Source of the DNA: Bradyrhizobium diazoefficiens
GTDB taxonomy: Bacteria > Pseudomonadota > Alphaproteobacteria > Rhizobiales > Xanthobacteraceae
Assembly (NCBI RefSeq): GCF_016612535.1
Contig: NZ_JAENXS010000002.1
Span: forward strand, 2,790,001 to 2,854,000
Direction: 5' to 3'
DNA length: 64,000 nucleotides
Each line of letters opens with the position of its first letter. Within the stretch, counting starts at the first letter, position 1. Below are positions 1-64,000 of this stretch, one piece after another. The notes below the pieces were generated by a model. It searched no databases, was not told where the DNA came from, and saw only the letters and a program-made list of their open reading frames with translations. Both the position numbers and the translations under genes were made by a program.

Positions 1-780
1 AAGGTGCCGATCGAGCGGCCGCTGACGCTCTACCTGAACTCGCAGGAGATCGTCACCATGATGACGATCGGCGACTATCCCGAATATCTGGCGCTTGGCT
101 ATCTCCTCAACCAAAATATGCTGAAATATAACGACGCGGTCACCGAGGTCGAATACGACGACGACCTCCAGGTGGTCGTCGTGCGCACCGAGCACCACAC
201 CAATTTCGAGGCCAAACTGAAGAAACGCACGCAGACCTCGGGCTGCGCGCAGGGTACGGCCTTCGGCGAGCTGTTGGAGGCGGTCGAGAGCGTCGCGCTG
301 CCGAAGGCTGAGCTACGCACCTCCTGGCTCTATCAGATGACACAGACCATCAACACCATGCCCTCGCTCTATCTGGAGGCCGGCGCGATTCACGGCTGCG
401 TGCTGTGCAAAGAGGGCGAACCGCTCTGCTACACCGAGGATGTCGGCCGCCACAACGCGGTCGACAAAATCGCAGGCTGGATGTACCGCCACGGCGTCGA
501 TGCGTCCGACAAGATCCTCTACACCACGGGACGCCTCACCTCAGAAATGGTGATCAAGACGGTGCGGATGGGCATTCCGATCCTGGTGTCGCGCTCCGGC
601 TTCACCGCCTGGGGCGTCGATCTCGCGAGGCAAGTTGGCCTGACGCTGGTCGGACGCACGCGCGGCAAGCGCTTCATCGCCCTCGCCGGCGAGGAGCGGA
701 TTGTTTACGACCAGAACCTCGCTTACGTCGAAGAGGAATCGGCGAAGCACAAGCGCAAGGGTGAAGCTGGTGACGACTGA
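1..780 (+). CDS. fdhD: FdhD-family sulfurtransferase for formate dehydrogenase maturation (5' end outside window)
   Basis: FdhD passes sulfur from a cysteine desulfurase to the molybdenum cofactor of formate dehydrogenase in the cytoplasm. The family signature [11 protein letters not shown] is present near residue 145, and the N-terminal RPLTLYLN matches the usual start of the fold. The reading frame is open to base 1 and about 20-30 N-terminal residues seem to be missing, so the gene probably begins upstream; the GTG at 4 is only the first in-window start. The canonical CxxC loop (GCGLCG-like in E. coli) reads SGCAQG here, so only the first cysteine remains, while a different CVLC pair follows at about residue 131. 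The stop overlaps mobA, which suggests co-translation. Formate dehydrogenase genes would be expected just upstream. Confidence 0.9.
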
Positions 781-1402
781 AATTCCGCCCACCCAGGGCG
801 TGCTGCTTGCCGGCGGTCTCGCGCGGCGCATGGGCGGCGGCGACAAGCCGATGCGGACCATCGGCGTCCGTACCATCCTGGACCGCGTGATCGCACGCCT
901 CTCGCCTCAGTGCGACGGATTGATCCTCAATGCGAACGGCGATCCCGCACGTTTCGCCTCGTTCCGCCTGCCGGTCATTGCCGATGACGTGCCCGGCTTC
1001 CCCGGCCCGCTCGCCGGCATCCTCGCCGCGCTCGACTGGACAGCGGCGAATCGGCCGGACCTCGAGTGGGTGCTCAGCGCCGCTGGCGATTGCCCGTTCC
1101 TGCCGCGCGATCTCGTCGCGCGGCTGCATGAGGCAAGGACGCGAGAGAATGCGCAGCTCGCAGTCGCCGCATCGGGCGACCAGACGCATCCGGTGATTGG
1201 TCTGTGGCGGGTGAGCCTACGCAACGAGCTTCGTCACGCGCTGGTCGTCGAGGACATCCGCAGGATTGATCGCTGGACCGCGCGCTATCGACTCGCGACG
1301 GTGACATGGCCGACCGAACCGCTCGACCCGTTCTTCAATGCCAACACGGTCGAGGATATCGCCGAAGCCGAGCGGTTGGCTGCGCTGGACGAAGCGTCTT
1401 AA
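761..1402 (+). CDS. mobA: Molybdenum cofactor guanylyltransferase MobA
   Basis: MobA adds GMP to molybdenum-molybdopterin to make the guanine dinucleotide form used by DMSO-reductase-family enzymes such as formate dehydrogenase. The glycine-rich nucleotide loop [17 protein letters not shown] lies near the N terminus, and the C-terminal FFNANTVED is typical of the family. The length of about 210 residues is normal. Two GTG codons (761 and 770) inside the end of fdhD are possible starts; no ATG fits the conserved N terminus. The overlap with fdhD indicates translational coupling, so the two genes likely serve the same molybdoenzyme. It converges with the flavin monooxygenase gene only 6 bases downstream, with no obvious terminator between. 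Confidence 0.93.
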
Positions 1403-1408
1403 TCAAAC

Positions 1409-2536
1409 TCAGGCCGCCAGCGGCACCGACCAGGCATCGTAGCCGTAGACCCAGCTCGTATCGGTCCGTTCCTTCAGCCAGATGTTCGCGCGCGAGGTCT
1501 CCTGCACCCGCGTGGTCCGCATCTTGCGCGTTGCCTCGAAGCGGCGGAATGCGTTGGCAATGCCGTCGCGATCGACACCGTCGAGGCAGCGCGACAGCAC
1601 GGCGGCATCCTCGATCGCCATGGCCGCGCCCTGCGCCATGTAGGGCGTCATCGGATGGCAGGCATCGCCGAGCAACGTCACCTTGCCGTCGGTCCAGCGC
1701 TCCAGCGCGTCGCGATCCATGATCGCCCATTTATGCACGTCGGGGCACGCCGCGAGCACCTGGCCCACCTGCGGATGAAAGCCTTCGAACGATGCTCGCA
1801 GATCGCGCACGTCGCCCTTGGCCGACCAGGATTCGATGCGGAAGTTCGGCTCCGGCTGGCTGGTGACGAGATAAACCTCGCTACGGTCCGGCTTGACGTA
1901 ATAGATAACGATATGGCGGTCCTCGCCCCACCATTTGGTGCAGTCGTCGATCTTCTCACCAAGCAGTGCGGCCGGATAGGTGGTGCGGTAGGCGATGCGG
2001 CCGGAGAATCTCACCGGCGCGGTGTCGAACAGGATATCGCGCACCGCCGAATGAACGCCGTCCGCGCCGACCACCGCATCGGCAACAGCGCTGGTGCCGT
2101 CGGCAAAGCTCAGCTGGACGCCTTCGCCGGTCTCGTCGAGGCCGACCAGTCTGTGGTTGAGCCTCACAAACTCATCCGGCACCACGCTCGCCAGCGCCGC
2201 ATGTAGATCGCCGCGATGAGCAAGCAGATAGGGCGCGCCGAACTTCTCCTCCGCGCTCTCACCAAAAATCATGTCGAATTTGATGTCGCCGCTCTTCCAG
2301 TCGCGGTTGTTCCATGAGCGGGGATAGAACGACTGGCTCCGCATGCGCGCTTCCAGCCCGAGCACGCGCAACACTTGCATCGCATTGCAGCCGATCTGGA
2401 TGCCGGCGCCGATGCGCGCGAACTGAGAGGCCTGCTCATAGACCATCACATGGATGCCAACGCGCCGGAGCGCCGCGGCAGTCGCAAGCCCGCCCATACC
2501 GGCACCGACGATTGCAACCGAAAGCGGCCTTGCCAT
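1409..2536 (-). CDS. FAD-dependent aromatic monooxygenase, NicC (6-hydroxynicotinate 3-monooxygenase)-like
   Basis: This 375-residue protein is a class A flavoprotein hydroxylase. The N-terminal dinucleotide fold IVGAGMGGL, the central DG motif VVGADGVHSAVR and the FAD ribityl motif LLGDACHPMTPYMAQGAA are all clear. Several stretches match what I recall of 6-hydroxynicotinate 3-monooxygenase: KWWGEDRH, the FEGFHP segment and the C-terminal WVYGYD. Family members hydroxylate an aromatic ring with NAD(P)H and oxygen, sometimes with decarboxylation. The exact substrate is an inference; a salicylate-hydroxylase-like role is the main alternative. It lies 50 bases downstream of the moeA-PBP gene on the same strand and could be read with it, although no functional link to molybdenum is evident. 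No other nicotinate-pathway gene is in the window. Confidence 0.85.
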   Translation of the reverse strand: MARPLSVAIVGAGMGGLATAAALRRVGIHVMVYEQASQFARIGAGIQIGCNAMQVLRVLGLEARMRSQSFYPRSWNNRDWKSGDIKFDMIFGESAEEKFGAPYLLAHRGDLHAALASVVPDEFVRLNHRLVGLDETGEGVQLSFADGTSAVADAVVGADGVHSAVRDILFDTAPVRFSGRIAYRTTYPAALLGEKIDDCTKWWGEDRHIVIYYVKPDRSEVYLVTSQPEPNFRIESWSAKGDVRDLRASFEGFHPQVGQVLAACPDVHKWAIMDRDALERWTDGKVTLLGDACHPMTPYMAQGAAMAIEDAAVLSRCLDGVDRDGIANAFRRFEATRKMRTTRVQETSRANIWLKERTDTSWVYGYDAWSVPLAA

Positions 2537-2586
2537 CGTATCCCCTACCCTGTCCGTCGCGCAGCTTGAATGCCGCGTCGTCTCCT

Positions 2587-4548
2587 CTACGCGGGCCGAA
2601 ATCCGGCTCGTTCCAGTGCCACACGCGCCTCGTCCGAGCCGAGCGCGTCGAGAAAGGCCTCTACCGCGGGACGCCGCTTGCGTGACGTCACCAAGGCAAA
2701 GTCATAATGCTCTTCCGCGAGCGGAATGAAACCGAGGCCGACCGCATGGGCGACCGGCGCAATGGTCATGCCCCAATCGGCACGGTGCTGGGCGACGGCC
2801 GCAGCAACCGCATTGTGCGAGCGCGGCTGGTTCCAGTACCCCTCGGGGCGCGCACCGCCAAGCAGCCGGTCGATCAGGATGCGCGTCCCGGCGCCCTGGT
2901 TGCGGTTGACCATGATACAGGCAGGGTCAGTGAGCGCGACGGCGACGGCCTCCTTCGCGGCGAGGCGCTCGAAACGCCTGTCGCCTTTCCGAAACACGAT
3001 GCCCTGCATCCTCCGCCAGCCCGGCACGAGTTCGAGCCCCTCGACGAGATAAGGCGTGTTGTAGGTCTCGCTCTTGTCGTCAAACAGATGGATCGGCGCG
3101 AGATCGCATTCGCCGCGCTTCGCCGCCGCAAGTCCGCCGAGGCTGCCGACCGCAATCGAGCGCACAGTGAGGCCGACATGCGCGAGTTGTGCGGTGACGA
3201 GATCGAGGCCCGTGCAATGGCTGCCGACGATGACGAGATCGGGCACCCGTACATGCGGCGTGAACAGCGTCACCTCGGCCTCAGTGCCGGCCGGCATCTG
3301 GTCCGCCAGCGCGTCAATGCGCAAAAAGCCGTCGGCCTGCGCGAAGGACGTGATCGCGCCAGAGCCCTTTCCCGAGGGATAGGCGATCAAGCCGTCTTTG
3401 CCCTCGACCAGCGAGACCATGACGAATTCGGTACGGCCGAGCTCGGAGGCGATGCGCACCGGCACGACCGCAGTCACCTTGGCATCGGAGCGCGGCGGCA
3501 ATCCCGCCATCTTGCGCAGCGCCGGCACGATCATGTCGTGGAAGGTGAACATCGCCGAGGTCGGAAAGCCCGGCAGGATCACCACCGGCTTGCCGTCGCA
3601 CACCGCCAGACACAGCGGCTTGCCGGGCTTGAGCGCGACGCCATGCGCGATGATGCCGGGTTGGCCGAGACGGCCGATGATGCGATGGGACAGATCGCCC
3701 GCGCCTTTCGAGGTGCCGCCGGACAGCACCAGCATGTCGGCATCCGCCAGCGCCTGGCGCATGGCGGCTTCGAGCTTTGCTTCATCGTCGGGAATGGCGC
3801 CGAGGAAGATCGCTTCGCCGCCGTTCTCGTTGATCGCGGCTGCGACGATCGCACCATTGGTGTCGTAGATCGCAGCCGGCGCGAGTGCCTCGCCGGGTTG
3901 AACGAGCTCATCGCCGGTTGAAATCACGGCCACACGCGGCTTCCGCGCGACGTTTACTTCCGCAATGCCGCAAGCCGCCAGCATCCCGATCTCGCGCGAA
4001 CCGATGATCGTGCCGGCGCGCAGCAGCGCCTCGCCGCGCGCGATGTCGGAGCCTGCGTATGACATGAATTGCCCAGGCGACACCGCGCGACGGACGTCGA
4101 TTGCATCAACATCGGACAGCTGGGTGTGTTCGACCATCACCACGGCATCGGCTCCACGCGGCAACGGGCCGCCGGTGGCGATCGGCGTTGCGCTGCCCGC
4201 CGCGACTTGCAGCACCGGCGCGACGCCGCAGTGAATCGTTTCGCTGTTCAACGCGAGACGCACCGGCGCGCCCTCGCCGGCCACAGCAAGGTCCGCCGAA
4301 CGCACGGCAAAGCCGTCGACATTCGACCGGTCGAAGGGCGGCACGTCGATCGGCGCCGTGATGTCCTCGGCCAACGCCGCGTCGAGTGCATCGGCAAGCT
4401 TTCGCGTTTCTTTCGGGATCGCACGCGGGAACAGCGCCGCCTCAAAGCGCGCCAGCGCGTCCTCTCGCGAGAGGATCTCGAGGAATTGCTCCTGCTCCAG
4501 CGCGCTGCGCTCTTGCGAGTGCGGGACCTTCGTCATCTCGGAACCCAT
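2587..4548 (-). CDS. moeA: Molybdopterin molybdotransferase MoeA fused to a C-terminal periplasmic-binding-like domain
   Basis: The N-terminal ~420 residues are a complete MoeA, with the substrate-loop segment PPFDRSNVDGFAVR, the MPT-binding LSGGTSKGAGD and the ALKPGKP/LPGFPTS motifs. MoeA inserts molybdate into adenylated molybdopterin. From about residue 430 to 653 follows a type 2 periplasmic-binding-like domain (PBP_like, as in YvgK-type proteins) with GSHCTGLD at its start and NRNQGAGTRILID in its anion loop. Such a domain may hold molybdate or tungstate for the transferase; this is an inference. The protein is cytoplasmic, without signal peptide. The ATG is separated by one base from the stop of the preceding moeA-like gene, so the two are probably translationally coupled. 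Confidence 0.93.
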   Translation of the reverse strand: MGSEMTKVPHSQERSALEQEQFLEILSREDALARFEAALFPRAIPKETRKLADALDAALAEDITAPIDVPPFDRSNVDGFAVRSADLAVAGEGAPVRLALNSETIHCGVAPVLQVAAGSATPIATGGPLPRGADAVVMVEHTQLSDVDAIDVRRAVSPGQFMSYAGSDIARGEALLRAGTIIGSREIGMLAACGIAEVNVARKPRVAVISTGDELVQPGEALAPAAIYDTNGAIVAAAINENGGEAIFLGAIPDDEAKLEAAMRQALADADMLVLSGGTSKGAGDLSHRIIGRLGQPGIIAHGVALKPGKPLCLAVCDGKPVVILPGFPTSAMFTFHDMIVPALRKMAGLPPRSDAKVTAVVPVRIASELGRTEFVMVSLVEGKDGLIAYPSGKGSGAITSFAQADGFLRIDALADQMPAGTEAEVTLFTPHVRVPDLVIVGSHCTGLDLVTAQLAHVGLTVRSIAVGSLGGLAAAKRGECDLAPIHLFDDKSETYNTPYLVEGLELVPGWRRMQGIVFRKGDRRFERLAAKEAVAVALTDPACIMVNRNQGAGTRILIDRLLGGARPEGYWNQPRSHNAVAAAVAQHRADWGMTIAPVAHAVGLGFIPLAEEHYDFALVTSRKRRPAVEAFLDALGSDEARVALERAGFRPA

Positions 4549-4549
4549 G

Positions 4550-5656
4550 TCATTCCCGTATTAGATAGGCATCAATGGGCATACCTGCCGCAAATCCCTC
4601 ACTGCTGCCGGAAACAAGCAGCCATGCATCCGCTCTGGCAATGGCTTGGAGCGGCCATTCACCGACCGCAAGCGGCGTCCACGCTTGATGTTCCCAAGCC
4701 AGCAGCGCGATTTCGGCGATGCCGACGTTGGAAGCGATCTTACGCGCAAGCGGCAAGGTCACTGTGCGGCGCGGCTGCCGCATCGACAATTTGTCGATGA
4801 GCGGAAGCACCAGCGCAAGCCAAGCCGCGAACGCCCGACCGGGCGAGCCGGGCAACACGACGACGGGAACTTTTCCGAGCCGCCCGACGGCTGCGGTACG
4901 TCCAGGCTGGAGCGCAAGGCCATAAGCGAGCACGTCGCCACATTGAGCCAGCGCCGTGACCACGGCGTCCCGGCGGCCGATGCCGCTGCCGCCGATCGTC
5001 AGCAGGAGATCGCAGGCGGAAACATCGAGCGCCTCCGCAATCGAGGTCGCGTCGCGCGCACCGGCTTCATGCGCGCTCACATCCAGTCCCACCGCGCGCG
5101 CGAGCTCGGCAATCATCTCCATCGTCGCTGTTGCATCGGGCACGTTGACGATGCGCAGCCGCGGCCGCCTGACATTCAGCTTTTCGCGACCAGCGACTCG
5201 TGCAAGCAAAAGTGCCGCCGCACCGACGGGATATCCCGCTGCGGCCGCAGGCGAGCTTTCGGCAATGTCACTGCCGCTGCGTCCGACGCCTTGCCCTGGC
5301 ACACCTTCGGCCATCACCTGGGCGAGCGGGCCTGACACCTCCACCGCGTCGGCATCGAGCACGCAGTCGTATCCCACCGGCATCACATCGCCGGCCTCGA
5401 CCCACGCTGGAAGCTCGGTCAGGGGCAACGGCGAATAGGAGGAAGCGCCGACGAGATCGCTGGCGCGCAAGGCCCATCCATCGACGACTGCGATGTCACG
5501 CGACGGATAGGCTGGCAGCAACGGCATTCCCGCAGAGATACAGCCGGCCGCCTCGGTCAGCGGCAATGCGACCGGCGTGACCGGATCAACGCTTCGCAGC
5601 AACGCGGCGAGCGCTGTGTCGATCGGCGTCAGGCAGGGCGGCAAGCGCTGGGTCAT
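4550..5656 (-). CDS. Second MoeA-like molybdopterin-binding protein
   Basis: A 368-residue MoeA-type protein. It shows a MoeA N-terminal domain with YPSRDIAVVDGWALR in place of the usual PxFDNSAMDGYA, the molybdopterin-binding core LLTIGGSGIGRRDAV, and ALQPGRTAAVGR followed by VVVLPGSPGRAFAAW. Several canonical residues differ from MoeA (for example SDIAVVDGWA and GGSGIGRRD), so it may be a specialised partner rather than a duplicate enzyme; it could serve tungsten versus molybdenum or a bis-molybdopterin form, which is speculative. It is the first gene of a run with moeA-PBP and is preceded by a 55-base gap to the TupA-like gene on the same strand. Confidence 0.85.
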   Translation of the reverse strand: MTQRLPPCLTPIDTALAALLRSVDPVTPVALPLTEAAGCISAGMPLLPAYPSRDIAVVDGWALRASDLVGASSYSPLPLTELPAWVEAGDVMPVGYDCVLDADAVEVSGPLAQVMAEGVPGQGVGRSGSDIAESSPAAAAGYPVGAAALLLARVAGREKLNVRRPRLRIVNVPDATATMEMIAELARAVGLDVSAHEAGARDATSIAEALDVSACDLLLTIGGSGIGRRDAVVTALAQCGDVLAYGLALQPGRTAAVGRLGKVPVVVLPGSPGRAFAAWLALVLPLIDKLSMRQPRRTVTLPLARKIASNVGIAEIALLAWEHQAWTPLAVGEWPLQAIARADAWLLVSGSSEGFAAGMPIDAYLIRE

Positions 5657-5711
5657 GCCTCATGATGGATCACGCATCGCGCGGTTTGGCAACCGTTCGG
5701 AGGGTTGGCCA

Positions 5712-6545
5712 TCAACCGCGCGGCTTGTCCGCGTTCGGAAAGAACACCTGTTGCCCGTCGACCTTGTAGCCAGCGATCGCTGCCTGCCCCTCCGGCGAGA
5801 TCAACCAGTCGACGAAGGTCTGGCCCAACTCGTTCCTGACATTCGGGTGCTTCTCCGGCTTCACCAGCATTACGCCGTACTGGTTGAGCAGCCGCTTGTC
5901 GCCCTCGACGAGGATGTCGAGATCACCGCGATCCCTGAAGGCAATCCAGCTGCCGCGGTCTGAAAGCACATAGGCATTCGCCATGCGCGCCGCGTCGAGG
6001 GCAGCGATCATGCCTTGCCCGCTCTCGCGATACCAGGCGCCCTTGGTCTTGGCGATGTCGATACCGGCGACGATCCACAGTGCAAGCTCCGCCGCGTGAG
6101 TGCCGGAACGATCGCCGCGCGTCACGAACGGCGCCCCCTTGGCCTCGATCGCCTTCAGCGCGGTCGCGATGTCCTTGCCTTTCACTCCGGCGGGATCGTT
6201 CTTCGGCCCGATCAGCACGAAATCGTTGTACATCACGTCGAAGCGCTTCGTGGCAAAGCCGTCAGCGACGAATTTCTCCTCCTGCGGCCGAGCGTGCATC
6301 AACACCACGTCAGCCTCGCCTCTTCGCGCGCCGTCGAGCACCTCGTCGCTACGTCGTGCGATCACCGTCACTTCGATGCCGGTCTTGTCGCGGAACCTCG
6401 GCAGCAAATAGTCGAGCAGGCCTGAATCCTGCGTCAATGTCGTCGTGGCCAGGACGATCGCACGCTCCGCGGCAAGCGAGGCCGAAATGCTCCCGGCAAG
6501 GCTGCAGAGAAGCGCAAGGGCAATGGTCAGTCGGCGAACGGCCAT
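5712..6545 (-). CDS. TupA-like tungstate/molybdate-binding periplasmic protein
   Basis: A 277-residue protein with a Sec signal peptide (MAVRRLTIALALLCSLAGS, cleavage near SLAAERA). The mature N terminus ATTTLTQDSGLLDYLLP and the anion loop TRGDRSGTHAAE match the TupA/WtpA-type oxyanion receptors that capture tungstate or molybdate for an ABC importer. No TupB permease or TupC ATPase is in the window, so it must work with components elsewhere or act alone. It is the most upstream gene of the minus-strand molybdopterin run and is divergent from the HTH-PBP regulator, with a 384-base intergenic region that likely holds both promoters. Confidence 0.87.
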   Translation of the reverse strand: MAVRRLTIALALLCSLAGSISASLAAERAIVLATTTLTQDSGLLDYLLPRFRDKTGIEVTVIARRSDEVLDGARRGEADVVLMHARPQEEKFVADGFATKRFDVMYNDFVLIGPKNDPAGVKGKDIATALKAIEAKGAPFVTRGDRSGTHAAELALWIVAGIDIAKTKGAWYRESGQGMIAALDAARMANAYVLSDRGSWIAFRDRGDLDILVEGDKRLLNQYGVMLVKPEKHPNVRNELGQTFVDWLISPEGQAAIAGYKVDGQQVFFPNADKPRG

Positions 6546-6929
6546 GAAGAGTTCCCATCGAACACGACGCGATCATGATGATCGATTGCGCCGCACTCGT
6601 GACGGTCTTGCCTTCCGCGAAAGCAACAGGAGATAGAGCCTGGCTTGGACCACTACCAAAGGCGCGCCGGCGACCGCGTTGAGGTGAAGTCGCCGGGAAA
6701 TTCCGGCAATCAATCAACCGGCACGTCGATTGCAATCAAGGGCGCAACAGCCGCATGGCCCGCACCATTCGAGCCTCGCAAGATCGTCAACCAAGATCAA
6801 AACACGTGTCAGGATGTGTTGCAAAGCAACGAGATCATCAGGCATGGTTCGCGAGGACAAAAGTCGAAGAGCAGAATTCCACCTGCGTTGAACGTCAAAA
6901 AGGAGCAAGAATTTGCATAGGAATGCAGG
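6546..6929. promoter_or_regulatory. Divergent regulatory region of the molybdenum block, with inverted repeat
   Basis: No gene is visible in these 384 bases between the TupA-like gene (minus) and the HTH-PBP regulator (plus). An imperfect inverted repeat is present: GAATTCCACCTGC at 6874-6886 and GCAGGATGGAATTC at 6925-6938, the right arm covering the proposed start codon of the regulator. That is a plausible autoregulatory operator, as expected for a one-component metal regulator, but there is no direct evidence. The sequence does not resemble the E. coli ModE site. Confidence 0.35.
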
Positions 6930-7822
6930 ATGGAATTCCTGACGACCAGCGAAGCCGCTGACTATCTCCGTCTTGGCGAACGCAAGCTCTACGAACTCGT
7001 CACCACAGGTGCGATCCCTGCAGCAAGGTGACCGGAAAGTGGCTGTTTCCCCGTCACGAGCTCGACCTCTGGGTGCTGTCCGGAATGGCGCGTCCGGCGG
7101 GCATGCTGACCGCGGAGCCGCCGCCGGTCGTGGGCGGCAGCCAGGACGAGCTTCTGGATTGGAGCCTGCGTGAATCCGGCTCCGGCCTGGGATCGATGAT
7201 CGAGGGTAGTGCGCGCGGGCTCGAGCGCCTGCAACGCGACGAGGTGATGGCCGTGGCGGTGCACTTCCACAGCTTAGATGCCGAGGGCAATCTCGCCTCC
7301 GACGCCAGCGTGACGGCGCTGCGAGACGCGCCGGACCTGCATGATGCCTTGCTGGTCGCCTTCGTGCGCCGCGAGCAGGGTCTCGTGCTGCCGCCGGGCA
7401 ATCCGAAGCGGCTGTGCGGTCTCGGCGACGTGCTCGCGCAGGGCGCCAGAGTGGCGATGCGACAACAGGGCACGGGCGCGCAGATGCTGCTCGACGTGCT
7501 GCTGACACGCTCGGGCACCTCGACGCGTGATTTGCGGCGGGTGGAGACGCCGGCCCTCACCGGGCCTGATCTCGCGGAATTGGTCCGCGCCGGACAAGCC
7601 GATTGCGGCGTCGCGACGCGCGCGGCGGCGCGCGCGGCAGGCCTCGATTTCGTGCCGCTGGCCTGGGAGAATTTTGAGCTTGCGATGCGGCAGCGCAGCT
7701 ATTTTCGCCCGCCGATGCAGGCCCTGATCCGGTTCCTCAGCGAACGGCGGCTGCGCCAGCGCGCCGAGGAGCTGACCGGCTACGATCCCTCCCCGGCCGG
7801 GCAGATCCGCTTCGCGGCCTGA
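6930..7822 (+). pseudogene. HTH / periplasmic-binding-like molybdate-responsive regulator, frameshifted
   Basis: Translation from ATG 6930 gives an excisionase-type helix-turn-helix (MEFLTTSEAADYLRLGERKL, continuing to GAIPAA) that ends at a TGA at 7029. The frame entered one base back, from 7025, continues it exactly as in this family (KVTGKWLFPRHELDLW) and runs to 7822 through a PBP-like ligand domain with QQGTGAQMLLD in its anion loop. One missing A in the run at 7025-7026 explains the break. Intact relatives are one-component regulators that sense an oxyanion, probably molybdate or tungstate, and act on DNA. Either this copy is inactivated or the base is a sequencing error; no classical slippery heptamer supports programmed shifting. 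The C-terminal part alone could start at GTG 7028. Confidence 0.8.
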
Positions 7823-7925
7823 GATTGACGCCCACCCCAAAATAGTTGCAAAAGAAACCAATTCAGCCGGGCCATACCCGGGACAAGCAACTTCGGCCAA
7901 CGAGCCGGATCAGGGGAGGACAAGC

Positions 7926-9155
7926 GTGAATCCAATGAGATTTGGACTGCCGGTCGCGGCTGCCTTTTTAGCGATGCCCTTGGCGGCGGCGCTGCTGCCG
8001 GGTGCCGCAATGGCGCAGGTGTCCGACGACATCGTCAAGATCGGGGTGCTCACCGACATGAACGGTCCGGCCTCCGCGCCGACCGGCCAGGGCTCGGTCA
8101 CCGCGGCGCAGATGGCGATCGACGATTTCGGTGGCACCGTGCTCGGCAAGCCGATCAGCATCGTGATCGGCGACCACCAGCTCAAAGCCGATATCGGCGG
8201 CGCGATCGCGCGGCGCTGGTACGACGTCGACCAGGTCGATCTGATCGTCGACGTGCCGGTCTCCGCCGTCGGCCTTGCGGTGCAGAACATCGCCAACGAG
8301 AAGAAGCGGCTGTTCATCACCCACTCCACCGGCACTGCGGATTTCCACGGCAAGTTCTGCTCGCCTTACGCGATCCAGTGGGTGTTCGATACCCGCGCGC
8401 TCGCGGTCGGCACGGCGGACGCCGTGGTCAAGCGCGGCGGCGACAGCTGGTTCTTCATCACCGACGACTATGCGTTCGGCCATTCGCTGGAGCGCGACGC
8501 CTCCAGCGTCATCACCGCCAATGGCGGCAAGGTGCTGGGCTCGGTGCGGCCGCCGCTGGCAACGCCCGACCTCTCCTCCTTCGTGCTCCAGGCGCAGGCC
8601 TCCAAGGCCAAGATCATCGGCATTGCCGCAGGTCCCCCCAACAACATGAACGAGATCAAGACCGGCTCGGAGTTCGGCGTCTTCAAAGGCGGCCAGCAGA
8701 TGGCGGCGCTGCTGGCGCTGATCACCGACATCCACGGCCTCGGCTTGCAGGCCGCCCAGGGCCTGTTGCTGACGACGTCGTTCTATTGGGACATGGACGA
8801 CAAGACCCGCGAATGGTCGAAGCGCTATTTCGCCAAGATGAACAAGATGCCGTCGATGTGGCAGGCCGGCGTCTATTCCAGCGTGATGCACTATCTCAAG
8901 GCCATCAAGGCGACCGGCACCGACGATCCGCTCAAGGTCGCGGCCAAGATGCGCGAGATGCCGGTCGAGGATTTCTTCGCCCGCAACGGCCACCTGCGCG
9001 ATGACAATCTGATGGTGCACGACCTCTGGCTGGTGCAGGTGAAGACGCCGGAGGAGAGCAAATATCCGTGGGACTATTACAAGATCCTCACGACGATCTC
9101 GGGCGACAAGGCCTTCGGGCCACCGGACCCGGCGTGTGCGATGGTGAGGAAGTGA
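7926..9155 (+). CDS. Branched-chain-amino-acid-type ABC transporter substrate-binding protein
   Basis: A 409-residue type 1 periplasmic binding protein of the LivJ/LivK superfamily (Peripla_BP_6). It has a signal peptide ending near GAAMAQ, then VSDDIVKIGVLTDMNGP and the family's paired lobes (HSTGTADFHGKFC, WFFITDDYAFG). It starts at GTG 7926 after a strong ribosome site AGGGGAGGA five bases upstream; ATG 7935 is an alternative. Ligands of this subfamily in rhizobia are often aromatic or carboxylate compounds, and the ligand here cannot be read from sequence. No permease or ATPase gene is adjacent, so it is an orphan receptor. A hairpin follows the stop. Confidence 0.9.
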   Translation: MNPMRFGLPVAAAFLAMPLAAALLPGAAMAQVSDDIVKIGVLTDMNGPASAPTGQGSVTAAQMAIDDFGGTVLGKPISIVIGDHQLKADIGGAIARRWYDVDQVDLIVDVPVSAVGLAVQNIANEKKRLFITHSTGTADFHGKFCSPYAIQWVFDTRALAVGTADAVVKRGGDSWFFITDDYAFGHSLERDASSVITANGGKVLGSVRPPLATPDLSSFVLQAQASKAKIIGIAAGPPNNMNEIKTGSEFGVFKGGQQMAALLALITDIHGLGLQAAQGLLLTTSFYWDMDDKTREWSKRYFAKMNKMPSMWQAGVYSSVMHYLKAIKATGTDDPLKVAAKMREMPVEDFFARNGHLRDDNLMVHDLWLVQVKTPEESKYPWDYYKILTTISGDKAFGPPDPACAMVRK

Positions 9156-9159
9156 GAGC

Positions 9160-9185
9160 GTGACGGTCGCTCAGGCGACCGTCAC
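9160..9185. terminator. Bidirectional hairpin between convergent genes
   Basis: An 11-bp perfect stem, GTGACGGTCGC pairing with GCGACCGTCAC around a TCAG loop, lies between the converging binding-protein genes. Its right arm includes the stop codon of the TAXI gene. There is no T-tract, so it is a hairpin barrier rather than a textbook intrinsic terminator. Confidence 0.6.
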
Positions 9186-10165
9186 TTCACCACCCCAATC
9201 TCGCGAAAATATCTCATCACGCCCGGATGAATCAGCTCCGGTTTCGGTGCGGCCGCGACCGTGTTTGCGGCGGTGGTCTCGCAGGCCTGCGCGAGCTTCT
9301 TGCAAAACGCCACCTCGGCGCCGTGCAGCGTCTTCGCCAGGCGATAGGCGACATCGTCGGGCAGATCCTCGCGCGTCAGGACAAAGCTCCAGGAGCCAAG
9401 CGAGGCGATCGGCTCGGCCTGCTTCGGATAGGAGCCGGCCGGCACGGTCAATGGCTTCAGGAACGCATGCTTGGCGCGGATGCGCGTGATCTCCTCCGCG
9501 CTCGGGCCGATGAAGCGCGCACCTGACGCGCTCGAGGCCACCGCCGCAAATCCGGGCCAGCCGATGCCGGCGCCCCAGAGTGCGGCGACACGGCCATCCT
9601 CGACCATCGCGGGGCCGTCGCCGGCACGGTCGAGATAGATCGCCTTGAAATCCTCGTCCTGCTTCAGGCCGAGCCCGTCGAGCATATAGCGCGCCAGGAT
9701 CGGCAAGCCGGAGCCTTTGGCGCCGAACGCGACCCGCTGGCCGACGAGATCATGAATCGTCTTGTAGGGACTGTCCGCCCGCACCACGAACATGCCGGGG
9801 TTGGAATAGATCGCGGTCAAAATCTTCAGCGCGACCTTCGTTCGCCCGATGCCGGCAAAGGCCTCGTAGGCGGGCTCGCCGGCGACGAGTGCGAGATCGA
9901 GCTCGCCCTTCTCCAGCAGCGGAATGTTCTCGTTGCTGCCCTTGGTGTTGCGCGGGACGATGGTGAGCGAGTGATCTGCCGCGTTCATCACCTCGGCAAA
10001 GGCGTTGCCATAGAGCGGGAAGCCGCCGCCGGGCGTTGCGGTACCCAGGCTGATCGTGGTGGATGAAATGGGCCTGCCTCCGGTTTGGGCGGCGACAGGA
10101 CTCACAACCGGATTTGCGAGCAGCACTGCGGCGAGAAGGATGGATCGCGTGAATCTCATGGTCAT
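9182..10165 (-). CDS. TAXI-family TRAP transporter solute-binding protein
   Basis: A 327-residue protein with a signal peptide (about residues 1-27, ending VSPVAAQ) followed by the TAXI hallmark ISLGTATPGGGFPLYGNAFA. The GELDLALVAGEPAYEAF segment and the VGQRVAFGAKGSG loop also fit. TAXI receptors deliver solutes, often dicarboxylates or amino acids, to fused DctQM permeases. No TRAP permease gene is visible in the window. It converges with the Liv-type binding-protein gene, and an upstream gap of about 100 bases separates it from the divergent TctC-like gene, where both promoters must lie. Confidence 0.88.
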   Translation of the reverse strand: MTMRFTRSILLAAVLLANPVVSPVAAQTGGRPISSTTISLGTATPGGGFPLYGNAFAEVMNAADHSLTIVPRNTKGSNENIPLLEKGELDLALVAGEPAYEAFAGIGRTKVALKILTAIYSNPGMFVVRADSPYKTIHDLVGQRVAFGAKGSGLPILARYMLDGLGLKQDEDFKAIYLDRAGDGPAMVEDGRVAALWGAGIGWPGFAAVASSASGARFIGPSAEEITRIRAKHAFLKPLTVPAGSYPKQAEPIASLGSWSFVLTREDLPDDVAYRLAKTLHGAEVAFCKKLAQACETTAANTVAAAPKPELIHPGVMRYFREIGVVK

Positions 10166-10264
10166 TCCCGGCCGTCTGCGTCAACATCGACTTCGGACGA
10201 TGTAGGCAGACGGCGATTTTTATGAAAGCATGGGCGCAACGACAATAGAACAATGGGAGGCGTC

Positions 10265-11242
10265 ATGTTGCGAATTTTGCGTAACTCTGTTTTCGGGCTC
10301 GTGTTTCTTTCAAGCATTTTCAGCATCGCCCCTCTCGCCTCCGCTGCCGACTATCCCAACCGCCCCGTGCACTGGATGATCGGCTTTGCCGCCGGCGGCC
10401 CGGTCGACATCGTCGCGCGCATCATGGCGCAGTGGCTGTCGGACCGTCTCGGCCAGCAGTTCATCGTCGAGAACCGCGCCGGCTCCGGCGGCAACATCGC
10501 CGCTGCGGCTGCGATCAACGCGGCGCCCGACGGCTACACGCTGCTGTTCGTCGCGCCCAACAACGCGATCTCGACCTCGCTCTACAAGAAGCTGCCATTC
10601 GACTTTTTGCGCGACACCGTGCCGGTCGCCAGCATCATGCAACTCACCAACATGCTGGTCGTCGCCAACGCGATGCCGGTGAAGACGGTCCAGGAGCTCA
10701 TCGACTATTGCAAGGCCAACCCCGGCAAGATCTCGTTCGCCTCGTCCGGCAACGGCACCTCGGTGCACATGTCGGCCGAGCTGTTCAAGGCGATGACCAA
10801 GTGCGACATGATCCATGTGCCCTATCGCGGCTCCGCGCTCGCCTTCCCCGACATCATCTCCAACAAGGTGCAGCTGATCTTCGACAATCTGCCGTCGGCG
10901 CTGGAGCAGTCGCGCGGCGGCAGCGTCCGCGCGCTGGGCGTGACCTCGCCGCAGCGCTGGCCGAGCGTACCCGACGTGCCCGCGATCGCCGAGACCGTGC
11001 CGGGCTTCGAATCGGTCGGCTTCTACGGCATCTCCGCGCCAAAGGGCACGCCGCCCGAGATCGTCGAGCTGCTCAACAAGGCCGTCGGCGAGGCCTTGAA
11101 GGACCCGAAGCTGGTCGCGCGCCTGGCCGAGACCGGCGGCATCCCCAAGCCGATGACGCCGGCCGAGTTCGGCAAGCTGGTCGCTGACGAGACCGAGAAG
11201 TGGCGCAAGGTGGTGGCGTTCGCCGGGGTCTCGGTGGACTAA
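10265..11242 (+). CDS. Tripartite tricarboxylate transporter receptor, TctC/Bug family
   Basis: A 325-residue extracytoplasmic receptor of the Bug family, which is strongly expanded in rhizobia and Bordetella. After a signal peptide ending PLASAADYP come the diagnostic loops: PVHWMIGFAAGGPVDIVAR, IVENRAGSGGNIAA and APDGYTLLFV. A start at ATG 10253 would extend the protein by four residues, but GGGAGG at 10255-10260 is a good ribosome site for ATG 10265, so I chose the latter. TctA/TctB membrane partners are absent here. The ligand is likely a carboxylate, without further detail. Confidence 0.9.
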   Translation: MLRILRNSVFGLVFLSSIFSIAPLASAADYPNRPVHWMIGFAAGGPVDIVARIMAQWLSDRLGQQFIVENRAGSGGNIAAAAAINAAPDGYTLLFVAPNNAISTSLYKKLPFDFLRDTVPVASIMQLTNMLVVANAMPVKTVQELIDYCKANPGKISFASSGNGTSVHMSAELFKAMTKCDMIHVPYRGSALAFPDIISNKVQLIFDNLPSALEQSRGGSVRALGVTSPQRWPSVPDVPAIAETVPGFESVGFYGISAPKGTPPEIVELLNKAVGEALKDPKLVARLAETGGIPKPMTPAEFGKLVADETEKWRKVVAFAGVSVD

Positions 11243-11573
11243 CGCGCGGCCGGACGGCGTCGGCCATCGCGAGGGGACCGGCAGGCCCCCTCGCATCGAA
11301 AGTCGCGAAAACAACCCCATGCACAGTAGAAAAGGCGGGCGAACGCAGCACCCTACAGAGGCCCCAAAAGCGGGGGCTGCGCCGGACGGCTTGACACGTC
11401 GGGCAAAACAGGAGCATAAGGGCAAAATCGCAAATTTCGGGTATTCAAAAATTATCGCCGGTGCGGCGCCGGCGGTTCGTTCCGCGCGAGTCGGCATTGC
11501 ACGCCCGCCTCCGGCCCTGTAAACGAACCGCGCACCGTTGCCGGCCGCGCGTTCCCGCGGCCGTCCCGCGGCG
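11243..11573. other. Gene-free stretch upstream of tRNA-Ile, possible promoter
   Basis: No credible coding region. A sigma70-like pair is present, TTGACA at 11391-11396 and CATAAG at 11415-11420 with an 18-base spacer. It could drive the tRNA as a transcript with a leader of about 150 bases, but this is only a sequence match. Confidence 0.35.
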
Positions 11574-11649
11574 GGGCCTGTAGCTCAATGGTTAGAGCCG
11601 GCCGCTCATAACGGTCTGGTTGCAGGTTCGAGTCCTGCCGGGCCCACCA
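11574..11649 (+). tRNA. tRNA-Ile (anticodon CAU, lysidine-modified type)
   Basis: A 76-base cloverleaf with CCA encoded at its 3' end. The acceptor GGGCCTG pairs with CGGGCCC, the D stem is GCTC/GAGC, the anticodon stem GGCCG/CGGTC encloses CTCATAA, and the T arm is GCAGG-TTCGAGT-CCTGC. Anticodon CAU could mean Met, but the acceptor and anticodon-arm sequence resemble ileX-type tRNA (the CAU is changed to lysidine-AU by TilS and reads AUA). Its 3' part is the left att-like repeat of the island that follows. Confidence 0.9.
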
Positions 11650-11670
11650 GCCTTCGCTCGCGAAGCGAGT
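11598..11670. repeat. Left att-like direct repeat (3' part of tRNA-Ile plus hairpin)
   Basis: These 73 bases, from the anticodon stem through the CCA end into the following hairpin, recur at 15497-15568 with a single missing C and no other change. Duplication of a tRNA 3' end around foreign genes is the classical footprint of tyrosine-recombinase integration. The left copy keeps the tRNA functional. Confidence 0.85.
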
Positions 11671-11678
11671 GAAGGCTG
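11648..11678 (+). terminator. Hairpin directly after tRNA-Ile
   Basis: A 14-bp stem with one G-T pair and loop GAA (CAGCCTTCGCTCGC against GCGAGTGAAGGCTG) begins at the CCA end. Such hairpins follow many rhizobial tRNA genes and probably end or stabilise the precursor. No T-tract follows. Confidence 0.55.
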
Positions 11679-11910
11679 CCGCGCCGAAGAGCGCAGGCGG
11701 GCTGTGCGGCATGCGTGCAACGAATTGGTGTCCGTTGACTGAATTTCTCTACCCCGCTCGCACCCGTTGCGTAGGGACGGACAGCCAAGCTCGCGTCGTC
11801 GTCCTGGTCAATCGCGCCCATCTCGCACAAGAACCGGCTGGCAGGATTGATCCGGCGCGGATACTTCCGATGTTGGGGTAGCCGATCTGAACTCAAGCGG
11901 AATGTGAATC

Positions 11911-12957
11911 ATGTCAATCTCATCGGGCACAGCACTGCAAACGTCATCCTCCGCGCTGGTTTCGCGCACTTTCACGACGCCTCGTCACTCAACGCACTAC
12001 ATCGCGTGCGGGCCGGCCGACGGACCGTTGATGATCTTCGTCCATGGCTGGCCGACCCTCGGTTTGATGTGGCGCGCCCAGATGGAGGCATTCGCCGCCG
12101 ACGGTTGGCACTGCGTCGCTCCCGATCTGCGCGGCTACGGCGGCTCTTCCGTGCCTGAAGCGAACGATGCCTATGCCATCGAGGACGTCGTGGCAGACAT
12201 GGCGGAACTCCATGACCACCTTGGCGGCAAGTCTGCGATCTGGGTTGGCCACGACTGGGGCTGTGTTGTGGTCGGTGAATTGGCCGCGCATCAGCCGGAG
12301 CGCAGCCGTGGCGTCGTGCTGACCTCGCTCGCGTATCAACCCGACGGTCACGCGCTGCGCACAATCGTCCCGCTGGTCGACCGAACGATTTATCCGGCTG
12401 ATCAATATCCGGACGGCCAATGGGACTACTACCGCTACTACACGACGCACTTCGAGGCGGCGATCGCCGATCTCGATGCAGACCTGGCAGCATCGCTGGC
12501 GTCGATCTTTCGGCCGGGCGATCCCGCCGGTATGGGCAAGGTTTCGCCGAATGCGATGGTCACGCGCAATGGAGGGCGCTTCGGTGCCGCGCACCGCGCC
12601 CCGCCGACCCAACCTGATCCGGCTCTCTGGCCGCCGGCGGACTTCGACGTGCTGGTGCAGTCGTTCAAGGCCTACGGCTTCCGCCCATCCTGCGCGTGGT
12701 ACCTGAACGACGACGCCAACATCGCCTACGCGCGCAAGGCCGCCAATGGCGGCCGCCTGTCGCAGCCGGTGCTGTTCGTCAACGGCGACTTCGATCAGAT
12801 CTGCAGCATCACCGGAAATCGCCAGGGCGACCCGATGCGCGCGGCCTGCGCAGACCTGACCGTGACGAGTATGCCCTCCGGACATTGGCTGCCGCTGGAA
12901 TGCAAGACAGAACTCATCCAGGCCATCCGCACCTGGCTCCAGGGCAACAATCTTTGA
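11911..12957 (+). CDS. Alpha/beta hydrolase, soluble epoxide hydrolase type
   Basis: A 348-residue alpha/beta-fold hydrolase. The oxyanion motif HGWP is at about residue 45, the nucleophile elbow GHDWG with Asp at about residue 114, the acid in NGDFDQ at about 290 and the catalytic His in SGHWLPLE near 320. HGWP plus an Asp nucleophile is the epoxide hydrolase pattern: an ester intermediate is formed and hydrolysed to a diol. Haloalkane dehalogenases share the fold but usually lack HGxP in this form. It has no signal peptide. It is the first gene inside the tRNA-bounded island and is followed by a short palindrome, GGGACGTAACGTCCC at 12968-12982, that may end transcription. Confidence 0.85.
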   Translation: MSISSGTALQTSSSALVSRTFTTPRHSTHYIACGPADGPLMIFVHGWPTLGLMWRAQMEAFAADGWHCVAPDLRGYGGSSVPEANDAYAIEDVVADMAELHDHLGGKSAIWVGHDWGCVVVGELAAHQPERSRGVVLTSLAYQPDGHALRTIVPLVDRTIYPADQYPDGQWDYYRYYTTHFEAAIADLDADLAASLASIFRPGDPAGMGKVSPNAMVTRNGGRFGAAHRAPPTQPDPALWPPADFDVLVQSFKAYGFRPSCAWYLNDDANIAYARKAANGGRLSQPVLFVNGDFDQICSITGNRQGDPMRAACADLTVTSMPSGHWLPLECKTELIQAIRTWLQGNNL

Positions 12958-12993
12958 TGGCGGTTGTGGGACGTAACGTCCCGCAAGAGGTCA

Positions 12994-13079
12994 GTGCACG
13001 AAATCTACCCAACTTTGCGGCCGGCGCGCGCCCGGAGGCAGGAATTTCGCGCACTGTCACCGTAATCCCCGTAATCCCG
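12994..13079. repeat. Left imperfect inverted repeat flanking the Mrr-like gene
   Basis: This segment (GTGCAC ... AAATCTACC ... GGCGCGCGCCC ... AATTTCG ... GTCACCGTAATCC) is an imperfect reverse complement of 14449-14558 on the other side of the Mrr-like gene. Conserved blocks are in the same order with a few substitutions. It may be a REP/MITE-like unit or the end of a small mobile cassette. Confidence 0.6.
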
Positions 13080-13516
13080 AGGCACCCCCGATTGCTGTGG
13101 ACACGCAATTTTCCTTCCAGTTCTTTGGGCGCGACGTACTCGCTGAACCAGACACGCAGTCGAGGCTGGCGCTGTATGCTCCTAGCGTCGGGTTGTTGCA
13201 GAGAGTTCAGCGAAAGCTCATCTACCTCGATGATCTTTCCTGGCGAGAGTTCGAGCAACTGATAGCAAATATGCTCGAAGCGGAGGGCTATTCTGTCGAG
13301 CTAATGAAAGGGTCAAAAGATGGCGGCGTTGACGTCGTTGCCATTAAAGACCTCGGCAACACCGGGCTTTTCAAGTCCGTTTGGCAAGCGAAGAAGCACC
13401 GTCTTGACCGGAAAGTTGGACTCTCCCTCGTGCGTGAGCTATCCGACACGCGACTTGAACATGGAGCAAGTAAGGGCATCATCGTAACCACGTCATTTCT
13501 CACCAGCGGTGCTCTA

Positions 13517-14347
13517 GGGTCTGTTGAGATTCAGGATTCACAGAACGGAATGTCCGTGATTCAAGCTCCGAAAGGAGTTTGGTATGCCCCGATTCGTTCT
13601 GACAGATGCTCAATGGGCGAAGATGGAGCCGGTTTGTTTGGGCAAGCCGAGGGACCCCGGCCGCAGTGGAAGCGATAACCGTCTGTTTCTGGAAGCTGTA
13701 CTGTGGATCGCCCGCACGGGCAGCCCATGGCGGGATCTGCCGCCGACGTTCGGCAACTGGAATACCGTGTGTTCAAACGCTATCGCGACTGGGTGAAAGC
13801 CGGTGTTTTCAAGCGGATCTTCGATGCCGTATCGGATGATCCGGACATGGAGTTCGCCATGGTCGACGCGACCATCGTCAAGGTTCACCGCCACGGGCAG
13901 GGAGCAAAAGGGGGACCATCAGGCCATCGGCAAGTCAAAAGGCGGCTGGACCACCAAAATCCTCGCGCTGACTGACGCGCTCGGGAATCTGGTGCGGTTC
14001 ATCCTGCTCCCCGGCCATCGCTTTGACACCGTCGGCGTCGTGCCCCTGATCAAGGATATCGAGTTCGGTGGCTTGATCGCCGACAAGGCTTTTGATTCCA
14101 ACTGGATCATCGAAGACTTGAACGAACGCAAGGCCAAGATCGTCATCTCGCAACATCAAAGGCGCGCTCAGCCTCTCGACATCGACAAAGACATTTACAA
14201 ATGGCGTCACTTGATCGAAAATTTCTTCGGCAAGCTCAAGGAATTCAAACGCATAGCAATGCGTTGCGACAAGACAGACAGCAGCTTCGAGGCCATGATT
14301 TACCTCGCCACCGCCGTAATCCATTCCAGATGAATCTCAACAGACCC
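13517..14347 (+). mobile_element. IS5-family (IS427-type) insertion sequence, 831 bp
   Basis: Both ends carry a perfect 17-bp terminal inverted repeat beginning GGGTCTGTTGAGATTCA (13517-13533 and 14331-14347). A 2-bp TA target duplication flanks it (13515-13516 and 14348-14349). Length, TA target and the transposase type fit the IS427 group of the IS5 family. It lies inside the Mrr-like gene in the same orientation. Confidence 0.92.
13584..14333 (+). pseudogene. IS5/IS427-type transposase, split over frames
   Basis: Translation starts at ATG 13584 behind AAGGAG at 13572-13577 and gives LTDAQWAKMEP and RTGSPWRDLPPTFGNWNTV. The frame then changes near 13770 (two surplus bases in GTGTG) to FKRYRDWVKAGVF and VDATIVKVHRHGQGAKGG, and changes again near 13910 to KSKGGWTTKILALTDALG through to the end. 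The DDE residues are visible: VDATI, IADKAFD, and Glu in the RHLIENFFGKLK segment. IS427-type elements normally use one frameshift near an AAAAGGGG run, which matches the second break. The first break looks like a disabling mutation, so this copy is probably not autonomous. Confidence 0.8.
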
Positions 14348-14448
14348 TAGAGCGCGTTGAGCGCGACCAATATCTGCTCGGAAAAGTTGACCGGACTGAT
14401 CTAGACCGATGGATGGAGAGAACACTCCGAGCTGACTGACATAATAGA

Positions 14449-14558
14449 GGGATTACGGGGACAGTTTTGGATTACGGTCACTACGCACGAAATTTTGGCC
14501 TCAGGGCGCGCGCCATCCGCGAAATTGGTAGATTTTGTGGGTTACGGTGATAGTGCAC
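14449..14558. repeat. Right imperfect inverted repeat flanking the Mrr-like gene
   Basis: Reverse-complement partner of 12994-13079. It holds two related sub-units, one starting GGGATTACGGGGACAG and one GGGTTACGGTGATAGTGCAC, which are imperfect direct repeats of each other. It starts 9 bases after the reconstructed stop of the Mrr-like gene, so the two repeats bracket this gene tightly. Confidence 0.6.
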
Positions 14559-14647
14559 TTTAATTTCTCTGACCGCTTTCGCAGGTTCGAAGGCTCATGA
14601 ATTAGATGCACTGTCGCCGAATACGTTGGTTTGCCCAACTCGCGCTG

Positions 14648-14983
14648 TCAAACCAGCTCCAGCCGCAATGACCGCCCGACCATGCGCGCGGCGCGCTGAA
14701 GCGTTGCCAGCGTGACGTTGCCGTCCTTGGGGTCGAGCAGGCGCCCGATCTGACTGCGCGAGGTCTTCATGCGCTGGGCCAGATTGTTGCGGGATATGTT
14801 GTTTTCCTTCATCGCCTGCTCGATCTGCCACGCGAGGACTTCCTTGACGGCGACGGCCTCGAACTCGTCGCGCTTGCCTTCTTCGCCGAGGAAGGCATCG
14901 AGCGTGGTGAGCTTGGCGGCGGAACGGATTGCTTTCTTCTCCCTGGCCGCACTCTTCTTCCCGGTCATGTTGGTCTCCTTCAT
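14648..14983 (-). CDS. higA: HigA-type antitoxin (XRE helix-turn-helix)
   Basis: A 111-residue protein whose C-terminal half is a Cro/C1-type helix-turn-helix: EQAMKENNISRNNLAQRM, then TSRSQIGRLLDPKDGNVTL. The N-terminal part is lysine-rich and probably holds the toxin-neutralising segment. Its ATG overlaps the stop of the toxin gene by four bases (ATGA), so toxin precedes antitoxin as in higBA systems. Antitoxins of this kind bind their own promoter; a palindrome at 15352-15373 is the likely operator. Confidence 0.85.
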   Translation of the reverse strand: MKETNMTGKKSAAREKKAIRSAAKLTTLDAFLGEEGKRDEFEAVAVKEVLAWQIEQAMKENNISRNNLAQRMKTSRSQIGRLLDPKDGNVTLATLQRAARMVGRSLRLELV

Positions 14984-15333
14984 TTTTCAAATTCACGGTT
15001 TCTGCGGCGCGCAAGGATCAGGTCGTCCGCAGGGGTCTTCTGGGTCTTCTTGATGAACCCGTGAAGGACCAGGATGCGGCCTTGCTGCACGCTGAAAAGG
15101 ACGCGAGCGATCCGGCTGCTCGGCAGCGACGTACGCACCTCCCACAAGCCGTCGCCCAGCGGGCGGCAAAGCGGCATGCCCACCGGCCAGCGGTATTGGA
15201 CACGCATGAGGTCGAGGCCTACGGCTTGACGGTCGGCATCGTCCAGGCTCCGCAGCCAGTCCCGCACGACTTCCGCCCCACCACGCGTGCGGTAGAACAC
15301 GACGGGTATCTTGTGGGGACCGCTGCCTGACAT
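14980..15333 (-). CDS. higB: HigB-type toxin (RelE/ParE superfamily, phage Gp49-like)
   Basis: The protein shows the compact RelE fold pattern of Gp49-like toxins: VVFYRTRGGAEVVRDWLRSL at the N terminus, PLGDGLWEVRT in the middle and ARVLFSVQQGRILVLHGFIK followed by KKTQKTP near the end. Such toxins cut mRNA at the ribosome. I chose ATG 15333 because GGGGCGGA directly precedes it and because the alternative ATG at 15354 lies inside the palindromic operator candidate. It is cotranscribed with the antitoxin, next to the right att-like repeat, a common place for an addiction module that stabilises an island. Confidence 0.83.
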   Translation of the reverse strand: MSGSGPHKIPVVFYRTRGGAEVVRDWLRSLDDADRQAVGLDLMRVQYRWPVGMPLCRPLGDGLWEVRTSLPSSRIARVLFSVQQGRILVLHGFIKKTQKTPADDLILARRRNREFEK

Positions 15334-15351
15334 TCCGCCCCATATAACGAC

Positions 15352-15373
15352 CATGTATCATATAATGTACATG
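15352..15373. promoter_or_regulatory. Palindromic operator candidate of higBA
   Basis: A 22-bp imperfect palindrome with outer arms CATGTA and TACATG around an AT-rich core (ATATAA on the plus strand). It lies 19-40 bases upstream of the higB start and overlaps a probable -10 region read on the minus strand. Autoregulation by the HigA helix-turn-helix is expected for this family. Confidence 0.5.
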
Positions 15374-15400
15374 TCTGCAATAACGATCGAGCGGACAGCC

Positions 15401-15422
15401 GCACCAGTTTCGCACCAGAAAC
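15401..15422. repeat. 22-bp repeat, copy 1
   Basis: The sequence GCACCAG-Y-TTCGCACCAGAAAC occurs here and again at 23594-23615 with one mismatch (T versus C). This copy is 75 bases inside the right att-like repeat; the other lies just upstream of a degraded glycosyltransferase gene. The function is unknown; it could mark ends of older insertions. Confidence 0.5.
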
Positions 15423-15496
15423 GATTGCGTCAAAACATAGAAAACGCGATCGAACCTGAGCGAAAACGAGCAAGATCAACGAAGCTGATCGATATC

Positions 15497-15568
15497 CCGG
15501 CCGCTCATAACGGTCTGGTTGCAGGTTCGAGTCCTGCCGGGCCACCAGCCTTCGCTCGCGAAGCGAGT
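15497..15568. repeat. Right att-like direct repeat (tRNA-Ile 3' fragment)
   Basis: A 72-base copy of 11598-11670 identical except for one C missing in the acceptor stem. It has no 5' half, so it is not a tRNA gene. The intervening 3.8 kb hold accessory genes but no recombinase, which suggests a remnant island. Confidence 0.85.
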
Positions 15569-15641
15569 TTCGGCTGGGCAAGCCTGCGCCACAGATCAAA
15601 GGCGAAGCGAACGAACCTTCGCCGAAAGGGCCTGCTCCGGT

Positions 15642-16574
15642 TTACCGATCTCGCAGGCGGGCACGATACGCGCTGGGCGTCATGCCATGATGACGCTTGA
15701 ACGTGTTGGTCAGGGTCGAGAGGTTGCGGAAACCGGTGGCCAGCGCAATTTCTCCAATCGGGAGATCATCTTGCCGCAAGGCTTCTCTGGCCCGCAACAG
15801 CCGGCGCTCGACCAGGTAGCCGTAGGGCGTCCGCTGCGTCGCAGCCCGAAAGGCGCGGATGAAATGATTGGTGGACAATCCGGTCAGGGCCGCAAGGTCG
15901 GCAAGGCCAATCTCCGAGGTGAGATTGGCCTCGATATAGTCGAGCACGACGCGCAGCCGGCGCGGGCTGAGCGGATGCGGTGCACCGAGATTCTCCGTTG
16001 CCTGACGGCTGCGAAGCATCGCGTTCGAATGCCAATGGACCAGGTGGCGAATGAGCAATTGCTGCGTTTGATCGAGCAGCAGCGAGTGCGCCTGATTGTC
16101 GATGCCCCCGTAGAGCTCGAATTCGGCGACGAGCATCGCAAAATAACCTTGCAGCCACGGGTCCCGCATGGCGAACAGCGGATCGATATCGACCGTGGTT
16201 GTCCCGGTGAGATTCTGCTGGGCGTAGCCGTTGATCAGATCCTGATCGAGATAGAGATGCAGCATCTCGAACACGCCGTTTCGCACGCTCTCCAGTTCCA
16301 GATCGTAAGGACGGAACGTGACGGAGCCGTGTTGCGACCCTGTCCCCTGGCACACGCCCTTGACGAACATCGACACCGAGGTCGAACCGCCGATGTGGTA
16401 CATCAGGACGTTCTGGCCGAGCTTGCGCAGTCCCGTCCGGGTCGCGGGCCGGCGCCACTTGGCGGCGATCATGTGCCCATCCGCATCGGTAACGGCATAG
16501 TCCGGACCTGCCCCGGCGTTCGTGCCGAGATAGGCATCGAAGGCTGATTTCAGTTCGGGTCCCTGATCGCCCAT
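15642..16574 (-). CDS. AraC-family transcriptional regulator
   Basis: A regulator of about 310 residues. The C-terminal ~100 residues form the double helix-turn-helix of the AraC family: the first helix pair around LADLAALTGLSTNHFIRAFR, and the second in IGEIALATGFRNLSTLTNTFKR ending HHGMTPSAYRA. The N-terminal part, with FVKGVCQGTGSQHG and LHLYLDQDL, is a ligand-sensing region of unknown specificity. ATG 16574 is preceded by GGAGA eight bases upstream; a longer start at 16646 has no such site. It lies downstream of and on the same strand as the tannase-family gene and may control it. Confidence 0.9.
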   Translation of the reverse strand: MGDQGPELKSAFDAYLGTNAGAGPDYAVTDADGHMIAAKWRRPATRTGLRKLGQNVLMYHIGGSTSVSMFVKGVCQGTGSQHGSVTFRPYDLELESVRNGVFEMLHLYLDQDLINGYAQQNLTGTTTVDIDPLFAMRDPWLQGYFAMLVAEFELYGGIDNQAHSLLLDQTQQLLIRHLVHWHSNAMLRSRQATENLGAPHPLSPRRLRVVLDYIEANLTSEIGLADLAALTGLSTNHFIRAFRAATQRTPYGYLVERRLLRAREALRQDDLPIGEIALATGFRNLSTLTNTFKRHHGMTPSAYRARLRDR

Positions 16575-16666
16575 AGGGTTGTTCTCCACGGCACGCGCGC
16601 AGTCTTGCTGCGTCTGCGCTGCAGCCTCCTTGCGACGGTCGCACAAGCGGCGATCACACGACGCCT

Positions 16667-16696
16667 GGGGCGCGTGAGGTTTGGCCCACGCGCCCC
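16667..16696. terminator. Hairpin between tannase and AraC genes
   Basis: A 10-bp GC-rich stem, GGGGCGCGTG with CACGCGCCCC, and a 10-base loop, located 33 bases past the tannase-family stop. No T-run follows on the minus strand, so termination is likely but not certain. Confidence 0.45.
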
Positions 16697-16728
16697 TTGC
16701 TCGAGGTCAGCCTAACGCAGGCAGAGTT

Positions 16729-18918
16729 CTAGCGTCTAGTCAGGGCATCGCCATGTCGCGGCGGCAGATGCTCCGAGCATTCACTGGCAGTCAGGCCAAC
16801 GCTCCTGAAATCGAGGTTGTCGCTGTCTTCTTGCCCGAACACCGTTTTCACGTCGTCGCAGGCAACCGGAAGGCCCTGGATCGGTCGTCCCGTACCACTT
16901 CTGATCACGCCGGCTTCCAGGTTGCCGCCGCACGTGAAGCTGCTGGCGTCGTTGATGCTGCCAAAGCCGCTATAGATCGCAGTCTGCGGGAACGGACACA
17001 TCGGCCGGGTGCGGCCCCGAACGAGGCCGTGTGAATCGGACACACCGAGGATGGTCTTCGGCACGACGCCGTGCTCGACCCAGCTCCGGAGCGCGACGAA
17101 CGGATCGTACCAGTACGGGCCGAATCCACCACCGATATGTCCGGTCATCGGAGCGACAAACAGACGGTACCAGGACTGCAGCTTCTCATAATCCGCAGCT
17201 TTGGTGCCGCCGTACAATTTGGTCGCGACGCGATTGTAGTAGTCCACGTCATGCCGCCAGCGGATCGCCGGATCAGCGCTGCCGTGGAGTTGAATGATCT
17301 TGGTGCCGTGTTTCATCATCTCCTTGAGGTCCGGATCCTGGTTGTCCGTGTAGAGATCGATCGGAGGCGCCCCCAAGTCGGATCCGATCCGCGAACCGAT
17401 TGCAGCTTCCCGCTCATAGGTGGTGGGAACGCCGGGAGATGAACACGCGGCCCACCCTGTGGCATTGGTCGTCCCCATCTCGAGCGATTCCTGATCGACG
17501 AACAGGCAGTTGTTCGCGGGCCAGGCGGCGTTGGCGTGATCGTACTGCACCACCTCCACCGTGCTCGCCGTCAAGGTTGCGGAATTGTACGAGGTGCTCT
17601 GGAACGTCCCCAACGCGTTGGTCGGGAAGGTGATGCTGATGTCGTAAGGATACCAGATCCGCGCGCCGTGGCTGTTGCGCGGCCCATCGAAAATCCGGTC
17701 GAACGCCGCCGCCTGCCTGGCGGTGAGGCAATTCGGCCGTGGCGGCGCTCCCGTTACGCCGCAGATATTGGCCGCAGCGGAGAAGTGCATGGTGCAGACC
17801 CGCGGATCGGCGATCATGCCGTCGGCGACAGTGTCGGTGCCTTGGACATCGCATGCCTTGACGATGGCGTTATAGAGAGCCGTCTGCTGGTCGTTTGTCG
17901 GTAACGCCCCGGCCCCGTCGAGTTGGATCAGCTTTCGCATCACCAGAGCCGGCCAACTGTCCGCTAGCCGGAACTGCTGCCAGCGATAGGCCGGCGCGCC
18001 GATCAGGAAGCCATCATATTCGTCGCCATGGTGCTGCAATTGGCCCATGCCCATGTTGCCGCCGCCCGAACCGCCATTGTAGTAGTGCAACTTCGGCTCC
18101 TTGCCGTAATAGACCTCCGCGATGGCGTCAGCCCATTGCCTGCCATACCAGGTGCCGCGATAGATCCAGTCGGCGACGGTCCCGTAGGCGATCTTGTCGC
18201 GGTAAGGGCTGTTGGCAGTCGAGATAATCGCGAAGTTGGCGTTACCGGGGGTGCCTTGCGTGAAATAGCCGGCGTATTGCTCGCCGGCGTCGGTGATCGA
18301 AGCGACGAAGCCCTGACGGATCGCGTAGGTGGCGTTGGCACCATCGAGCCCCTCTCCGAAGCCGGAGGGGTTGAGTGTTCCGGACTGCCCCGGGGCCCCC
18401 ATGGTCATGACGCCACCCGTCCAGGCCCCGTTGACGGCGCCAAGATTGGTGGGGCCCTGGTCGGCTGAATTGAGTGGCAGCGAAATCACGATCTCGATCG
18501 CCTGCTTCTGGCCGATATCGTAGGCCGGCTGCCCCTTTGGGATACCCGGCGAGTCCAGAGCGGGCCCCGCGGTATTCGGTCCCTCGCCGCCGGGATAATA
18601 GACGAACGCGACCTGACAAAAGGCCGGCGTCGGTCCTATCGGCGTCGGCCGGAAGTTGAAGCCGGAGCCGCCGGCTGGCTGTTCCGGTGCAGCAGGTACG
18701 ATGCTGGCATAAGGAACCGTGACTGTACTTGTCCCAGGGGTAACGACGCCCTGAACGATCTTGCCCGGAAGCGTGCTTGGCACGATCGCTGCCAGTTTGG
18801 TCCCGAGATTGCCAAGGCAAGTCGGCAATGGAGGTTCTGGCCGATTCGCGCGTGCGGGCATCATAGTTGCCATAGCAACTATTAGCGCGGCGAAATGCAC
18901 AACTGCTGGTCTTTGCAT
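16729..18918 (-). CDS. Exported tannase/feruloyl-esterase-family protein lacking the CS-D-HC cysteines
   Basis: A large (about 729 residues) exported protein. ATG 18918 follows GAGGAGGAAGGAAA and opens a signal peptide (MQRPAVVHFAALIVAMATMM, cleaved near ARANRPEP). The family motifs are present: the serine elbow as NGGSGGGNMGMGQ followed by DGFLIGAPAYRW, the acid in LHGSADPAIRW and the histidine in MTGHIGGGFGPYWYDP. Normal members have Cys-Ser and His-Cys, joined by a disulfide; here the residues are Gly-Ser and His-Ile, so both cysteines are replaced together. Substrates of the family are galloyl or feruloyl esters of plant phenolics; this copy's substrate is unknown. The start at 18981 is less likely. 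Confidence 0.85.
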   Translation of the reverse strand: MQRPAVVHFAALIVAMATMMPARANRPEPPLPTCLGNLGTKLAAIVPSTLPGKIVQGVVTPGTSTVTVPYASIVPAAPEQPAGGSGFNFRPTPIGPTPAFCQVAFVYYPGGEGPNTAGPALDSPGIPKGQPAYDIGQKQAIEIVISLPLNSADQGPTNLGAVNGAWTGGVMTMGAPGQSGTLNPSGFGEGLDGANATYAIRQGFVASITDAGEQYAGYFTQGTPGNANFAIISTANSPYRDKIAYGTVADWIYRGTWYGRQWADAIAEVYYGKEPKLHYYNGGSGGGNMGMGQLQHHGDEYDGFLIGAPAYRWQQFRLADSWPALVMRKLIQLDGAGALPTNDQQTALYNAIVKACDVQGTDTVADGMIADPRVCTMHFSAAANICGVTGAPPRPNCLTARQAAAFDRIFDGPRNSHGARIWYPYDISITFPTNALGTFQSTSYNSATLTASTVEVVQYDHANAAWPANNCLFVDQESLEMGTTNATGWAACSSPGVPTTYEREAAIGSRIGSDLGAPPIDLYTDNQDPDLKEMMKHGTKIIQLHGSADPAIRWRHDVDYYNRVATKLYGGTKAADYEKLQSWYRLFVAPMTGHIGGGFGPYWYDPFVALRSWVEHGVVPKTILGVSDSHGLVRGRTRPMCPFPQTAIYSGFGSINDASSFTCGGNLEAGVIRSGTGRPIQGLPVACDDVKTVFGQEDSDNLDFRSVGLTASECSEHLPPRHGDALTRR

Positions 18919-19570
18919 GGTTTCCTTCCTCCTCTTCGTGATTTGACAGAAGCGGGTCGAACAATCACCGCTTACGCACAAACATGAGTGGGCGTGCGGC
19001 CCGCTCGCCTGCGAGGGCGCGTACTAAGATCTCTGTTTCTGAATTGTTGACTTGACCAAGCGCACGACGTGCACCGGTGGAACGGAACGCACGGGGCGGC
19101 AGAAATCGCCGCGACTGCGCACTTGGGCCCCCTTTTTTTCCTTTGGCTTGCAAGCGACGACATTGGAAAGATCATTCGAGCCGCGCAACGGAAATCGGCA
19201 CGTGAAAGAAGATCGCTGGAAGATTGGCGCGATTTTGTAAAATGCAGCGATTTTGGAAATCGATGGAATGGAACAGGCTGGTCCGTGAGCGGAGTGATGT
19301 TTGCAGCAGTCGGCCAGGGGACGTCGCCGCTCCGGGGCCTACGACGCCGGCTCCGTTCGCAGCGCACTGACCGCAGCTCTGATCATCACGATGGGACTAC
19401 GGGGGGCGCCTTGCAAGCGGAGGGTGGGACATCGCGTCTCTCCTTCCTGCCGATGCATCTTTGAAGTCGAGACTTTGCGAGGATGGTGGATACTCCTGCC
19501 GGGCTCACCAACAAAGCGCATTTCCGATTGCGCTGGCGACACTTAGACCGCATGCACCTGCATGTGGCTG
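18919..19570. other. 652-base gene-poor stretch with a third tRNA-Ile-like 3' fragment
   Basis: I see no convincing gene on either strand; the open frames have no recognisable motif. The promoter of the tannase-family gene should lie in the first 150 bases. At 19494-19510, TCCTGCCGGGCTCACCA matches the 3' end of tRNA-Ile (T arm, acceptor and CCA) in 16 of 17 positions. It may be an older attachment scar. Confidence 0.5.
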
Positions 19571-20041
19571 TCACACGTTGCTGAGATCATGAATAACAGG
19601 TTGGAGAGCGCCATTTCGATGCAGATCGAGCGTTGCCAGCGTGATCGGCAGCTTGAAGCGCCTGCGCCCCGCACTTCCCGGGTTCAGGTAGAGCACGCCG
19701 TCGACGGTCTCGATCGCGACGCGATGCGAATGGCCCGATATCACGACGTCGATCCCAAGCTCCGTCGGGTTGATCGTAAGTTGCTTGAGATCGTGCAGGA
19801 CGTAGAGGGCGCAGCCGCCAAGGCGCAACGTTCTGGTGTCAGGCAAGCGCCTCGCCCAGTCGCCCGTATCGATGTTGCCTCTGATGGCGGTCACAGGCGC
19901 GATCCGGCCTAGGCGGTCCACGATCTCCGGAGTGCCGATATCGCCGGCGTGGATGATGTGGGACACGCCGGCGAGGCAGCGCTCCGCCTCCGGCCTCAGC
20001 AGCCCGTGCGTGTCCGAAATCACCCCAATCTTGAGCGTCAT
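19571..20041 (-). CDS. YfcE/MJ0936-type metallophosphoesterase
   Basis: A 156-residue calcineurin-like phosphoesterase with all metal-site motifs in order: GVISDTHG, HAGDIG, RGNID, LHDLKQ in place of the usual HG, and SGHSHR, then LNPGS. Small proteins of this type hydrolyse phosphodiesters in vitro; the natural substrate is usually unknown. ATG 20041 (MTLKIGVISDTHG) puts the first motif close to the N terminus as usual; the longer frame to 20098 has no support. A 115-base gap separates it from the upstream HtrA-like protease gene on the same strand. Confidence 0.9.
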   Translation of the reverse strand: MTLKIGVISDTHGLLRPEAERCLAGVSHIIHAGDIGTPEIVDRLGRIAPVTAIRGNIDTGDWARRLPDTRTLRLGGCALYVLHDLKQLTINPTELGIDVVISGHSHRVAIETVDGVLYLNPGSAGRRRFKLPITLATLDLHRNGALQPVIHDLSNV

Positions 20042-20156
20042 CCCGGATCTCGATTCAGTGCAGGATATCCAGCGGGACCCGGCCAATCTCTTCGCCATCC
20101 TGGGACTACGGTGCGCGAGGCTGCCATCGCGGATTTCAGGACGGACACCGGCAGGA

Positions 20157-21260
20157 TTATCGCTGGGCCAGCCGGGAGACGTCCGCGATGGTCACCTTGA
20201 CAGTGCGGGTTCGTCCAGCGCGTTCGACGGACAGCTCGATTGGCTTGCCGATCCCCTCGTCTTCGAGCACCGACGTCAATTCCTCCATGCTGTGAACCGG
20301 CTTGCCGTTGACTTCCGTGATGATGTCCCTGATCACGCCGTCCTCAGTCGCGCCTTCAATGCCGGCTTGCGCGGCGGGAGAGCCGGGCAATGTTCGGACG
20401 ATGATGACCCCGTCAATTCCGAGGCTCGTTGCCTCGTCCTGCTTGGCAGCCACGATGCCGAGGCCCGGCAGCGGGACGCGGCCGTTGCGGATCAACTCGG
20501 CCGCAACGCGGTTGACGATGTCGACTGGAATGGCGAAACCGATTCCGGCCGAGGCGCCCGAGCCGGAGACGATGGCACTGTTCACGCCGATCAGCCGTCC
20601 GGCACTGTCGAGCAGCGGGCCACCGGAATTTCCGGGATTGATGGGCGCATCGGTCTGAATCATTCCCTTGATTTCGCGCGCGGTGACCGACGGCAGCTTT
20701 CGACCCAGCGCACTCACGATTCCGGAGGTTAGAGTCTGGTCCAGACCGTAGGGATTGCCGATCGCAAATGTGCTCTGACCGACCTGGAGATCGGCCGAAC
20801 GGCCCACGGCAATCGGATGCAGCGCCGATCTTGGCCGCTCCAGCTGAAGAACGGCGAGATCGTAGTTCGGAGCGGCGCCCACCACACGCGCGGCGACGAA
20901 TTCACCGGAGGTCAGCCGAACGCCGATCTCGGCCGTGCCACTGATGACATGATTGTTGGTGATCACGTGTCCGGCGAGATCCCATACGATGCCCGAGCCG
21001 GATTGCACCCTGCTTTCCTGTTCGTCGGAAAAGATCGATGTGCGGGGCGTGCCGCGCGCGTACACATGCACGACGGAGGGCGATGCCTCCTTGAAGAGAC
21101 GAATGGTTGCCTGCTCGGCTGCAGCGAGATCGGCACGGGGCGTCACGGTGCGGGGAGCCGAGGCAGACAACCAGAGCGCAGTTACGTACGGCTGCACCAC
21201 CCAGATGCTTACCAAAAGCAACAACCACACGATCGCCAACCGCAGGAAACGAATGGGCAC
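20157..21260 (-). CDS. Membrane-anchored HtrA/DegP-like serine protease with one PDZ domain
   Basis: A trypsin-like protease of the HtrA family, about 367 residues. The N terminus (VPIRFLRLAIVWLLLLVSIW) is a signal anchor. The catalytic triad is His in VITNNHV, Asp in NYDLAVL and Ser in PGNSGGPL, all intact. A PDZ domain follows (GVIIVRTLPGSPAAQAGI to the C terminus). It should sit on the periplasmic face of the inner membrane and degrade misfolded proteins or act in a signalling cascade (DegS/DegQ-like). GTG 21260 was chosen because AAGGAGG lies seven bases upstream; the track start at 21287 overlaps this site. Confidence 0.9.
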   Translation of the reverse strand: MPIRFLRLAIVWLLLLVSIWVVQPYVTALWLSASAPRTVTPRADLAAAEQATIRLFKEASPSVVHVYARGTPRTSIFSDEQESRVQSGSGIVWDLAGHVITNNHVISGTAEIGVRLTSGEFVAARVVGAAPNYDLAVLQLERPRSALHPIAVGRSADLQVGQSTFAIGNPYGLDQTLTSGIVSALGRKLPSVTAREIKGMIQTDAPINPGNSGGPLLDSAGRLIGVNSAIVSGSGASAGIGFAIPVDIVNRVAAELIRNGRVPLPGLGIVAAKQDEATSLGIDGVIIVRTLPGSPAAQAGIEGATEDGVIRDIITEVNGKPVHSMEELTSVLEDEGIGKPIELSVERAGRTRTVKVTIADVSRLAQR

Positions 21261-21437
21261 CCTGATGCCTCCTTGCCGGCATCTCAATTTCAGGGAACCC
21301 GGATCGTTCCTTGCGGCCGCTCAGAGAACCGCGGCGCCATGATCTGGATCGACATGGCCCGCCTGGATCCACAGTCGCTGCGCTGCAGGAACTTTCGGCC
21401 TTGAGGCCGGTTTTCACGACATACGAGAGTTTCGTCC

Positions 21438-21635
21438 ATGCGCCGCATTCGTTGGCTTGCCGTCATTCCGTTCCTTGCCCTCATCGTCGGCCCGTTCTTC
21501 GTCAACCGGGCGACCCCGCTGGTTCTTGGCTTGCCATTCCTGCTCGCCTGGATCGTGGCCTGGATCCTGCTCACCTCCGTCATCATGACGGTGATCTACA
21601 TGGCCGATCCCGCCAACCGCGAGGGCGAGCCGTGA
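21438..21635 (+). CDS. Small membrane protein, DUF3311 family
   Basis: A 65-residue protein with two hydrophobic helices (about residues 5-22 and 30-55) and the family-like segments PLVLGLPFLLAW and MTVIYMADPANR. DUF3311 genes regularly precede sodium:solute symporter genes, as here, where its TGA overlaps the symporter's GTG. It is probably an accessory subunit of that transporter, comparable to the small proteins paired with other Na+ symporters. Confidence 0.85.
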   Translation: MRRIRWLAVIPFLALIVGPFFVNRATPLVLGLPFLLAWIVAWILLTSVIMTVIYMADPANREGEP

Positions 21636-23098
21636 ACGCCGCCCTGCCGTTCATCGCCGCCGCGGCGCTGCTGGCACTGGCGCTCGGCCTGCTCGCCCGC
21701 CGCGGCAAGGACATGAACCTCGAGCAGTGGACGGTCGGGGGACGCGGCTTTGGCGCGATTTTCGTGTTCCTGCTGCTGGCGGGAGAGATCTACACCACCT
21801 TCACCTTTCTCGGCGGCAGCGGTTTCGCCTATGGCAAGGGCGCCCCCGCCTATTACATTCTCTGTTACGGCACGCTCGCCTATGTGCTGTCCTATTTCAT
21901 GCTGCCGCCAATCTGGCGCTATGGGAAGGAGAACCGGCTGTATTCGCAGTCGGACTTCTTCGTACGCAAATACGACAGTCCGGCGCTTGGTGTGATCGTC
22001 GCGCTCGTGGATATCGCGGCGCTGATCCCTTATCTCGTCCTCCAGTTCAAGGGCCTCGGCATCATCGTCGAAGTTGCCGGCTACGGTGCGATCTCCTCGA
22101 CGCTCGCCATCTGGATCGGCGCCATCGTCGTCGCGGTCTACGTGATGACCTCGGGCGTCCACGGCTCGGCGTGGACCGCGGTCGCCAAGGACGCCTTGAT
22201 TCTCGGCATCGTGATCTTTCTCGGCATTTACCTGCCGTTCCATTATTATGGCGGGCTGGGATCGATGTTCGCGGCGATCGAACAGGCAAAGCCGGGATTC
22301 GCAGTGCTGCCGCCCCACGGCGAGAGCCTGTGGTGGTTTTCCTCGACCGTGCTGCTCACCGCGCTGGGCTTTTATATGTGGCCCCATACGTTCGCGTCGA
22401 TCTACACCGCGAAGAGCGCTACGGTGATCCGCAAGAATGCAATCGTGCTGCCGCTCTATCAGCTCATTCTGCTGTTCGTGTTTTTCGTCGGCTTCGCGGC
22501 GACGCTTCAGGTTCGCGGCCTGTCGGGTTCGGACATCGACCTTGCCCTGTTCAAGCTGTCGGTCAAGAGCTTCGATCCCTGGTTCGTCGGCGTCATAGGC
22601 GCCACCGGCGTGCTCACCGCATTGGTGCCGGGCTCGATGATCCTGATGACGGCCGCCACCCTGATCGCCAATAACCTCTATCGCGCCATCAACCCCGCCG
22701 TCGACGACCGGCAGGTCTCGCAACTGGCGAAGCTCCTGGTGCCGGTGGTCGCGCTCGTCGCGGTATTCTTTACGCTGAAGGGGGGAGAGACCATCGTCGC
22801 CCTGCTTCTGATGGGCTACAGCCTGGTGACGCAACTTTTTCCCTCGCTGGTGCTCAGTCTCGCGCGCCACAACATCGCGACGCGAGAAGGCGCCGCGGCA
22901 GGCCTCATCGCCGGCGTCGCGACAGTGGCCATGACAAGCCTGAGCGGCGTAAATTTCCACGCATTGTCATGGCTGCCGCCGCAAATCCAGGACCTCAATA
23001 TCGGCATCGTGGCACTGGCGATCAACTTCATCGTGCTGATCGCGGTCAGCCTCGCGATGCGGGTCACCTCGGCCCCGGCAGGGGCTGCCGCAGAATAG
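21632..23098 (+). CDS. Sodium:solute symporter (SSS family)
   Basis: A 488-residue inner membrane protein with about 13 predicted transmembrane helices, of the SSS family (PutP/PanF/ActP relatives). Family marks include WTVGGRGFG at the start, FLGGSGFAYGKG, and GLGIIVEVAGYG and YMWPHTFASIYTAKS in the core. Starting at GTG 21632 gives a four-base overlap with the DUF3311 gene and a normal length; the open frame extends further upstream without support. The substrate is probably a monocarboxylate or similar, an inference from this DUF3311-linked subgroup. Confidence 0.9.
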   Translation: MNAALPFIAAAALLALALGLLARRGKDMNLEQWTVGGRGFGAIFVFLLLAGEIYTTFTFLGGSGFAYGKGAPAYYILCYGTLAYVLSYFMLPPIWRYGKENRLYSQSDFFVRKYDSPALGVIVALVDIAALIPYLVLQFKGLGIIVEVAGYGAISSTLAIWIGAIVVAVYVMTSGVHGSAWTAVAKDALILGIVIFLGIYLPFHYYGGLGSMFAAIEQAKPGFAVLPPHGESLWWFSSTVLLTALGFYMWPHTFASIYTAKSATVIRKNAIVLPLYQLILLFVFFVGFAATLQVRGLSGSDIDLALFKLSVKSFDPWFVGVIGATGVLTALVPGSMILMTAATLIANNLYRAINPAVDDRQVSQLAKLLVPVVALVAVFFTLKGGETIVALLLMGYSLVTQLFPSLVLSLARHNIATREGAAAGLIAGVATVAMTSLSGVNFHALSWLPPQIQDLNIGIVALAINFIVLIAVSLAMRVTSAPAGAAAE

Positions 23099-23406
23099 AT
23101 GATCTGAAGAGAATCTGGCGGCCAAGCAACGACCCTCATGCCAAGGCGGCACGCACGCCGGTGCCCATGATCTCGCGCGTGCCAGAATTGCAGAATTACC
23201 GTGACAGTGCTGGACTGCAGCCGTTAAGTGAGACACGGTCATTGCGGTGACAGCGGGTTTTGTCACGACAGGTTACTGCGGCTTGTTTGGGGCGAATGCG
23301 GTTTCGGACTCAAGAGCCCCGGTCGGCGTCCGTTTGGATATCACCCTCGCCGAGCGCAGCGCCTACAAAGCACCAGTTGACCGCTCTCTCGCGGCAGGAG
23401 AATTCC
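23099..23406. other. Gene-free stretch after the symporter
   Basis: Nothing recognisable in 308 bases apart from CAGGAGAA at 23395-23402, a ribosome site for the small gene that follows. No strong hairpin was found after the symporter stop. Confidence 0.4.
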
Positions 23407-23535
23407 ATGGTCAGTGAAAAAGGCCCGAACATCAAGAAGAAGCAGAAATGCAAAAATTGTGAGGGCAAAGGCCTGCTCAAGAAGGGCGACAAAGTGGTGA
23501 AGTGCCAGCGGTGCAAAGGCACGGGGGTGCGGTGA
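23407..23535 (+). CDS. 42-residue CxxCxGxG zinc-finger-like protein
   Basis: A very small protein, MVSEKGPNIKKKQ followed by CKNCEGKG and CQRCKGTG near its C terminus. Two CxxCxGxG repeats form one zinc-binding site in the DnaJ cysteine-rich domain, so one zinc ion could be held here. The start is set by ATG 23407 with CAGGAGAA five bases upstream; a longer open frame reaches 23260 without support. It stands alone between a symporter and a decayed glycosyltransferase gene. Function unknown; redox, chaperone or RNA-binding roles are all conceivable. Confidence 0.75.
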   Translation: MVSEKGPNIKKKQKCKNCEGKGLLKKGDKVVKCQRCKGTGVR

Positions 23536-23593
23536 CATTGCGGACGGCCTCTCACTTCTTTCGGCATGGAATGCGCAGGCCGCGCCAAGCCTC

Positions 23594-23615
23594 GCACCAG
23601 CTTCGCACCAGAAAC
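23594..23615. repeat. 22-bp repeat, copy 2
   Basis: Second copy of the GCACCAG-Y-TTCGCACCAGAAAC sequence also found at 15401-15422, one mismatch. It lies 64 bases before the start of the degraded TPR-glycosyltransferase gene. Confidence 0.5.
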
Positions 23616-23678
23616 TGCTTCAATGGGCACTCCGATTGCGCTCGGTAGACCCGCAAGCACAGCATTTCTGGTCACCTC

Positions 23679-24125
23679 ATGAACCGCCAAGAACGCCGGG
23701 CCGCGGCCAAGCAATCCCAGAAGGTCGCGCCGCTGGCGGTCGCCACGAGTCAGGACCGGGCCTTCCTCGCAGAACGTCCCGATATCGTCGACCTGACGGA
23801 ACGGCTCACAGATTTCAGCGACACGGCAGCGCTGGTTTGCCGTCTCGATCTGGTGATCTCGGTCGACACCAGCGTCGTTCACCTCGCCGGCGCGCTGGGC
23901 GCGCCCGTCTGGACGATGTTGCCGTTCAGCCCGGATTGGCGCTGGCTGCTCAACCGCGACGACAGCCCGTGGTATTCCTCCATGCGGCTGTTCAGGCAAC
24001 CCAAACGAGGCGACTGGGCCAGCGTCGTGGATCGCGTTCGCCGCGAACTGGAGGGACTGGTATCCGTGTGGCGGCGCCACGACAGGGCGAGCGACGAAGC
24101 GATATCGGCCCTCGCGCTCCCCTAA
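23679..24125 (+). pseudogene. Remnant of a TPR/GT9-like glycosyltransferase (internal deletion)
   Basis: The first ~15 residues, MNRQERRAAAKQSQK, are the usual start of large rhizobial TPR proteins. From about residue 25 the sequence is the C-terminal end of their glycosyltransferase domain: RPDIVDLTERLTDFSDTAAL, LVISVDTSVVHLAGALG, PFSPDWRWLLNRDDSPWY and RLFRQPKRGDW. The TPR repeats and the first half of the catalytic domain, several hundred residues in relatives, are missing in frame. The remaining 148 residues hold the acceptor-end motif VDTSVVHLAGALG but not a complete active site, so I call it a deletion remnant. Its 3' end overlaps the convergent cyclase gene by four bases. Confidence 0.75.
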
Positions 24126-24919
24126 ACTTCCACCCGATACAGCCGCCACCGCGCCGGCACGCCCTTGAGCTGGTGGCTGCCATGATCTCTGAGCCGGATG
24201 GTGGACTGCGTCACGAGCAAATCCTTCACCGCACGCGAGACCAGGACCTCGCCGGCGCGCGCTTTCGCGGCGACGCGGGTGCAGATGTGGAAGGCGAGAC
24301 CGACCATCTCGCCGCCGCTCATCGTGTATTCGCCTGCGTGCAAGCCCACCCTGATGTCGAGGCCGAGCGTTCGCACGGCTTTCTGGATCGCAGTCGCGCA
24401 ATTGACGCCGGCGGCAGGCGCCTTGAAGGTCGCGAGCACGCCGTCGCCCGTCGTCACGACTTCCTTGCCCCGCGAAGCCTTCAGCTCCTTGCGGACCGCC
24501 GCGTAATAGAGGCTCACCACCTTGGTCCAACGCGCGTCGCCGAGCTTGGCGGCTTTCGCCGTGGAGCCGACGATGTCGACGATCAGGATCGTGGCGAGCG
24601 CCTGCTTGACGTCGGCACTGCCGTCGGCGGATTTGCGCCGGGTCGCGATAGCACCTGCCAATGGCTCATAGTCATGACTGCGCCGCCGCGCGATCGCGGA
24701 TTTCGCATAGTCCTGGGCGCGCTGCGCCGTGCCACAGCGTATCGTTTTCTCCTGCGGCGGACGCGACCAGTAAACCTTGCGCCCGTTTCCGGCGCCCATG
24801 ACCTCCACGGCGCCCCATTTCAAGAACACCGCCGAGCCGACCCGATGCACGCACCACGCCTTCGACGTGTATCCTGACACGTTCGATTGATGGAGGCCGA
24901 TGCGAAGGAATTTGGGCAT
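24122..24919 (-). CDS. Class III adenylate/guanylate cyclase-like protein, soluble
   Basis: About 265 residues. The C-terminal CYCc domain has the first metal Asp in LIVDIVGSTAKAAKLG and the second in VTTGDGVLATF, then VGLHAGEY. The usual Asn of the xNxxxR transition-state motif is His here (LAFHICTRVAAKA), with Arg kept, so cyclase activity is uncertain. The N-terminal ~100 residues (MPKFLRIGLHQSNVSGYTSK, then KWGAVEV, TIRCGTAQRAQDYAK) resemble a small WGR-like module of unknown ligand. ATG 24919 is chosen because the frame before it shows no conserved sequence. It precedes another cyclase gene by about 125 bases on the same strand. Confidence 0.8.
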   Translation of the reverse strand: MPKFLRIGLHQSNVSGYTSKAWCVHRVGSAVFLKWGAVEVMGAGNGRKVYWSRPPQEKTIRCGTAQRAQDYAKSAIARRRSHDYEPLAGAIATRRKSADGSADVKQALATILIVDIVGSTAKAAKLGDARWTKVVSLYYAAVRKELKASRGKEVVTTGDGVLATFKAPAAGVNCATAIQKAVRTLGLDIRVGLHAGEYTMSGGEMVGLAFHICTRVAAKARAGEVLVSRAVKDLLVTQSTIRLRDHGSHQLKGVPARWRLYRVEV

Positions 24920-25044
24920 GAACGAGCGGCCAATCGATGGACAGGCGGAGCTGAGACGAAGCGTAGTTGGACGCTCGCGCGTTGGCAACAGCACGCGAAG
25001 ATTGACCGACGGCTCGCGATCGATCAGTTTGTGCAGCGTGGCCT

Positions 25045-26250
25045 TTACGGCCCGGCGCCGGACTGAAACGCAAACAGCTCGATCGGCTCGCTGAAACCGC
25101 GCACGGCATGCTGGCCGACCCGTTCGAGCTCGAACTCCCGATCTACCAACTCCGCGAAGTCACGCGACAGCAGCACCGGTTTTCCGAGCTGCTTGGTCAG
25201 CGCTTCGAGGCGCGAGGCCATGTTGACGGCAGGACCGATCACGGTGAAATCGAGCCGGCTGGTCGAGCCGATATTGCCGTACATGACGTCGCCGACATGG
25301 ACGCCGATGCCGTAATTCAGCGGCGCACGCCCGGTCGTGCTGTTCCGCTCGTTCAGAGCGACCATGGCTCCCCTCGCCTCGGTCACCGCACGCAATAGAT
25401 TGGCGCAGGCGTTGGGTTCATGAAGCGGGAAGATGGCGAGCAAGCCGTCGCCGATGAATTTCAGGATCTCGCCGCCATGCCGCGTGATCGGGTCCGACAT
25501 CGCGTCGAAATAGTCGTTGAGGAGATCGATGACGTCGTCGCGTGGCCAATTGTCGGAGATTTTCGTGAAATCCCTGAGATCGCAGATCATGATCGCGGCG
25601 CGCACCGTGGTGCCGGTGCCGCGCCGCGTGGCGCCGGCGAGAATCAGCTCGCCGGCATGGGCGCCGACATAGGTCTCGAGCAGTGTCCGCGCCAGGCGGT
25701 TCTTGACGCGGATCTCGCTGACCAGCGCCAGCACCGGCAACAGTTTCTTCAGCGCGGCGATATGCGCATCATCGAAGCCGCCACGGCGGTCGGTCGCGAA
25801 AGTGACGAGATGCTGCTTGCCGAGGGTGTGGTAGAGCGGCCAGGCCACATAGTCGGTCAGGCCCGTCGCCCGCATCTCGTCATAGAGCCTGTGCTTGCGG
25901 CCGAGCGCCGGATCGCGTTCGAGATTCTCGCGGACTTCAGTTGCGCCGGTCTGGATCTCGTTGGCGGAACTGCCGATATATTCCGGCCGCTCCCTGACAT
26001 CGAAGTCGACCCGCGAGATGTCGGCCTCGCGCATGCCGTCGGACCACATGAAACGGGCGCCCAGCCATTGCGGGTGTTGGATCAGGATATGAAGCGTCGA
26101 CCGCTTGAGCGGGATGCCGGCCTGCTGAAGCCGAACACACATCTCCGCAAAGATGTTGTCGATGAAACGCTGGTCGCGCGTGCCGTTGGTCAGCCAGTCG
26201 ACGACGGCGTCGGCTTGCGTAGCAGTGGGGATCTTGTCTGACGCGTTCAT
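25045..26250 (-). CDS. Class III adenylate/guanylate cyclase with N-terminal sensory region
   Basis: A 401-residue protein, starting MNASDKIPTATQADAVVDWL. The first ~190 residues are a soluble sensory region of unknown ligand that is common upstream of rhizobial cyclase domains (HPQWLGARFMW, YVAWPLYHTLG). The C-terminal cyclase domain is complete: metal Asp in MICDLRDFT and FIGDGLLAIF, and the transition-state Asn and Arg in GPAVNMASRLE. Product cAMP is likely but cannot be distinguished from cGMP with certainty. ATG 26250 has AGGA just upstream; a start at 26277 (MQTAAEGQDM) is an alternative. Confidence 0.87.
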   Translation of the reverse strand: MNASDKIPTATQADAVVDWLTNGTRDQRFIDNIFAEMCVRLQQAGIPLKRSTLHILIQHPQWLGARFMWSDGMREADISRVDFDVRERPEYIGSSANEIQTGATEVRENLERDPALGRKHRLYDEMRATGLTDYVAWPLYHTLGKQHLVTFATDRRGGFDDAHIAALKKLLPVLALVSEIRVKNRLARTLLETYVGAHAGELILAGATRRGTGTTVRAAIMICDLRDFTKISDNWPRDDVIDLLNDYFDAMSDPITRHGGEILKFIGDGLLAIFPLHEPNACANLLRAVTEARGAMVALNERNSTTGRAPLNYGIGVHVGDVMYGNIGSTSRLDFTVIGPAVNMASRLEALTKQLGKPVLLSRDFAELVDREFELERVGQHAVRGFSEPIELFAFQSGAGP

Positions 26251-26365
26251 ATCCTGGCCTTCGGCAGCGGTCTGCATCACCGGACATATCGTGTTCCGGC
26301 GCGGCCGCGTCAACCTAGCCGGTTGCACGGATTGTGCGCATCGTCCCGCCGTGCAGGATGACCGC

Positions 26366-26950
26366 TCAGCCGACCAGTTGTATGGATCCCAGCACGGCCA
26401 ACCCCGAGACGAGCGCGAGCGTTGAGGCGCCGGTCAGTTCGACCTTCAACGTATTTTCGTGCGAAATCGCAAAATCCTCGCCGTCGAGACGAAGGTTGCA
26501 ATCGCCGCGCGCCGCGTAGATCAGGTGCGTACCGGCGGCTAGTCGCCGGTCACCCGGCTGCCTGAGCGCCAGCAGATCGATCTCAACCGCACCACGCCGC
26601 GCCATCAGATTGACGACCTCGACCGGGCCGGCCTCGAGCTCGGTGACGATCTCCATCTCGCCGGTGAAGCGCACGGTCGTGAATGGCTCGCGCTCGTCGG
26701 ATTCCTGCCCCGGGGCTTTCAGCACCAGCCCGCGTCCGCCGACCACCATCTGCAAGCGGTCGATGCCCGCCATATGCGAGAACGGCCCGGGCGCCACGAT
26801 CGGCGTGGCGGCAAAGCGCCACAGCAGGCTATCCCAATCCTTCGCCGCGGTGCCGGGACGATGCGCATCCGCGATATCGGTGAAAATGCCGCCGCCGTTC
26901 TTCCAGGGCGAGCGGGTGTAGGCTTCGGATTTCAGCAGCGTGGTTTTCAT
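26366..26950 (-). CDS. HutD/Ves-family cupin-like protein
   Basis: A 194-residue protein of the HutD (Ves) family. It has the family start SPWKNGGGIFTDIA, the LWRFAATPI segment, GPFSHMAGIDRLQMVVGGRG in the middle and LRLDGE near the end. HutD occurs with histidine-utilisation genes in pseudomonads, where it is thought to cap pathway flux, but no hut gene is near here. Its role in this context is unknown. Confidence 0.88.
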   Translation of the reverse strand: MKTTLLKSEAYTRSPWKNGGGIFTDIADAHRPGTAAKDWDSLLWRFAATPIVAPGPFSHMAGIDRLQMVVGGRGLVLKAPGQESDEREPFTTVRFTGEMEIVTELEAGPVEVVNLMARRGAVEIDLLALRQPGDRRLAAGTHLIYAARGDCNLRLDGEDFAISHENTLKVELTGASTLALVSGLAVLGSIQLVG

Positions 26951-27079
26951 GTTTGACGGGCATCCAATGGAGGATCACCCGCACATCATTAATCATCTCA
27001 CGCCTTCGCGTCGAGCTGGAGCCTGATGCTCAGCTCGTTGACGAGCGAATCCACGCACAGCTGGTGCGTTGCGACGAGG

Positions 27080-27112
27080 TCCCGGATTGCGCTTCGCTCC
27101 ATCCGGGCTACG
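27080..27112. repeat. Short palindromic rhizobial repeat
   Basis: A hairpin-forming unit starting TCCCGGATTGCGCTTCGCTC and ending CCATCCGGGCTACG, the same type as the pair at 35111-35196. It sits just past the 3' end of the binding-protein gene (stop at 27119) and before HutD. Confidence 0.7.
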
Positions 27113-27118
27113 CGCCCC

Positions 27119-28273
27119 TCACTCGCTCTTGCCGCCGTTCAGCTTCGGCAGCGTCTCGACGATCTTCTGCTTGCCATCGACGATCTCGGCCAGAAAGCTG
27201 GCGCGATCGATATCGCCGTTCTGGTCCCAGCTGGCTTCCATCAGCATGCCAGGTGCCTTGTCGGGCGTCAGCGTCAGGCCCTTCATGGCCGCACCAAAGG
27301 CCTTGCTGTCGAATTTGCCGATCTTCTCGGTGACGTATTTGACGAGGTAGACCGCGGTGTAGCCCTTGATGCCGTTGTGGTCCGGCAGATATTTGAAGCG
27401 CGCGGAAAATTTCTTCGCGAACTCCTGGATCGCGGGCACCGGGGCATCCGCACTGAGGCCGACATGGCCACGCACGCCGTTGGCCGCAGCGCCGGCGAGC
27501 TCGACCACTTTCTGGCTGAGCAGCGTGGTCTCGCCGAACAGCGGCGTCGAGAGCCCCTGCCGCTTCGCCTCGATCAGGAAGCGCGCGCTCTCCTCCTCGT
27601 TGGTGTAGACGAAGACGGCGTCCGCCTTGGCGCTCTTGAGCTTGATGACGTCGGAGCCGAAATCGACCTGGCCCTGCTCGGTGGAGATATCGGCCGCGAT
27701 CTCGATATTGCGCGTCTTCATCTCCTTGACAAAATTGTCGTGGCCGCCCTTGCCGAAATCATTGTTGACCCAGACCACTGCAACATTCTTCACCTTGAGC
27801 TTGTCGTGCAGATAGTTGGCGATCTTCGGCATCGAGAATTGCTGACCGAAGGCGGTGCGGAATATCCAGGGATTGCCTTGCGTGGTGATGTCGGCAGCCT
27901 CGGCGCCGACGATCTGCGGGATCTCGGCCTGTTGCGTCAGCGCCATGTTGACCTTGACCGAGCCGGAATAGATCGGCCCGAGCACCACGTAAGGGTCCTT
28001 GTCCAACACCTTCTGCACCTGCGCGCGCGAGATGCCGGGATTGCTCTGGGTGTCGAGATGCTCGGTCTGGATTTTTCGCCCCAGAATGCCGCCGGAGGCA
28101 TTGATTTCGTCGACAGCGAGCGCGACGCCGTCGCGCCAGTTTGTGCCGGAGACGGCGCCGGGGCCGGAGAGCTCAATGACGTCGGGAATGTAGACCGTGC
28201 TCTGCGCACGGGCCGCGCCCGTCGAGAGCAATGCCGCAACAGCGACGGCGAGCGTCCCTGCAAGATGCCTCAT
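27119..28273 (-). CDS. Branched-chain-amino-acid-type ABC substrate-binding protein
   Basis: A 384-residue Liv-type periplasmic receptor. A signal peptide ends near GAARAQ and is followed by VYIPDVIELSGPGAVSGTNW, AVDEINASGGILGRK and the inter-lobe GPIYSGS. It is the last gene of a minus-strand unit with a shikimate-dehydrogenase-like enzyme and a metal-dependent hydrolase, with 25-base spacing to the hydrolase. This suggests the ligand is a ring acid such as quinate, shikimate or a related hydroaromatic, an inference from neighbours only. No permease or ATPase gene is present. Confidence 0.88.
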   Translation of the reverse strand: MRHLAGTLAVAVAALLSTGAARAQSTVYIPDVIELSGPGAVSGTNWRDGVALAVDEINASGGILGRKIQTEHLDTQSNPGISRAQVQKVLDKDPYVVLGPIYSGSVKVNMALTQQAEIPQIVGAEAADITTQGNPWIFRTAFGQQFSMPKIANYLHDKLKVKNVAVVWVNNDFGKGGHDNFVKEMKTRNIEIAADISTEQGQVDFGSDVIKLKSAKADAVFVYTNEEESARFLIEAKRQGLSTPLFGETTLLSQKVVELAGAAANGVRGHVGLSADAPVPAIQEFAKKFSARFKYLPDHNGIKGYTAVYLVKYVTEKIGKFDSKAFGAAMKGLTLTPDKAPGMLMEASWDQNGDIDRASFLAEIVDGKQKIVETLPKLNGGKSE

Positions 28274-28298
28274 GATGTCCTCCCCTTTGCTTTCGTTT

Positions 28299-29132
28299 TT
28301 ATGGTCTATCGAAACCGAGCAGTTTTGCCGGCGTTCGCCACAGCAGACGCTGCTGATCGCCCGGATCCGGAAACAGTTTTGTCAGCACCGCCAGCAGCGG
28401 CCCGTAGTCGAGCCGTTCAGATGCGCGCAAGAACGGATAGTCCGATCCCCAGACGCAGCGATCGAGCGTGAAGGCGTCGACCAGTGCCGCGATGAACGGC
28501 CAGGTGTCCTCATGGGGATGCGGCAGTTCGGAGAATTTGTAATAGCCGGAGAGCTTGACGTGCGCGTCGCGCTCGCGGCCGATCGCGAGCAGCGCCTGGA
28601 ACGCCTTGCCTTTCACGCCCTGCGCGACCGAGGGGCGGCCGCAATGGTCGAACACGAGGCGCACCGGCGATGCCTCGATCAGCGGCAGCAGGTCCAACAA
28701 CTGATCGTGCTCGACCTGGATCTGGAGGAGCAGGCCGAGGCTCGTCAGCTTCTCCAGCAGCGGCGCGGCGGTGCGATAATAGCCGGCGCCGTGGAACGGC
28801 ACATTGAAGGCAACGCCGATCACGCCGGCGGCCTTCAACCGCTCGAGCTCCTTGACGTCGACGTCGTTCTCGACGACCGCGACACCCTTGAAGCGGCCGC
28901 CGCCCTGCCTCAGCGTGTCGAGCAGGATACGGCTGTCGCTGCCATAGCCGGTGTTGGTGGCGACCACGAGCGCGTGGCGAACATCGAAGACGTCAAACAC
29001 GCGGATGAGCTGCGCCGCGGGCGCGATCTCCTGCCCGCTCGGCCGGTACGGCGTATCGACGCCATAGGGAAAATGGAGGGGATCGAGGGCGTGGACATGG
29101 CAGTCGATCTTGGGGCCCGCCGGCAATGTCAT
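28299..29132 (-). CDS. Amidohydrolase-superfamily TIM-barrel hydrolase, PDC-lactonase-like
   Basis: A 277-residue protein of the amidohydrolase_2 group that includes 2-pyrone-4,6-dicarboxylate lactonase. Motifs: DCHVHALDP at the N terminus, FDHCGRPSVAQG in the middle and VWGSDYPFLR near residue 230 with the catalytic Asp. Family members open lactones of plant aromatics or dicarboxylates. In the context of the shikimate-dehydrogenase-like gene it likely acts on a related ring lactone; the substrate is not established. The gene is in the same unit, 22 bases downstream of the dehydrogenase. Confidence 0.82.
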   Translation of the reverse strand: MTLPAGPKIDCHVHALDPLHFPYGVDTPYRPSGQEIAPAAQLIRVFDVFDVRHALVVATNTGYGSDSRILLDTLRQGGGRFKGVAVVENDVDVKELERLKAAGVIGVAFNVPFHGAGYYRTAAPLLEKLTSLGLLLQIQVEHDQLLDLLPLIEASPVRLVFDHCGRPSVAQGVKGKAFQALLAIGRERDAHVKLSGYYKFSELPHPHEDTWPFIAALVDAFTLDRCVWGSDYPFLRASERLDYGPLLAVLTKLFPDPGDQQRLLWRTPAKLLGFDRP

Positions 29133-29154
29133 GGCGCAAAGCTCCCCACGCGGT

Positions 29155-29994
29155 TCAGAACGTAGCCTCGATATCCCTGATCAGCTCGGGCGTCACGTCC
29201 GGCATCACATCGAACCAGGCCTTGAAGGCCAGCCGTGCCTGGTTCAGCAGAAGGCCGAGCCCGTTCACCGTGACGCAACCGCGCGCGCGGGCACCAGCCA
29301 GGAACGGCGTCTCGAGCGGCGTATAGATGATATCGGCGGTGAGCGTCGTGGACTTGAGCCGCGACAGGTCGATCTCGAGCGCGCTTTTGCCGACCATGCC
29401 GCGATCGGTGCAATTGACGAGCAGCGCGACGTCGGCGAGCGCCGCAGCGCGATCATCCCACGCGACGGAGCTGACCGCGGAGCCGAATTCCGTTGCGATC
29501 GCCTGGGCCTTCTCGGCAGTACGGTTGGCGATGCGGATCTCGCGCGCGCCGTTTTCGAGCAGCGCAACGACGACCGCGCGCGAGGCGCCGCCTGCGCCCA
29601 GCAGCAGGATCGGGCCGGCATCGCCGCGCCAGTCCGCCTTGGCATCACGCAAGCTCTGCACAAAGCCGTTGCCGTCATTGTTAAAGCCGGACAACGTGCC
29701 GTCCGCCTCGACCACGATGGTGTTGACGGCGCCGATCCGCTTCGCGGTCTCGTTGACGCGGTCGAGCATCGGCATCGCCGTCTGCTTGTGCGGCATGGTG
29801 ACGTTGCAGCCGCGGAACCCGAGCGCGATCAGCCCGTCCAGCGCGTCCTCGAGCCGCTCCGGCTGCACCGCGAGCGGCACATAAGAGCCGCGGATGCCGT
29901 GCGCTTTCAGCCAGTAATTATGTATGACCGGCGAGCGCGAATGCGCCACCGGCATGCCGATGACCCCCGCCAGCCCAAAACCATCCTGCGACAT
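29155..29994 (-). CDS. Shikimate/quinate dehydrogenase (AroE family)
   Basis: A 279-residue AroE-type enzyme. The substrate loop GMPVAHSRSPVIHNYW, the catalytic Lys in NVTMPHKQTAM, the Asn/Asp pair in SGFNNDGNGF and the dinucleotide loop LLGAGGASRAV are all present. ATG 29994 (MSQDGFGLAGVIG) fits the family's N terminus; the open frame to 30039 has no support. The enzyme interconverts 3-dehydroshikimate and shikimate, or the quinate pair. As the first gene of an operon with a hydrolase and a binding protein it looks catabolic rather than biosynthetic; this is an inference. Confidence 0.88.
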   Translation of the reverse strand: MSQDGFGLAGVIGMPVAHSRSPVIHNYWLKAHGIRGSYVPLAVQPERLEDALDGLIALGFRGCNVTMPHKQTAMPMLDRVNETAKRIGAVNTIVVEADGTLSGFNNDGNGFVQSLRDAKADWRGDAGPILLLGAGGASRAVVVALLENGAREIRIANRTAEKAQAIATEFGSAVSSVAWDDRAAALADVALLVNCTDRGMVGKSALEIDLSRLKSTTLTADIIYTPLETPFLAGARARGCVTVNGLGLLLNQARLAFKAWFDVMPDVTPELIRDIEATF

Positions 29995-30044
29995 GCCGCG
30001 CGTCCCGTCCCTGCCCCGCGCCCTTCGGCGCGCGACCATGTTAT

Positions 30045-30060
30045 TTGGTCATTTGTCCAA
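30045..30060. promoter_or_regulatory. Imperfect palindrome upstream of the shikimate-dehydrogenase-like operon
   Basis: TTGGTCATTTGTCCAA has seven-base arms around TT with one mismatch per half. Its position, 51 bases upstream of the operon's first ATG, and its TGGTC-type half-site suggest a GntR/FadR-class operator. No matching regulator gene is in the immediate area. Confidence 0.4.
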
Positions 30061-30130
30061 TTCTATTAGGGGGAACGGCCAGCCCGCGCAATCTGAATCT
30101 GGTGCGCGCGAGACCCCGCGGGTGCCGTCG

Positions 30131-32227
30131 CTATTTCGACGTCAGCGCCGCCACCGGCTGCCAGGCGGCATCGGGCGCGACTGCAGCGAGCTGCCGGCAG
30201 CGGTCGCGCATCAGCTCGGCCGGGCGGTCATGGCCGCGGTGCTTCAACACGGCTTCGAAATCGGCGAGTGCCGCGGCAAACCGGCGTGCGCGATAGTTGG
30301 CGAGGCCGCGCGCGTAGTCCGCGATCCAGCCGATCGCCTCACCGTCAATAGCGCCTTCGTTCGCAACCCCAATCAGCTCATGAACGGAGAGCCCCTCCTC
30401 CCGACCGTAAACCGCGATACTGTCGATCTCGCGGGTGACCACGGCCCCGCGCGCCAGACGTTCGGTCGTCTCGCCGATCAGGATTTGCGTTCCATAGGAT
30501 TTGTTGGCGCCTTCGAGGCGGCTGGCAACGTTCACGGCATCACCGATCACCGTGTAGTTCAGCCGCAGCTCCGAACCGATATTGCCGACCAGCATGCGGC
30601 CGGAATTGATGCCGATCCGGATCTGGAGCGGCTGGCCGAGATCGTCGGCGAGGCCCGACTGTTCGATTGCCCTGCGGCAGGCAACCGCCGCGCGGCAGCA
30701 TCGCGCGGCGTGATCATCCTGCGGCTGCGGCGCGCCCCAGAACGCCATCACGGCGTCGCCGATGAACTTGTCGATGGTCCCGCCATTGGCGACGATGATC
30801 TCCGACGTGACATCGAGATAACGCGACAGCAGCGGCACGACCCGATCGCCGAGACGCTCGGAGAGCCCCGTGAAGCCGGCGATGTCGATGAACATCACGC
30901 TGAGCTCCTGGATGCTGCCGCCGGGCCTTGCCTCGACGCCCTGGCGCAGAAGTGCGCGGACGAGATCGGCCGGGATGAACTTGCGGAAGGCGGAGAGTCC
31001 GGACGCCATCTCGGCAATGGCGCCCGACAGGCTCGCGATCTCCTTGAGCCGCGACGGATGACGGCGGACCTGCTCCAGTGCGAAAGCTTCGACATGGCGA
31101 AGCTCGCCGACGACGCGCGACAGCGGCGCGGCAATGACCGAACGCGCCAGCATCGCCGACGCGAGCGCCGCGAGTACCGCGCCAACGGCAAGGCCGAGGA
31201 TCAGGTGCCGCAGCGTGGTTTCGACCGGACCGAGAAATTCGGCCTCCGGGATCACCGTTGCCAGCGACCAGCCGGGAAACGGCAATGGCGTAAGCGCGAC
31301 TTCATAGGCCGCGCCCTGCGAGGTGAGCCGGCTTCGCCAAGCCTCCTTGCGGCCGGCCTCCCCTGCTTTCACGCGCGCGGTCTGCGCGAGCGGCAGCAGC
31401 GCGGTGTCGCCCTTCGCGGAGTGCAGCTCGTCGGCATCCTTGTCCGGTGCAGCGATAAGCTCGCCGCTGTCATCGATGATGAAAGCCGTTCCGGTGCGCC
31501 CGACCTCGAGCTGCGACAGGAAGCGCGCAAGCCTGGTATATTCGATGCTGACGGCGAGAACGCCCTGCCGCTCCTGATAGACATCGATCGGGCCGGCAAA
31601 GGCGATCGACGGCCGCTGGCCGGTCGGATGCTCCATGACCCTGAACCATTGCGGGTCGTCCGCAGCGAGCCCCGTCTTGAACCATGCCTGGTCGGCGACG
31701 CGGAATCCGGTCGGCTCGAAGCGGCGATTTGCGAATTCGATATCGCCGGGCACGACGTCATATTCATCGACGCGGCGCTGGCCCGGATGATCGGTCAGCG
31801 AGATCTCCATCATCTCCAGTCGCCGGTCGCCGAGCTTGTGCGCGGCGAAGAACGAGCCATCGGGCCAGCCAAAGGCAACCCAGGAGATCGTCGACTGCGA
31901 TTGCAGCTGCGACAAGAACACGAACTCGCGCTTGTCAGCCTCACGGGTACCGAGCACGTTCTGGAGGAACAGCGTACGGATCGCGGTGTGCGCGGCGCGC
32001 GCCTCGTCGACGATCGCCGCGACTTCTTTCCGGACCGCCGCCACGATCTGCTCGTTGATGGTGGAGGCGAGCTGCCGGCTGGTCGCCTCCGCCGTCCGCC
32101 ACCACAGCAGGCTGGAGAGCGCAGCCGTCAGCAGGATCGCGGCCAGGACCAGCGCGGACACGGCGAGGCGGATGCTGACCGTCAGCCTTGCAAGCGCGTG
32201 AAGATGCCGTGCGGGATCAACGTTCAT
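30131..32227 (-). CDS. Membrane-bound class III adenylate/guanylate cyclase with periplasmic sensor domain
   Basis: A 698-residue protein: an N-terminal transmembrane segment (LAVSALVLAAILLTAALSS), a large periplasmic region of about 280 residues with a Cache-like pattern (GDTALLPLAQT, PGWSLATVIPE), a second membrane segment near residue 345 and a HAMP-like linker. The cyclase domain lies at about 440-620 with metal Asp in FIDIAGFTGLSER and KFIGDAVMAFWG and the Asn/Arg motif in GDAVNVASRLE. The C terminus adds a short helical tail with HRGHDRP. It should convert an extracellular signal into cAMP or cGMP. Confidence 0.9.
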   Translation of the reverse strand: MNVDPARHLHALARLTVSIRLAVSALVLAAILLTAALSSLLWWRTAEATSRQLASTINEQIVAAVRKEVAAIVDEARAAHTAIRTLFLQNVLGTREADKREFVFLSQLQSQSTISWVAFGWPDGSFFAAHKLGDRRLEMMEISLTDHPGQRRVDEYDVVPGDIEFANRRFEPTGFRVADQAWFKTGLAADDPQWFRVMEHPTGQRPSIAFAGPIDVYQERQGVLAVSIEYTRLARFLSQLEVGRTGTAFIIDDSGELIAAPDKDADELHSAKGDTALLPLAQTARVKAGEAGRKEAWRSRLTSQGAAYEVALTPLPFPGWSLATVIPEAEFLGPVETTLRHLILGLAVGAVLAALASAMLARSVIAAPLSRVVGELRHVEAFALEQVRRHPSRLKEIASLSGAIAEMASGLSAFRKFIPADLVRALLRQGVEARPGGSIQELSVMFIDIAGFTGLSERLGDRVVPLLSRYLDVTSEIIVANGGTIDKFIGDAVMAFWGAPQPQDDHAARCCRAAVACRRAIEQSGLADDLGQPLQIRIGINSGRMLVGNIGSELRLNYTVIGDAVNVASRLEGANKSYGTQILIGETTERLARGAVVTREIDSIAVYGREEGLSVHELIGVANEGAIDGEAIGWIADYARGLANYRARRFAAALADFEAVLKHRGHDRPAELMRDRCRQLAAVAPDAAWQPVAALTSK

Positions 32228-32548
32228 CGTGGTTTCCGTGCTCCGGCGAAGCCGCGACTGGCCACATCTCCTGCTCTCGCTCTACGTGGCGCGCCTGCGT
32301 TCGTTACCTGTCGCAAGCGCTGTGGGCCGCCGCCAATGCTCTGCCGCTAACGTCTCGATAGCGCCTAGGCATTGGCTTTGCCGCGCAGTTTGCCCGCAAA
32401 TCCCGGCCCAAATGCACGGCCAGTGGGCCCTCACCCAACGATCTCACGGATTCGTGAGCGGCTCGAAAGTAACGGGATCGTGGACGAGACGAAAGAGACG
32501 ATGTGCCCCTCGCTTTGCCAAGCGAAGCCATCCCAAAAGGAGAACTCG
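32228..32548. promoter_or_regulatory. Upstream region of the bufferin-type operon with ECF-sigma-like promoter
   Basis: No gene in this stretch of about 320 bases. GTAAC at 32469-32473 and CGAA at 32490-32493, 16 bases apart, resemble the GTAACC-N16-CGAA pattern I recall for the sigma-F factor that drives bufferin genes in Caulobacter. The end of the -10 is 56 bases before the first ATG. The sixth base of the -35 is G rather than C, so the match is incomplete. Confidence 0.4.
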
Positions 32549-32854
32549 ATGTCTGCCAAACTTGCCATCACCACGCTCGCACTCGCCGGCGCCATGTCGA
32601 CCGCCCTCGCGACTCTGGCCACGGCCGCCCCGCTGACCAAGGCCGAGGCCGATGCCGCCATCGCCGCCAAGAAGGAAAAGTGCTTCGGCGTCGCGCTGAA
32701 GGGCCAGAACGACTGCGCGGCCGGGCCCGGCACGACCTGCCAGGGCACCTCGACCACCGACTTCCAGGGCAATGCCTGGAAATTCGTGCAGGGCGGCACC
32801 TGCACCAGCATCGACCTGCCGAACGGCAAGAAGGGCTCGCTGAAGCCGGTCTGA
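32549..32854 (+). CDS. bufA: Bufferin-type RiPP precursor, DUF2282 family
   Basis: A 101-residue exported peptide. [20 protein letters not shown] begins a signal peptide cleaved near ATAAPLT. The mature part shows the DUF2282 pattern with four conserved cysteines at residues 45, 56, 64 and 85 ([22 protein letters not shown]). ATG 32549 follows AAAAGGAGAA. In characterised relatives the MNIO enzyme encoded next turns cysteines into thiooxazole-type groups and the secreted peptide binds copper ('bufferins'). That function here is inferred from the operon; the four Cys and order are directly seen. A 6-bp hairpin at 32856-32870 just after the stop may favour precursor-rich expression. Confidence 0.9.
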
Positions 32855-32855
32855 G

Positions 32856-32870
32856 GTTCCGAACCGGAAC
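32856..32870 (+). terminator. Small hairpin between bufA and bufB (attenuator candidate)
   Basis: GTTCCG-AAC-CGGAAC forms a 6-bp stem with a 3-base loop two bases after the bufA stop. It lies between the precursor and its modifying enzyme, where partial termination or mRNA protection would raise precursor level. No T-tract, so weak. Confidence 0.4.
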
Positions 32871-32899
32871 ATCGCCCAACGGGAAAGCGGGGGAGCAAC

Positions 32900-33817
32900 A
32901 TGAACACAGCGATCGGGCCTGTCCCGTCCACGCCCACGCCCCTCCGCTTTCCGACTCCGCTCGGCGGCGTCGCCGGCACCAGCTTCAAGCACGAGCACCT
33001 CGCGGCGATCCTCGCCGATGGCGCGCAACGCGGCTTCTTCGAGGTCCATGCCGAGAATTACATGGGCGCGGGCGGTCCGCCGCATCGCGCGCTGGAAGCC
33101 ATCCGCCGTGATCATCCGCTCTCGCTGCATGGCGTCTGCATGTCGATCGGCGGACCGCAGCCGCTCGACAAGGCGCATCTGGCACGCTTCCGGAGCCTGG
33201 TGGCGCGCTATCAGCCGGCCATGGTGTCCGAGCATCTCGCCTGGTCGACCCATGAGACCAGCTTCTTCAACGATCTGTTGCCGCTGCCCTACACCGAGGC
33301 AACGCTGCGTCACGTCTGCGATCACATCGACCAGATGCAGGAGGCGATCCGGCGTCCGATCCTTCTGGAAAACCCGTCGGCCTATCTCGCCTTCACCGAG
33401 ACGACGATGAGCGAGACCGATTTCATCCGCAGCGTCGCCGCGCGCACCGGATGCGGCCTGCTGCTCGATATCAACAATGTGTTCGTGTCCGCGACCAATC
33501 ATGGATTTTCGGCGCTCGACTATCTCGCCGATTTTCCGCTGTCGCGCGTCGGCGAGATTCATCTTGCCGGGCACGACGAGCAGGCGGACGACGACGGCGA
33601 TCCGCTCTTGATCGACAGCCATGACGGCCCGGTCGCGGACGCCGTGTGGAAGCTCTACGAGATCGTCATCGAACGCTGCGGCAACGTGCCGACGCTGATC
33701 GAATGGGACTCCAAAATTCCGGATTGGCCGGTCCTGCAGGCGGAAGCCGCCGCTGCACAGGCGGTCCTCGATCGCTGCGGCATCGCTGAGCCTGCGGAGG
33801 ACCGTCATGCCGCCTGA
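32900..33817 (+). CDS. bufB: MNIO (DUF692) multinuclear iron oxidative enzyme of the bufferin operon
   Basis: A 305-residue TIM-barrel DUF692 enzyme. Metal-ligand motifs typical of the family are present in order: GFFEVHAENYMG (about 46-57), SLHGVCMS, SEHLAWS, LLENPSAYLAF, LLLDINNVFVSATNHG, EIHLAGHDE and DSHDGPV. Such enzymes use two or three iron ions and oxygen to rearrange cysteine in a precursor peptide, here bufA. ATG 32900 has GGGGGAG upstream. The gene overlaps bufC by 11 bases, so these two are translated together. A different MNIO substrate class is unlikely given the DUF2282 neighbour. Confidence 0.93.
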   Translation: MNTAIGPVPSTPTPLRFPTPLGGVAGTSFKHEHLAAILADGAQRGFFEVHAENYMGAGGPPHRALEAIRRDHPLSLHGVCMSIGGPQPLDKAHLARFRSLVARYQPAMVSEHLAWSTHETSFFNDLLPLPYTEATLRHVCDHIDQMQEAIRRPILLENPSAYLAFTETTMSETDFIRSVAARTGCGLLLDINNVFVSATNHGFSALDYLADFPLSRVGEIHLAGHDEQADDDGDPLLIDSHDGPVADAVWKLYEIVIERCGNVPTLIEWDSKIPDWPVLQAEAAAAQAVLDRCGIAEPAEDRHAA

Positions 33818-34583
33818 GCCGGTCTGCTTTGCCGCGGCTTTTACGCCGGCGCTGCTGGATCCCTTGCGCGCCGCGCCGCCGGTCGTGACCGGCCCGAACG
33901 GCAGGACGGCGGGAAAGCGCTACGACGTCTATCGCAACAACGTCACGGTGAGTCTGATCGAGGCGCTCGCCGCAATCTATCCGGCGGTGCAGCGCATCAC
34001 CGGCCCCGACTTCTTCCGCGCCATGGCGCGCTTCCATGTTCGCGAGAGCCCGCCGACTTCGCCGCTGCTGTTCGAATATGGCTACGGCTTTCCGAACTTC
34101 ATTGCACGGTACGAGCACGCCCAGACGATGCCGTGGCTGGCCGATGTCGCCCGCATCGAGCGGGCCTGGCTCGACGCCTACCACGCGCGCGATGCAGAGC
34201 CTCTGGCGGCGGCGCAGCTCGCAGCGGTCACGCCGGAGCGCCTGGCCGATCTCGTTCTCAAGCCGCACCCGGCTGCGCAAATCGTGCGCTCGGAATTTTC
34301 CGCGGTGACGATCTTTGCCGCCAACCGCGATGGCGCACCCACAAGCCGCATCGACGCCTCGAGGCCGGAAGACGCGCTGATCACGCGGCCCGAATTCGAT
34401 GTCATCGTGCGGCACCTACCTCCCGGCGGCGCGGTCTTCGCGATCTGCCTGATGGAGGGGCGCTCGCTCGGCGAGGCCGCTTCATCGGCGCTGGACGCAT
34501 CAACCGACTTCGACATCGCCGCCAACATTGCCGGCCTGATCGAGGCCGGCGCATTCACCTCAATTGCCTTCGGAGACGCATAA
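33807..34583 (+). CDS. bufC: DUF2063-family partner protein of the bufferin operon
   Basis: A 258-residue member of the DUF2063 family. It has RYDVYRNNVTVSLIEALA near the start, ITGPDFFRAMARFHV, and WLADVARIERAWLDAYHA in the middle. In bufferin systems this protein binds both the precursor and the MNIO enzyme and presents the peptide to it. It overlaps bufB by 11 bases, and its TAA shares a base with the ATG of bufD (TAATG). No signal peptide; it acts in the cytoplasm. Confidence 0.88.
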   Translation: MPPEPVCFAAAFTPALLDPLRAAPPVVTGPNGRTAGKRYDVYRNNVTVSLIEALAAIYPAVQRITGPDFFRAMARFHVRESPPTSPLLFEYGYGFPNFIARYEHAQTMPWLADVARIERAWLDAYHARDAEPLAAAQLAAVTPERLADLVLKPHPAAQIVRSEFSAVTIFAANRDGAPTSRIDASRPEDALITRPEFDVIVRHLPPGGAVFAICLMEGRSLGEAASSALDASTDFDIAANIAGLIEAGAFTSIAFGDA

Positions 34584-35092
34584 TGATCGCGGACCAACGC
34601 ATGCCGGCCAGCAGCAGCCTCCCGTCACTCGGGCTGCTCGTCGACAAGGCCAACCATCTGGTGCAGACCATCGCCTTGCCGTCGGTCGTTCAGCTGGTGC
34701 TGCGCATCGCGCTGGCCGTGCCGTTCTGGCGCTCCGGCATGCTCAAATGGGCCGGCTTCCTCAGGCTCAACGACACCGCGGTGACGCTGTTCAGCGACGA
34801 GTTCATGCTGCATCTGCCGGGTGGGCCCTATCATTATCCGGTGCCGGCAGCGATGGCCTTCCTGTCGGGGTGCGGCGAGATCACATTCCCGATCCTCCTC
34901 GTGCTCGGCCTCGGCACGCGGTTTGCCGGGCTCGGACTGCTGTTCATGACGCTGATCGTCGAACTCACGGTGCCCGACGGCTGGCCGATCCATATCACCT
35001 GGGCGGCAATGGCGCTTGCCATCATGGCTTACGGGCCGGGGCGCGTCTCGCTTGATTATTTGATCGGACGGGTGCTCTCATCCGAGCATTAG
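34583..35092 (+). CDS. bufD: DoxX-family membrane protein of the bufferin operon
   Basis: A 169-residue protein with four membrane helices. The DoxX pattern is visible: LVLRIALAVPFWRSGMLKW, then FLSGCGEITFPILLVLGLG and TLIVELTVPDGWPIHI. ATG 34583 overlaps the bufC stop by one base. DoxX-type genes are the usual last gene of bufferin operons; the role is not firmly known, with electron transfer or export proposed. No further copper gene follows: the next 240 bases hold repeats. Confidence 0.87.
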   Translation: MIADQRMPASSSLPSLGLLVDKANHLVQTIALPSVVQLVLRIALAVPFWRSGMLKWAGFLRLNDTAVTLFSDEFMLHLPGGPYHYPVPAAMAFLSGCGEITFPILLVLGLGTRFAGLGLLFMTLIVELTVPDGWPIHITWAAMALAIMAYGPGRVSLDYLIGRVLSSEH

Positions 35093-35110
35093 AGTGCGCT
35101 GCTCACCCGC

Positions 35111-35196
35111 GTAGCCCGGATGGAGCGCAGCGAAATCCGGGTATCTCACGCCTAGGCAGCAGTCCCGGATTGCGCTGCGCTCCATCCGGGCTACGG
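35111..35196. repeat. Pair of inverted palindromic repeats
   Basis: GTAGCCCGGATGGAGCGCAG at 35111 onward and its reverse form ending CCATCCGGGCTACGG (35163-35196) face each other. Each is itself palindromic. They belong to the same family as 27080-27112 and lie just after the bufferin operon, where they may stabilise mRNA 3' ends. Confidence 0.75.
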
Positions 35197-35204
35197 ATCA
35201 GGCC

Positions 35205-35258
35205 TTACATCCCGCTCAGCCCGCAATCCACCTCCAGCGTCTGCGCGGTGACAAAGAC
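35205..35258 (-). pseudogene. 3'-terminal scar of a short-chain dehydrogenase gene
   Basis: Read on the minus strand, the last 17 codons before a TAA at 35205-35207 encode VFVTAQTLEVDCGLSGM. This is the typical C-terminal end of SDR enzymes (TGQTLxVDGG). Upstream of it the frame shows no further homology, so only the tail of a former gene remains. Confidence 0.65.
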
Positions 35259-35330
35259 GCGACGCCACGCCGATTTCGGAGCGATCAATCCGTGCTATGC
35301 TCTGATGTCTGAACCTTCAGCGAGGCAAAC

Positions 35331-36143
35331 ATGTCCAGCACTGACAAGGTTTTCGCCGGCTCGGTCCCAAAGCTCTACGACGAATATCTGGTCCCGCTGA
35401 TCTTCTCCGCCTATGCCGACGACCTTGCCGGGCGCATCGCTGCGCTGTCGCCCTCGGACCTGCTCGAGATCGCAGCAGGCACCGGCGCGGTGACGCGGTC
35501 CGTAGCGGCGCTGCTGCCTCCCCGTGTCCGCTATGTCGCGACCGACCTGAACGAGCCGATGCTCGCAGTCGCAAAGCAGCGTCAGGGGGAAGATCCCCGC
35601 ATGACCTGGCGTCAGGCGGATGCGCTGGCGCTGCCCTTCGACGATTCCGCGTTCGACGTGGTCTGCTGCCAGTTCGGCGCCATGTTCTTTCCGGATCGCA
35701 CCAAGGGCTACGCGGAGGCGAAGCGGGTGTTGAAGCCGAAGGGCACGTATCTGTTCAATGTCTGGGACCGCATCGAAGACAATGTGTTCGCGGATGACGC
35801 GACGGTGACGCTCGGTAAGGTATTTCCCGACAATCCCCCTCTGTTCATGGCGCGGACGCCGCACGGCTATCACGACAAGGCCGTCATCAAGGCCGATCTC
35901 GAACGCGCGGGCTTCACCGACATATCGATCGAAACGCACTCCGCGATAAGCCGCGCGCCGACGGCGGATTACGTCGCGACCGCGTACTGCCAGGGCACAC
36001 CGCTGCGCGGCGAAATCGAAGCCAGGGATGCGAGCAAGCTTCAGGCCGCAACCGACGCCGTTGCCGAGGCGATCCGAAAACGCCACGGATCCGGACCGAT
36101 CGAAGCCAGGATTCAAGCGCTGGTGATCACGGCGCAGCCTTAA
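35331..36143 (+). CDS. Class I SAM-dependent methyltransferase
   Basis: A 270-residue methyltransferase of the Methyltransf_11 type. Motif I is DLLEIAAGTGAVTR (about residue 45), the SAM acidic loop is YVATDLNEPML, and motif IV reads FDVVCCQFGAMFFPD. RVLKPKGTYLFNVWD closes the fold. It is soluble. No neighbour indicates the substrate: an SDR scar and repeats lie upstream and a convergent L,D-transpeptidase gene downstream. A perfect hairpin follows the stop. Confidence 0.88.
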   Translation: MSSTDKVFAGSVPKLYDEYLVPLIFSAYADDLAGRIAALSPSDLLEIAAGTGAVTRSVAALLPPRVRYVATDLNEPMLAVAKQRQGEDPRMTWRQADALALPFDDSAFDVVCCQFGAMFFPDRTKGYAEAKRVLKPKGTYLFNVWDRIEDNVFADDATVTLGKVFPDNPPLFMARTPHGYHDKAVIKADLERAGFTDISIETHSAISRAPTADYVATAYCQGTPLRGEIEARDASKLQAATDAVAEAIRKRHGSGPIEARIQALVITAQP

Positions 36144-36145
36144 TT

Positions 36146-36166
36146 GCGGGAGGCCTCGCCTCCCGC
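36146..36166. terminator. Bidirectional hairpin
   Basis: GCGGGAGGC-CTC-GCCTCCCGC, a 9-bp perfect stem between the convergent methyltransferase and L,D-transpeptidase genes. No T-tract is seen. Confidence 0.6.
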
Positions 36167-36173
36167 TCCACGC

Positions 36174-37757
36174 CTACCAAAAGCTCCGCTGCACCGGCTG
36201 CGTCGATTGATAGTACTGGTACTGGCCGCCGCGTCGGCGCTGGACCGGCTGCGGGTTGGGATCGCGCTGCCCGAAGAAGAAGCCATTGCCGCCGAAGCCG
36301 TTGCCGCCATTGTCCCAGCCATCGTCGTTGGCCATCTCCATCGAAGGCGCGGTCGGCTTGCGCGTGATGAAGCCGCCCTGCGGATGGTTGCTCAGGACCG
36401 CGACGAACTCGGTGCGGTAGTTGGTTTCGGCGCTCAGCGGCTCGTCCGAGATGATGATCGACGAGCGCGGCAATGCGGTCGGCGCGATGCGATCCCACAC
36501 GTCCTGCGGGATGGTGATGCGGTCGAGCGCGTCCTTGGCGGTGTCGCCTTCGTCGATCGAGACCACGCTCCAGCGCAGGCCGGTGTCGTTCTTCGCCATC
36601 GCCGTGAAGATGTGCGTGCCGAGCGGCTGGTCGGGATTGCGGATGGTGACGGGAACCTCGATGCTGGTGTCGAACACCTCGCCGCCGCCATCGGGCGCCG
36701 GCTTGTGCGTGTTCCGCCGCACGTAGAGTTTTTGGGTTGCGCGGCTGATGTAGACCGAGACCGGCTCGAGCGCGAGCTTTGCGTCGGTCGCAGCCTTCAC
36801 TGCATCGGCCTTCCTGGTCGCTGCCGCCTTGGCGGCATCCTTGGTGGTGGCAACCGCATCGCGCTTGGGCTGCGCCGCGGCCTTGGCGGCGTCGAGCTGG
36901 GTTGCCGCATCCGCCGCCTTGGTCGCGGCCTTCTGCTTCAGCTCGTCGGCCTTTGCCTTGGCCTGGTCGGTCTTGGCATTCGCGACCAATTTGTCGGCAT
37001 AGGCGTTCTCGGCGTCGGCGCGGGCCTTCTGCTGCTCGAGCTTGCGCAGCGAAGCGGGGAGCGATTGCGCCTCCTTTGCTGCCGCGGTCGCGGCCTTCTT
37101 GGTCTCGTCGGCCGCCCTGGTGGCCTCCTCGGCCTCGGCAGAGAGTTTGCCGATACGGCCGGGTGCCGCCGCAATGGCCTCCTTGCTCGGCACGAACAGC
37201 GAGGGATGCGAGAAATCGACCGGGGCGGCATCGTTTGGCGAGATGATCACCCGCATGCCGATATTGGTCTTGTCGAACAGGTCCTCGGCGAAGTTGAAGG
37301 GCATGCGCACACAGCCGTGCGAGGCCGCATAGCCGGGCAGCGGGCCACCATGCAGCGCGATGCCGTTCCAGGTGATGCGCTGCATGTTGGGCATCCAGGC
37401 ATCATCATACATGGAAGAGTGGTGGTCCTTGTCCTTCTCGATCACGGCGAAGACGCCGGCGGGTGTCTCGCGGCCGGTCGTGCCGGTGGAGACCGGCGCG
37501 CGCAGGATCCAGCCCTCGGAATCGTAGAACGTGACCTGCTGGCTCTTGAGCGACACGATCGCCATGATCGGCTCGCCGGCCTCGCGCGGCGCCACCGCCT
37601 CGGCGGTCTGGCGCGGCTGCTTCGCGGCCATAGCATCCGGGATGGCGCCCGGGGTCAGCACGGCCAGCGCGACCGCCGCCGCGAACATCACAATTCCGGG
37701 AGGCCCCCAACGCCGCATCGTCCCATAGGATTGCGCCGTCGTCAGTCGGTCTTTCAT
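36174..37757 (-). CDS. L,D-transpeptidase (YkuD) with Ala-rich coiled-coil region
   Basis: A 527-residue envelope protein with an N-terminal membrane/signal segment (about residues 20-40, ending AMA). The YkuD catalytic domain follows: IALHGGPLPGYAASHGCVRM carries the catalytic His, Ser and Cys at about 145-165. Residues ~215-340 are an Ala/Lys-rich helical region (heptad-like KAADAATQLDAAKAAAQ). The last ~180 residues have the fold of a second YkuD-like segment (ISRATQKLYVRRN) but lack the HxxxxxSHGC motif. The C terminus is Gly/Gln-rich. It cross-links peptidoglycan or attaches proteins to it. Confidence 0.88.
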   Translation of the reverse strand: MKDRLTTAQSYGTMRRWGPPGIVMFAAAVALAVLTPGAIPDAMAAKQPRQTAEAVAPREAGEPIMAIVSLKSQQVTFYDSEGWILRAPVSTGTTGRETPAGVFAVIEKDKDHHSSMYDDAWMPNMQRITWNGIALHGGPLPGYAASHGCVRMPFNFAEDLFDKTNIGMRVIISPNDAAPVDFSHPSLFVPSKEAIAAAPGRIGKLSAEAEEATRAADETKKAATAAAKEAQSLPASLRKLEQQKARADAENAYADKLVANAKTDQAKAKADELKQKAATKAADAATQLDAAKAAAQPKRDAVATTKDAAKAAATRKADAVKAATDAKLALEPVSVYISRATQKLYVRRNTHKPAPDGGGEVFDTSIEVPVTIRNPDQPLGTHIFTAMAKNDTGLRWSVVSIDEGDTAKDALDRITIPQDVWDRIAPTALPRSSIIISDEPLSAETNYRTEFVAVLSNHPQGGFITRKPTAPSMEMANDDGWDNGGNGFGGNGFFFGQRDPNPQPVQRRRGGQYQYYQSTQPVQRSFW

Positions 37758-38149
37758 GCCATACCCCGGTTGCCTGTCCGCACTTGCGTCGATCTTCCGT
37801 CAGATTGCGATCTTTGGATTAAGAAACCGCAGCCACCATCCGTTCCGTATCCGGCGATTTTCGGTCCGTTCCGGCGACGAAACTCTCATATACGACGCCC
37901 CGCGCGGGCGGAAGGGCGGTCCGTGGCCGAGACTGGCCCGGAGCTGGCGGCCGCGCGCCGCGGCAGAATGCCCGCCGGAGGCGGCGGGACGGGATGTGAC
38001 CGGAATCACAGAGAATTGCGTCAGGCGGCGACCAGGTTTGCGCCGCGGTCGACATCACGTTGCAGCCAAATCAGATGGTTTTAATTTCCATTACATTTTT
38101 GTGACATAAGCCACAGAGGCTTGCCCGGCGTGCTGCTAGTTTCGCACGC
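37758..38149. other. Intergenic region between L,D-transpeptidase and pstS
   Basis: Divergent promoter region of 392 bases without a recognisable gene. The right end holds the Pho-box-like site described separately. Confidence 0.5.
38090..38107 (+). promoter_or_regulatory. Pho-box-like site upstream of pstS
   Basis: ATTACAT-TTTT-GTGACAT, two seven-base direct units with a four-base spacer, as in the PhoB consensus CTGTCAT-N4-CTGTCAT. The units match it in 4 and 5 of 7 positions. It ends 42 bases before the pstS ATG, as expected for a PhoB-dependent -35 substitute. Confidence 0.45.
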
Positions 38150-39202
38150 ATGATGAAACATCTCAGACTCCCGATCGTCCTCACCGCACTCGTCGTTGCG
38201 ACGCAAAGTTTTGCTGCCGAGACCACGGGCGCAGGCTCAACCTTCGTTTCGCCCGTGATGGCGAAATGGATCGACGCCTACAAGGCAAAGACCGGCAGCA
38301 CCGTCAACTATCAGGCGGTGGGATCGAGCATCGGCGTCGCCTTGATCAAGAAGGCCACCGTCGATTTCGGCGCCACCGACATGCCGCTTGATCCAAAGGA
38401 GCTGGAGAAGCTCGGCATGATCCAGTTTCCGATCGTGATCGGCGGCGTCGTTCCGGTCGTCAACATCGACGGCGTCAAGCCAGGCCAGATGCATTTTTCC
38501 GGCGAGGTGCTCGCGGGCATCTATCTCGGCAAGATCAAGACCTGGAACGACCCGGCCATTCGCGCCATCAACCCCGAACTGAAACTGCCGAACGCGCCGA
38601 TCACCGTCGTGCATCGCATCGATGGCTCTGGCACGACCTTCAACTGGTCGAACTATCTCTCCAAGGTTAGCCCGCAATGGAAGACCGGCGTTGGTGAAGG
38701 CACGGCCGTCGAGTGGCCGGTCGGCCTTGGCGGGAGAGGCAATGACGGCGTCGCCTCGCTGGTCAGCCTCGTGCCCGGCGCGATCGGCTATCTCGAATAT
38801 GCCTATGCGCTGCAACGGCTCGACAAGATCTCGTTCGGTGTGGTGCAGAACAGCGCCGGCAACTTCGTGGTGCCCAACGCCGCATCGTTCCAGGCGGCGG
38901 CTTCGAGCGCCGACTGGACGGCGGACAGGGATTTCCACCTCGTGCTCACCAACGCGCCGGGTGACGACGCCTATCCGATCACGGCCACCACGTTCGTGGT
39001 GATGCCGAAGCAGCCGAAATCCCCGGAGAGGTCGGCTGCCGCCATCGACTTCGTGCGATGGTCATTGGAGAGCGGGAAGACCCAGGCCGAAACGCTCAAC
39101 TACGTTCCGCTGCCGCCGACGCTGGTCGAGCAAGTCGAGATGTACTGGCAGCAGAGCTTTGGACCGGCGACCGTGACGGCGTCCGCCGGCGGCAAGCGAT
39201 AG
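38150..39202 (+). CDS. pstS: Phosphate-binding protein PstS
   Basis: A 350-residue periplasmic receptor of the PstS family. The signal peptide MMKHLRLPIVLTALVVATQS is cleaved near SFAAET. The mature start GAGSTFVSPVMAKWIDAY, the phosphate loop GSSIGVALIKK with FGATDMPLD, and HRIDGSGTTFNWSNYLS are hallmarks of the family. It is not followed by pstCAB; a convergent CoA-transferase gene comes next, so this is a second or orphan PstS that likely feeds a transporter encoded elsewhere. A Pho-box-like site upstream supports phosphate control. Confidence 0.93.
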   Translation: MMKHLRLPIVLTALVVATQSFAAETTGAGSTFVSPVMAKWIDAYKAKTGSTVNYQAVGSSIGVALIKKATVDFGATDMPLDPKELEKLGMIQFPIVIGGVVPVVNIDGVKPGQMHFSGEVLAGIYLGKIKTWNDPAIRAINPELKLPNAPITVVHRIDGSGTTFNWSNYLSKVSPQWKTGVGEGTAVEWPVGLGGRGNDGVASLVSLVPGAIGYLEYAYALQRLDKISFGVVQNSAGNFVVPNAASFQAAASSADWTADRDFHLVLTNAPGDDAYPITATTFVVMPKQPKSPERSAAAIDFVRWSLESGKTQAETLNYVPLPPTLVEQVEMYWQQSFGPATVTASAGGKR

Positions 39203-39213
39203 CGTTCAACGAC

Positions 39214-39239
39214 TGGCGCGCCGGCTTTACGGCGCGCCA
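39214..39239. terminator. Bidirectional hairpin between pstS and CoA-transferase gene
   Basis: TGGCGCGCCG with CGGCGCGCCA, a 10-bp perfect stem and loop GCTTTA. The loop holds the stop codon of the minus-strand CoA-transferase gene. Confidence 0.6.
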
Positions 39240-40420
39240 ACGGCCTTGTTCGCAACCAGCTGTTCGATCTCGGCGTCGCTCATACCTGCTTCGCGCAACA
39301 CCTCGCGCGAATGTTCACCGAGGTGCGGCGCCATGCGGTGAATGCCGGCCGGGCTTTCGGAGAATTTTGTCGCAGGCCGCGCCTGGCGAATCCGTCCCTC
39401 GGTCGGATGATCGATATCCGCGAACAGACCTACGGCAGACAGATGCGGCTGATCGCCAATCTCGGTCAGCCGCGCGAAGGCCGTATGCGGCACGTCGAGC
39501 CGCAGCAAAAGCTCCTCCCACTCCGCCGTGGTGCGGGTCGGCCCGATCTCGCTCATGCGGTCGTAGACCTTGTCGATGTTCTGGAAGCGCAGCACGGGAT
39601 CGCGCACGCCGAGTTCATCACTCAATTCAGGGCGACCCACGGCCTCGAAGAAGGCGCACCAATTGTCGCCCGAATAAGGCAGCATCGTCAGCCAGCCGTC
39701 CTTCGTCCGCACAGGGCGCCGGTTCTTCATGCGCTTGTAACCGGTCGGCCCGATTGGCGGATCGAAGGCGTGCCCGCCCAGCATCTCGATGCTGTTGAAG
39801 CCCGCGATGGTTTCCAGCATCGGCACCTCGACCATCTGGCCCTCGCCCGTGCGCTCGCGCCTGAACAGAGCGGCGGACACCGCGCCGACCATGGCGTGCG
39901 CGCAGATCTTGTCGCCGACGAGACTCGGAATGAACTCCGGCTCCTCGTCCGATCCGATCGAAGATGCGAGGCCGGAAGCTGCCTGGATGATCTCGTCGAA
40001 TGCGGGCCGCGCCGCCCAGGGGCCATCCTGTCCGAAGCCCGTCGCCGCAGCGTAGATCAATCGCGGATTGAGTTTGGCGCAGGCCTCATAGCCGAAGCCG
40101 AGCCGCGCCATCGCGGCGGGGCGCACATTGGTGACGAGCACATCGACCGTCGGGATCAGCCTGGCCAGCGCAGCCTTGCCATCGGGATGCTTCAGGTCGA
40201 GCGCGAGGCTGCGCTTGTTGCGGTTGACCGCCATGAACTGGCCGCTCATGCCGCGGTTCCGAAACATGCCGGTGTAGCGCCAGGTGTCGCCCGACGGTGG
40301 CTCGATCTTGATGACATCGGCGCCCCAGTCGCCGAGCATCTGCGCGGCGTAGGGTCCGAACAGCACGCTTGTCAGATCGAGAACGCGAATGCCGCTGAGG
40401 GGGCCGGTCGGTGTCGTCAT
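39227..40420 (-). CDS. Class III CoA-transferase family protein
   Basis: A 397-residue CaiB/BaiF-type CoA-transferase. It starts LSGIRVLDLTSVLFGPYAAQ, then DWGADVIKIEPPSGD, NRNKRSLALDLKHPDGK and the catalytic Asp in PAFDEIIQAASGLAS. ATG 40420 gives the normal N terminus; the open frame to 40528 adds unrelated residues. Such enzymes move CoA between carboxylic acids. It lies 91 bases downstream of a Liv-type binding protein gene on the same strand, which suggests use of an imported acid; neither partner acid is known. Confidence 0.9.
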   Translation of the reverse strand: MTTPTGPLSGIRVLDLTSVLFGPYAAQMLGDWGADVIKIEPPSGDTWRYTGMFRNRGMSGQFMAVNRNKRSLALDLKHPDGKAALARLIPTVDVLVTNVRPAAMARLGFGYEACAKLNPRLIYAAATGFGQDGPWAARPAFDEIIQAASGLASSIGSDEEPEFIPSLVGDKICAHAMVGAVSAALFRRERTGEGQMVEVPMLETIAGFNSIEMLGGHAFDPPIGPTGYKRMKNRRPVRTKDGWLTMLPYSGDNWCAFFEAVGRPELSDELGVRDPVLRFQNIDKVYDRMSEIGPTRTTAEWEELLLRLDVPHTAFARLTEIGDQPHLSAVGLFADIDHPTEGRIRQARPATKFSESPAGIHRMAPHLGEHSREVLREAGMSDAEIEQLVANKAVGAP

Positions 40421-40511
40421 GTCGTCACTGTGGCTGGAGGAAGCGGTCGCGGGGTGGGCAGTATAAGCGGGCAAGGCTGCCGCCCTGCCCGCCCATCGCA
40501 ATGCATCGATG

Positions 40512-41720
40512 CTATTCGCCGAGCACATCGCCGAACAGCTCCCAGGATTTGCCGTTGAACCGCGCCATCTGCAATTGGCGGATCGGCGTCACCTGCTCGG
40601 CCGAGGTGTTGAGCTTGATGCCCGGCAACAGCATCGGCAGCTCGACATCCTTGAACGACTGCGCCTGCTTCATCAGGTTGGCGCGCGTGAGGTCGTTGCC
40701 GGCGCGTTGCAGCACCAGCTCCATCATCTGCGCCATAGTATAGCCGGTGACGTTGAAGATGTCGGCCGGATCAGCTCCGGAATTGTAGGTCTTCATCCAT
40801 TCGCGCCAGGCCTTCATGCCGGGATCATCGGCCCAGCGCGGATCGCCGGGATCCTTCTGGAACGCGCCGGTGACGATGCCGACGGAATTGTCGAGCCCGG
40901 CAGGCGTCAGCACGGAGCCGACGGAATTCGAGACGGCCGGAAGAATGATCTGCGGTTTCCAGCCGAGCTCGGCGGCCTTCTTGATCGCCTGCGCCGCGAA
41001 TTTCGGCGTGCACTCGTCGAAGAGAACATCGGCGCCAGCGGCCTTGAACTTGACGATCTGGGAGTCGACGGTTGGATCGGTCGTCTCGTAGACGGCCTCG
41101 GACACGATCTGGCCAACGCGCTCGCCGAGCCCTTCCTTGAAGCCTGCGAGATAGTCGCGCCCCGGGTCTTCGTCCGGCGTGATGACGGCGATCTTGGCGT
41201 CGGGTTTGTTGGCCAGAATCCACTTGGCGTAGAGTCGTCCTTCGGTCCTGTAGGTCGGCTGCGAGCCGGTGGTCCAGGGGAAATGCTGCGGATCGTTCCA
41301 GCGGCTGGCGCCACTCGACGGGAACAGCTGCGGGATCTTCTTGGCATTGAGGTATTTTTGCGCTGCGATGTTCGGGCCGGTGCCGAGCATCGAGAACATC
41401 GCGAAGACCTCGTCGCTCTCGGCCAAGCGCCGCACCTGCTCGACCGTCTTCGCCGGCGAATAGGCATCGTCCATGCTGAGAAGCTCGATCTTGCGGCCGT
41501 TGATGCCGCCCTTTTCGTTGAGCATCTTGAAATAGGCGATTTCGGCACGGCCGATTGCCGAATAGGCCGACGCCGGCCCCGAATAGGGCATGGTCTGGCC
41601 GAGCTTGATCGAGGTGTCGGTTGCGCCGGTGTCGTAATTTCCGGCAAACGCGGCCGGAGCGGCGAAGACTGCAAGTAGAGCGAAAGCTCCACGCACGAAC
41701 CTGTGTTGTTTTCCCGGCAT
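40512..41720 (-). CDS. Liv-type ABC substrate-binding protein
   Basis: A 402-residue periplasmic receptor with a signal peptide (cleaved near AAFAGNYD) and the family pattern IKLGQTMPYSGPASAYSAIG, MLNEKGGINGRKIELLSMDD and WILANKPDAKIAVITPDED. ATG 41720 has GGAAGGAG nine bases upstream; the ATG nine bases earlier directly touches that site and is less likely. It precedes the CoA-transferase gene. Ligands of close types in rhizobia include aromatic or branched acids. No transporter membrane subunits are encoded nearby. Confidence 0.88.
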   Translation of the reverse strand: MPGKQHRFVRGAFALLAVFAAPAAFAGNYDTGATDTSIKLGQTMPYSGPASAYSAIGRAEIAYFKMLNEKGGINGRKIELLSMDDAYSPAKTVEQVRRLAESDEVFAMFSMLGTGPNIAAQKYLNAKKIPQLFPSSGASRWNDPQHFPWTTGSQPTYRTEGRLYAKWILANKPDAKIAVITPDEDPGRDYLAGFKEGLGERVGQIVSEAVYETTDPTVDSQIVKFKAAGADVLFDECTPKFAAQAIKKAAELGWKPQIILPAVSNSVGSVLTPAGLDNSVGIVTGAFQKDPGDPRWADDPGMKAWREWMKTYNSGADPADIFNVTGYTMAQMMELVLQRAGNDLTRANLMKQAQSFKDVELPMLLPGIKLNTSAEQVTPIRQLQMARFNGKSWELFGDVLGE

Positions 41721-41951
41721 GCTCGGCATCTCCTTCCCTGGCAGAGCGCATCGACGCGGGCCCACAGGCCGCCGTCAACGTCCTCCACTTCTGTTCTTGG
41801 TTATCGTCGGCCGCACGATGGCGACGGTCGCAACGATACCTTGATTATGAGGCGTGAGATGTAGCTAAGAATTCAGATGCGTATGCGCATCTTGCAGCCG
41901 TTCGGGTTTACCAATCCATGCGCGCGAACACGCGGGCCGACCATCGCGTCC

Positions 41952-43076
41952 TTAACCGCTGCGATAGTTGGCGATCGCTGAGAGGTCAGGCGTGAACCCA
42001 AGCCCTGGTTCCTCGCCGAGGGCGATCGTACCGTCCGCCACGTTGGCAGCAGCACCGCAGAAGAGATCGCGCAGCGGATTGTCGTTGGCGTCGATCTCGA
42101 GCCAGCCGTCCCCTCCGACGCCCGCCAGCAGATGCGCCGAGGCAAGCAGTCCGATTCCGCCGCCGAGGTAATGCGGACAAAACGTCTTGCCCGCCTCGAG
42201 GATATCACGGGCCAACCCGGCACAAACGCTGAGCCCGCCCCATTTGGCGATGTCGGGCTGAACCACGCCGAGCACGTTCTCGGAGAGGGCTTCGTTGAAT
42301 CCCTCGATGCTCGAAATGTTTTCGCCCGCAGCAATCGGCATCTTTGCGCCCATATGCAGCCTGCGCCATTCCTCGCGCGGCCGATCGGCGCGGATCGGCT
42401 CCTCCAGCCAGCGCAGATCGAACTCTGCAAGGCGCGGCAGCATCGTCAGGGCCTGATCGACCGACCAGCCCTGATTGGCATCCGTGGCAAGCATTCCCTC
42501 ACCAACGATCTCGCGTAGCGCGGTCAGATTTGCGAGGTCGGTCTCCGCACCGAACCCGACTTTCAGCTTCAGCGCGCGATGGCCGCGCTTGAGTGCAGCT
42601 TCTGCCGTTTGCGCGGCTCCGCCGGGATTGATGCCGCTGGCGTAGACCTTGATCCTGCTCGAATGGCCGCCGAGCAGCCGCCACAGCGGCAAGCGCTGTC
42701 GACGCGCGGAGAGGTCCCATAGCGCGAGATCGATGCCCGAAATCGCCTGCGCGAACGGCCCGGGCTCGCCGCATTGAAGCGCGAGCACCTCCGTGCCTTT
42801 GGTCAATATCTCGAAGGCTTGGACGGGACCGTCAAATTTCTGTCCGACAAGGCCCGGAGCGAGCACTTCATTGAGAAGCCGGGCCCGATGCTCCGCGCCC
42901 GGTGCGGGAAAGTTGGACCAGGCCTCACCCCATCCCTCGACACCGTCTTCATCGACGACGCGAACGAATACGGCCGGGCGATTCAGCATCCGGCCGAACG
43001 ACGTCACCACTGGCGTCGCCAGAGGATAGCGATAGCAGAACGCCTCGATCGAACGGACGGTGAAGCTGTCAGTCAT
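41952..43076 (-). CDS. Enolase-superfamily dehydratase/racemase (mandelate racemase type)
   Basis: A 374-residue enzyme. N-terminal capping domain with SFGRMLNRPAVFVRVVDEDG, then the barrel: Lys motif HRALKLKVGFG (KxK), metal ligands in LATDANQGWS, RWLEEPIRAD and AAGENISSIEG, then the QPDIAKWGG segment. This fits the mandelate-racemase subgroup of sugar-acid dehydratases, though a racemase cannot be excluded. It is the last gene of the carbohydrate operon, 48 bases beyond the aldolase gene, and probably acts on a sugar acid from the same pathway. Confidence 0.88.
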   Translation of the reverse strand: MTDSFTVRSIEAFCYRYPLATPVVTSFGRMLNRPAVFVRVVDEDGVEGWGEAWSNFPAPGAEHRARLLNEVLAPGLVGQKFDGPVQAFEILTKGTEVLALQCGEPGPFAQAISGIDLALWDLSARRQRLPLWRLLGGHSSRIKVYASGINPGGAAQTAEAALKRGHRALKLKVGFGAETDLANLTALREIVGEGMLATDANQGWSVDQALTMLPRLAEFDLRWLEEPIRADRPREEWRRLHMGAKMPIAAGENISSIEGFNEALSENVLGVVQPDIAKWGGLSVCAGLARDILEAGKTFCPHYLGGGIGLLASAHLLAGVGGDGWLEIDANDNPLRDLFCGAAANVADGTIALGEEPGLGFTPDLSAIANYRSG

Positions 43077-43124
43077 ATTGCGGATCCTGCGATCGAGATC
43101 GGACGACGCGGAGCCGCCATCATC

Positions 43125-44162
43125 TCAGTAGGCGCGGGCGAAGTCACCTTCCTGCTTGATATCAGTGAACACCGGAAAGCGCGCCTTCCACGGCGTCCCC
43201 TTGGCCATGGTCAGCTCGTTGAGCCGTTCCAGCACGCCCAGGCCGTCCTTGCGCAGGCTTGCCGAAACCGCAGCGCGGTCGGGGAAATTCTTCAGGACGG
43301 CATCGAGCCAGATCGTGCGTCCGGCCAGGAAGCCGCCCGCACCCGCGGCATAAGCGTAGTCGAGCACACGCTCGAATTTCTCCGGCGCGGCACCACCCGA
43401 CAACAGCACCCAGGGGATGCTCCGCTCGCGGCAGATATCGCCGATCGCATCAAACTCCTTCTGCGCGGCCTTCGCTTCCGCGCTGCCGTCGCGGGCCGGC
43501 AGGCCGTTGGCCGCGAGCGGGCTCTCCAGCTTGAGGAGATCGACGCCGTATTCCGACTTGGCAAATTCGCGCACGCTGTCGATGACGAGTCCGGGAAGTT
43601 TTCCGGGCGATTCCACATAATCGGCGGTGTGATTGGCGCTGCCGAGGAACGGATACACCAGCAGCTCCAGGACATAGGGAATATCGTGGCGTGCGCAGTC
43701 TTCGCCGATCTCGCGCACAAAGCGCTTCTGGTGTTCATTCACGGCGGCATCGGCGTCGGGCCGGTACCAGGCCAGCACCTTGACGGCGTCGCCGCCCATC
43801 GCACGGATCTTCTCCACGCTCCAATTGGTGATCGCGCGCGACTTGCGGCCACCCGTGGTTTCCTCGACGCGGTGCTCTTCCAGCGTCATGATGAGACCGC
43901 AGCGCGGCGGCAGCAGGTCGATTGCGGCGGGCACCGCGAAATTCGGGTCGAACAGCATCGAGCTGCAATGCGGTGCGAGGTTTTCGACGAGGAGACGCTT
44001 CGCTGCCGTGACGTCGGAATATTCGACCTGATCGCGCGCGATGCCTTTTGCTTTCGCGATGGCTTCGAACAATGGCGGCCGCTGATCCAGGGCGACCATG
44101 CGAAAGTGGCCGTCCGCGTCAGCGAGCCGTGCCAGGCCGCGGTTCTTTCCAATCGTTCTCAT
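43125..44162 (-). CDS. LacD-like class I aldolase (tagatose 1,6-bisphosphate aldolase family)
   Basis: A 345-residue TIM-barrel aldolase. FRMVALDQRPPLFEAIAKAK, the Lys motif GGDAVKVLAWYRPDAD and DIPYVLELLVYP match LacD-type enzymes, in which a lysine forms the Schiff base; WVLLSGGAAPEKFERVLDYA follows. It overlaps the PfkB kinase gene by four bases (ATGA), so kinase and aldolase are coupled: the kinase likely makes the phosphorylated ketose that this enzyme splits to triose units. ATG 44162 is set by that overlap. Sulfofructose-phosphate aldolase is a related alternative. Confidence 0.85.
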   Translation of the reverse strand: MRTIGKNRGLARLADADGHFRMVALDQRPPLFEAIAKAKGIARDQVEYSDVTAAKRLLVENLAPHCSSMLFDPNFAVPAAIDLLPPRCGLIMTLEEHRVEETTGGRKSRAITNWSVEKIRAMGGDAVKVLAWYRPDADAAVNEHQKRFVREIGEDCARHDIPYVLELLVYPFLGSANHTADYVESPGKLPGLVIDSVREFAKSEYGVDLLKLESPLAANGLPARDGSAEAKAAQKEFDAIGDICRERSIPWVLLSGGAAPEKFERVLDYAYAAGAGGFLAGRTIWLDAVLKNFPDRAAVSASLRKDGLGVLERLNELTMAKGTPWKARFPVFTDIKQEGDFARAY

Positions 44163-45118
44163 GGCTTCGTCCTCATGAATGCAAGACACTCGTTGATATC
44201 GGGGATTCCGTTGCGACCACCGGCATGCCGGCATTTCATCGCGGCTGTGGCTGCCGAAAACGCCATGGCATCGCGCACGCCGAGGCCGACGCCAATCGCG
44301 AGCGCATAGGCGCCATGGAAGACGTCGCCCGCACCGGTGGTGTCGACAACATCGACGGCGTAGGCGGCTTGCCGGTGCAACTGGCCGTTCTCGTACCAGC
44401 TGACTCCGCCCTCGCCGCGCGTGACGGCGATGACGCGGCAGCCAAAGCGCGCAAGCGCCGCGAGGGATTCGTCCTTGGCCGAGCCGGCAAAGGACGTGAG
44501 CGCAGGCTCTGAGAAAATTGCGTGATCGGTCAAGGGCAGCAACCGCTTGAACACTTCGGCATCGGCCACGTCGCCGTCGAGCACGGTCGGAATGCCGCGC
44601 GCTCGCGCTTGGCGAAACAAGGTCGCGGCGCCCTCGACCCAGCGCGGATCGGCCAGCACGGAAGACGCGCGTGCGACGGCTTCGAGCGGAAGCCAGCCCG
44701 CGGCTTCCGGAAATAGGCCGCGGAAATTGACGATCTGCCGCTCGCCGGAACTGTCGACGATGATTCCGGAGACCGAGGAACGTCCATCGGGAAACAGCCG
44801 GAAATTCTCGACATCGACGCCTTCGGCGATGAAGTCCGATTTCATCTCATGGCCGGCGGCATCGTTCCCTGCCCGCCCCCAGAACGCGACGGATGCGCCG
44901 AGCTTTGCCACCGCGACCGCGGCATTGGCGGCCATGCCCCCACCAAGCGTGCCGTAGCCGGTGGCCTTGATCTTCTCACTTCCACCCGCGAAGGGCCGGT
45001 CGACGCGCCAGACCTGATCGAGCGCCGACAGGCCAAGGCAGATCACGTGCACAGGCTTCGCGCCGGACGCGACGTCGGCCAGCGCGGAGAGATCTCCAAT
45101 GTTTGCCGACACGCTCAC
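44159..45118 (-). CDS. PfkB-family sugar kinase
   Basis: A 319-residue ribokinase-type enzyme. The N-terminal signature LGGGMAANAAVAVAKLGASV and the C-terminal VDTTGAGDVFHGAYALAIGV with catalytic Asp are both complete. It phosphorylates a sugar or ketose using ATP. The gene overlaps the ATPase gene upstream and the aldolase gene downstream by four bases each, so it is part of a tightly packed operon. The substrate is not readable; tagatose/fructose-phosphate-like ketoses fit the neighbouring aldolase. Confidence 0.9.
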   Translation of the reverse strand: MSVSANIGDLSALADVASGAKPVHVICLGLSALDQVWRVDRPFAGGSEKIKATGYGTLGGGMAANAAVAVAKLGASVAFWGRAGNDAAGHEMKSDFIAEGVDVENFRLFPDGRSSVSGIIVDSSGERQIVNFRGLFPEAAGWLPLEAVARASSVLADPRWVEGAATLFRQARARGIPTVLDGDVADAEVFKRLLPLTDHAIFSEPALTSFAGSAKDESLAALARFGCRVIAVTRGEGGVSWYENGQLHRQAAYAVDVVDTTGAGDVFHGAYALAIGVGLGVRDAMAFSAATAAMKCRHAGGRNGIPDINECLAFMRTKP

Positions 45119-46188
45119 CGCAAAACCTGTCCATTGGTTGCATCGAACAGATGGGTTTTGCCCGGCTGCGGACGCAGCGCGATGCGATCACCGACCTTCG
45201 GCCGCAGCGACGGATCGACCCGCGCGATGGACGACACGCCGGCGAGATCGAAATGGATCAGCGTATCCGAGCCGAGCGGCTCGACCAGCTTGACGTTGAC
45301 GGCAATGCCATCGGCGATATCCGAGACGACAGCAAAATGCTCCGGGCGAATGCCGAGCACGGCGTTGCCGGCCTGACGCAGGCGGTCCGCGGTCTGACCA
45401 TCCAGCGGCACCGGTGTCGCGCCTTGAGAAAGGACCGCACGCTCGTCACGCCATTCGACGGGGAAGAAGTTCATGGCGGGCGAGCCGATGAAGCCGGCCA
45501 CGAACTGGTTGGCCGGCCGCTCGTAGACCGTCTCCGGCGTGTCGTATTGCTGGATCGTGCCGCTCTGGAGCACCACGATCCGATCGGCCATGGTCATGGC
45601 CTCGATCTGGTCATGGGTCACGAAGACCATGGTGGTCTTCAGCTCTTGCGACAGCGCCTTGATCTCGGCGCGCACCTGCCCGCGCAGTTTCGCATCGAGG
45701 TTGGAGAGCGGCTCGTCGAACAGGAACGCCTTGGGATTGCGGACGATGGCGCGGCCCATGGCAACCCGCTGGCGCTGGCCGCCGGACAGCTCCTTCGGCT
45801 TGCGATCGAGATAGGGCTCGATGTGCAGAAGCGCGGCCGCGCGCTTCACGCGGGCGTCGATCTCGGCCTTCGGCGTCCCGCGCAATTCCAGCGCAAACGA
45901 CATGTTGTCGTAGACCCGCATATGCGGATAGAGCGCATAGTCCTGGAACACCATCGCGATGTCGCGCTGCGCGGCCTGCACGCCGTTGACGCGCTTGTCG
46001 CCGATGTAGAGGTCTCCCGACGAAATCGGCTCGAGGCCCGCTATGATCCGCAGCAAGGTCGACTTGCCGCAGCCGGACGGGCCGACAAAGACAACGAATT
46101 CGTGGTCCGCGATCTCCAGATTGAGATCGGGGATCACGGTGAAATTGCCGTAGCGCTTGACGAGGTTGCGGATCGAGATCGAGGCCAT
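45115..46188 (-). CDS. Sugar ABC transporter ATPase (MalK/UgpC type)
   Basis: A 357-residue ABC ATPase. Walker A is GPSGCGKST, the Q-loop VFQDYALYPHM, the signature LSGGQRQRVAMGRA, Walker B AFLFDEPLSNLD and the H-loop VTHDQIEAM. A C-terminal TOBE/MalK regulatory domain (about 240-357, VLGIRPEHF) is present, as in carbohydrate importers. It energises the two permeases encoded upstream. It is six bases from the alcohol dehydrogenase gene and overlaps the kinase gene. Confidence 0.93.
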   Translation of the reverse strand: MASISIRNLVKRYGNFTVIPDLNLEIADHEFVVFVGPSGCGKSTLLRIIAGLEPISSGDLYIGDKRVNGVQAAQRDIAMVFQDYALYPHMRVYDNMSFALELRGTPKAEIDARVKRAAALLHIEPYLDRKPKELSGGQRQRVAMGRAIVRNPKAFLFDEPLSNLDAKLRGQVRAEIKALSQELKTTMVFVTHDQIEAMTMADRIVVLQSGTIQQYDTPETVYERPANQFVAGFIGSPAMNFFPVEWRDERAVLSQGATPVPLDGQTADRLRQAGNAVLGIRPEHFAVVSDIADGIAVNVKLVEPLGSDTLIHFDLAGVSSIARVDPSLRPKVGDRIALRPQPGKTHLFDATNGQVLR

Positions 46189-46194
46189 GTTCGC

Positions 46195-47199
46195 TCAGTC
46201 CAGCGCCAGCACGGGCTTGATCAGCTCGCCCTTGGCGAAGCGGGCGAAATTCTCCGGCAGGGCCGACAGGCCGAACTCGCCATCGACGAGCACACGATAC
46301 TCGTCCTTGTACCGGCGCAACAGCTCGACATTCGGCTCGAAATCCGAGACCGGGAAGTAGAACGTCCGGATCATGTAGAAGTCCTTGCGGCGGAACACCT
46401 TGCCTTCCTCGATGGTCCAGGGCGCGGCGTTCTCGCCGACCAGCACCAGCGCACCGCGCGGCAGGACGAGCTCGATGCCGAGATTGCGCGCCGCATGGGC
46501 GCCGGAGCATTCCATGATGAGCGCGAAGCGTTTCGAGGTATCGCCGACCGGATGCGCCTTCGCGCCGAAGGATTGCGCGATTTTGAGGCGCGCAGTGTTC
46601 GGGTCGGCGACGTAGATGTCGTCATAGCCGAGCGCGCGAAGCGCCAGCACGACGCCGAGGCCGACGGGCCCCGCGCCCATCACGAGCACCGGCCCGGCCT
46701 CGCCCGGCGGCACCACGCGGCTGACGAAGCGCACCGCGTGGCCCGACGTGCCGATGGTGTCGAGCAGGAGCGGTGCGAGACTGTCCTCGATGTCGTCGGG
46801 CACCGGCAGCAGGCAGTTTTCCGGCACCGGCACATATTCGGCGTAACCACCGGGCCGGTTCCAGCCGATCAGGCTGGAGACCTCGAGGCACATCTGCGTG
46901 TCGCCTCGCTTGCAGGCGGCACAGTGATCGCAATGAAGCGGAATATAAACGGCGCAGCGACGGCCATGCAGGCGATGGCCGGGTTGTTCGACCACGCCAA
47001 AAATCTCATGGCCGGCGGTGAACTCGGCGCCCTTGTGCCACAGCTTGAAATCCGAGCCGCACAGCGCGGTGCGCGAGACGCGCACCAGCACCTCGCCCGC
47101 AGCAATTTCGGGCATCGCCACAGGCTCGATGGTGATGAGGTCGTCGCCGTGGAAGACCGCGGCCTGCATGATCGAATTCGGACGGGGTGATGCGTTCAT
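46195..47199 (-). CDS. Zinc-dependent alcohol/polyol dehydrogenase (MDR family)
   Basis: A 334-residue medium-chain dehydrogenase. The catalytic zinc ligands lie in RTALCGSDFKLWH and AGHEIFGVV; the structural zinc cluster is CDHCAACKRGDTQMC. The cofactor loop is VMGAGPVGLGVVLALRALG, followed by DPNTARLK, which suggests NAD. Sorbitol-type dehydrogenases of this kind oxidise polyols to ketoses, which would feed the PfkB kinase in this operon. That is a reasonable inference, not a proven reaction. Confidence 0.88.
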   Translation of the reverse strand: MNASPRPNSIMQAAVFHGDDLITIEPVAMPEIAAGEVLVRVSRTALCGSDFKLWHKGAEFTAGHEIFGVVEQPGHRLHGRRCAVYIPLHCDHCAACKRGDTQMCLEVSSLIGWNRPGGYAEYVPVPENCLLPVPDDIEDSLAPLLLDTIGTSGHAVRFVSRVVPPGEAGPVLVMGAGPVGLGVVLALRALGYDDIYVADPNTARLKIAQSFGAKAHPVGDTSKRFALIMECSGAHAARNLGIELVLPRGALVLVGENAAPWTIEEGKVFRRKDFYMIRTFYFPVSDFEPNVELLRRYKDEYRVLVDGEFGLSALPENFARFAKGELIKPVLALD

Positions 47200-47206
47200 C
47201 AGATAC

Positions 47207-48034
47207 CTAGCCTTTCACCGCGCCGAGCGTCAGCCCCGACACCAGCCAGCGCTGAACCAGGGCGGCCAGCACCAGCGGCGGCAACGCGATCAGCGTCGCG
47301 GCGGCCATGAGGGCGCCCCATTGCGTCGAGCCTTCGCCGATGAAGTTGAAAGCCGCCGCGATCAGCGTCTTGGTGTCGCCGTTGGAGAGCACCAGCGCAA
47401 ACAGGAAGTAGTTCCATGAGAATACAAAGGCGAGGATCGCCGACACCGCAACGCCGGACGCCACCAGTGGCAGCGCGATGCGCCAGAGGATTCGCGTGAC
47501 GCTGCAACCATCAACCTGTGCCGCCTCGAAGATGCTACGCGGGATGCCATCGAAGGACGGCAGCAGGACCCAGATCACGATCGGCAAGGTGATCACCGCA
47601 TGACTGAGGATCAGTGCAGTATAGGAGCCGATCATGCCGATCTGCCGGAACATGACGTACCACGGCAGCAGGAACAGCGTGCCGGGCGCCATGCGCGCGG
47701 CGAGCGTCAGGATCGCCGGCCACGTGATCCGGGTCCAGGATACGGCGAACGCCGCGGGAATTCCGAACAGCAGCCCGAGTGCGGTCGAACCGATGGTGAC
47801 GATGAGGCTGTTGAGGGCGTAGCTCAGGAACGGCGTGGTCTTCGTCAGCTCGACATAGTTGTCGAGCGTCGGCGAAAAGATCAGCGTGGGCGGATAGGCG
47901 GTAACCTCGAAGGACGGCTTGAACGAGGACAGCACCATCCAGACGGTCGGCGCCATGATGAGTACGCCGGCAAGCACGAGCTGCACCGTGTTGAGCCAGC
48001 GGATCCAGCGCGCGGTGTTGGCGGCATCGTTCAT
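47207..48034 (-). CDS. Sugar ABC transporter permease (MalG type)
   Basis: A 275-residue inner membrane protein with six helices. It has the EAA loop in SIFEAAQVDGCSVTRILWRI, which contacts the ATPase. It is the MalG/CUT1 partner of the next permease. ATG 48034 lies four bases past the stop of that gene at 48039. The C terminus ends LTLGAVKG, as usual for this class. Confidence 0.92.
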   Translation of the reverse strand: MNDAANTARWIRWLNTVQLVLAGVLIMAPTVWMVLSSFKPSFEVTAYPPTLIFSPTLDNYVELTKTTPFLSYALNSLIVTIGSTALGLLFGIPAAFAVSWTRITWPAILTLAARMAPGTLFLLPWYVMFRQIGMIGSYTALILSHAVITLPIVIWVLLPSFDGIPRSIFEAAQVDGCSVTRILWRIALPLVASGVAVSAILAFVFSWNYFLFALVLSNGDTKTLIAAAFNFIGEGSTQWGALMAAATLIALPPLVLAALVQRWLVSGLTLGAVKG

Positions 48035-48038
48035 GACA

Positions 48039-48926
48039 TCACCAGGCCACCGTGCCGCGCAGGCGGTTGAAGGCGAGCACGGCACCGAACACGATCGCCG
48101 TCAGCGTCAGCATCAGGGCGCTGGCATAGCCGATGTTGAAGAACTCGAAGCCGACCCGGAAGCCGTAGATGTTGAGCGTGTTCGAGGCGTTGCCCGGGCC
48201 GCCCTGGGTGGTGATGTAGATGATATCGAAGAAGCGCAGCAGATCGACACTGCGCAGGATGGCGGCGGTCACGATGGTCGGCAACAGCAACGGCAGCGTG
48301 ATGCGCTGGAACGTCTTGAACGCGGACGCGCCGTCGATCTGCGCGGCCTCGTAGACACTCGGCGGCAACGACTGCAATCCACCCAGCACGATCAGGGCGA
48401 CATAGGGCGTCCACTGCCAGCTATCGATCAGCGCAATGGTCGGAATGACCCAGGTCGGCGAAGCCAGCCAGTCCGACGGCGGCAGGCCGAACGCCTGCAG
48501 AATATAGTTGGCCGCGCCGAGCGACGGATCGAGGATCACGAGCCACATCATGCCCGCCACCACCGGCGGCATCATGAAAGGCGAGATGAACAGCGAGCGC
48601 ACGATCCCCGGCAGGCGCTTGGCGTGAAACAGCACCAGCGCAAGCCAGACGCCGAAGACGAGCTGCAGCACCAGCGACAGCACGAACAGCGCAATCGTGA
48701 CCCACAGCCCGTGCCAGAACTCGTAGTCGGAGATCAGCTTCGAATAATTGGCGAGACCCGCAAAGGACTGCTTGCCGGTCGAGGAAAACGTCTGGAAGCC
48801 GAGCCAGATCGTATAGACCACCGGAAACGCGATCATTGCGACCGTGAAGATCACGGCCGGCGCCGAGAGCGCCGCCATCTCCAGCTTCTGCCGGTCCCGC
48901 GTCAGTGTCGCAGCCGTATCCGACAT
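48039..48926 (-). CDS. Sugar ABC transporter permease (MalF type)
   Basis: A 295-residue CUT1-type permease with an N-terminal helix (PAVIFTVAMIAFPVVYTIWLG), five or six further helices and the EAA loop SVYEAAQIDGASAFKTFQRI. It pairs with the MalG-type permease. ATG 48926 was chosen over the 18-residue-longer start; it leaves 61 bases to the binding-protein stop at 48988, where CCGGCCGGCGCGAGGCCAGC is GC-rich and partly palindromic. Confidence 0.92.
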   Translation of the reverse strand: MSDTAATLTRDRQKLEMAALSAPAVIFTVAMIAFPVVYTIWLGFQTFSSTGKQSFAGLANYSKLISDYEFWHGLWVTIALFVLSLVLQLVFGVWLALVLFHAKRLPGIVRSLFISPFMMPPVVAGMMWLVILDPSLGAANYILQAFGLPPSDWLASPTWVIPTIALIDSWQWTPYVALIVLGGLQSLPPSVYEAAQIDGASAFKTFQRITLPLLLPTIVTAAILRSVDLLRFFDIIYITTQGGPGNASNTLNIYGFRVGFEFFNIGYASALMLTLTAIVFGAVLAFNRLRGTVAW

Positions 48927-48987
48927 GCGTCCGCTTCCTAGAGAAAATGAGGTGCCGGCCGGCGCGAGGCCAGCCGGCACGGGGCGG

Positions 48988-50289
48988 TCACTTCTGTGCG
49001 ATCAGCGCGTCGAGCGCCTTGTCCGCATCGGCGCAAGCCTGATCGACGCTCTTCTGCTTCAGAATCAGATCCTGCACCGCCTGGCCGATGAATTCGCGCG
49101 ATTGTGGATTAGCGACGATGGGATAGCCGACCTCGGAGGAGCCCTTGGTTGCGAGCACGTCGAGCGCGGCCTGCCACTCTTTCCGAACCGGCTCCTCATC
49201 GATCCACTTGCGATATTCAGGATCATTGGCGACGGACGGACGCGGCGGGGCGATGCCCTGCAGCGCCATCTTCTTCTGCACCTCGGGGCTGGTGGCCCAC
49301 TGCACGAAATACCAGGCCGCATCCGGCTGCTTGCTGTGTGAGGACACCGCCATACCCCAGCCGATCGTGGTCGGCACCTGGCCGGCGTCGCCCGCCGGGA
49401 ACGGCAACAGACCGGTGTCCTTCAGACGCGCGCCGCCGTCCATCACGGTGCGCAGCTCATTGGACGATTCGAAAGCCATTGCGGCACGGCCGCTGCGGTA
49501 GAGCGCGGAAATCTGCTGGAAACTGTAGTTGACGACGCCGGGCGGCCCGAAATCGCGCAGCAGCCGGCTATAGGTGTCGAGCGCCTCCTTGCCCTTGGCC
49601 GAGCACAGGTTCGACTTGCCGTTGGCGATGTAGCTGCCACCGATATTGTGCAGCATGTTGCTGAAGGTGTAGGCGACCGCGGGCTTGAGGCCACGTGAGA
49701 CGAATGGCGTCACCGAGCTGTCGCAGGTCTTGATCTTTTCCGCGGCAGCCTCGACCTCCTTGATGGTTTTCGGCGCTTCGATGCCGCACTTCTTGAAGAT
49801 GTCGGTGCGGTAATAGAAGATGGGACCTTCGATGTTCATCGGCATGCTGGTCAGCTTGCCACCGAACGTCGCAGCCTTCAGCAAGGCCTGGCTCAACCCG
49901 TTGGGGTCATAGTCCTTGGCCACCTCGTTCCTGGCCATGGCGGTGAGATCGCCATACCAGCCGGCAGCGGCGAACTGCTCGCCCTCGCGCGAAGGCAGCG
50001 TCATGAACACGTCCACCTCGTCGCTATTCGCGTTCATGACCGTGACCAGACGCTGGCGCATCTGCTGTTCCTGATAACCGTCGACCTTCAGGGTCATGCC
50101 GGTCAGCTTTTCGAAATCAGCCTTGTAGGTCAGCAGCGCCTGCGACACCGGATTGTTGTTGGCGAGAAAGGTGACGGTCTTGCCCTTGAACTTCATCCAG
50201 TCGAAATCGGCCGCGCGCGCCTGCGCACTGACGGCGGCAATTGCGAGAACCGGCAACGCGACGCGTGTCGCGAGCATCCTGGCCTTCAT
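48988..50289 (-). CDS. Sugar ABC transporter substrate-binding protein (family 1 extracellular)
   Basis: A 433-residue receptor with a signal peptide (MKARMLATRVALPVLAIAAV, cleaved near ARAADFD). The CUT1 pattern follows: GKTVTFLANNNPVSQALLTY, SNELRTVMDGGA and WGMAVSSHSKQPDAAWYFVQ. ATG 50289 follows GGGAGGAG. As the first gene it defines the promoter of the minus-strand operon, facing the LacI gene. The ligand is a mono- or disaccharide or polyol; sequence alone does not say which. Confidence 0.92.
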   Translation of the reverse strand: MKARMLATRVALPVLAIAAVSAQARAADFDWMKFKGKTVTFLANNNPVSQALLTYKADFEKLTGMTLKVDGYQEQQMRQRLVTVMNANSDEVDVFMTLPSREGEQFAAAGWYGDLTAMARNEVAKDYDPNGLSQALLKAATFGGKLTSMPMNIEGPIFYYRTDIFKKCGIEAPKTIKEVEAAAEKIKTCDSSVTPFVSRGLKPAVAYTFSNMLHNIGGSYIANGKSNLCSAKGKEALDTYSRLLRDFGPPGVVNYSFQQISALYRSGRAAMAFESSNELRTVMDGGARLKDTGLLPFPAGDAGQVPTTIGWGMAVSSHSKQPDAAWYFVQWATSPEVQKKMALQGIAPPRPSVANDPEYRKWIDEEPVRKEWQAALDVLATKGSSEVGYPIVANPQSREFIGQAVQDLILKQKSVDQACADADKALDALIAQK

Positions 50290-50354
50290 CGAGCTCTCCT
50301 CCCGGCTGGCCACCTTATGCTGGCGGCCTTTTTGAACACGTTTTGTAAGATACT

Positions 50355-50368
50355 TGAAAACGGTTACA
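50355..50368. promoter_or_regulatory. LacI-type operator candidate, transporter side
   Basis: TGAAAACGGTTACA, a CG-centred imperfect palindrome of the type bound by LacI-family regulators. It lies 66-79 bases upstream of the binding-protein start. A related CG-centred sequence lies at about 50333-50347 (GAACACGTTTTG). Confidence 0.5.
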
Positions 50369-50466
50369 TCCTAAGCATCGTGCCGCCCCTGTCAAGCGAT
50401 GGACAAGCGATGCGTTCTGCAGCAGTTTCGCGGCAATATCACGACTATGCAACCTGCCGAACAGCA

Positions 50467-50478
50467 TGTAACGTTACA
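50467..50478. promoter_or_regulatory. LacI-type operator candidate, regulator side
   Basis: TGTAACGTTACA is a perfect 12-bp palindrome with central CG, four bases upstream of the LacI-family ATG. Its position could block translation-start-proximal transcription, so autoregulation is likely. Confidence 0.55.
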
Positions 50479-50481
50479 TTC

Positions 50482-51537
50482 ATGAGGCTGACAAACGCCA
50501 AAACTGCAAAGCAGGGCATTCGCGCCGTTGCGGCCCGGGCCGGCGTTTCAACCGCGTCCGTCTCGCGCGCCCTCAACAATCCCGACGCGGTGAGCCCATC
50601 CTTGCGCGTCCGCATCGAGCAGGCCATCGAGGCGCTCGGCTATATCCCCCATGCGCCGGCGCGCATCCTGTCGTCACGGCGCTCGCGAACTCTCGGCGCC
50701 ATCGTGCCAACGATCGACAACACGATGTTCGCGCGCGGCATCGCCTCGCTCCAGCAGTATCTCTCCTCGGTCGGATACATGCTGTTCCTCACAACCAGCG
50801 GATACGACCTCGACGTCGAATTGCAGCAGGCGCGCAACCTCATCAGTCGCGGTGTCGACGGCCTCGTGCTGCGCGGTGACTGCCATCACGATGGATTGCG
50901 CAAGCTGCTCGCCGACAACGCAGTGCCCTTCATCAATGTCGGCATCTACCAGCCCGGCCGCCCTTACCCGTGCGTCGGAACGGACAACGAGGCCGCCGCC
51001 CATCGCGCGGCCGCGCATGTCATCGAGCTCGGTCACCGACGCATCGGGATCGTCTCGGCGCTCCAGCGCAACAACGACCGCGCCAGCGCCCGCGTCGCCG
51101 GATTTCGCCGCGCGCTCACCGAGAACGGCATCGAACTTCCTCCGCAATGGCATGTCGAGGTACCTTATACGCTGGACGACGCCCGCGAAGCCGCGCGCTA
51201 TCTCCTCAGCCTGAAAGATCGTCCGACAGCCGTCGTGTGCGGCAATGACGTCATCGCCTATGGCGTGTTGCTCGAGGCGGAGCGCGATGGCTTCTCCGTG
51301 CCGAGCGACCTGTCAGTCGTCGGCTTCGACGACCTCGACTGGAGCCGCCATTTGCGGCCGAGCCTGACCACGATCCACGTTCCGACCGGAGAGACCTGGC
51401 AGCGCGCGGGCGAATATCTGGTGCGCAGCCTCGCCGGCGAGCAGACCATCATGCATCGCGAGATCGACTTCTCGCTGGTGGTCCGCGAGTCGACGGCTCC
51501 GCCCCCGAAATCCCCAGAAGTGAGACCCTCCCGATGA
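50482..51537 (+). CDS. LacI-family transcriptional regulator of the carbohydrate locus
   Basis: A 351-residue repressor-type protein. The N-terminal helix-turn-helix is [20 protein letters not shown] with the hinge helix [17 protein letters not shown], then a periplasmic-binding-like sugar domain ([61 protein letters not shown]). ATG 50482 is preceded by the palindromic site; the open frame to 50317 is unsupported. It is divergent from the ABC operon and should repress both units until the sugar is present. It overlaps the SDR gene by four bases. Confidence 0.93.
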
Positions 51538-52268
51538 ATTCCAGTTTTTCTCTCGCGCCCGACTTTCATGCCGTCGTGATCGGCGGCGCCGGCGACATCG
51601 GCGCCGCGATCAGCAACCAGTTCTGCGATCTCGACGCGGCGGTGACGGCAACAGGGGCCAATGATGCCGATCTCGCACGCACGCTGCTCAAGCCGCGCAC
51701 GAGCCTTTCGCTCGCGACGCTCGATGTCACCAATGACGAGGCCGTCACGTCCTTCGCCCGGAAGCACCAGCGCGTCGACGCCCTGGTCAACTGCGCCGGG
51801 ATCCTGGCGCGTGACAAGGAATTCGAGATCGAGACCTTCATGAAGGTGCTCGACGTCAATCTCACCGGCACGTTCCGGACCTGCATGGCATTCCACCCGC
51901 CGCTCGCGGAGGCGAAGGGTTCGATCGTCAACATCGCCTCGATGAACGCGACGTTGGCGCTGCCGCGAATTCCAGCCTATTGCGCCAGCAAGGGTGGCGT
52001 CGTGATGTTGACCAAGGCGCTCGCCTTGAAGTGGGCCGAAGACGGCATCCGCGTCAATGCGGTTGCGCCCGGCTACGTCGAAACCGCGATCAACGCCGCC
52101 GGCCGCAGCGATCTCGCGCATTATCAGCGCATCGCTGACCGCACCGCGTTCAAGCGCTGGGGCCAGCCGGAGGACATTGCCGGCGCCGTTGCCTTCCTCT
52201 GCATGCCGGCCTCGCGCTATGCGACCGGCACCGTTGTTGCGGTGGATGGCGGCTTCCTGGCGGGGTAG
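51534..52268 (+). CDS. Short-chain dehydrogenase/reductase of the carbohydrate locus
   Basis: A 244-residue classical SDR. The cofactor loop is [11 protein letters not shown] (an acidic DA follows), NCAGILARD, catalytic Ser in [14 protein letters not shown], and Tyr-Lys in [11 protein letters not shown]-like [13 protein letters not shown] and [13 protein letters not shown] complete it. It oxidises an alcohol group of a sugar or polyol. Its ATG overlaps the LacI stop, so both come from one message. The dehydrogenase may act together with the zinc enzyme of the divergent operon. Confidence 0.9.
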
Positions 52269-52277
52269 CGGGCGGGC

Positions 52278-53714
52278 CTATACGCCCAAGGCTTTTCGAT
52301 TGAACGTTCGAAAAAAACGCAGTGACAGCGTTCGCAAATTCGCGACGTTCAGCAGCCAAGCTGCTGCGGTGTAAGCCAAGCCACCGGCAAGGCTCACCAC
52401 GATGAGCGCCACGAGGCCGGTGCCGTTGACCTGTGACCGGGCGACGAGGATCGCAGCCGCCATTGCCGCAGCCGACGCCGCAACGCCGGCGAGCCGGTTG
52501 ACATCAAACGGCACGGGATGAGCACGGTGCATCAGCACGAATGCGACGACGAAGCCGATCGCCTCGGTCGCGAGCGTCGCCAGCGCCGCGCCGTAGATGC
52601 CGTAGCCCGCGACCAGCACGAACATCAGCGCCACGCCGACGACCAGCGTGAGGAACGACTGCGCCGCCAGCATGAAGGGCCGCTCGGCGAGCTGGAAGCT
52701 GATCTGCACGTAGAATTGGTTGGCAATACCGAAGCAGCGAGCGAGCACGAGTGTCGGCAACAGCGCCGACACGCCGGCGCGGAAATCGATGCCGACGAGC
52801 GTGCCAGCGACCTGGTCGGCTGCGAGCGCAAGCCAAATCGCGACGGGCGCGACGACGACGAGCAGCAGTTCGAGGCTCTCGGTCAGTCGCTCCCGCGTCG
52901 CCTCGCTATTCTTCTCCGACAGCGAGCGGAACACGAGCGGCACGGTGGCGGCGGCCACGCTGGAGGCGATCATGACCATGAACTGGCGCGGCAGGTCGGC
53001 GGCAACGCCGAAAATGCCGGCGGCGTCCTTGCCGAGCAGCCAGGCGACGATGAGGCGGTCGCTGGTCGAGTAGAGCGCGACCGAAAGTCCGGCCAGCGTC
53101 AGCGGCAGGCCATAGCGCGCCAGCTGCATGAACTGACTGCGCTGGAAGTGCGCGATCTTCGTACGATCGCCGACGAGGTTGAGGACAATGCCGGTCAGCG
53201 ATCCCAGGCCGAACGCCGCGAGCAGGCCCATGCCGCCCCAGCCGAGCCAGATCCCAAGCAGCCCGAAGCCGACGCTCGACACGCTGCGCACGATCGAGAT
53301 CGCCGCGAACCGGTAAGGGCGCAGCTTGGCGCGCTCGAACTCCTGGCCGACGTCGACGGCATTCGACATGATTGCGACGAACATGCTGGCGAGCACCAGC
53401 CCGACACTGACGTCGCTGCGGAACAGGAAGACCAACGGCGTTGCCGCGCACATGGCGAGGACGGTCAGCACAAAGGCGACCATCGCCGTGCCACGAAAAT
53501 CAACCTCCGCCGACATCGCCTGATAACGCGACACCGACAGCTTGATCCAGGCGAAGAAGATCGCCCCCAAAATGCCGGCAATGCTGATGCCGACGACATA
53601 GACGCCATATTCCGCAGGCGTCAGCAGCCGCGTGTAGGCGGTGACCGCGAAAAAGCCCACCGCCGCAGGCAGGATGTAGGCGACGAGATAAATGGAGAAA
53701 TGGCGATTCAGCAT
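52278..53714 (-). CDS. Polysaccharide flippase / oligosaccharide exporter (MOP superfamily)
   Basis: A 478-residue integral membrane protein with 12-14 helices, from the polysaccharide transport (Wzx-like) branch. Marks are YLVAYILPAAVGFFAVTAY at the N terminus, RLLTPAEYGVYVVG and YSTSDRLIVAWLLGKDAAG. It flips lipid-linked oligosaccharides across the inner membrane during surface polysaccharide synthesis. It lies next to glycosyltransferase-like genes on either strand and ends 9 bases from the convergent SDR gene. Confidence 0.87.
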   Translation of the reverse strand: MLNRHFSIYLVAYILPAAVGFFAVTAYTRLLTPAEYGVYVVGISIAGILGAIFFAWIKLSVSRYQAMSAEVDFRGTAMVAFVLTVLAMCAATPLVFLFRSDVSVGLVLASMFVAIMSNAVDVGQEFERAKLRPYRFAAISIVRSVSSVGFGLLGIWLGWGGMGLLAAFGLGSLTGIVLNLVGDRTKIAHFQRSQFMQLARYGLPLTLAGLSVALYSTSDRLIVAWLLGKDAAGIFGVAADLPRQFMVMIASSVAAATVPLVFRSLSEKNSEATRERLTESLELLLVVVAPVAIWLALAADQVAGTLVGIDFRAGVSALLPTLVLARCFGIANQFYVQISFQLAERPFMLAAQSFLTLVVGVALMFVLVAGYGIYGAALATLATEAIGFVVAFVLMHRAHPVPFDVNRLAGVAASAAAMAAAILVARSQVNGTGLVALIVVSLAGGLAYTAAAWLLNVANLRTLSLRFFRTFNRKALGV

Positions 53715-53986
53715 GCGTGCACGGGACCGGGAGCCCTAAAATCGAGCGGCCGTTAATCAGTTGGACTTTGGCGTGACAATCGAAGGCTGGCGATCGGACT
53801 GCGCCGCAGCATCTCCCAAGATAGTCATTTAAGTCTGCAAATCGGCCGCCGAATGGGGCGGCTCCGCCGGTTTCGCGCGTTAGCGTTAAATTTGCCCTGT
53901 CCTTGAACCGGACGGCGCGATCACCGAAAAGAAACCATGTTTTCAGGACGTCGCCCGACGTCCTCCAATGCGTGGACGTGACTGAC

Positions 53987-55072
53987 ATGGACGTTGCCGA
54001 GCGTATGCGGGCGAACCCGGCCTCCCTGCCCGATGGCGGCGGCGATGCGGCGCTGGTTCCTGCGGCCCCCGGGGGCGGCGAGCGGATGACGCTCAACCTG
54101 TTCTTCGAGGAGCGGGACGACCGCTGGCTTCCGGGCGACCGCCACGTCCGGCCGCTGCTGCGGCGCATGCTGCTCGGCAAGTCCTGGATCAGCGGCCAGC
54201 GGCGCGTGTTCCTCAATCTCTGCGCCGGCCTCGACCGGGTCGGGATCCGCTATCGCGTCAACGATTACGGCCATATCCGCAAGCACCCCGACGAGCTCGC
54301 CTGCATCATCGGTCGTCCCTTCCTGCTGGACTGGTTCGCTTGGCAAAACCCGCTGCTGCTGGGGGTCGCCATGTACAATCATCCGGTGGATGCGCCTTTG
54401 CATCTGAAAGACCTGCACCGCAAGACCATCCTGGTGCCCTGCAACTGGTATGCGGAGATGTGCCGGCCGTACTGGCCGCATGTCGAAGTCTGGCCGGTCG
54501 GCATCGAAACCGATCTGTGGACGCCAGCGCCTGCCGAGCAGAAAAGCGTCGACGTGCTGCTCTACGACAAGGTCCATTGGGAGCGTGAGCGCTTTGATGC
54601 GGACCTGATCGAGCCGATCCGAAGGCATATCGAGGCAAGCGGCCGCACGGTTGAGCTGATCCGCTACGGCCATTACAGGGAAGACGACTACAAGGCCGCG
54701 CTGGCGCGTTGTCGCAGCATGGTGTTCCTCAGCGAGCACGAAAGCCAGGGCATCGCGTGTCTGCAGGCGCTGTCGAGCGGGGTTCCCATATTCGCCTGGG
54801 ATCGCGGCGGGCCGTGGCAGGATCCCGAGTACTTTCCGCACAAGGTCAGGTACGAGGGCGGCGTGTCCTCGGTGCCCTATTTCGACGCACGCTGCGGCAG
54901 CAGGTTCATCGATGCGACCGGCTTCATTGCCGGCTGGAGCGACTTCTGGTCGCACGTCAGCGCCGGCGACTTCGCACCTCGCGATTATGTGATGGAGAAC
55001 CTGACGCTCGAAAAGGGCGCGCTTCGCTATTACGGGATCGCTGAAGCGGTGATGCAGCGTCACGCGTGTTGA
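53987..55072 (+). CDS. Glycosyltransferase-like protein (GT-B fold, group-1-like C-terminal domain)
   Basis: About 361 residues. MTLNLFFEERDDRWLPGDRH and ISGQRRVFLNLCAGLDRVGI are N-terminal; the C-terminal nucleotide-sugar half shows IRYGHYREDDYKAALARCRS, FLSEHESQGIACLQALSSGV and FAWDRGGPWQD. ESQGIACLQA is the ExxG/A pattern of group-1 enzymes. The start is uncertain: ATG 53987, GTG 53972 and ATG 54086 are possible, and the conserved part begins near the last. It is divergent from the flippase gene and upstream of the GH10 enzyme gene. The donor sugar is unknown. Confidence 0.75.
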   Translation: MDVAERMRANPASLPDGGGDAALVPAAPGGGERMTLNLFFEERDDRWLPGDRHVRPLLRRMLLGKSWISGQRRVFLNLCAGLDRVGIRYRVNDYGHIRKHPDELACIIGRPFLLDWFAWQNPLLLGVAMYNHPVDAPLHLKDLHRKTILVPCNWYAEMCRPYWPHVEVWPVGIETDLWTPAPAEQKSVDVLLYDKVHWERERFDADLIEPIRRHIEASGRTVELIRYGHYREDDYKAALARCRSMVFLSEHESQGIACLQALSSGVPIFAWDRGGPWQDPEYFPHKVRYEGGVSSVPYFDARCGSRFIDATGFIAGWSDFWSHVSAGDFAPRDYVMENLTLEKGALRYYGIAEAVMQRHAC

Positions 55073-55177
55073 CGCGCGGCCCGTCCGGGCAAAAGTTAAC
55101 CCAACAAAGGGAATCCCAGGCGTCGCGAGGCTCCGCTTGGTAGATTGGCGCGTTGGTTCCGGAAGGACTACCGCCAC

Positions 55178-56245
55178 GTGACCAAGCTCGACAGACGTGA
55201 ATTCCTCCTCGGCAGCGCCGCAACGCTCGCGGCGGGCGCGTCGGCGTCAGCACTTCCGGTGTCGAAACTTGCGCAGCGCCGTCCAGGCTATGGCGCCGCC
55301 GCCACACTCTGGGACCTGCAAGCCGACCCGCGACTCGGCGAGGCCATTAGCACCTATTGCACCCAGGTCGTGCCGGTGCTCGAGCTGAAATGGCCGATGC
55401 TGCGACCGGACGCGCACACCTTTGCCTTCGAGCGCGCCGACGCCATCTACGATTTCGCCCAACAGAACGATCTGTCCATGCGCGGCCACGCCCTCGCCTG
55501 GTATCACGACATTCCGGACTGGACCAAGCAGATCAAGGATTCGAAGGGCGTCGAGCGCGCCTATGTCGATCACATCGGCACCGTCGTCTCCTATTACAAG
55601 GACAAGCTGACCTCGTGGGACGTCGTCAACGAACCCATCCCGGACAATCCGAAGAGCGTTAGAGACCGGCGCGACACGTTCTGGACGCAGCATCTGGGTG
55701 ATCGCTGGATTCCGCTCGCCTACCGCACGGCGGCGGCAGCCGATCCCTACGTCAAGCTCGCGATCAACGAATACGACATCGAGTCGGCCAAGGACTCGTT
55801 CATCGCCAAGCGCGCCGCCTACCGCAACCTCATCATGAATCTGCTCGACCAGGGCGTACCTCTGCACGCGGTCGGACTGCAATCGCATCTGCATGCCGAG
55901 CTCGAGATCGACACCCATGGGGTCGCCGAGTTCGTCACCGAGCTGCGGTCGTGGGGCCTCGAGGTCTACGTTACCGAGCTCGACGTCGACGATCAGAAGC
56001 TGACCGGAAGTCCTTCGGAACGCGATGCCATCGTCGCCAAGCGTGTCGACGACCTCCTGACGGCGATTGCGACCAGCGGGCCGGTGCGCTCGATCCTGAC
56101 CTGGGGCATCTCCGATCGATACAGCTGGATCAACGGCACCTTTGCCCGCAAGGACAAGCAGCCGAACCGTCCCCTGCCGCTCGACGGCGAGTTCAAGCCC
56201 AAGGCGTTCATGGACGTGATCAGCAAGTTCACCAAGAACGTCTAG
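55178..56245 (+). CDS. Tat-exported GH10 endo-1,4-beta-xylanase-like glycosidase
   Basis: A 355-residue protein with a twin-arginine signal (KLDRREFLLGSAATLAAG) and a glycoside hydrolase family 10 barrel. The catalytic acid/base Glu is in SWDVVNEPIPD (about residue 160) and the nucleophile Glu in VYVTELDVDD (about 270); RGHALAWYHDIPDW is the family's substrate loop. GTG 55178 follows GGAAGGA by ten bases and gives a normal Tat peptide; a TTG at 55145 is also possible. It lies in a polysaccharide gene group, so an exopolysaccharide- or capsule-modifying role is at least as likely as plant xylan breakdown. Confidence 0.88.
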   Translation: MTKLDRREFLLGSAATLAAGASASALPVSKLAQRRPGYGAAATLWDLQADPRLGEAISTYCTQVVPVLELKWPMLRPDAHTFAFERADAIYDFAQQNDLSMRGHALAWYHDIPDWTKQIKDSKGVERAYVDHIGTVVSYYKDKLTSWDVVNEPIPDNPKSVRDRRDTFWTQHLGDRWIPLAYRTAAAADPYVKLAINEYDIESAKDSFIAKRAAYRNLIMNLLDQGVPLHAVGLQSHLHAELEIDTHGVAEFVTELRSWGLEVYVTELDVDDQKLTGSPSERDAIVAKRVDDLLTAIATSGPVRSILTWGISDRYSWINGTFARKDKQPNRPLPLDGEFKPKAFMDVISKFTKNV

Positions 56246-56253
56246 CGCATCTT

Positions 56254-57204
56254 CTAACGCGTTTTGGGCGTCTCGAATGCGGTCGTGTCACCCATGTGGT
56301 CGGGAGACAGGCTCGGACCGCGCCGGTGGCGCGAATTCAGGCGGAAGACGTCGCGGATGTCGTCGATCGAAGTCGACGAATAAGACTGGATGCAGAGCGC
56401 GACCTGGTCGGGCGATGCGGTAGACATCAGCGCTTCAATCGCCTCGCGATCGAGACGGGTATCGTCCCAGTGCGAGACGGCGATGCTGTCCTCGGTGACC
56501 CGATGTCGCGCCAGATGTTCCGGCGAGTTCGCGACGAAGTTTCCGTAAAGCAGATACTCGGAGAACTTCTTCTTCCGGCAAAGCGCCAGGGCCCAGCTCA
56601 GGCCCGTCGCCGACTTGATGGCGTCGGTCATCGCACGCGCGGTGTCCTTGTCCCAAACCAGTGCGTTGCCGACATAGTCGTCCGCCGGGAACGAGCGTTC
56701 CTTGATGCCGAGAAGCTGATCGATGGTGCGGAGCCACAGCACATGCAGGGGATGGTCGGCGTCGATGCCCTTGCGCGTGACGAACATCGGCGTCTTCTCG
56801 GCACCGGCATATTGGCCGATGTCGAATTCGCGGAAGAACAGATTGTCCGAATCCAGAATGCAGACGCGCTGCTCCGGTGCGTTGAGGACGCCGGCGATCT
56901 TGAGGATCTGCTGAACGTGCCAGCCATGGACAGGCGACGACAGCAACGACAGCCAGACACGCCGGCTGCTGATGAACTGGAGCGCCGGCGGCAGCGCCCA
57001 TAGCCATTTCGGCAGGTCACGCGAGGCCGGAACGATGACGCGCTTGTCGGACGCGAACCGCTCGAACAGCGGCACGTCCTCGTCATTAACGAGAACATAA
57101 TGCCGCGTGTAACCCGTCAACCAAGTGTCGATGCTCTCGCTGAGCAGCGAGAAGCGCTCGATATCCTTGGCATAGCTGGCGGTCAGCAGGGCAACGGAAT
57201 GCAT
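56254..57204 (-). CDS. DUF6492-family glycosyltransferase-like protein
   Basis: A 316-residue soluble protein with an N terminus typical of GT-A-like proteins (SVALLTASYAKDIERFSLLS) and a putative metal-binding DSD in VCILDSDNLFFREFD. I recognise the family as DUF6492, found in polysaccharide clusters, without a defined donor or acceptor. It converges with the GH10 gene 8 bases away. The C-terminal tail after residue 290 is charged and low in conservation. Confidence 0.65.
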   Translation of the reverse strand: MHSVALLTASYAKDIERFSLLSESIDTWLTGYTRHYVLVNDEDVPLFERFASDKRVIVPASRDLPKWLWALPPALQFISSRRVWLSLLSSPVHGWHVQQILKIAGVLNAPEQRVCILDSDNLFFREFDIGQYAGAEKTPMFVTRKGIDADHPLHVLWLRTIDQLLGIKERSFPADDYVGNALVWDKDTARAMTDAIKSATGLSWALALCRKKKFSEYLLYGNFVANSPEHLARHRVTEDSIAVSHWDDTRLDREAIEALMSTASPDQVALCIQSYSSTSIDDIRDVFRLNSRHRRGPSLSPDHMGDTTAFETPKTR

Positions 57205-57299
57205 GATGCGTGCTCAAATGGCCATCGAATCCCACTCATACAAGCGACGGGAGGCCTTGGAAACTTCGAATCGCAATCAAGGTAAAATGAAACGAATCG

Positions 57300-58094
57300 T
57301 TAGCCATCCGACGGCAGGCCCTGCGCGATGCCGCGAAAGCGTAGCGGCGCCAGCGACGATGCTCGCTGCCACCAATCAGCGACGCGATCATCGAGCGCAG
57401 TCACTCCGCGGCCCTGGCCGGGGAATATCCGGATCTGCTGCACCGCTTCGGCCTCGAATCCCTTGCCCTTGCGCGTGATCCTGAGGACGGCACCTTCGCG
57501 ATCCCGCTGCGTCAGCGGCACCAGGAGGCGGCCGCGCGGGCGGAGCGACTGAAGCCACATCGGATGCGGATGAGAGAAGCCGGCGTGCACGATGATGACA
57601 TCGGCCGGGCCACCGACCTCCGCGCATCCGTCGCCGTTGATGACCTCGACATTCCGATAGGCGCGAAGATAGGCCGCGGCGCGCGCCGCGAGCCGTTCGT
57701 CGCATTCGATGGCGTGCACCCGACCCTTCGGGCCGACGATCTCTGACAGGATCGCCGAGAAATAGCCGAGCCCGCAACCGATCTGGACCACGCGGTCCTT
57801 CTCCTCGACGTCGAGCACATCGATGAAATGCGCCCACAGGCTCGGCAGTCCAGTGTCGAGCTTGCGGCGTGCGTCGATGGCGACCAGCACATCGTCGTAG
57901 AGATGCACCGGGTCGGCGTCGGGTGTCAGCCGGTAGCTGCGCGCCGCCTCGCTCTTGATCCGCCAGGGCCCTTTCGCCAGAAAACCTTCGCGCGGAACCG
58001 CCGCCAGGGCTGTGAGCAGGCGCTGCGAGGCAATCCGTTCGCGCTTGGCAATCAGCTCGACGTAGCGCGCACGCGCGCCGGACAGATCGCTCAT
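57300..58094 (-). CDS. Protein-L-isoaspartate O-methyltransferase-like protein
   Basis: A 264-residue PCMT-family methyltransferase. SQRLLTALAAVPREGFLAKG at the N terminus, motif I VVQIGCGLGYFSAILSEI, GRVHAIECDERL and LRPRGRLLVPL match the family. True PCMT repairs isoaspartyl residues; the variant NGDGCAEVGGPADVI lacks part of the canonical substrate motif, so the substrate may differ. Its ATG overlaps the stop of the large cyclase gene by four bases, so the two are co-translated. The 95-base gap to the DUF6492 gene holds no terminator I can identify. Confidence 0.82.
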   Translation of the reverse strand: MSDLSGARARYVELIAKRERIASQRLLTALAAVPREGFLAKGPWRIKSEAARSYRLTPDADPVHLYDDVLVAIDARRKLDTGLPSLWAHFIDVLDVEEKDRVVQIGCGLGYFSAILSEIVGPKGRVHAIECDERLAARAAAYLRAYRNVEVINGDGCAEVGGPADVIIVHAGFSHPHPMWLQSLRPRGRLLVPLTQRDREGAVLRITRKGKGFEAEAVQQIRIFPGQGRGVTALDDRVADWWQRASSLAPLRFRGIAQGLPSDG

Positions 58095-61000
58095 TTCGCC
58101 GGATCGCCCTGCAGACGAACGGGTGCGTCGCCACCGAGTTCGCGCACCAGCTGCATGGCTTGCTTCAGGTCCGGCGTCAGGAAACCCTCGTTGAATTTGC
58201 CAACGATCGGCAGGAGCAGAAGGCTTGCATGTTCGCGCTTGCCGGCTTCATGCGAGAGCCGCGCGAGGCTGACGGCGGTTCTGAGCTCCCAGGACAGCGC
58301 GCCCTGCTTGCGCGCGGTCTCGAGCGACAGATCGAACAGATCCTCCGCCTCCTGCAACGAGGCTGGATTGCCGTCCGACAACGTGATCTCGCCTTGCAGG
58401 CGATAGACCTCGGCGAGATAGGAGTGATCGCCGGTCCGTCTTGCGGTCGCAAGCGCGCCGTCCAGCGCGCGCAAGGCGGCATCGCGCATACCGACCTTGG
58501 CATAGGCCTCCGCGAGCAGGCAGCGGAACCAGCAGCCAGCGAGCCAGGAATCCATCGCCTCGTATTCGTCGAGGCCGAACCGCATCTGGCTGATGCCTTC
58601 GTCGGCCTCGCCGAGCTGGGCCAGCGCCCAGCCACGCAGGATCGCGGCCTGCTGCTTCCAGTGCAGGAAATTGTGCTCGGTGGCGATGATCATGGCGCGG
58701 TTGGCGTGATCGCGCGTACCCTCGATATCGCGCAAATGCTGGCAGAGATAGGCGCCGAACACCAGTGCGAAGGCGAGCGAGAAAGGATGACGGATCTTCT
58801 CCGCCAGCAGGATCGCCTGCTCGCTGTGCTGGCGCGCGGCGTCGGGCTGGCCGAGGAACCACAGGAGATAGCCGAGATAGGACAGCGAGACGACACCGGG
58901 ATCGGTGCCGTGACGCTCCATCAGGTCGGAGTGCAGGTCCGGGCTGTAGAGATTGATGCAGCGGTGCAGATGATGCTGCGCGGCGGCGAAGCGCCCGCGA
59001 TAGAGCATGGTCATCGCGATCGAGCGGTGCGCCTCGATCAGATAGCCGGTCTGCTGCGCCGGCTGCGTCCCCTCATTCAGCCGCTCGCGCTTGGCGAATT
59101 TCAGCAACTCGACGCTGAGGTCGTGTGCGCGGGTGAGATCGGCGCGGATGAAATGGCACACCCAGAGCCCGCGTGTGGCGGCAAAGGCCTTTTCGTCGTC
59201 GTCGAGCTGCTGGCCGAGCTCGAGCGCACGGATGTAGTTCTCCTCGACCTCCTGCACCGCGTAGCCCTTGGCGGCGATCAGCGCAATGCCGAGCGCAATT
59301 CGCAGCTCGAGCTCCATTTCGTCGGCGCCCTGCATGCGCGCATTGGCCTGCACGACGCTCAAGCCGCGGCGCAGATGACCGATCGCCTCGAGATTGGCGC
59401 CGCTCTTGGCCGCCTGCTTGCCGGCCTTGAGCCAGAAGCTCGCCGCGCCCTCGCTCTGGCCGGACTCGGTCAGATGGTGGGCGAGCAGCTCCGGCTCGCG
59501 CTCGGTCTTCTCCGGATACATCTCGGCCAGCACCTGGGCGATGCTGGCGTGCAGCTTGCGCCGCTCGCTGTGCAACAGGCTCGCATGAGCCGCGTTCTGG
59601 ATCATCACGTGCTTGAAGGAGTAGAGCGCATCGGGCGGATGACCACGGCGCATAATCAGCCCGGCCTCCTCGAGATGCGTGAGCGCCGCCTCGATCTGCT
59701 CCGCCGGCGTGTTGGCGACCGCTTGCAGCGTCTCGTAGGAGAACTCGCGGCCGATCGTGGCGCCGATCTGGGCGATCCGCTTGAACGGCCCCATCCGGTC
59801 CAGACGCGCCATCAGCGAGTCCGTCAACGTCGCCGGGATCGCCAGCTGCCGCCACGGGCCCGACAGCACGTAGCGCCCGTGCCGTTCGGTCAGGAGGTTG
59901 GATTCGAGAACCGTCTTGGTCAGCTCTTCCAGGAACAGCGGCACGCCGTCGGTCTTGACGATGATCTCCTCGACGATCTCCTTGGGAAGCTCACGCCCCG
60001 CGACGCGCTCGACCAGCGTCGCGCGCAACGGCCGGCTGAGCCGGTTCAGCACCAGCGTCGTGATGTGCGAATGCGCGTTCCAGCTCGGCTGGAATTCGGA
60101 GCGCGCGGTGATGATGGCCAGGATCGGCCGGTTCTGCGCCCGGTCGACCAGGAGGTCGATCACCTCGCGGGAGGTTGGGTCGATCCAGTGCAGATCCTCG
60201 AAAGCCATCACCAGCGGCATCTCGTGCGCGAGGCCCAGGAGGTGGTTGACCAGCGCCGCGACGGTCGCGTCCTTCTGCTGCTGCGGCGACAAATCGAGCG
60301 GTGGATAGCGCTCGCAGGTCGGGATCGACAGCAGCGCGGCAAACAGCGGTGCGACCTGCTCGATGTCGCCATGGGCGGTGGCAATCGCATTCTCCAGGCT
60401 CGCCAGCGACAGCGCGGACGCATCCTCGCGATCGAGGCCGAGGGAGAATTTGAGCTGCTCGACGAACGGATAGAAAGCGGTGGAGGTGTAATAAGGCGAG
60501 CACTGGAACGAGACCTGTCCGTGGCGGTCGCCTGCGATCCGCTCAAAGATCTCCTGGATGATGCGCGACTTACCGATGCCGGGCTCGCCGAACTTGACGA
60601 CGACTTGGCCGTCGCCCTCCTTGACCTGCTGCCAGCGGCCCATCAGCAGCGCGATTTCCTCCTCGCGGTTGACGAGCGGGGTCAGCCGCGTGCCCATGGC
60701 GGCCGCAAAGCGGGTCTCCACCCGCGTGGCGCGCACGACGTGCCAGGCCTGGGTCTTCTCCGAGATCCCCTTCAGCGCATGAGCGCCGAGATTGCGGTAA
60801 TCGAACTTCCCCTTCAGCAATGACTGCGTCGAAGAGGAGATCACGACGCCGTTGGGCGGCGCCAGCGCCTGTAGGCGCGCGGCCAGATTGACGGTCTCGC
60901 CGACCGCGGAATCGCGCTCTTCGGTGCCCTGGCCGACGAGGTCGCCGACCACGACAAGGCCGGTCGCGATGCCGATGCGGACGGCCGGCGCGTGACTGAG

Positions 61001-61555
61001 CGCGCCGCGCGGCTCGATCGCGCGCGCGGTCGACAGCACCCGCACGATCTCGAGCCCGGCGCGTACCGAACGCTCGGCGTCGTCCTCATGCGCGGTCGGG
61101 TAGCCGAAATAGACCAGAATGCCGTCTCCGACGAAGCGGGCGGCAAAGCCTTCGTAATGCTTGACCACGCGCACACAGGTCTCGCGGAAGCTCGCGATCA
61201 TGTCGCGAACGTCTTCCGGATCGAATTGGGCCGAGAGCGCGGTGGAATCCACCATGTCGCAGAACATGGTGGTGAGCTGGCGTCGCTCGGCGCCGACCTC
61301 GGCGCGGGCCTGCGGACGCACGGGCGCGATCGGCGTCTCCGCCGTCTCGGCCTGGAACAGCGCGGCTGTCGCCCGCCGTAGCCGCTTGCGATCGCCCAGC
61401 GGAAGTCCGAGCTCGGCAAGGTCAGCCTCGGTCAGATCCCCTATGACGTCGAGATCGAGGCGGTGCTGCGCGAACAGATCGGTGTAATGCCCGAGACCGA
61501 CCCCCTCGAGCCAGCGCTTCAACCCGAGTTCCGTCTCCGGTTCTTTCTCCAGCAT
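58091..61555 (-). CDS. SAM domain - class III cyclase - AAA ATPase - TPR signalling protein
   Basis: A 1154-residue protein. A SAM domain (LKRWLEGVGLGHYTDLFAQH) at residues ~10-65 precedes a complete cyclase domain at ~85-265 (metal Asp in FCDMVDSTALS and FVGDGILVYFG, Asn/Arg in TVNLAARLQAL). From ~295 follows an AAA-type ATPase with P-loop FGEPGIGKSRIIQEIF and a predicted-ATPase region with VMAFEDLHWIDPTSREV. The C-terminal ~450 residues are TPR-like helices (LRGWALAQLGEADEG). ATG 61555 (MLEKEPETELG) fits; an 18-residue-longer start is unlikely. The output is probably cAMP; the trigger is unknown. Confidence 0.88.
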   Translation of the reverse strand: MLEKEPETELGLKRWLEGVGLGHYTDLFAQHRLDLDVIGDLTEADLAELGLPLGDRKRLRRATAALFQAETAETPIAPVRPQARAEVGAERRQLTTMFCDMVDSTALSAQFDPEDVRDMIASFRETCVRVVKHYEGFAARFVGDGILVYFGYPTAHEDDAERSVRAGLEIVRVLSTARAIEPRGALSHAPAVRIGIATGLVVVGDLVGQGTEERDSAVGETVNLAARLQALAPPNGVVISSSTQSLLKGKFDYRNLGAHALKGISEKTQAWHVVRATRVETRFAAAMGTRLTPLVNREEEIALLMGRWQQVKEGDGQVVVKFGEPGIGKSRIIQEIFERIAGDRHGQVSFQCSPYYTSTAFYPFVEQLKFSLGLDREDASALSLASLENAIATAHGDIEQVAPLFAALLSIPTCERYPPLDLSPQQQKDATVAALVNHLLGLAHEMPLVMAFEDLHWIDPTSREVIDLLVDRAQNRPILAIITARSEFQPSWNAHSHITTLVLNRLSRPLRATLVERVAGRELPKEIVEEIIVKTDGVPLFLEELTKTVLESNLLTERHGRYVLSGPWRQLAIPATLTDSLMARLDRMGPFKRIAQIGATIGREFSYETLQAVANTPAEQIEAALTHLEEAGLIMRRGHPPDALYSFKHVMIQNAAHASLLHSERRKLHASIAQVLAEMYPEKTEREPELLAHHLTESGQSEGAASFWLKAGKQAAKSGANLEAIGHLRRGLSVVQANARMQGADEMELELRIALGIALIAAKGYAVQEVEENYIRALELGQQLDDDEKAFAATRGLWVCHFIRADLTRAHDLSVELLKFAKRERLNEGTQPAQQTGYLIEAHRSIAMTMLYRGRFAAAQHHLHRCINLYSPDLHSDLMERHGTDPGVVSLSYLGYLLWFLGQPDAARQHSEQAILLAEKIRHPFSLAFALVFGAYLCQHLRDIEGTRDHANRAMIIATEHNFLHWKQQAAILRGWALAQLGEADEGISQMRFGLDEYEAMDSWLAGCWFRCLLAEAYAKVGMRDAALRALDGALATARRTGDHSYLAEVYRLQGEITLSDGNPASLQEAEDLFDLSLETARKQGALSWELRTAVSLARLSHEAGKREHASLLLLPIVGKFNEGFLTPDLKQAMQLVRELGGDAPVRLQGDPAK

Positions 61556-61691
61556 GGTGATCCCCGCCCGACAATCCCTCCGCCGAAGGGCTAAAGGTCC
61601 CTCAACCACAGATTTTGGGGCCCAAACTTCACCTCAGACTGGACGCGTTCCCTAACTCTTGGGAAGAATAGCCCAATCAGATCAAAAGGGA

Positions 61692-64000
61692 ATGGCATTG
61701 TCCGAGTTTGCACCCGGAGAGAGATCGGACGGCATCAGTGCCGAAACCGAGACCTTTGCCGATATCGGCGGCCTTCTCGCCTTCCATGCGCGAACGGCGC
61801 CCGCGGCACCCGCCCTGCTCGCGCCGGGACGAGCGCCCCTGACTTATGGCGCGCTCGGCGCCAGGATCGGGCATCTGGTCCACACGCTCCGAGGGCTCGG
61901 CATTGCGCCTGCCGACCGGATTGCCGTTGCACTGCCGCGCGGGGCCGACAGCGCGCTCGCTCTGATCGCAGTCGCATCGGCCTGTGCCTGCGTCCCCGTC
62001 AATTCCGACCTGACGGCGGACGAACTGCAGCGCTATTTCAGCGAATTGAAGCTGACGGCACTCCTCACCCGGGCCGACATGAACTCAGCGAGTCGCGACG
62101 TTGCGAGGGCGCTCGGTATCGCGGTGATCGACTTCGTGCCGGGACCGGAGACGGATCTCGGCGGCTGTGAATTCAGCGGCCCGACGGTCGGTCCGGCGAA
62201 TTCGAGCGGCGCCGCCAGCACTGAGGACGACGCGTTCATCCTCCTGACATCGGGCACGGCGGCGCGGCCGAAAATGGTGCCGCTGACACATCGCAATGTG
62301 TGCTTGTCCGCTACCAATGCCGGCCGCGTGCTGTCGCTCGCCCCGCACGATCGCTTGCTCAACGTCCTGCCGTTGTTTCACGCCCACGGCCTGATCTCCG
62401 GCCTGCTGACGGCACTGGCCGCGGGCTCCAGCGTGATCGCGACGGCCGGTTTCGACGCGCCGTCCTTCTTCGGCTGGATGCGGGACCTGCAACCGACCTG
62501 GTACACGGCGGTGCCGACCATTCATCGGGCGCTGCTAACGGCCGCGGAAGCCAACCCGGACCGTGCCCGCGAATCATCGCTGCGCGTGATCCGCTCGGCC
62601 TCGTCCTCGCTTGCGCCCGCGATCCTGAACGGGCTGGAGGCGATGTTCGGCGTGCCCGTGCTGGAAACCTACGGCATGACCGAAGCGGCCTCGCAGATTG
62701 CCGCCAATCCGTTCGAATTGCGCAAGATCGGATCGGTCGGCCGCGCCGCAGGCCCGGACATCACAATCATGGACGAGACAGGCCGCGAGCTTGCGCACGG
62801 CACGCGTGGCGAGATCATGCTGCGCGGCGCGAACATGAGCCGTGGCTATTATAATGACGAAGCGGCGACGCAGGCCGCGTTTCGCAACGGCTGGTTCCGG
62901 ACCGGGGATCTCGGCTATCTCGACGCCGACGGCTATCTCTTCATCGTCGGCCGCATCAAGGACGTCATCAACCGCGGCGGCCAGAAGGTCTCGCCGCTGG
63001 AGGTGGAAGAGGTGCTGCTGGCCCACCCGGCGGTGCTGGAGGCCGGGGTATTCGCAATTCCCCACGCAAAGCTCGGCGAGAACGTCGCCGCGGTCGTGGT
63101 GCTGCGAACCGATTCCGAGGCGACCTCCAACCAGTTGCGCCAGTTCGCGCGTAAACGTCTCGCGGCCTACAAGGTGCCGAGCCTGATCCGCTGCGTAGCG
63201 GCGCTGCCGAAGGGCGCCAGCGGCAAGGTCAAGCGCAACGCGCTGGCCGAGCTGATTTCGGTGCCACATGATGACGACGAGACTCATCTGCCGCGCACCG
63301 CACTGGAGGCACAGCTCGCGGACATCTGGGCCAATCTGCTCGAGCTTCCGCAGGTCGGCGTCGATCAGGATGTCTTTGCGCTCGGCGCGGATTCGCTCGC
63401 AATCACGCAAATGCGCTCGCGCTTGCGTGAGCGCTTCAACGTCGACTTCTCGTTCGAGGACATCTTTGATTGCGCGACCGTCGGCGCTCTTGCCGCCCGG
63501 CTCGAGACCACAACCCATCGTGATCCAACGCTGCCGGATTGGAGGCAGGACGCCTCTGAAGGAGACGCGCCGCTGTCGTTCCAGCAGCAGCGGATGTATG
63601 TGCTCTCGCGGCTCGATCCGACGCGCTATAATTATAACGTGGCCGAGGTCGCGCTGCTCGAGGGCGAGGTCGACCTCGCCGCGCTTCAGGCGGGCCTCGC
63701 GGCGATCTGCGCGTGTCACGAGGCGCTGCGTTCGGTCTTCGTCGAACGTGAGGGGGAGCCTGTGCAGCTTGTGCTGCAGACGCCGCCGCGGTTCGAGCGG
63801 ATCAAACTCAAGCCCTGCCCCGCGGACAAGCTGGCCGCAGTCGTTCGGCGCGAGGCGCTCAAGCTCGCGCAATATCCGTTCGATCTTGCCAGCGAACCGC
63901 CGCTGAAGGTCACCCTGCTCTCGTTTGACAAATCCAGCCATGCGCTGGTGGTCAATGTCCATCACCTGGTCACCGATGGCTGGTCACAGCGGCTGTTCTG
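61692..64000 (+). CDS. NRPS-like protein: adenylation - carrier - condensation (3' end outside window)
   Basis: From ATG 61692 the frame stays open to the window end (769 codons seen). Residues ~25-520 are an AMP-forming domain: LTSGTAARPKMVPLTH (A3), ETYGMTEA (A5), GWFRTGDLGYLDADGYLFIV (A7-A8), RIKDVINRGGQKVSPLE and the A10 Lys in PKGASGKVKRN. The A3 with RPK instead of GxPK recalls oxalyl-CoA-synthetase-like ligases, so the loaded substrate may be a carboxylic acid rather than an amino acid. A carrier domain with GADSLAITQMRSRL (attachment Ser) follows at ~560, then a condensation domain with PLSFQQQRMYVLSRLDP and the active-site VNVHHLVTDGWSQ. It is divergent from the large cyclase gene. 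The product is unknown. Confidence 0.88.
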   Translation, partial: MALSEFAPGERSDGISAETETFADIGGLLAFHARTAPAAPALLAPGRAPLTYGALGARIGHLVHTLRGLGIAPADRIAVALPRGADSALALIAVASACACVPVNSDLTADELQRYFSELKLTALLTRADMNSASRDVARALGIAVIDFVPGPETDLGGCEFSGPTVGPANSSGAASTEDDAFILLTSGTAARPKMVPLTHRNVCLSATNAGRVLSLAPHDRLLNVLPLFHAHGLISGLLTALAAGSSVIATAGFDAPSFFGWMRDLQPTWYTAVPTIHRALLTAAEANPDRARESSLRVIRSASSSLAPAILNGLEAMFGVPVLETYGMTEAASQIAANPFELRKIGSVGRAAGPDITIMDETGRELAHGTRGEIMLRGANMSRGYYNDEAATQAAFRNGWFRTGDLGYLDADGYLFIVGRIKDVINRGGQKVSPLEVEEVLLAHPAVLEAGVFAIPHAKLGENVAAVVVLRTDSEATSNQLRQFARKRLAAYKVPSLIRCVAALPKGASGKVKRNALAELISVPHDDDETHLPRTALEAQLADIWANLLELPQVGVDQDVFALGADSLAITQMRSRLRERFNVDFSFEDIFDCATVGALAARLETTTHRDPTLPDWRQDASEGDAPLSFQQQRMYVLSRLDPTRYNYNVAEVALLEGEVDLAALQAGLAAICACHEALRSVFVEREGEPVQLVLQTPPRFERIKLKPCPADKLAAVVRREALKLAQYPFDLASEPPLKVTLLSFDKSSHALVVNVHHLVTDGWSQRLF

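Follow-up and report, generated by a model that had tools for sequence, protein, structure and literature searches.

The operon and its products

The analysed window, a stretch of 64,000 nt from Bradyrhizobium diazoefficiens, contains four co-directional genes on the forward strand, which together span positions 32549-35092. The first encodes a Buf1-type bufferin precursor with a DUF2282 domain (101 aa; 32549..32854; PF10048, 78.5 bits, cut-off 22.4). It is followed by genes for the MNIO bufferin maturase BufB (32900..33817; PF05114, 355.6 bits; NCBIfam NF050167, 386.7 bits, cut-off 310), for an MNIO partner protein of PME type 1, which combines DUF2063 with a C-terminal RRE-like domain (33807..34583; PF09836, 82.3 bits), and for a DoxX-family membrane protein (34583..35092; PF07681, 56.8 bits). 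These Pfam and NCBIfam assignments confirm the original prediction of a bufferin-type RiPP operon with the order DUF2282-MNIO-DUF2063-DoxX. The overlap of neighbouring genes that had been proposed with it is real for MNIO and DUF2063 (11 nt) and for DUF2063 and DoxX (1 nt), but the precursor and MNIO genes are 45 nt apart. Position 32469, previously taken as the start, is the first base of the -35 box of an EcfF-type promoter, and the precursor gene begins at 32549. Matches to precursor, MNIO, partner and DoxX were all found by tblastn in 79 of 80 fetched relatives (locus L031 ends before the precursor, and in locus L080 the best DoxX match is located elsewhere in the locus on the opposite strand); the four-gene arrangement is thus not due to chance.

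The precursor contains cysteines at positions 45, 56, 64 and 85, all four conserved without exception in an alignment of 80 precursors, and its N-terminus (residues 1 to approximately 27) resembles a Sec signal as judged by eye. Both the DUF2282 match of the precursor and the MNIO match of BufB are the only ones of their kind in the whole genome. In the MNIO, a set of His, Asp, Glu and Asn residues is invariant (81/81 sequences). With the NCBIfam bufferin model BufA2, the precursor scored 24.6, below the cut-off of 60; likewise, the partner protein scored 31.1 with the HvfC model and did not reach the cut-off of 142. A search of the partner against the PDB at the sequence level returned no match, and its AF2 model (pLDDT 88.3) matches the folds of TglI (8hci/8hi7) and NGO1945 (3dee) with E values of 3.5e-6 to 2.5e-5. 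The score of the BufB equivalog above its cut-off, the four-Cys DUF2282 precursor, the fold of the DUF2063 partner and the presence of DoxX thus support the reading of this locus as an ordinary Buf1 bufferin operon. DUF2282 precursor, MNIO, DUF2063 partner and DoxX constitute the Buf1 core according to the available text of PMC12452194, in which DoxX is frequent, not universal, and further conserved genes occur at extremely low proportions. The captophorins (fontiphorin, oxazolin and gonophorin; 5-thiooxazole peptides) likewise combine an MNIO with a PME1 partner, Cys-derived heterocycles and copper, but their precursors carry EGKCG repeats, whereas the Bradyrhizobium precursor is a four-Cys DUF2282 domain. 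For 5-thiooxazole peptides, UV absorption at about 305 nm has been reported (PMC12668002, available text).

An EcfF-type promoter and its predicted sigma factor in trans

At 80 nt before the precursor ATG lies GTAACG-N15-CGA (32469..32492, forward strand), an EcfF/ECF16-type promoter recognized by motif conservation across upstream regions. When 250 nt ahead of the precursor are considered, 78 of 80 regions contain a GTAAC-type motif, and 77 have it at -67 to -88 from the precursor, compared with a background of 169 in 6666 segments (2.5%). The operon promoter fits the experimentally derived EcfF consensus of B. japonicum, GTAAC(g,a)-N14-15-(c,t)CG(t,a) (PMC3420878, available text), except for an A as the base before CGA. 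Within the window alone a looser GTAAC pattern occurs at chance level (8 sites versus 5.9 expected), and the case for this promoter therefore rests on conservation between loci. A genome-wide count of GTAACR-N14/15-NCGW (182 sites) proved uninformative without restriction to upstream regions, its backward control (645) not being comparable; footprinting and the composite palindrome/GTAAC pattern described below took its place.

Sigma factor and NrsF genes are absent from the bufferin cluster; in Buf1 clusters these genes are present in some cases, not universally (PMC12452194, available part). The only NrsF-type anti-sigma match in the genome lies outside the window (C2:1660728-1661336), and the matching sigma/anti-sigma pair is thus encoded in trans, 1.16 Mb from the operon. 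This NrsF/OsrA protein carries Cys129 and Cys179, and its gene adjoins an ECF sigma factor gene (assigned by Pfam) that is itself preceded by a GTAAC-type motif. The cysteine pair, the GTAAC-N-CG promoter and the msr and ecfF members are shared with the EcfF-OsrA regulon of B. japonicum as described in the available text of PMC3420878; compared with that regulon, the bufferin operon is a predicted extra member, and so is the divergent cyclase gene discussed below. By analogy with its relatives, the bufferin operon is thus a predicted member of the EcfF regulon. Speaking against this membership, the B. japonicum EcfF targets in Table 3 of the same source, a strain that may or may not carry the operon, include no bufferin-like or cyclase gene by annotation; one EcfF target, bsr4431, which might conceivably be a bufferin precursor, is called hypothetical in the two papers found to name it.

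Related operons are under the control of ECF16 sigma factors in Caulobacter and Sinorhizobium meliloti. The Caulobacter operon CC3254-CC3257 (Buf1, SigF-NrsF) comprises the same four families in the same order with an ECF16-type promoter before the precursor, and this homologous operon is controlled by sigF; its promoter, mapped by 5'RACE, belongs to the same type (PMC3511200, available text). The Caulobacter transcription start site is located at -61, and the -35 box of the Bradyrhizobium operon starts at -80. Bradyrhizobium differs from Caulobacter in the location of the sigma/anti-sigma genes in trans, in an extra palindrome and in a divergent cyclase gene with its own EcfF-type site. In Sinorhizobium meliloti, the ECF16 sigma factor of the RpoE7-EcfR7 system drives SMb20527-SMb20530, whose orthologues are given as CC3254-57; the sigma genes are divergent and adjacent to that operon, in contrast to Bradyrhizobium, and the available text mentions no cyclase for it (PMC6180224).

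Palindrome and other non-coding elements

Immediately upstream of the EcfF-type promoter we found the palindrome CTCACG-N4-CGTGAG (32443..32458), the upstream element of a composite promoter and a putative protein-binding site. The combination of palindrome and GTAAC motif occurs at three places in the genome, upstream of the bufferin operon, ecfF and an msrA (reversed control, 1). Elsewhere in the genus, all seven loci fetched from other genomes have a DsbD-like/thioredoxin pair behind the composite promoter (assigned by Pfam for one of these). For B. japonicum, in contrast, the text of PMC3420878, as distinct from its figures and as far as available, makes no mention of a palindrome ahead of the EcfF -35 box. 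The GTAAC footprint might be used by EcfS or another ECF16 paralogue, or constitutively, rather than by EcfF, as B. japonicum possesses two ECF16 sigma factors, EcfF and EcfS, between which cross-talk is possible (PMC3420878, available text). We consider this improbable in view of the single NrsF-type match in the genome and of the presence of the composite element upstream of ecfF itself.

A long dyad, CCAATGC-N29-GCATTGG (32333..32375), is located between the two divergent promoters; its arms are at least 90% conserved in an intergenic alignment of 26 loci, and the genome contains the pattern twice, compared with one occurrence of the backward control. Two further candidates were discarded. 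A conserved leader hairpin, in the window TCGCTT-TGCC-AAGCGA, upstream of the ribosome-binding site retained three pairs in the consensus fold of 21 sequences, none of them changed on both sides. GCGCAC-N4..6-GTGCGC, a palindrome that lies some 31 nt further upstream, is present in 18 of 31 Bradyrhizobium/Afipia regions and is not intact in the window.

A divergently transcribed cyclase

The gene on the other side of the intergenic region (30131..32227, reverse strand) encodes a class III adenylate/guanylate cyclase of 698 aa with a dCache domain (PF02743, 62.5 bits; PF00211, 80.5 bits; both above the cut-off). It has an EcfF-type promoter of its own, GTAACG-N15-CGT, 80 nt before its ATG (32284..32307, reverse strand), which was identified by conservation between loci. 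The structure model of the sensor domain (mean pLDDT 58.9) was not of sufficient quality to search for similar folds. In a sample of 146 genomes from the genus, a cyclase orthologue (at least 60% identity, a threshold set after viewing the list, in which there is a gap between 58 and 61%) is present in 60 of 68 DUF2282-positive and in none of 78 DUF2282-negative genomes, and it adjoins the bufferin genes in 59 of the genomes sampled. PMC12452194, in its available part, names a cyclase nowhere but in a reference title.

The cyclase might be a passenger, with operon and cyclase gene residing on one chromosomal segment that is kept or lost en bloc without functional coupling. We regard the chances of this as a little short of even. 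The co-occurrence comes from a single genus and the counts are not adjusted for descent, eight DUF2282-positive genomes lack the cyclase, and beyond Bradyrhizobium/Afipia just one of 50 named loci (L063) contains a cyclase-like match. However, the EcfF-type site of the cyclase gene is conserved in 25 of 27 loci with a cyclase match of at least 70% (the window included), and in a diverged lineage (four genomes, 61-64% identity) the cyclase gene is still adjacent despite an altered orientation, being co-directional with the operon. A binomial value for the conservation of the site was set aside, as it had been computed from 24 of 26 loci and assumes independence of loci that are related. Moreover, a genome that lacks the bufferin (L226) carries a paralogue of 58% identity, which lies divergent to DsbD_TM and DoxX genes.

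Predicted function and regulation

The gene content, the promoter footprints, the sigma/anti-sigma pair with both cysteines and the co-occurrence established here are consistent with a periplasmic copper buffer of the Buf1 type under EcfF-OsrA control, triggered by oxidants or copper, to which as a whole we assign a probability of roughly three in four. Cysteine modification, copper binding and inducer are predicted from relatives. The DUF2063/RRE partner would bind the DUF2282 precursor, and the MNIO would oxidize the central Cys56 and Cys64 to 5-thiooxazoles, by analogy with Caulobacter bufferin 1, with a disulfide between Cys45 and Cys85 in the mature peptide. After export via Sec, the peptide would buffer periplasmic copper, presumably with the help of DoxX in the inner membrane. 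Transcription of the operon is predicted to begin from the ECF16 (EcfF) promoter at 32469-32492. In this genus, EcfF and the membrane anti-sigma factor OsrA, encoded elsewhere on the chromosome, would represent a core stress system in which oxidant or metal attack on OsrA frees EcfF; free EcfF would then activate its own gene along with the methionine sulfoxide reductase gene, the bufferin operon and the gene of the divergent cyclase.

Copper might not be the main partner of the peptide, which could instead shield envelope thiols or methionines from oxidants (H2O2, HOCl, singlet oxygen) or bind another soft metal. The B. japonicum EcfF regulon is an oxidant regulon with methionine sulfoxide reductases (PMC3420878, available text), a related ECF16 system responds to HOCl (PMC8315932, available text), and the composite promoter is also found ahead of the DsbD-like/thioredoxin pair. 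In addition, a Pfam scan of 39 proteins from the window, a subset of its ORFs, revealed no copper gene; five of the 39 had no hit in Pfam and are possibly wrong-frame ORFs. This agrees with the original prediction that no copper exporter gene is close. Yet characterized bufferins chelate copper and aid growth under copper stress (PMC12452194), and the products of related MNIOs are generally copper-binding (PMC12668002; both in their available parts), so that we consider a non-copper role unlikely and copper buffering the preferred reading.

Going further, the bufferin operon might constitute one divergent EcfF module together with a Cache-sensor cyclase dedicated to it; in this module a sigma factor triggered by oxidants or copper would yield both a modified copper-binding peptide and a cyclic-nucleotide signal, and a putative regulator at the palindrome common to ecfF, msrA, the DsbD/thioredoxin pair and the bufferin operon would turn these into EcfF promoters with two inputs. 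This extension is tentative, and we give it somewhat lower odds than a passenger cyclase.

Bufferins were named only recently, and neither the inducer nor the control of a rhizobial bufferin operon is settled in the literature examined; as to the inducer, this is because promoter fusions of the RpoE7 system in S. meliloti showed no induction with H2O2, CdCl2 or K2CrO4 (PMC6180224, available text). The EcfF-type promoter with its palindrome and the linked cyclase, absent from the original prediction, are the new part of this analysis. The anatomy of the promoter makes a control in trans by EcfF-OsrA, for which copper and oxidants are the candidate inputs, directly testable. If the palindrome binds a protein, the genus would possess ECF16 promoters with a second input. 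A link between bufferins and cyclic-nucleotide signalling was not found described in the literature searched, including the available part of PMC12452194; should cyclase and operon prove to be coupled, peptides of the copper or thiol stress response would be linked to cyclic-nucleotide signalling in Bradyrhizobium.

The bufferin operon

The window (C2:2790001-2854000, in an 8.0-Mb genome) carries, on the + strand, four co-directional genes for the families of the original prediction: a DUF2282 precursor of 101 aa with cysteines at positions 45, 56, 64 and 85 (32549-32854), an MNIO enzyme (32900-33817), a DUF2063 partner (33807-34583) and, as the last gene, a DoxX protein (34583-35092). The presence together of a four-cysteine precursor, MNIO, partner and DoxX protein is thus borne out, and the operon itself belongs to an already known type. 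Against the NCBIfam model of the bufferin maturase BufB the MNIO scored 386.7 bits, above the cut-off of 310, and the NCBIfam models matched by the precursor (BufA2), partner (HvfC) and DoxX protein (HvfX) all scored below their cut-offs. Among named relatives the MNIO matches those of Bradyrhizobium cytisi and Bradyrhizobium sp. WSM3983 best (91% identity), and the genome contains a single DUF2282 and a single MNIO match.

All four precursor cysteines are invariant, and a fifth is absent, in 80 aligned sequences (the window and 79 loci of relatives; locus L031 was left out because it is cut off and lacks the gene). In the MNIO, a His/Asp/Glu/Asn set is identical across all 81 sequences compared, including H50, H77, H93, E111, H112, E157, N158, D190, N193, H221, D239, H241 and E268, several of which are presumably iron ligands, going by solved MNIOs. 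A search of the PDB with the partner sequence gave no match; its AF2 model (pLDDT 88.3, built from 22 sequences) has a fold like that of MNIO partners, and only TglI of the TglHI complex (8hci, 8hi7) and NGO1945 (3dee) were matched in the PDB with E of at most 0.001.

A conserved EcfF-type promoter

Position 32469, where the original prediction let the operon begin, is the first base of GTAACG-N15-CGA, which agrees with the EcfF consensus of B. japonicum, GTAAC(g,a)-N14-15-(c,t)CG(t,a), except for the A preceding CGA; in the same account the ecfF start was mapped by primer extension (PMC3420878). In Caulobacter the homologous operon CC3254-CC3257 is described as being under SigF (consensus GTAACC-N16-CGAA), with a start mapped by 5'RACE at -61 (PMC3511200). 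We searched the 250 nt upstream of the precursor gene in the window and 79 loci (from Bradyrhizobium, Rhizobium, Ensifer, Mesorhizobium and others) for GTAAC-N16..20-CG(A/T) and found it in 78 of 80 regions, 77 times at -67 to -88, against 169 of 6666 background segments of 250 nt taken from both strands of the same loci, promoters included. The exceptions are L042 and L071, which lack the motif, and L065, which has it solely at -140. The window alone holds eight such sites, which is not unusual with 5.9 expected by chance; the motif counts as evidence because it is conserved between loci.

A single NrsF-type anti-sigma match was found in the genome (C2:1660728-1661336); the protein's only cysteines are at 129 and 179, the positions reported as the cysteines that matter in OsrA (PMC3420878). 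By its Pfam matches (PF04542, 48 bits; PF08281, 37.8 bits) the preceding gene encodes an ECF sigma factor, and it has its own GTAAC-N-CGA site. Outside Bradyrhizobium and Afipia many loci carry sigma or NrsF matches within the fetched flanks; the 30 loci with Bradyrhizobium or Afipia in their title show no such match there.

A palindrome shared by EcfF-type promoters

Upstream of the GTAAC box in the window lies the perfect palindrome CTCACGGATTCGTGAG (32443-32458). TCAC-N6-GTGA is present in all 31 upstream regions from the window, 29 Bradyrhizobium loci and one Afipia bin, and in 30 of these TCAC-N6-GTG lies 24-27 nt from the GTAAC box, the sole miss being L042, which lacks GTAAC; in the other 49 regions TCAC-N6-GTG was found in 31, 24-26 nt from GTAAC. 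Throughout the genome, TCACG-N4-CGTG-N7..22-GTAAC has three matches (reversed control, one), located 5' of an msrA, of ecfF and of the bufferin operon. Two further msrA genes lack the composite: the one at L146 shows GTAAC only, and the one at L148 shows neither element. In 146 sampled genomes of the genus this composite pattern has 384 matches versus 131 for the reversed control, with a mean of 3.10 per DUF2282-positive genome (n=68; control 1.09) and 2.22 per DUF2282-negative genome (n=78; control 0.73).

Among the matches listed for both composite site and NrsF, 14 genomes, picked by eye (G000, G002, G008, G014, G015, G021, G022, G026, G043, G125, G127, G132, G134, G138), have a composite match ending 613-627 nt before a same-strand NrsF match, that is, before ecfF. 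The single site of G009, also among these matches, is not before NrsF or ecfF, and a composite site before ecfF is therefore not universal. A further class of composite sites lies before a gene pair, for a DsbD-like membrane protein and then a thioredoxin-fold protein, in 7 of 7 loci fetched for the class (six recognised by sequence likeness and one, L189, by Pfam). The EcfF targets bll1027-bll1026 of B. japonicum, annotated as cytochrome c biogenesis protein and hypothetical protein, are, judged by annotation only, likely the same pair. In the examples seen, the distance from palindrome start to GTAAC is 20 (DsbD), 24-27 (msrA, bufferin) or 29-31 nt (ecfF). Sections 9 and 10 of PMC3420878, in their text apart from Figure 6, make no mention of such a palindromic element for EcfF promoters.

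A second palindrome, GCGCAC-N4..6-GTGCGC, is carried by 18 of the 31 Bradyrhizobium/Afipia regions (L003-L006, L008, L010, L012-L014, L016-L019, L021, L022, L028, L030, L032), lying some 31 nt farther upstream than the TCACG one; in the window it is degraded. The genus also has a second DUF2282 subfamily of 113-115 aa starting with MSNRTL or MSNRML (L117, L118, L120, L123, L127, L133), in which GTAACC sits at roughly -105 to -110 and the TCAC-N6-GT element is absent.

The divergent cyclase gene

Divergent to the operon lies a gene (30131-32227, - strand) whose product, 698 aa long, combines a dCache_1 with a class III cyclase domain. It is one of three class III cyclase genes in the window, all on the - strand; of the others (25045-26328 and 58091-61609), the latter also matches SAM, AAA_16 and TPR. 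Using a cut of 60% identity or more for orthologues, a cyclase match was found in 60 of the 146 genomes, all 60 of which carry DUF2282, and in none of the 78 DUF2282-negative genomes (Fisher P 1e-32, the kinship of genomes being ignored). It adjoins the operon divergently in 55 genomes, is adjacent and co-directional in four (G025, G053, G074, G126; 61-64% identical) and lies on another contig in G071; two DUF2282-positive genomes have it in two pieces (G046, C1:3659847-3662338; G127, C145:55177-57263), and eight lack it (G009, G032, G033, G043, G092, G125, G136, G139). Among named loci, the operon is flanked by a cyclase match of at least 70% in 26 of 30 from Bradyrhizobium/Afipia, and one of 50 others (L063) has a cyclase-like match.

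The cyclase may be a passenger beside the bufferin operon. Against this speaks its own EcfF-type site, located 80 nt before the cyclase start in the window and found in 25 of the 27 loci, counting the window, whose cyclase match reaches at least 70%, the exceptions being L029 and L008; in L008 the cyclase match is partial, which misplaced the upstream region. The second gene orientation relative to the operon likewise argues against a passenger, as does the DoxX company of a paralogue: weaker matches (54-58%, E 1e-150 or better) occur in 38 of 78 DUF2282-negative and two positive genomes, and at L226 (163-5606), from a bufferin-negative genome, genes with DsbD_TM, DoxX and Thioredox_DsbH matches (Pfam) lie divergently to a paralogue of 58% identity. 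A comparable thioredoxin-like protein is encoded close to the paralogue in both other such loci that were fetched (L227, L228). L226 also has a GTAAC-N-CGA site before DoxX, such sites being near chance level in this locus.

In an alignment of 26 cyclase/bufferin intergenic regions (L008 left out) four blocks stand out: the cyclase promoter, a CCAATGC..GCATTGG dyad, the palindrome and the bufferin promoter. The conserved dyad, CCAATGC-N29-GCATTGG, lies between the two EcfF-type promoters (32333-32375) and occurs at two places in the genome versus one for the backward control.

Proposed mechanism

In the open-licence literature we found no paper that places a Bradyrhizobium bufferin operon under EcfF, reports the palindrome shared by EcfF promoters or links the cyclase to the bufferin. 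The inducer is the weakest step of the proposed mechanism, because S. meliloti promoter fusions are reported not to respond to H2O2, cadmium or chromate, in a passage that does not name copper as a tested inducer (PMC6180224). In the most likely course, copper or an oxidant would act on OsrA, EcfF would be freed and the bufferin operon transcribed, and the modified peptide would be exported and bind copper in the periplasm; by analogy with the characterised relatives described in PMC12452194 and PMC12668002, copper binding and 5-thiooxazole formation are most likely. Since an NrsF match is present in 145 of the 146 genomes sampled and a DUF2282 match in 68, the EcfF sigma system is core in the genus and the bufferin operon accessory.
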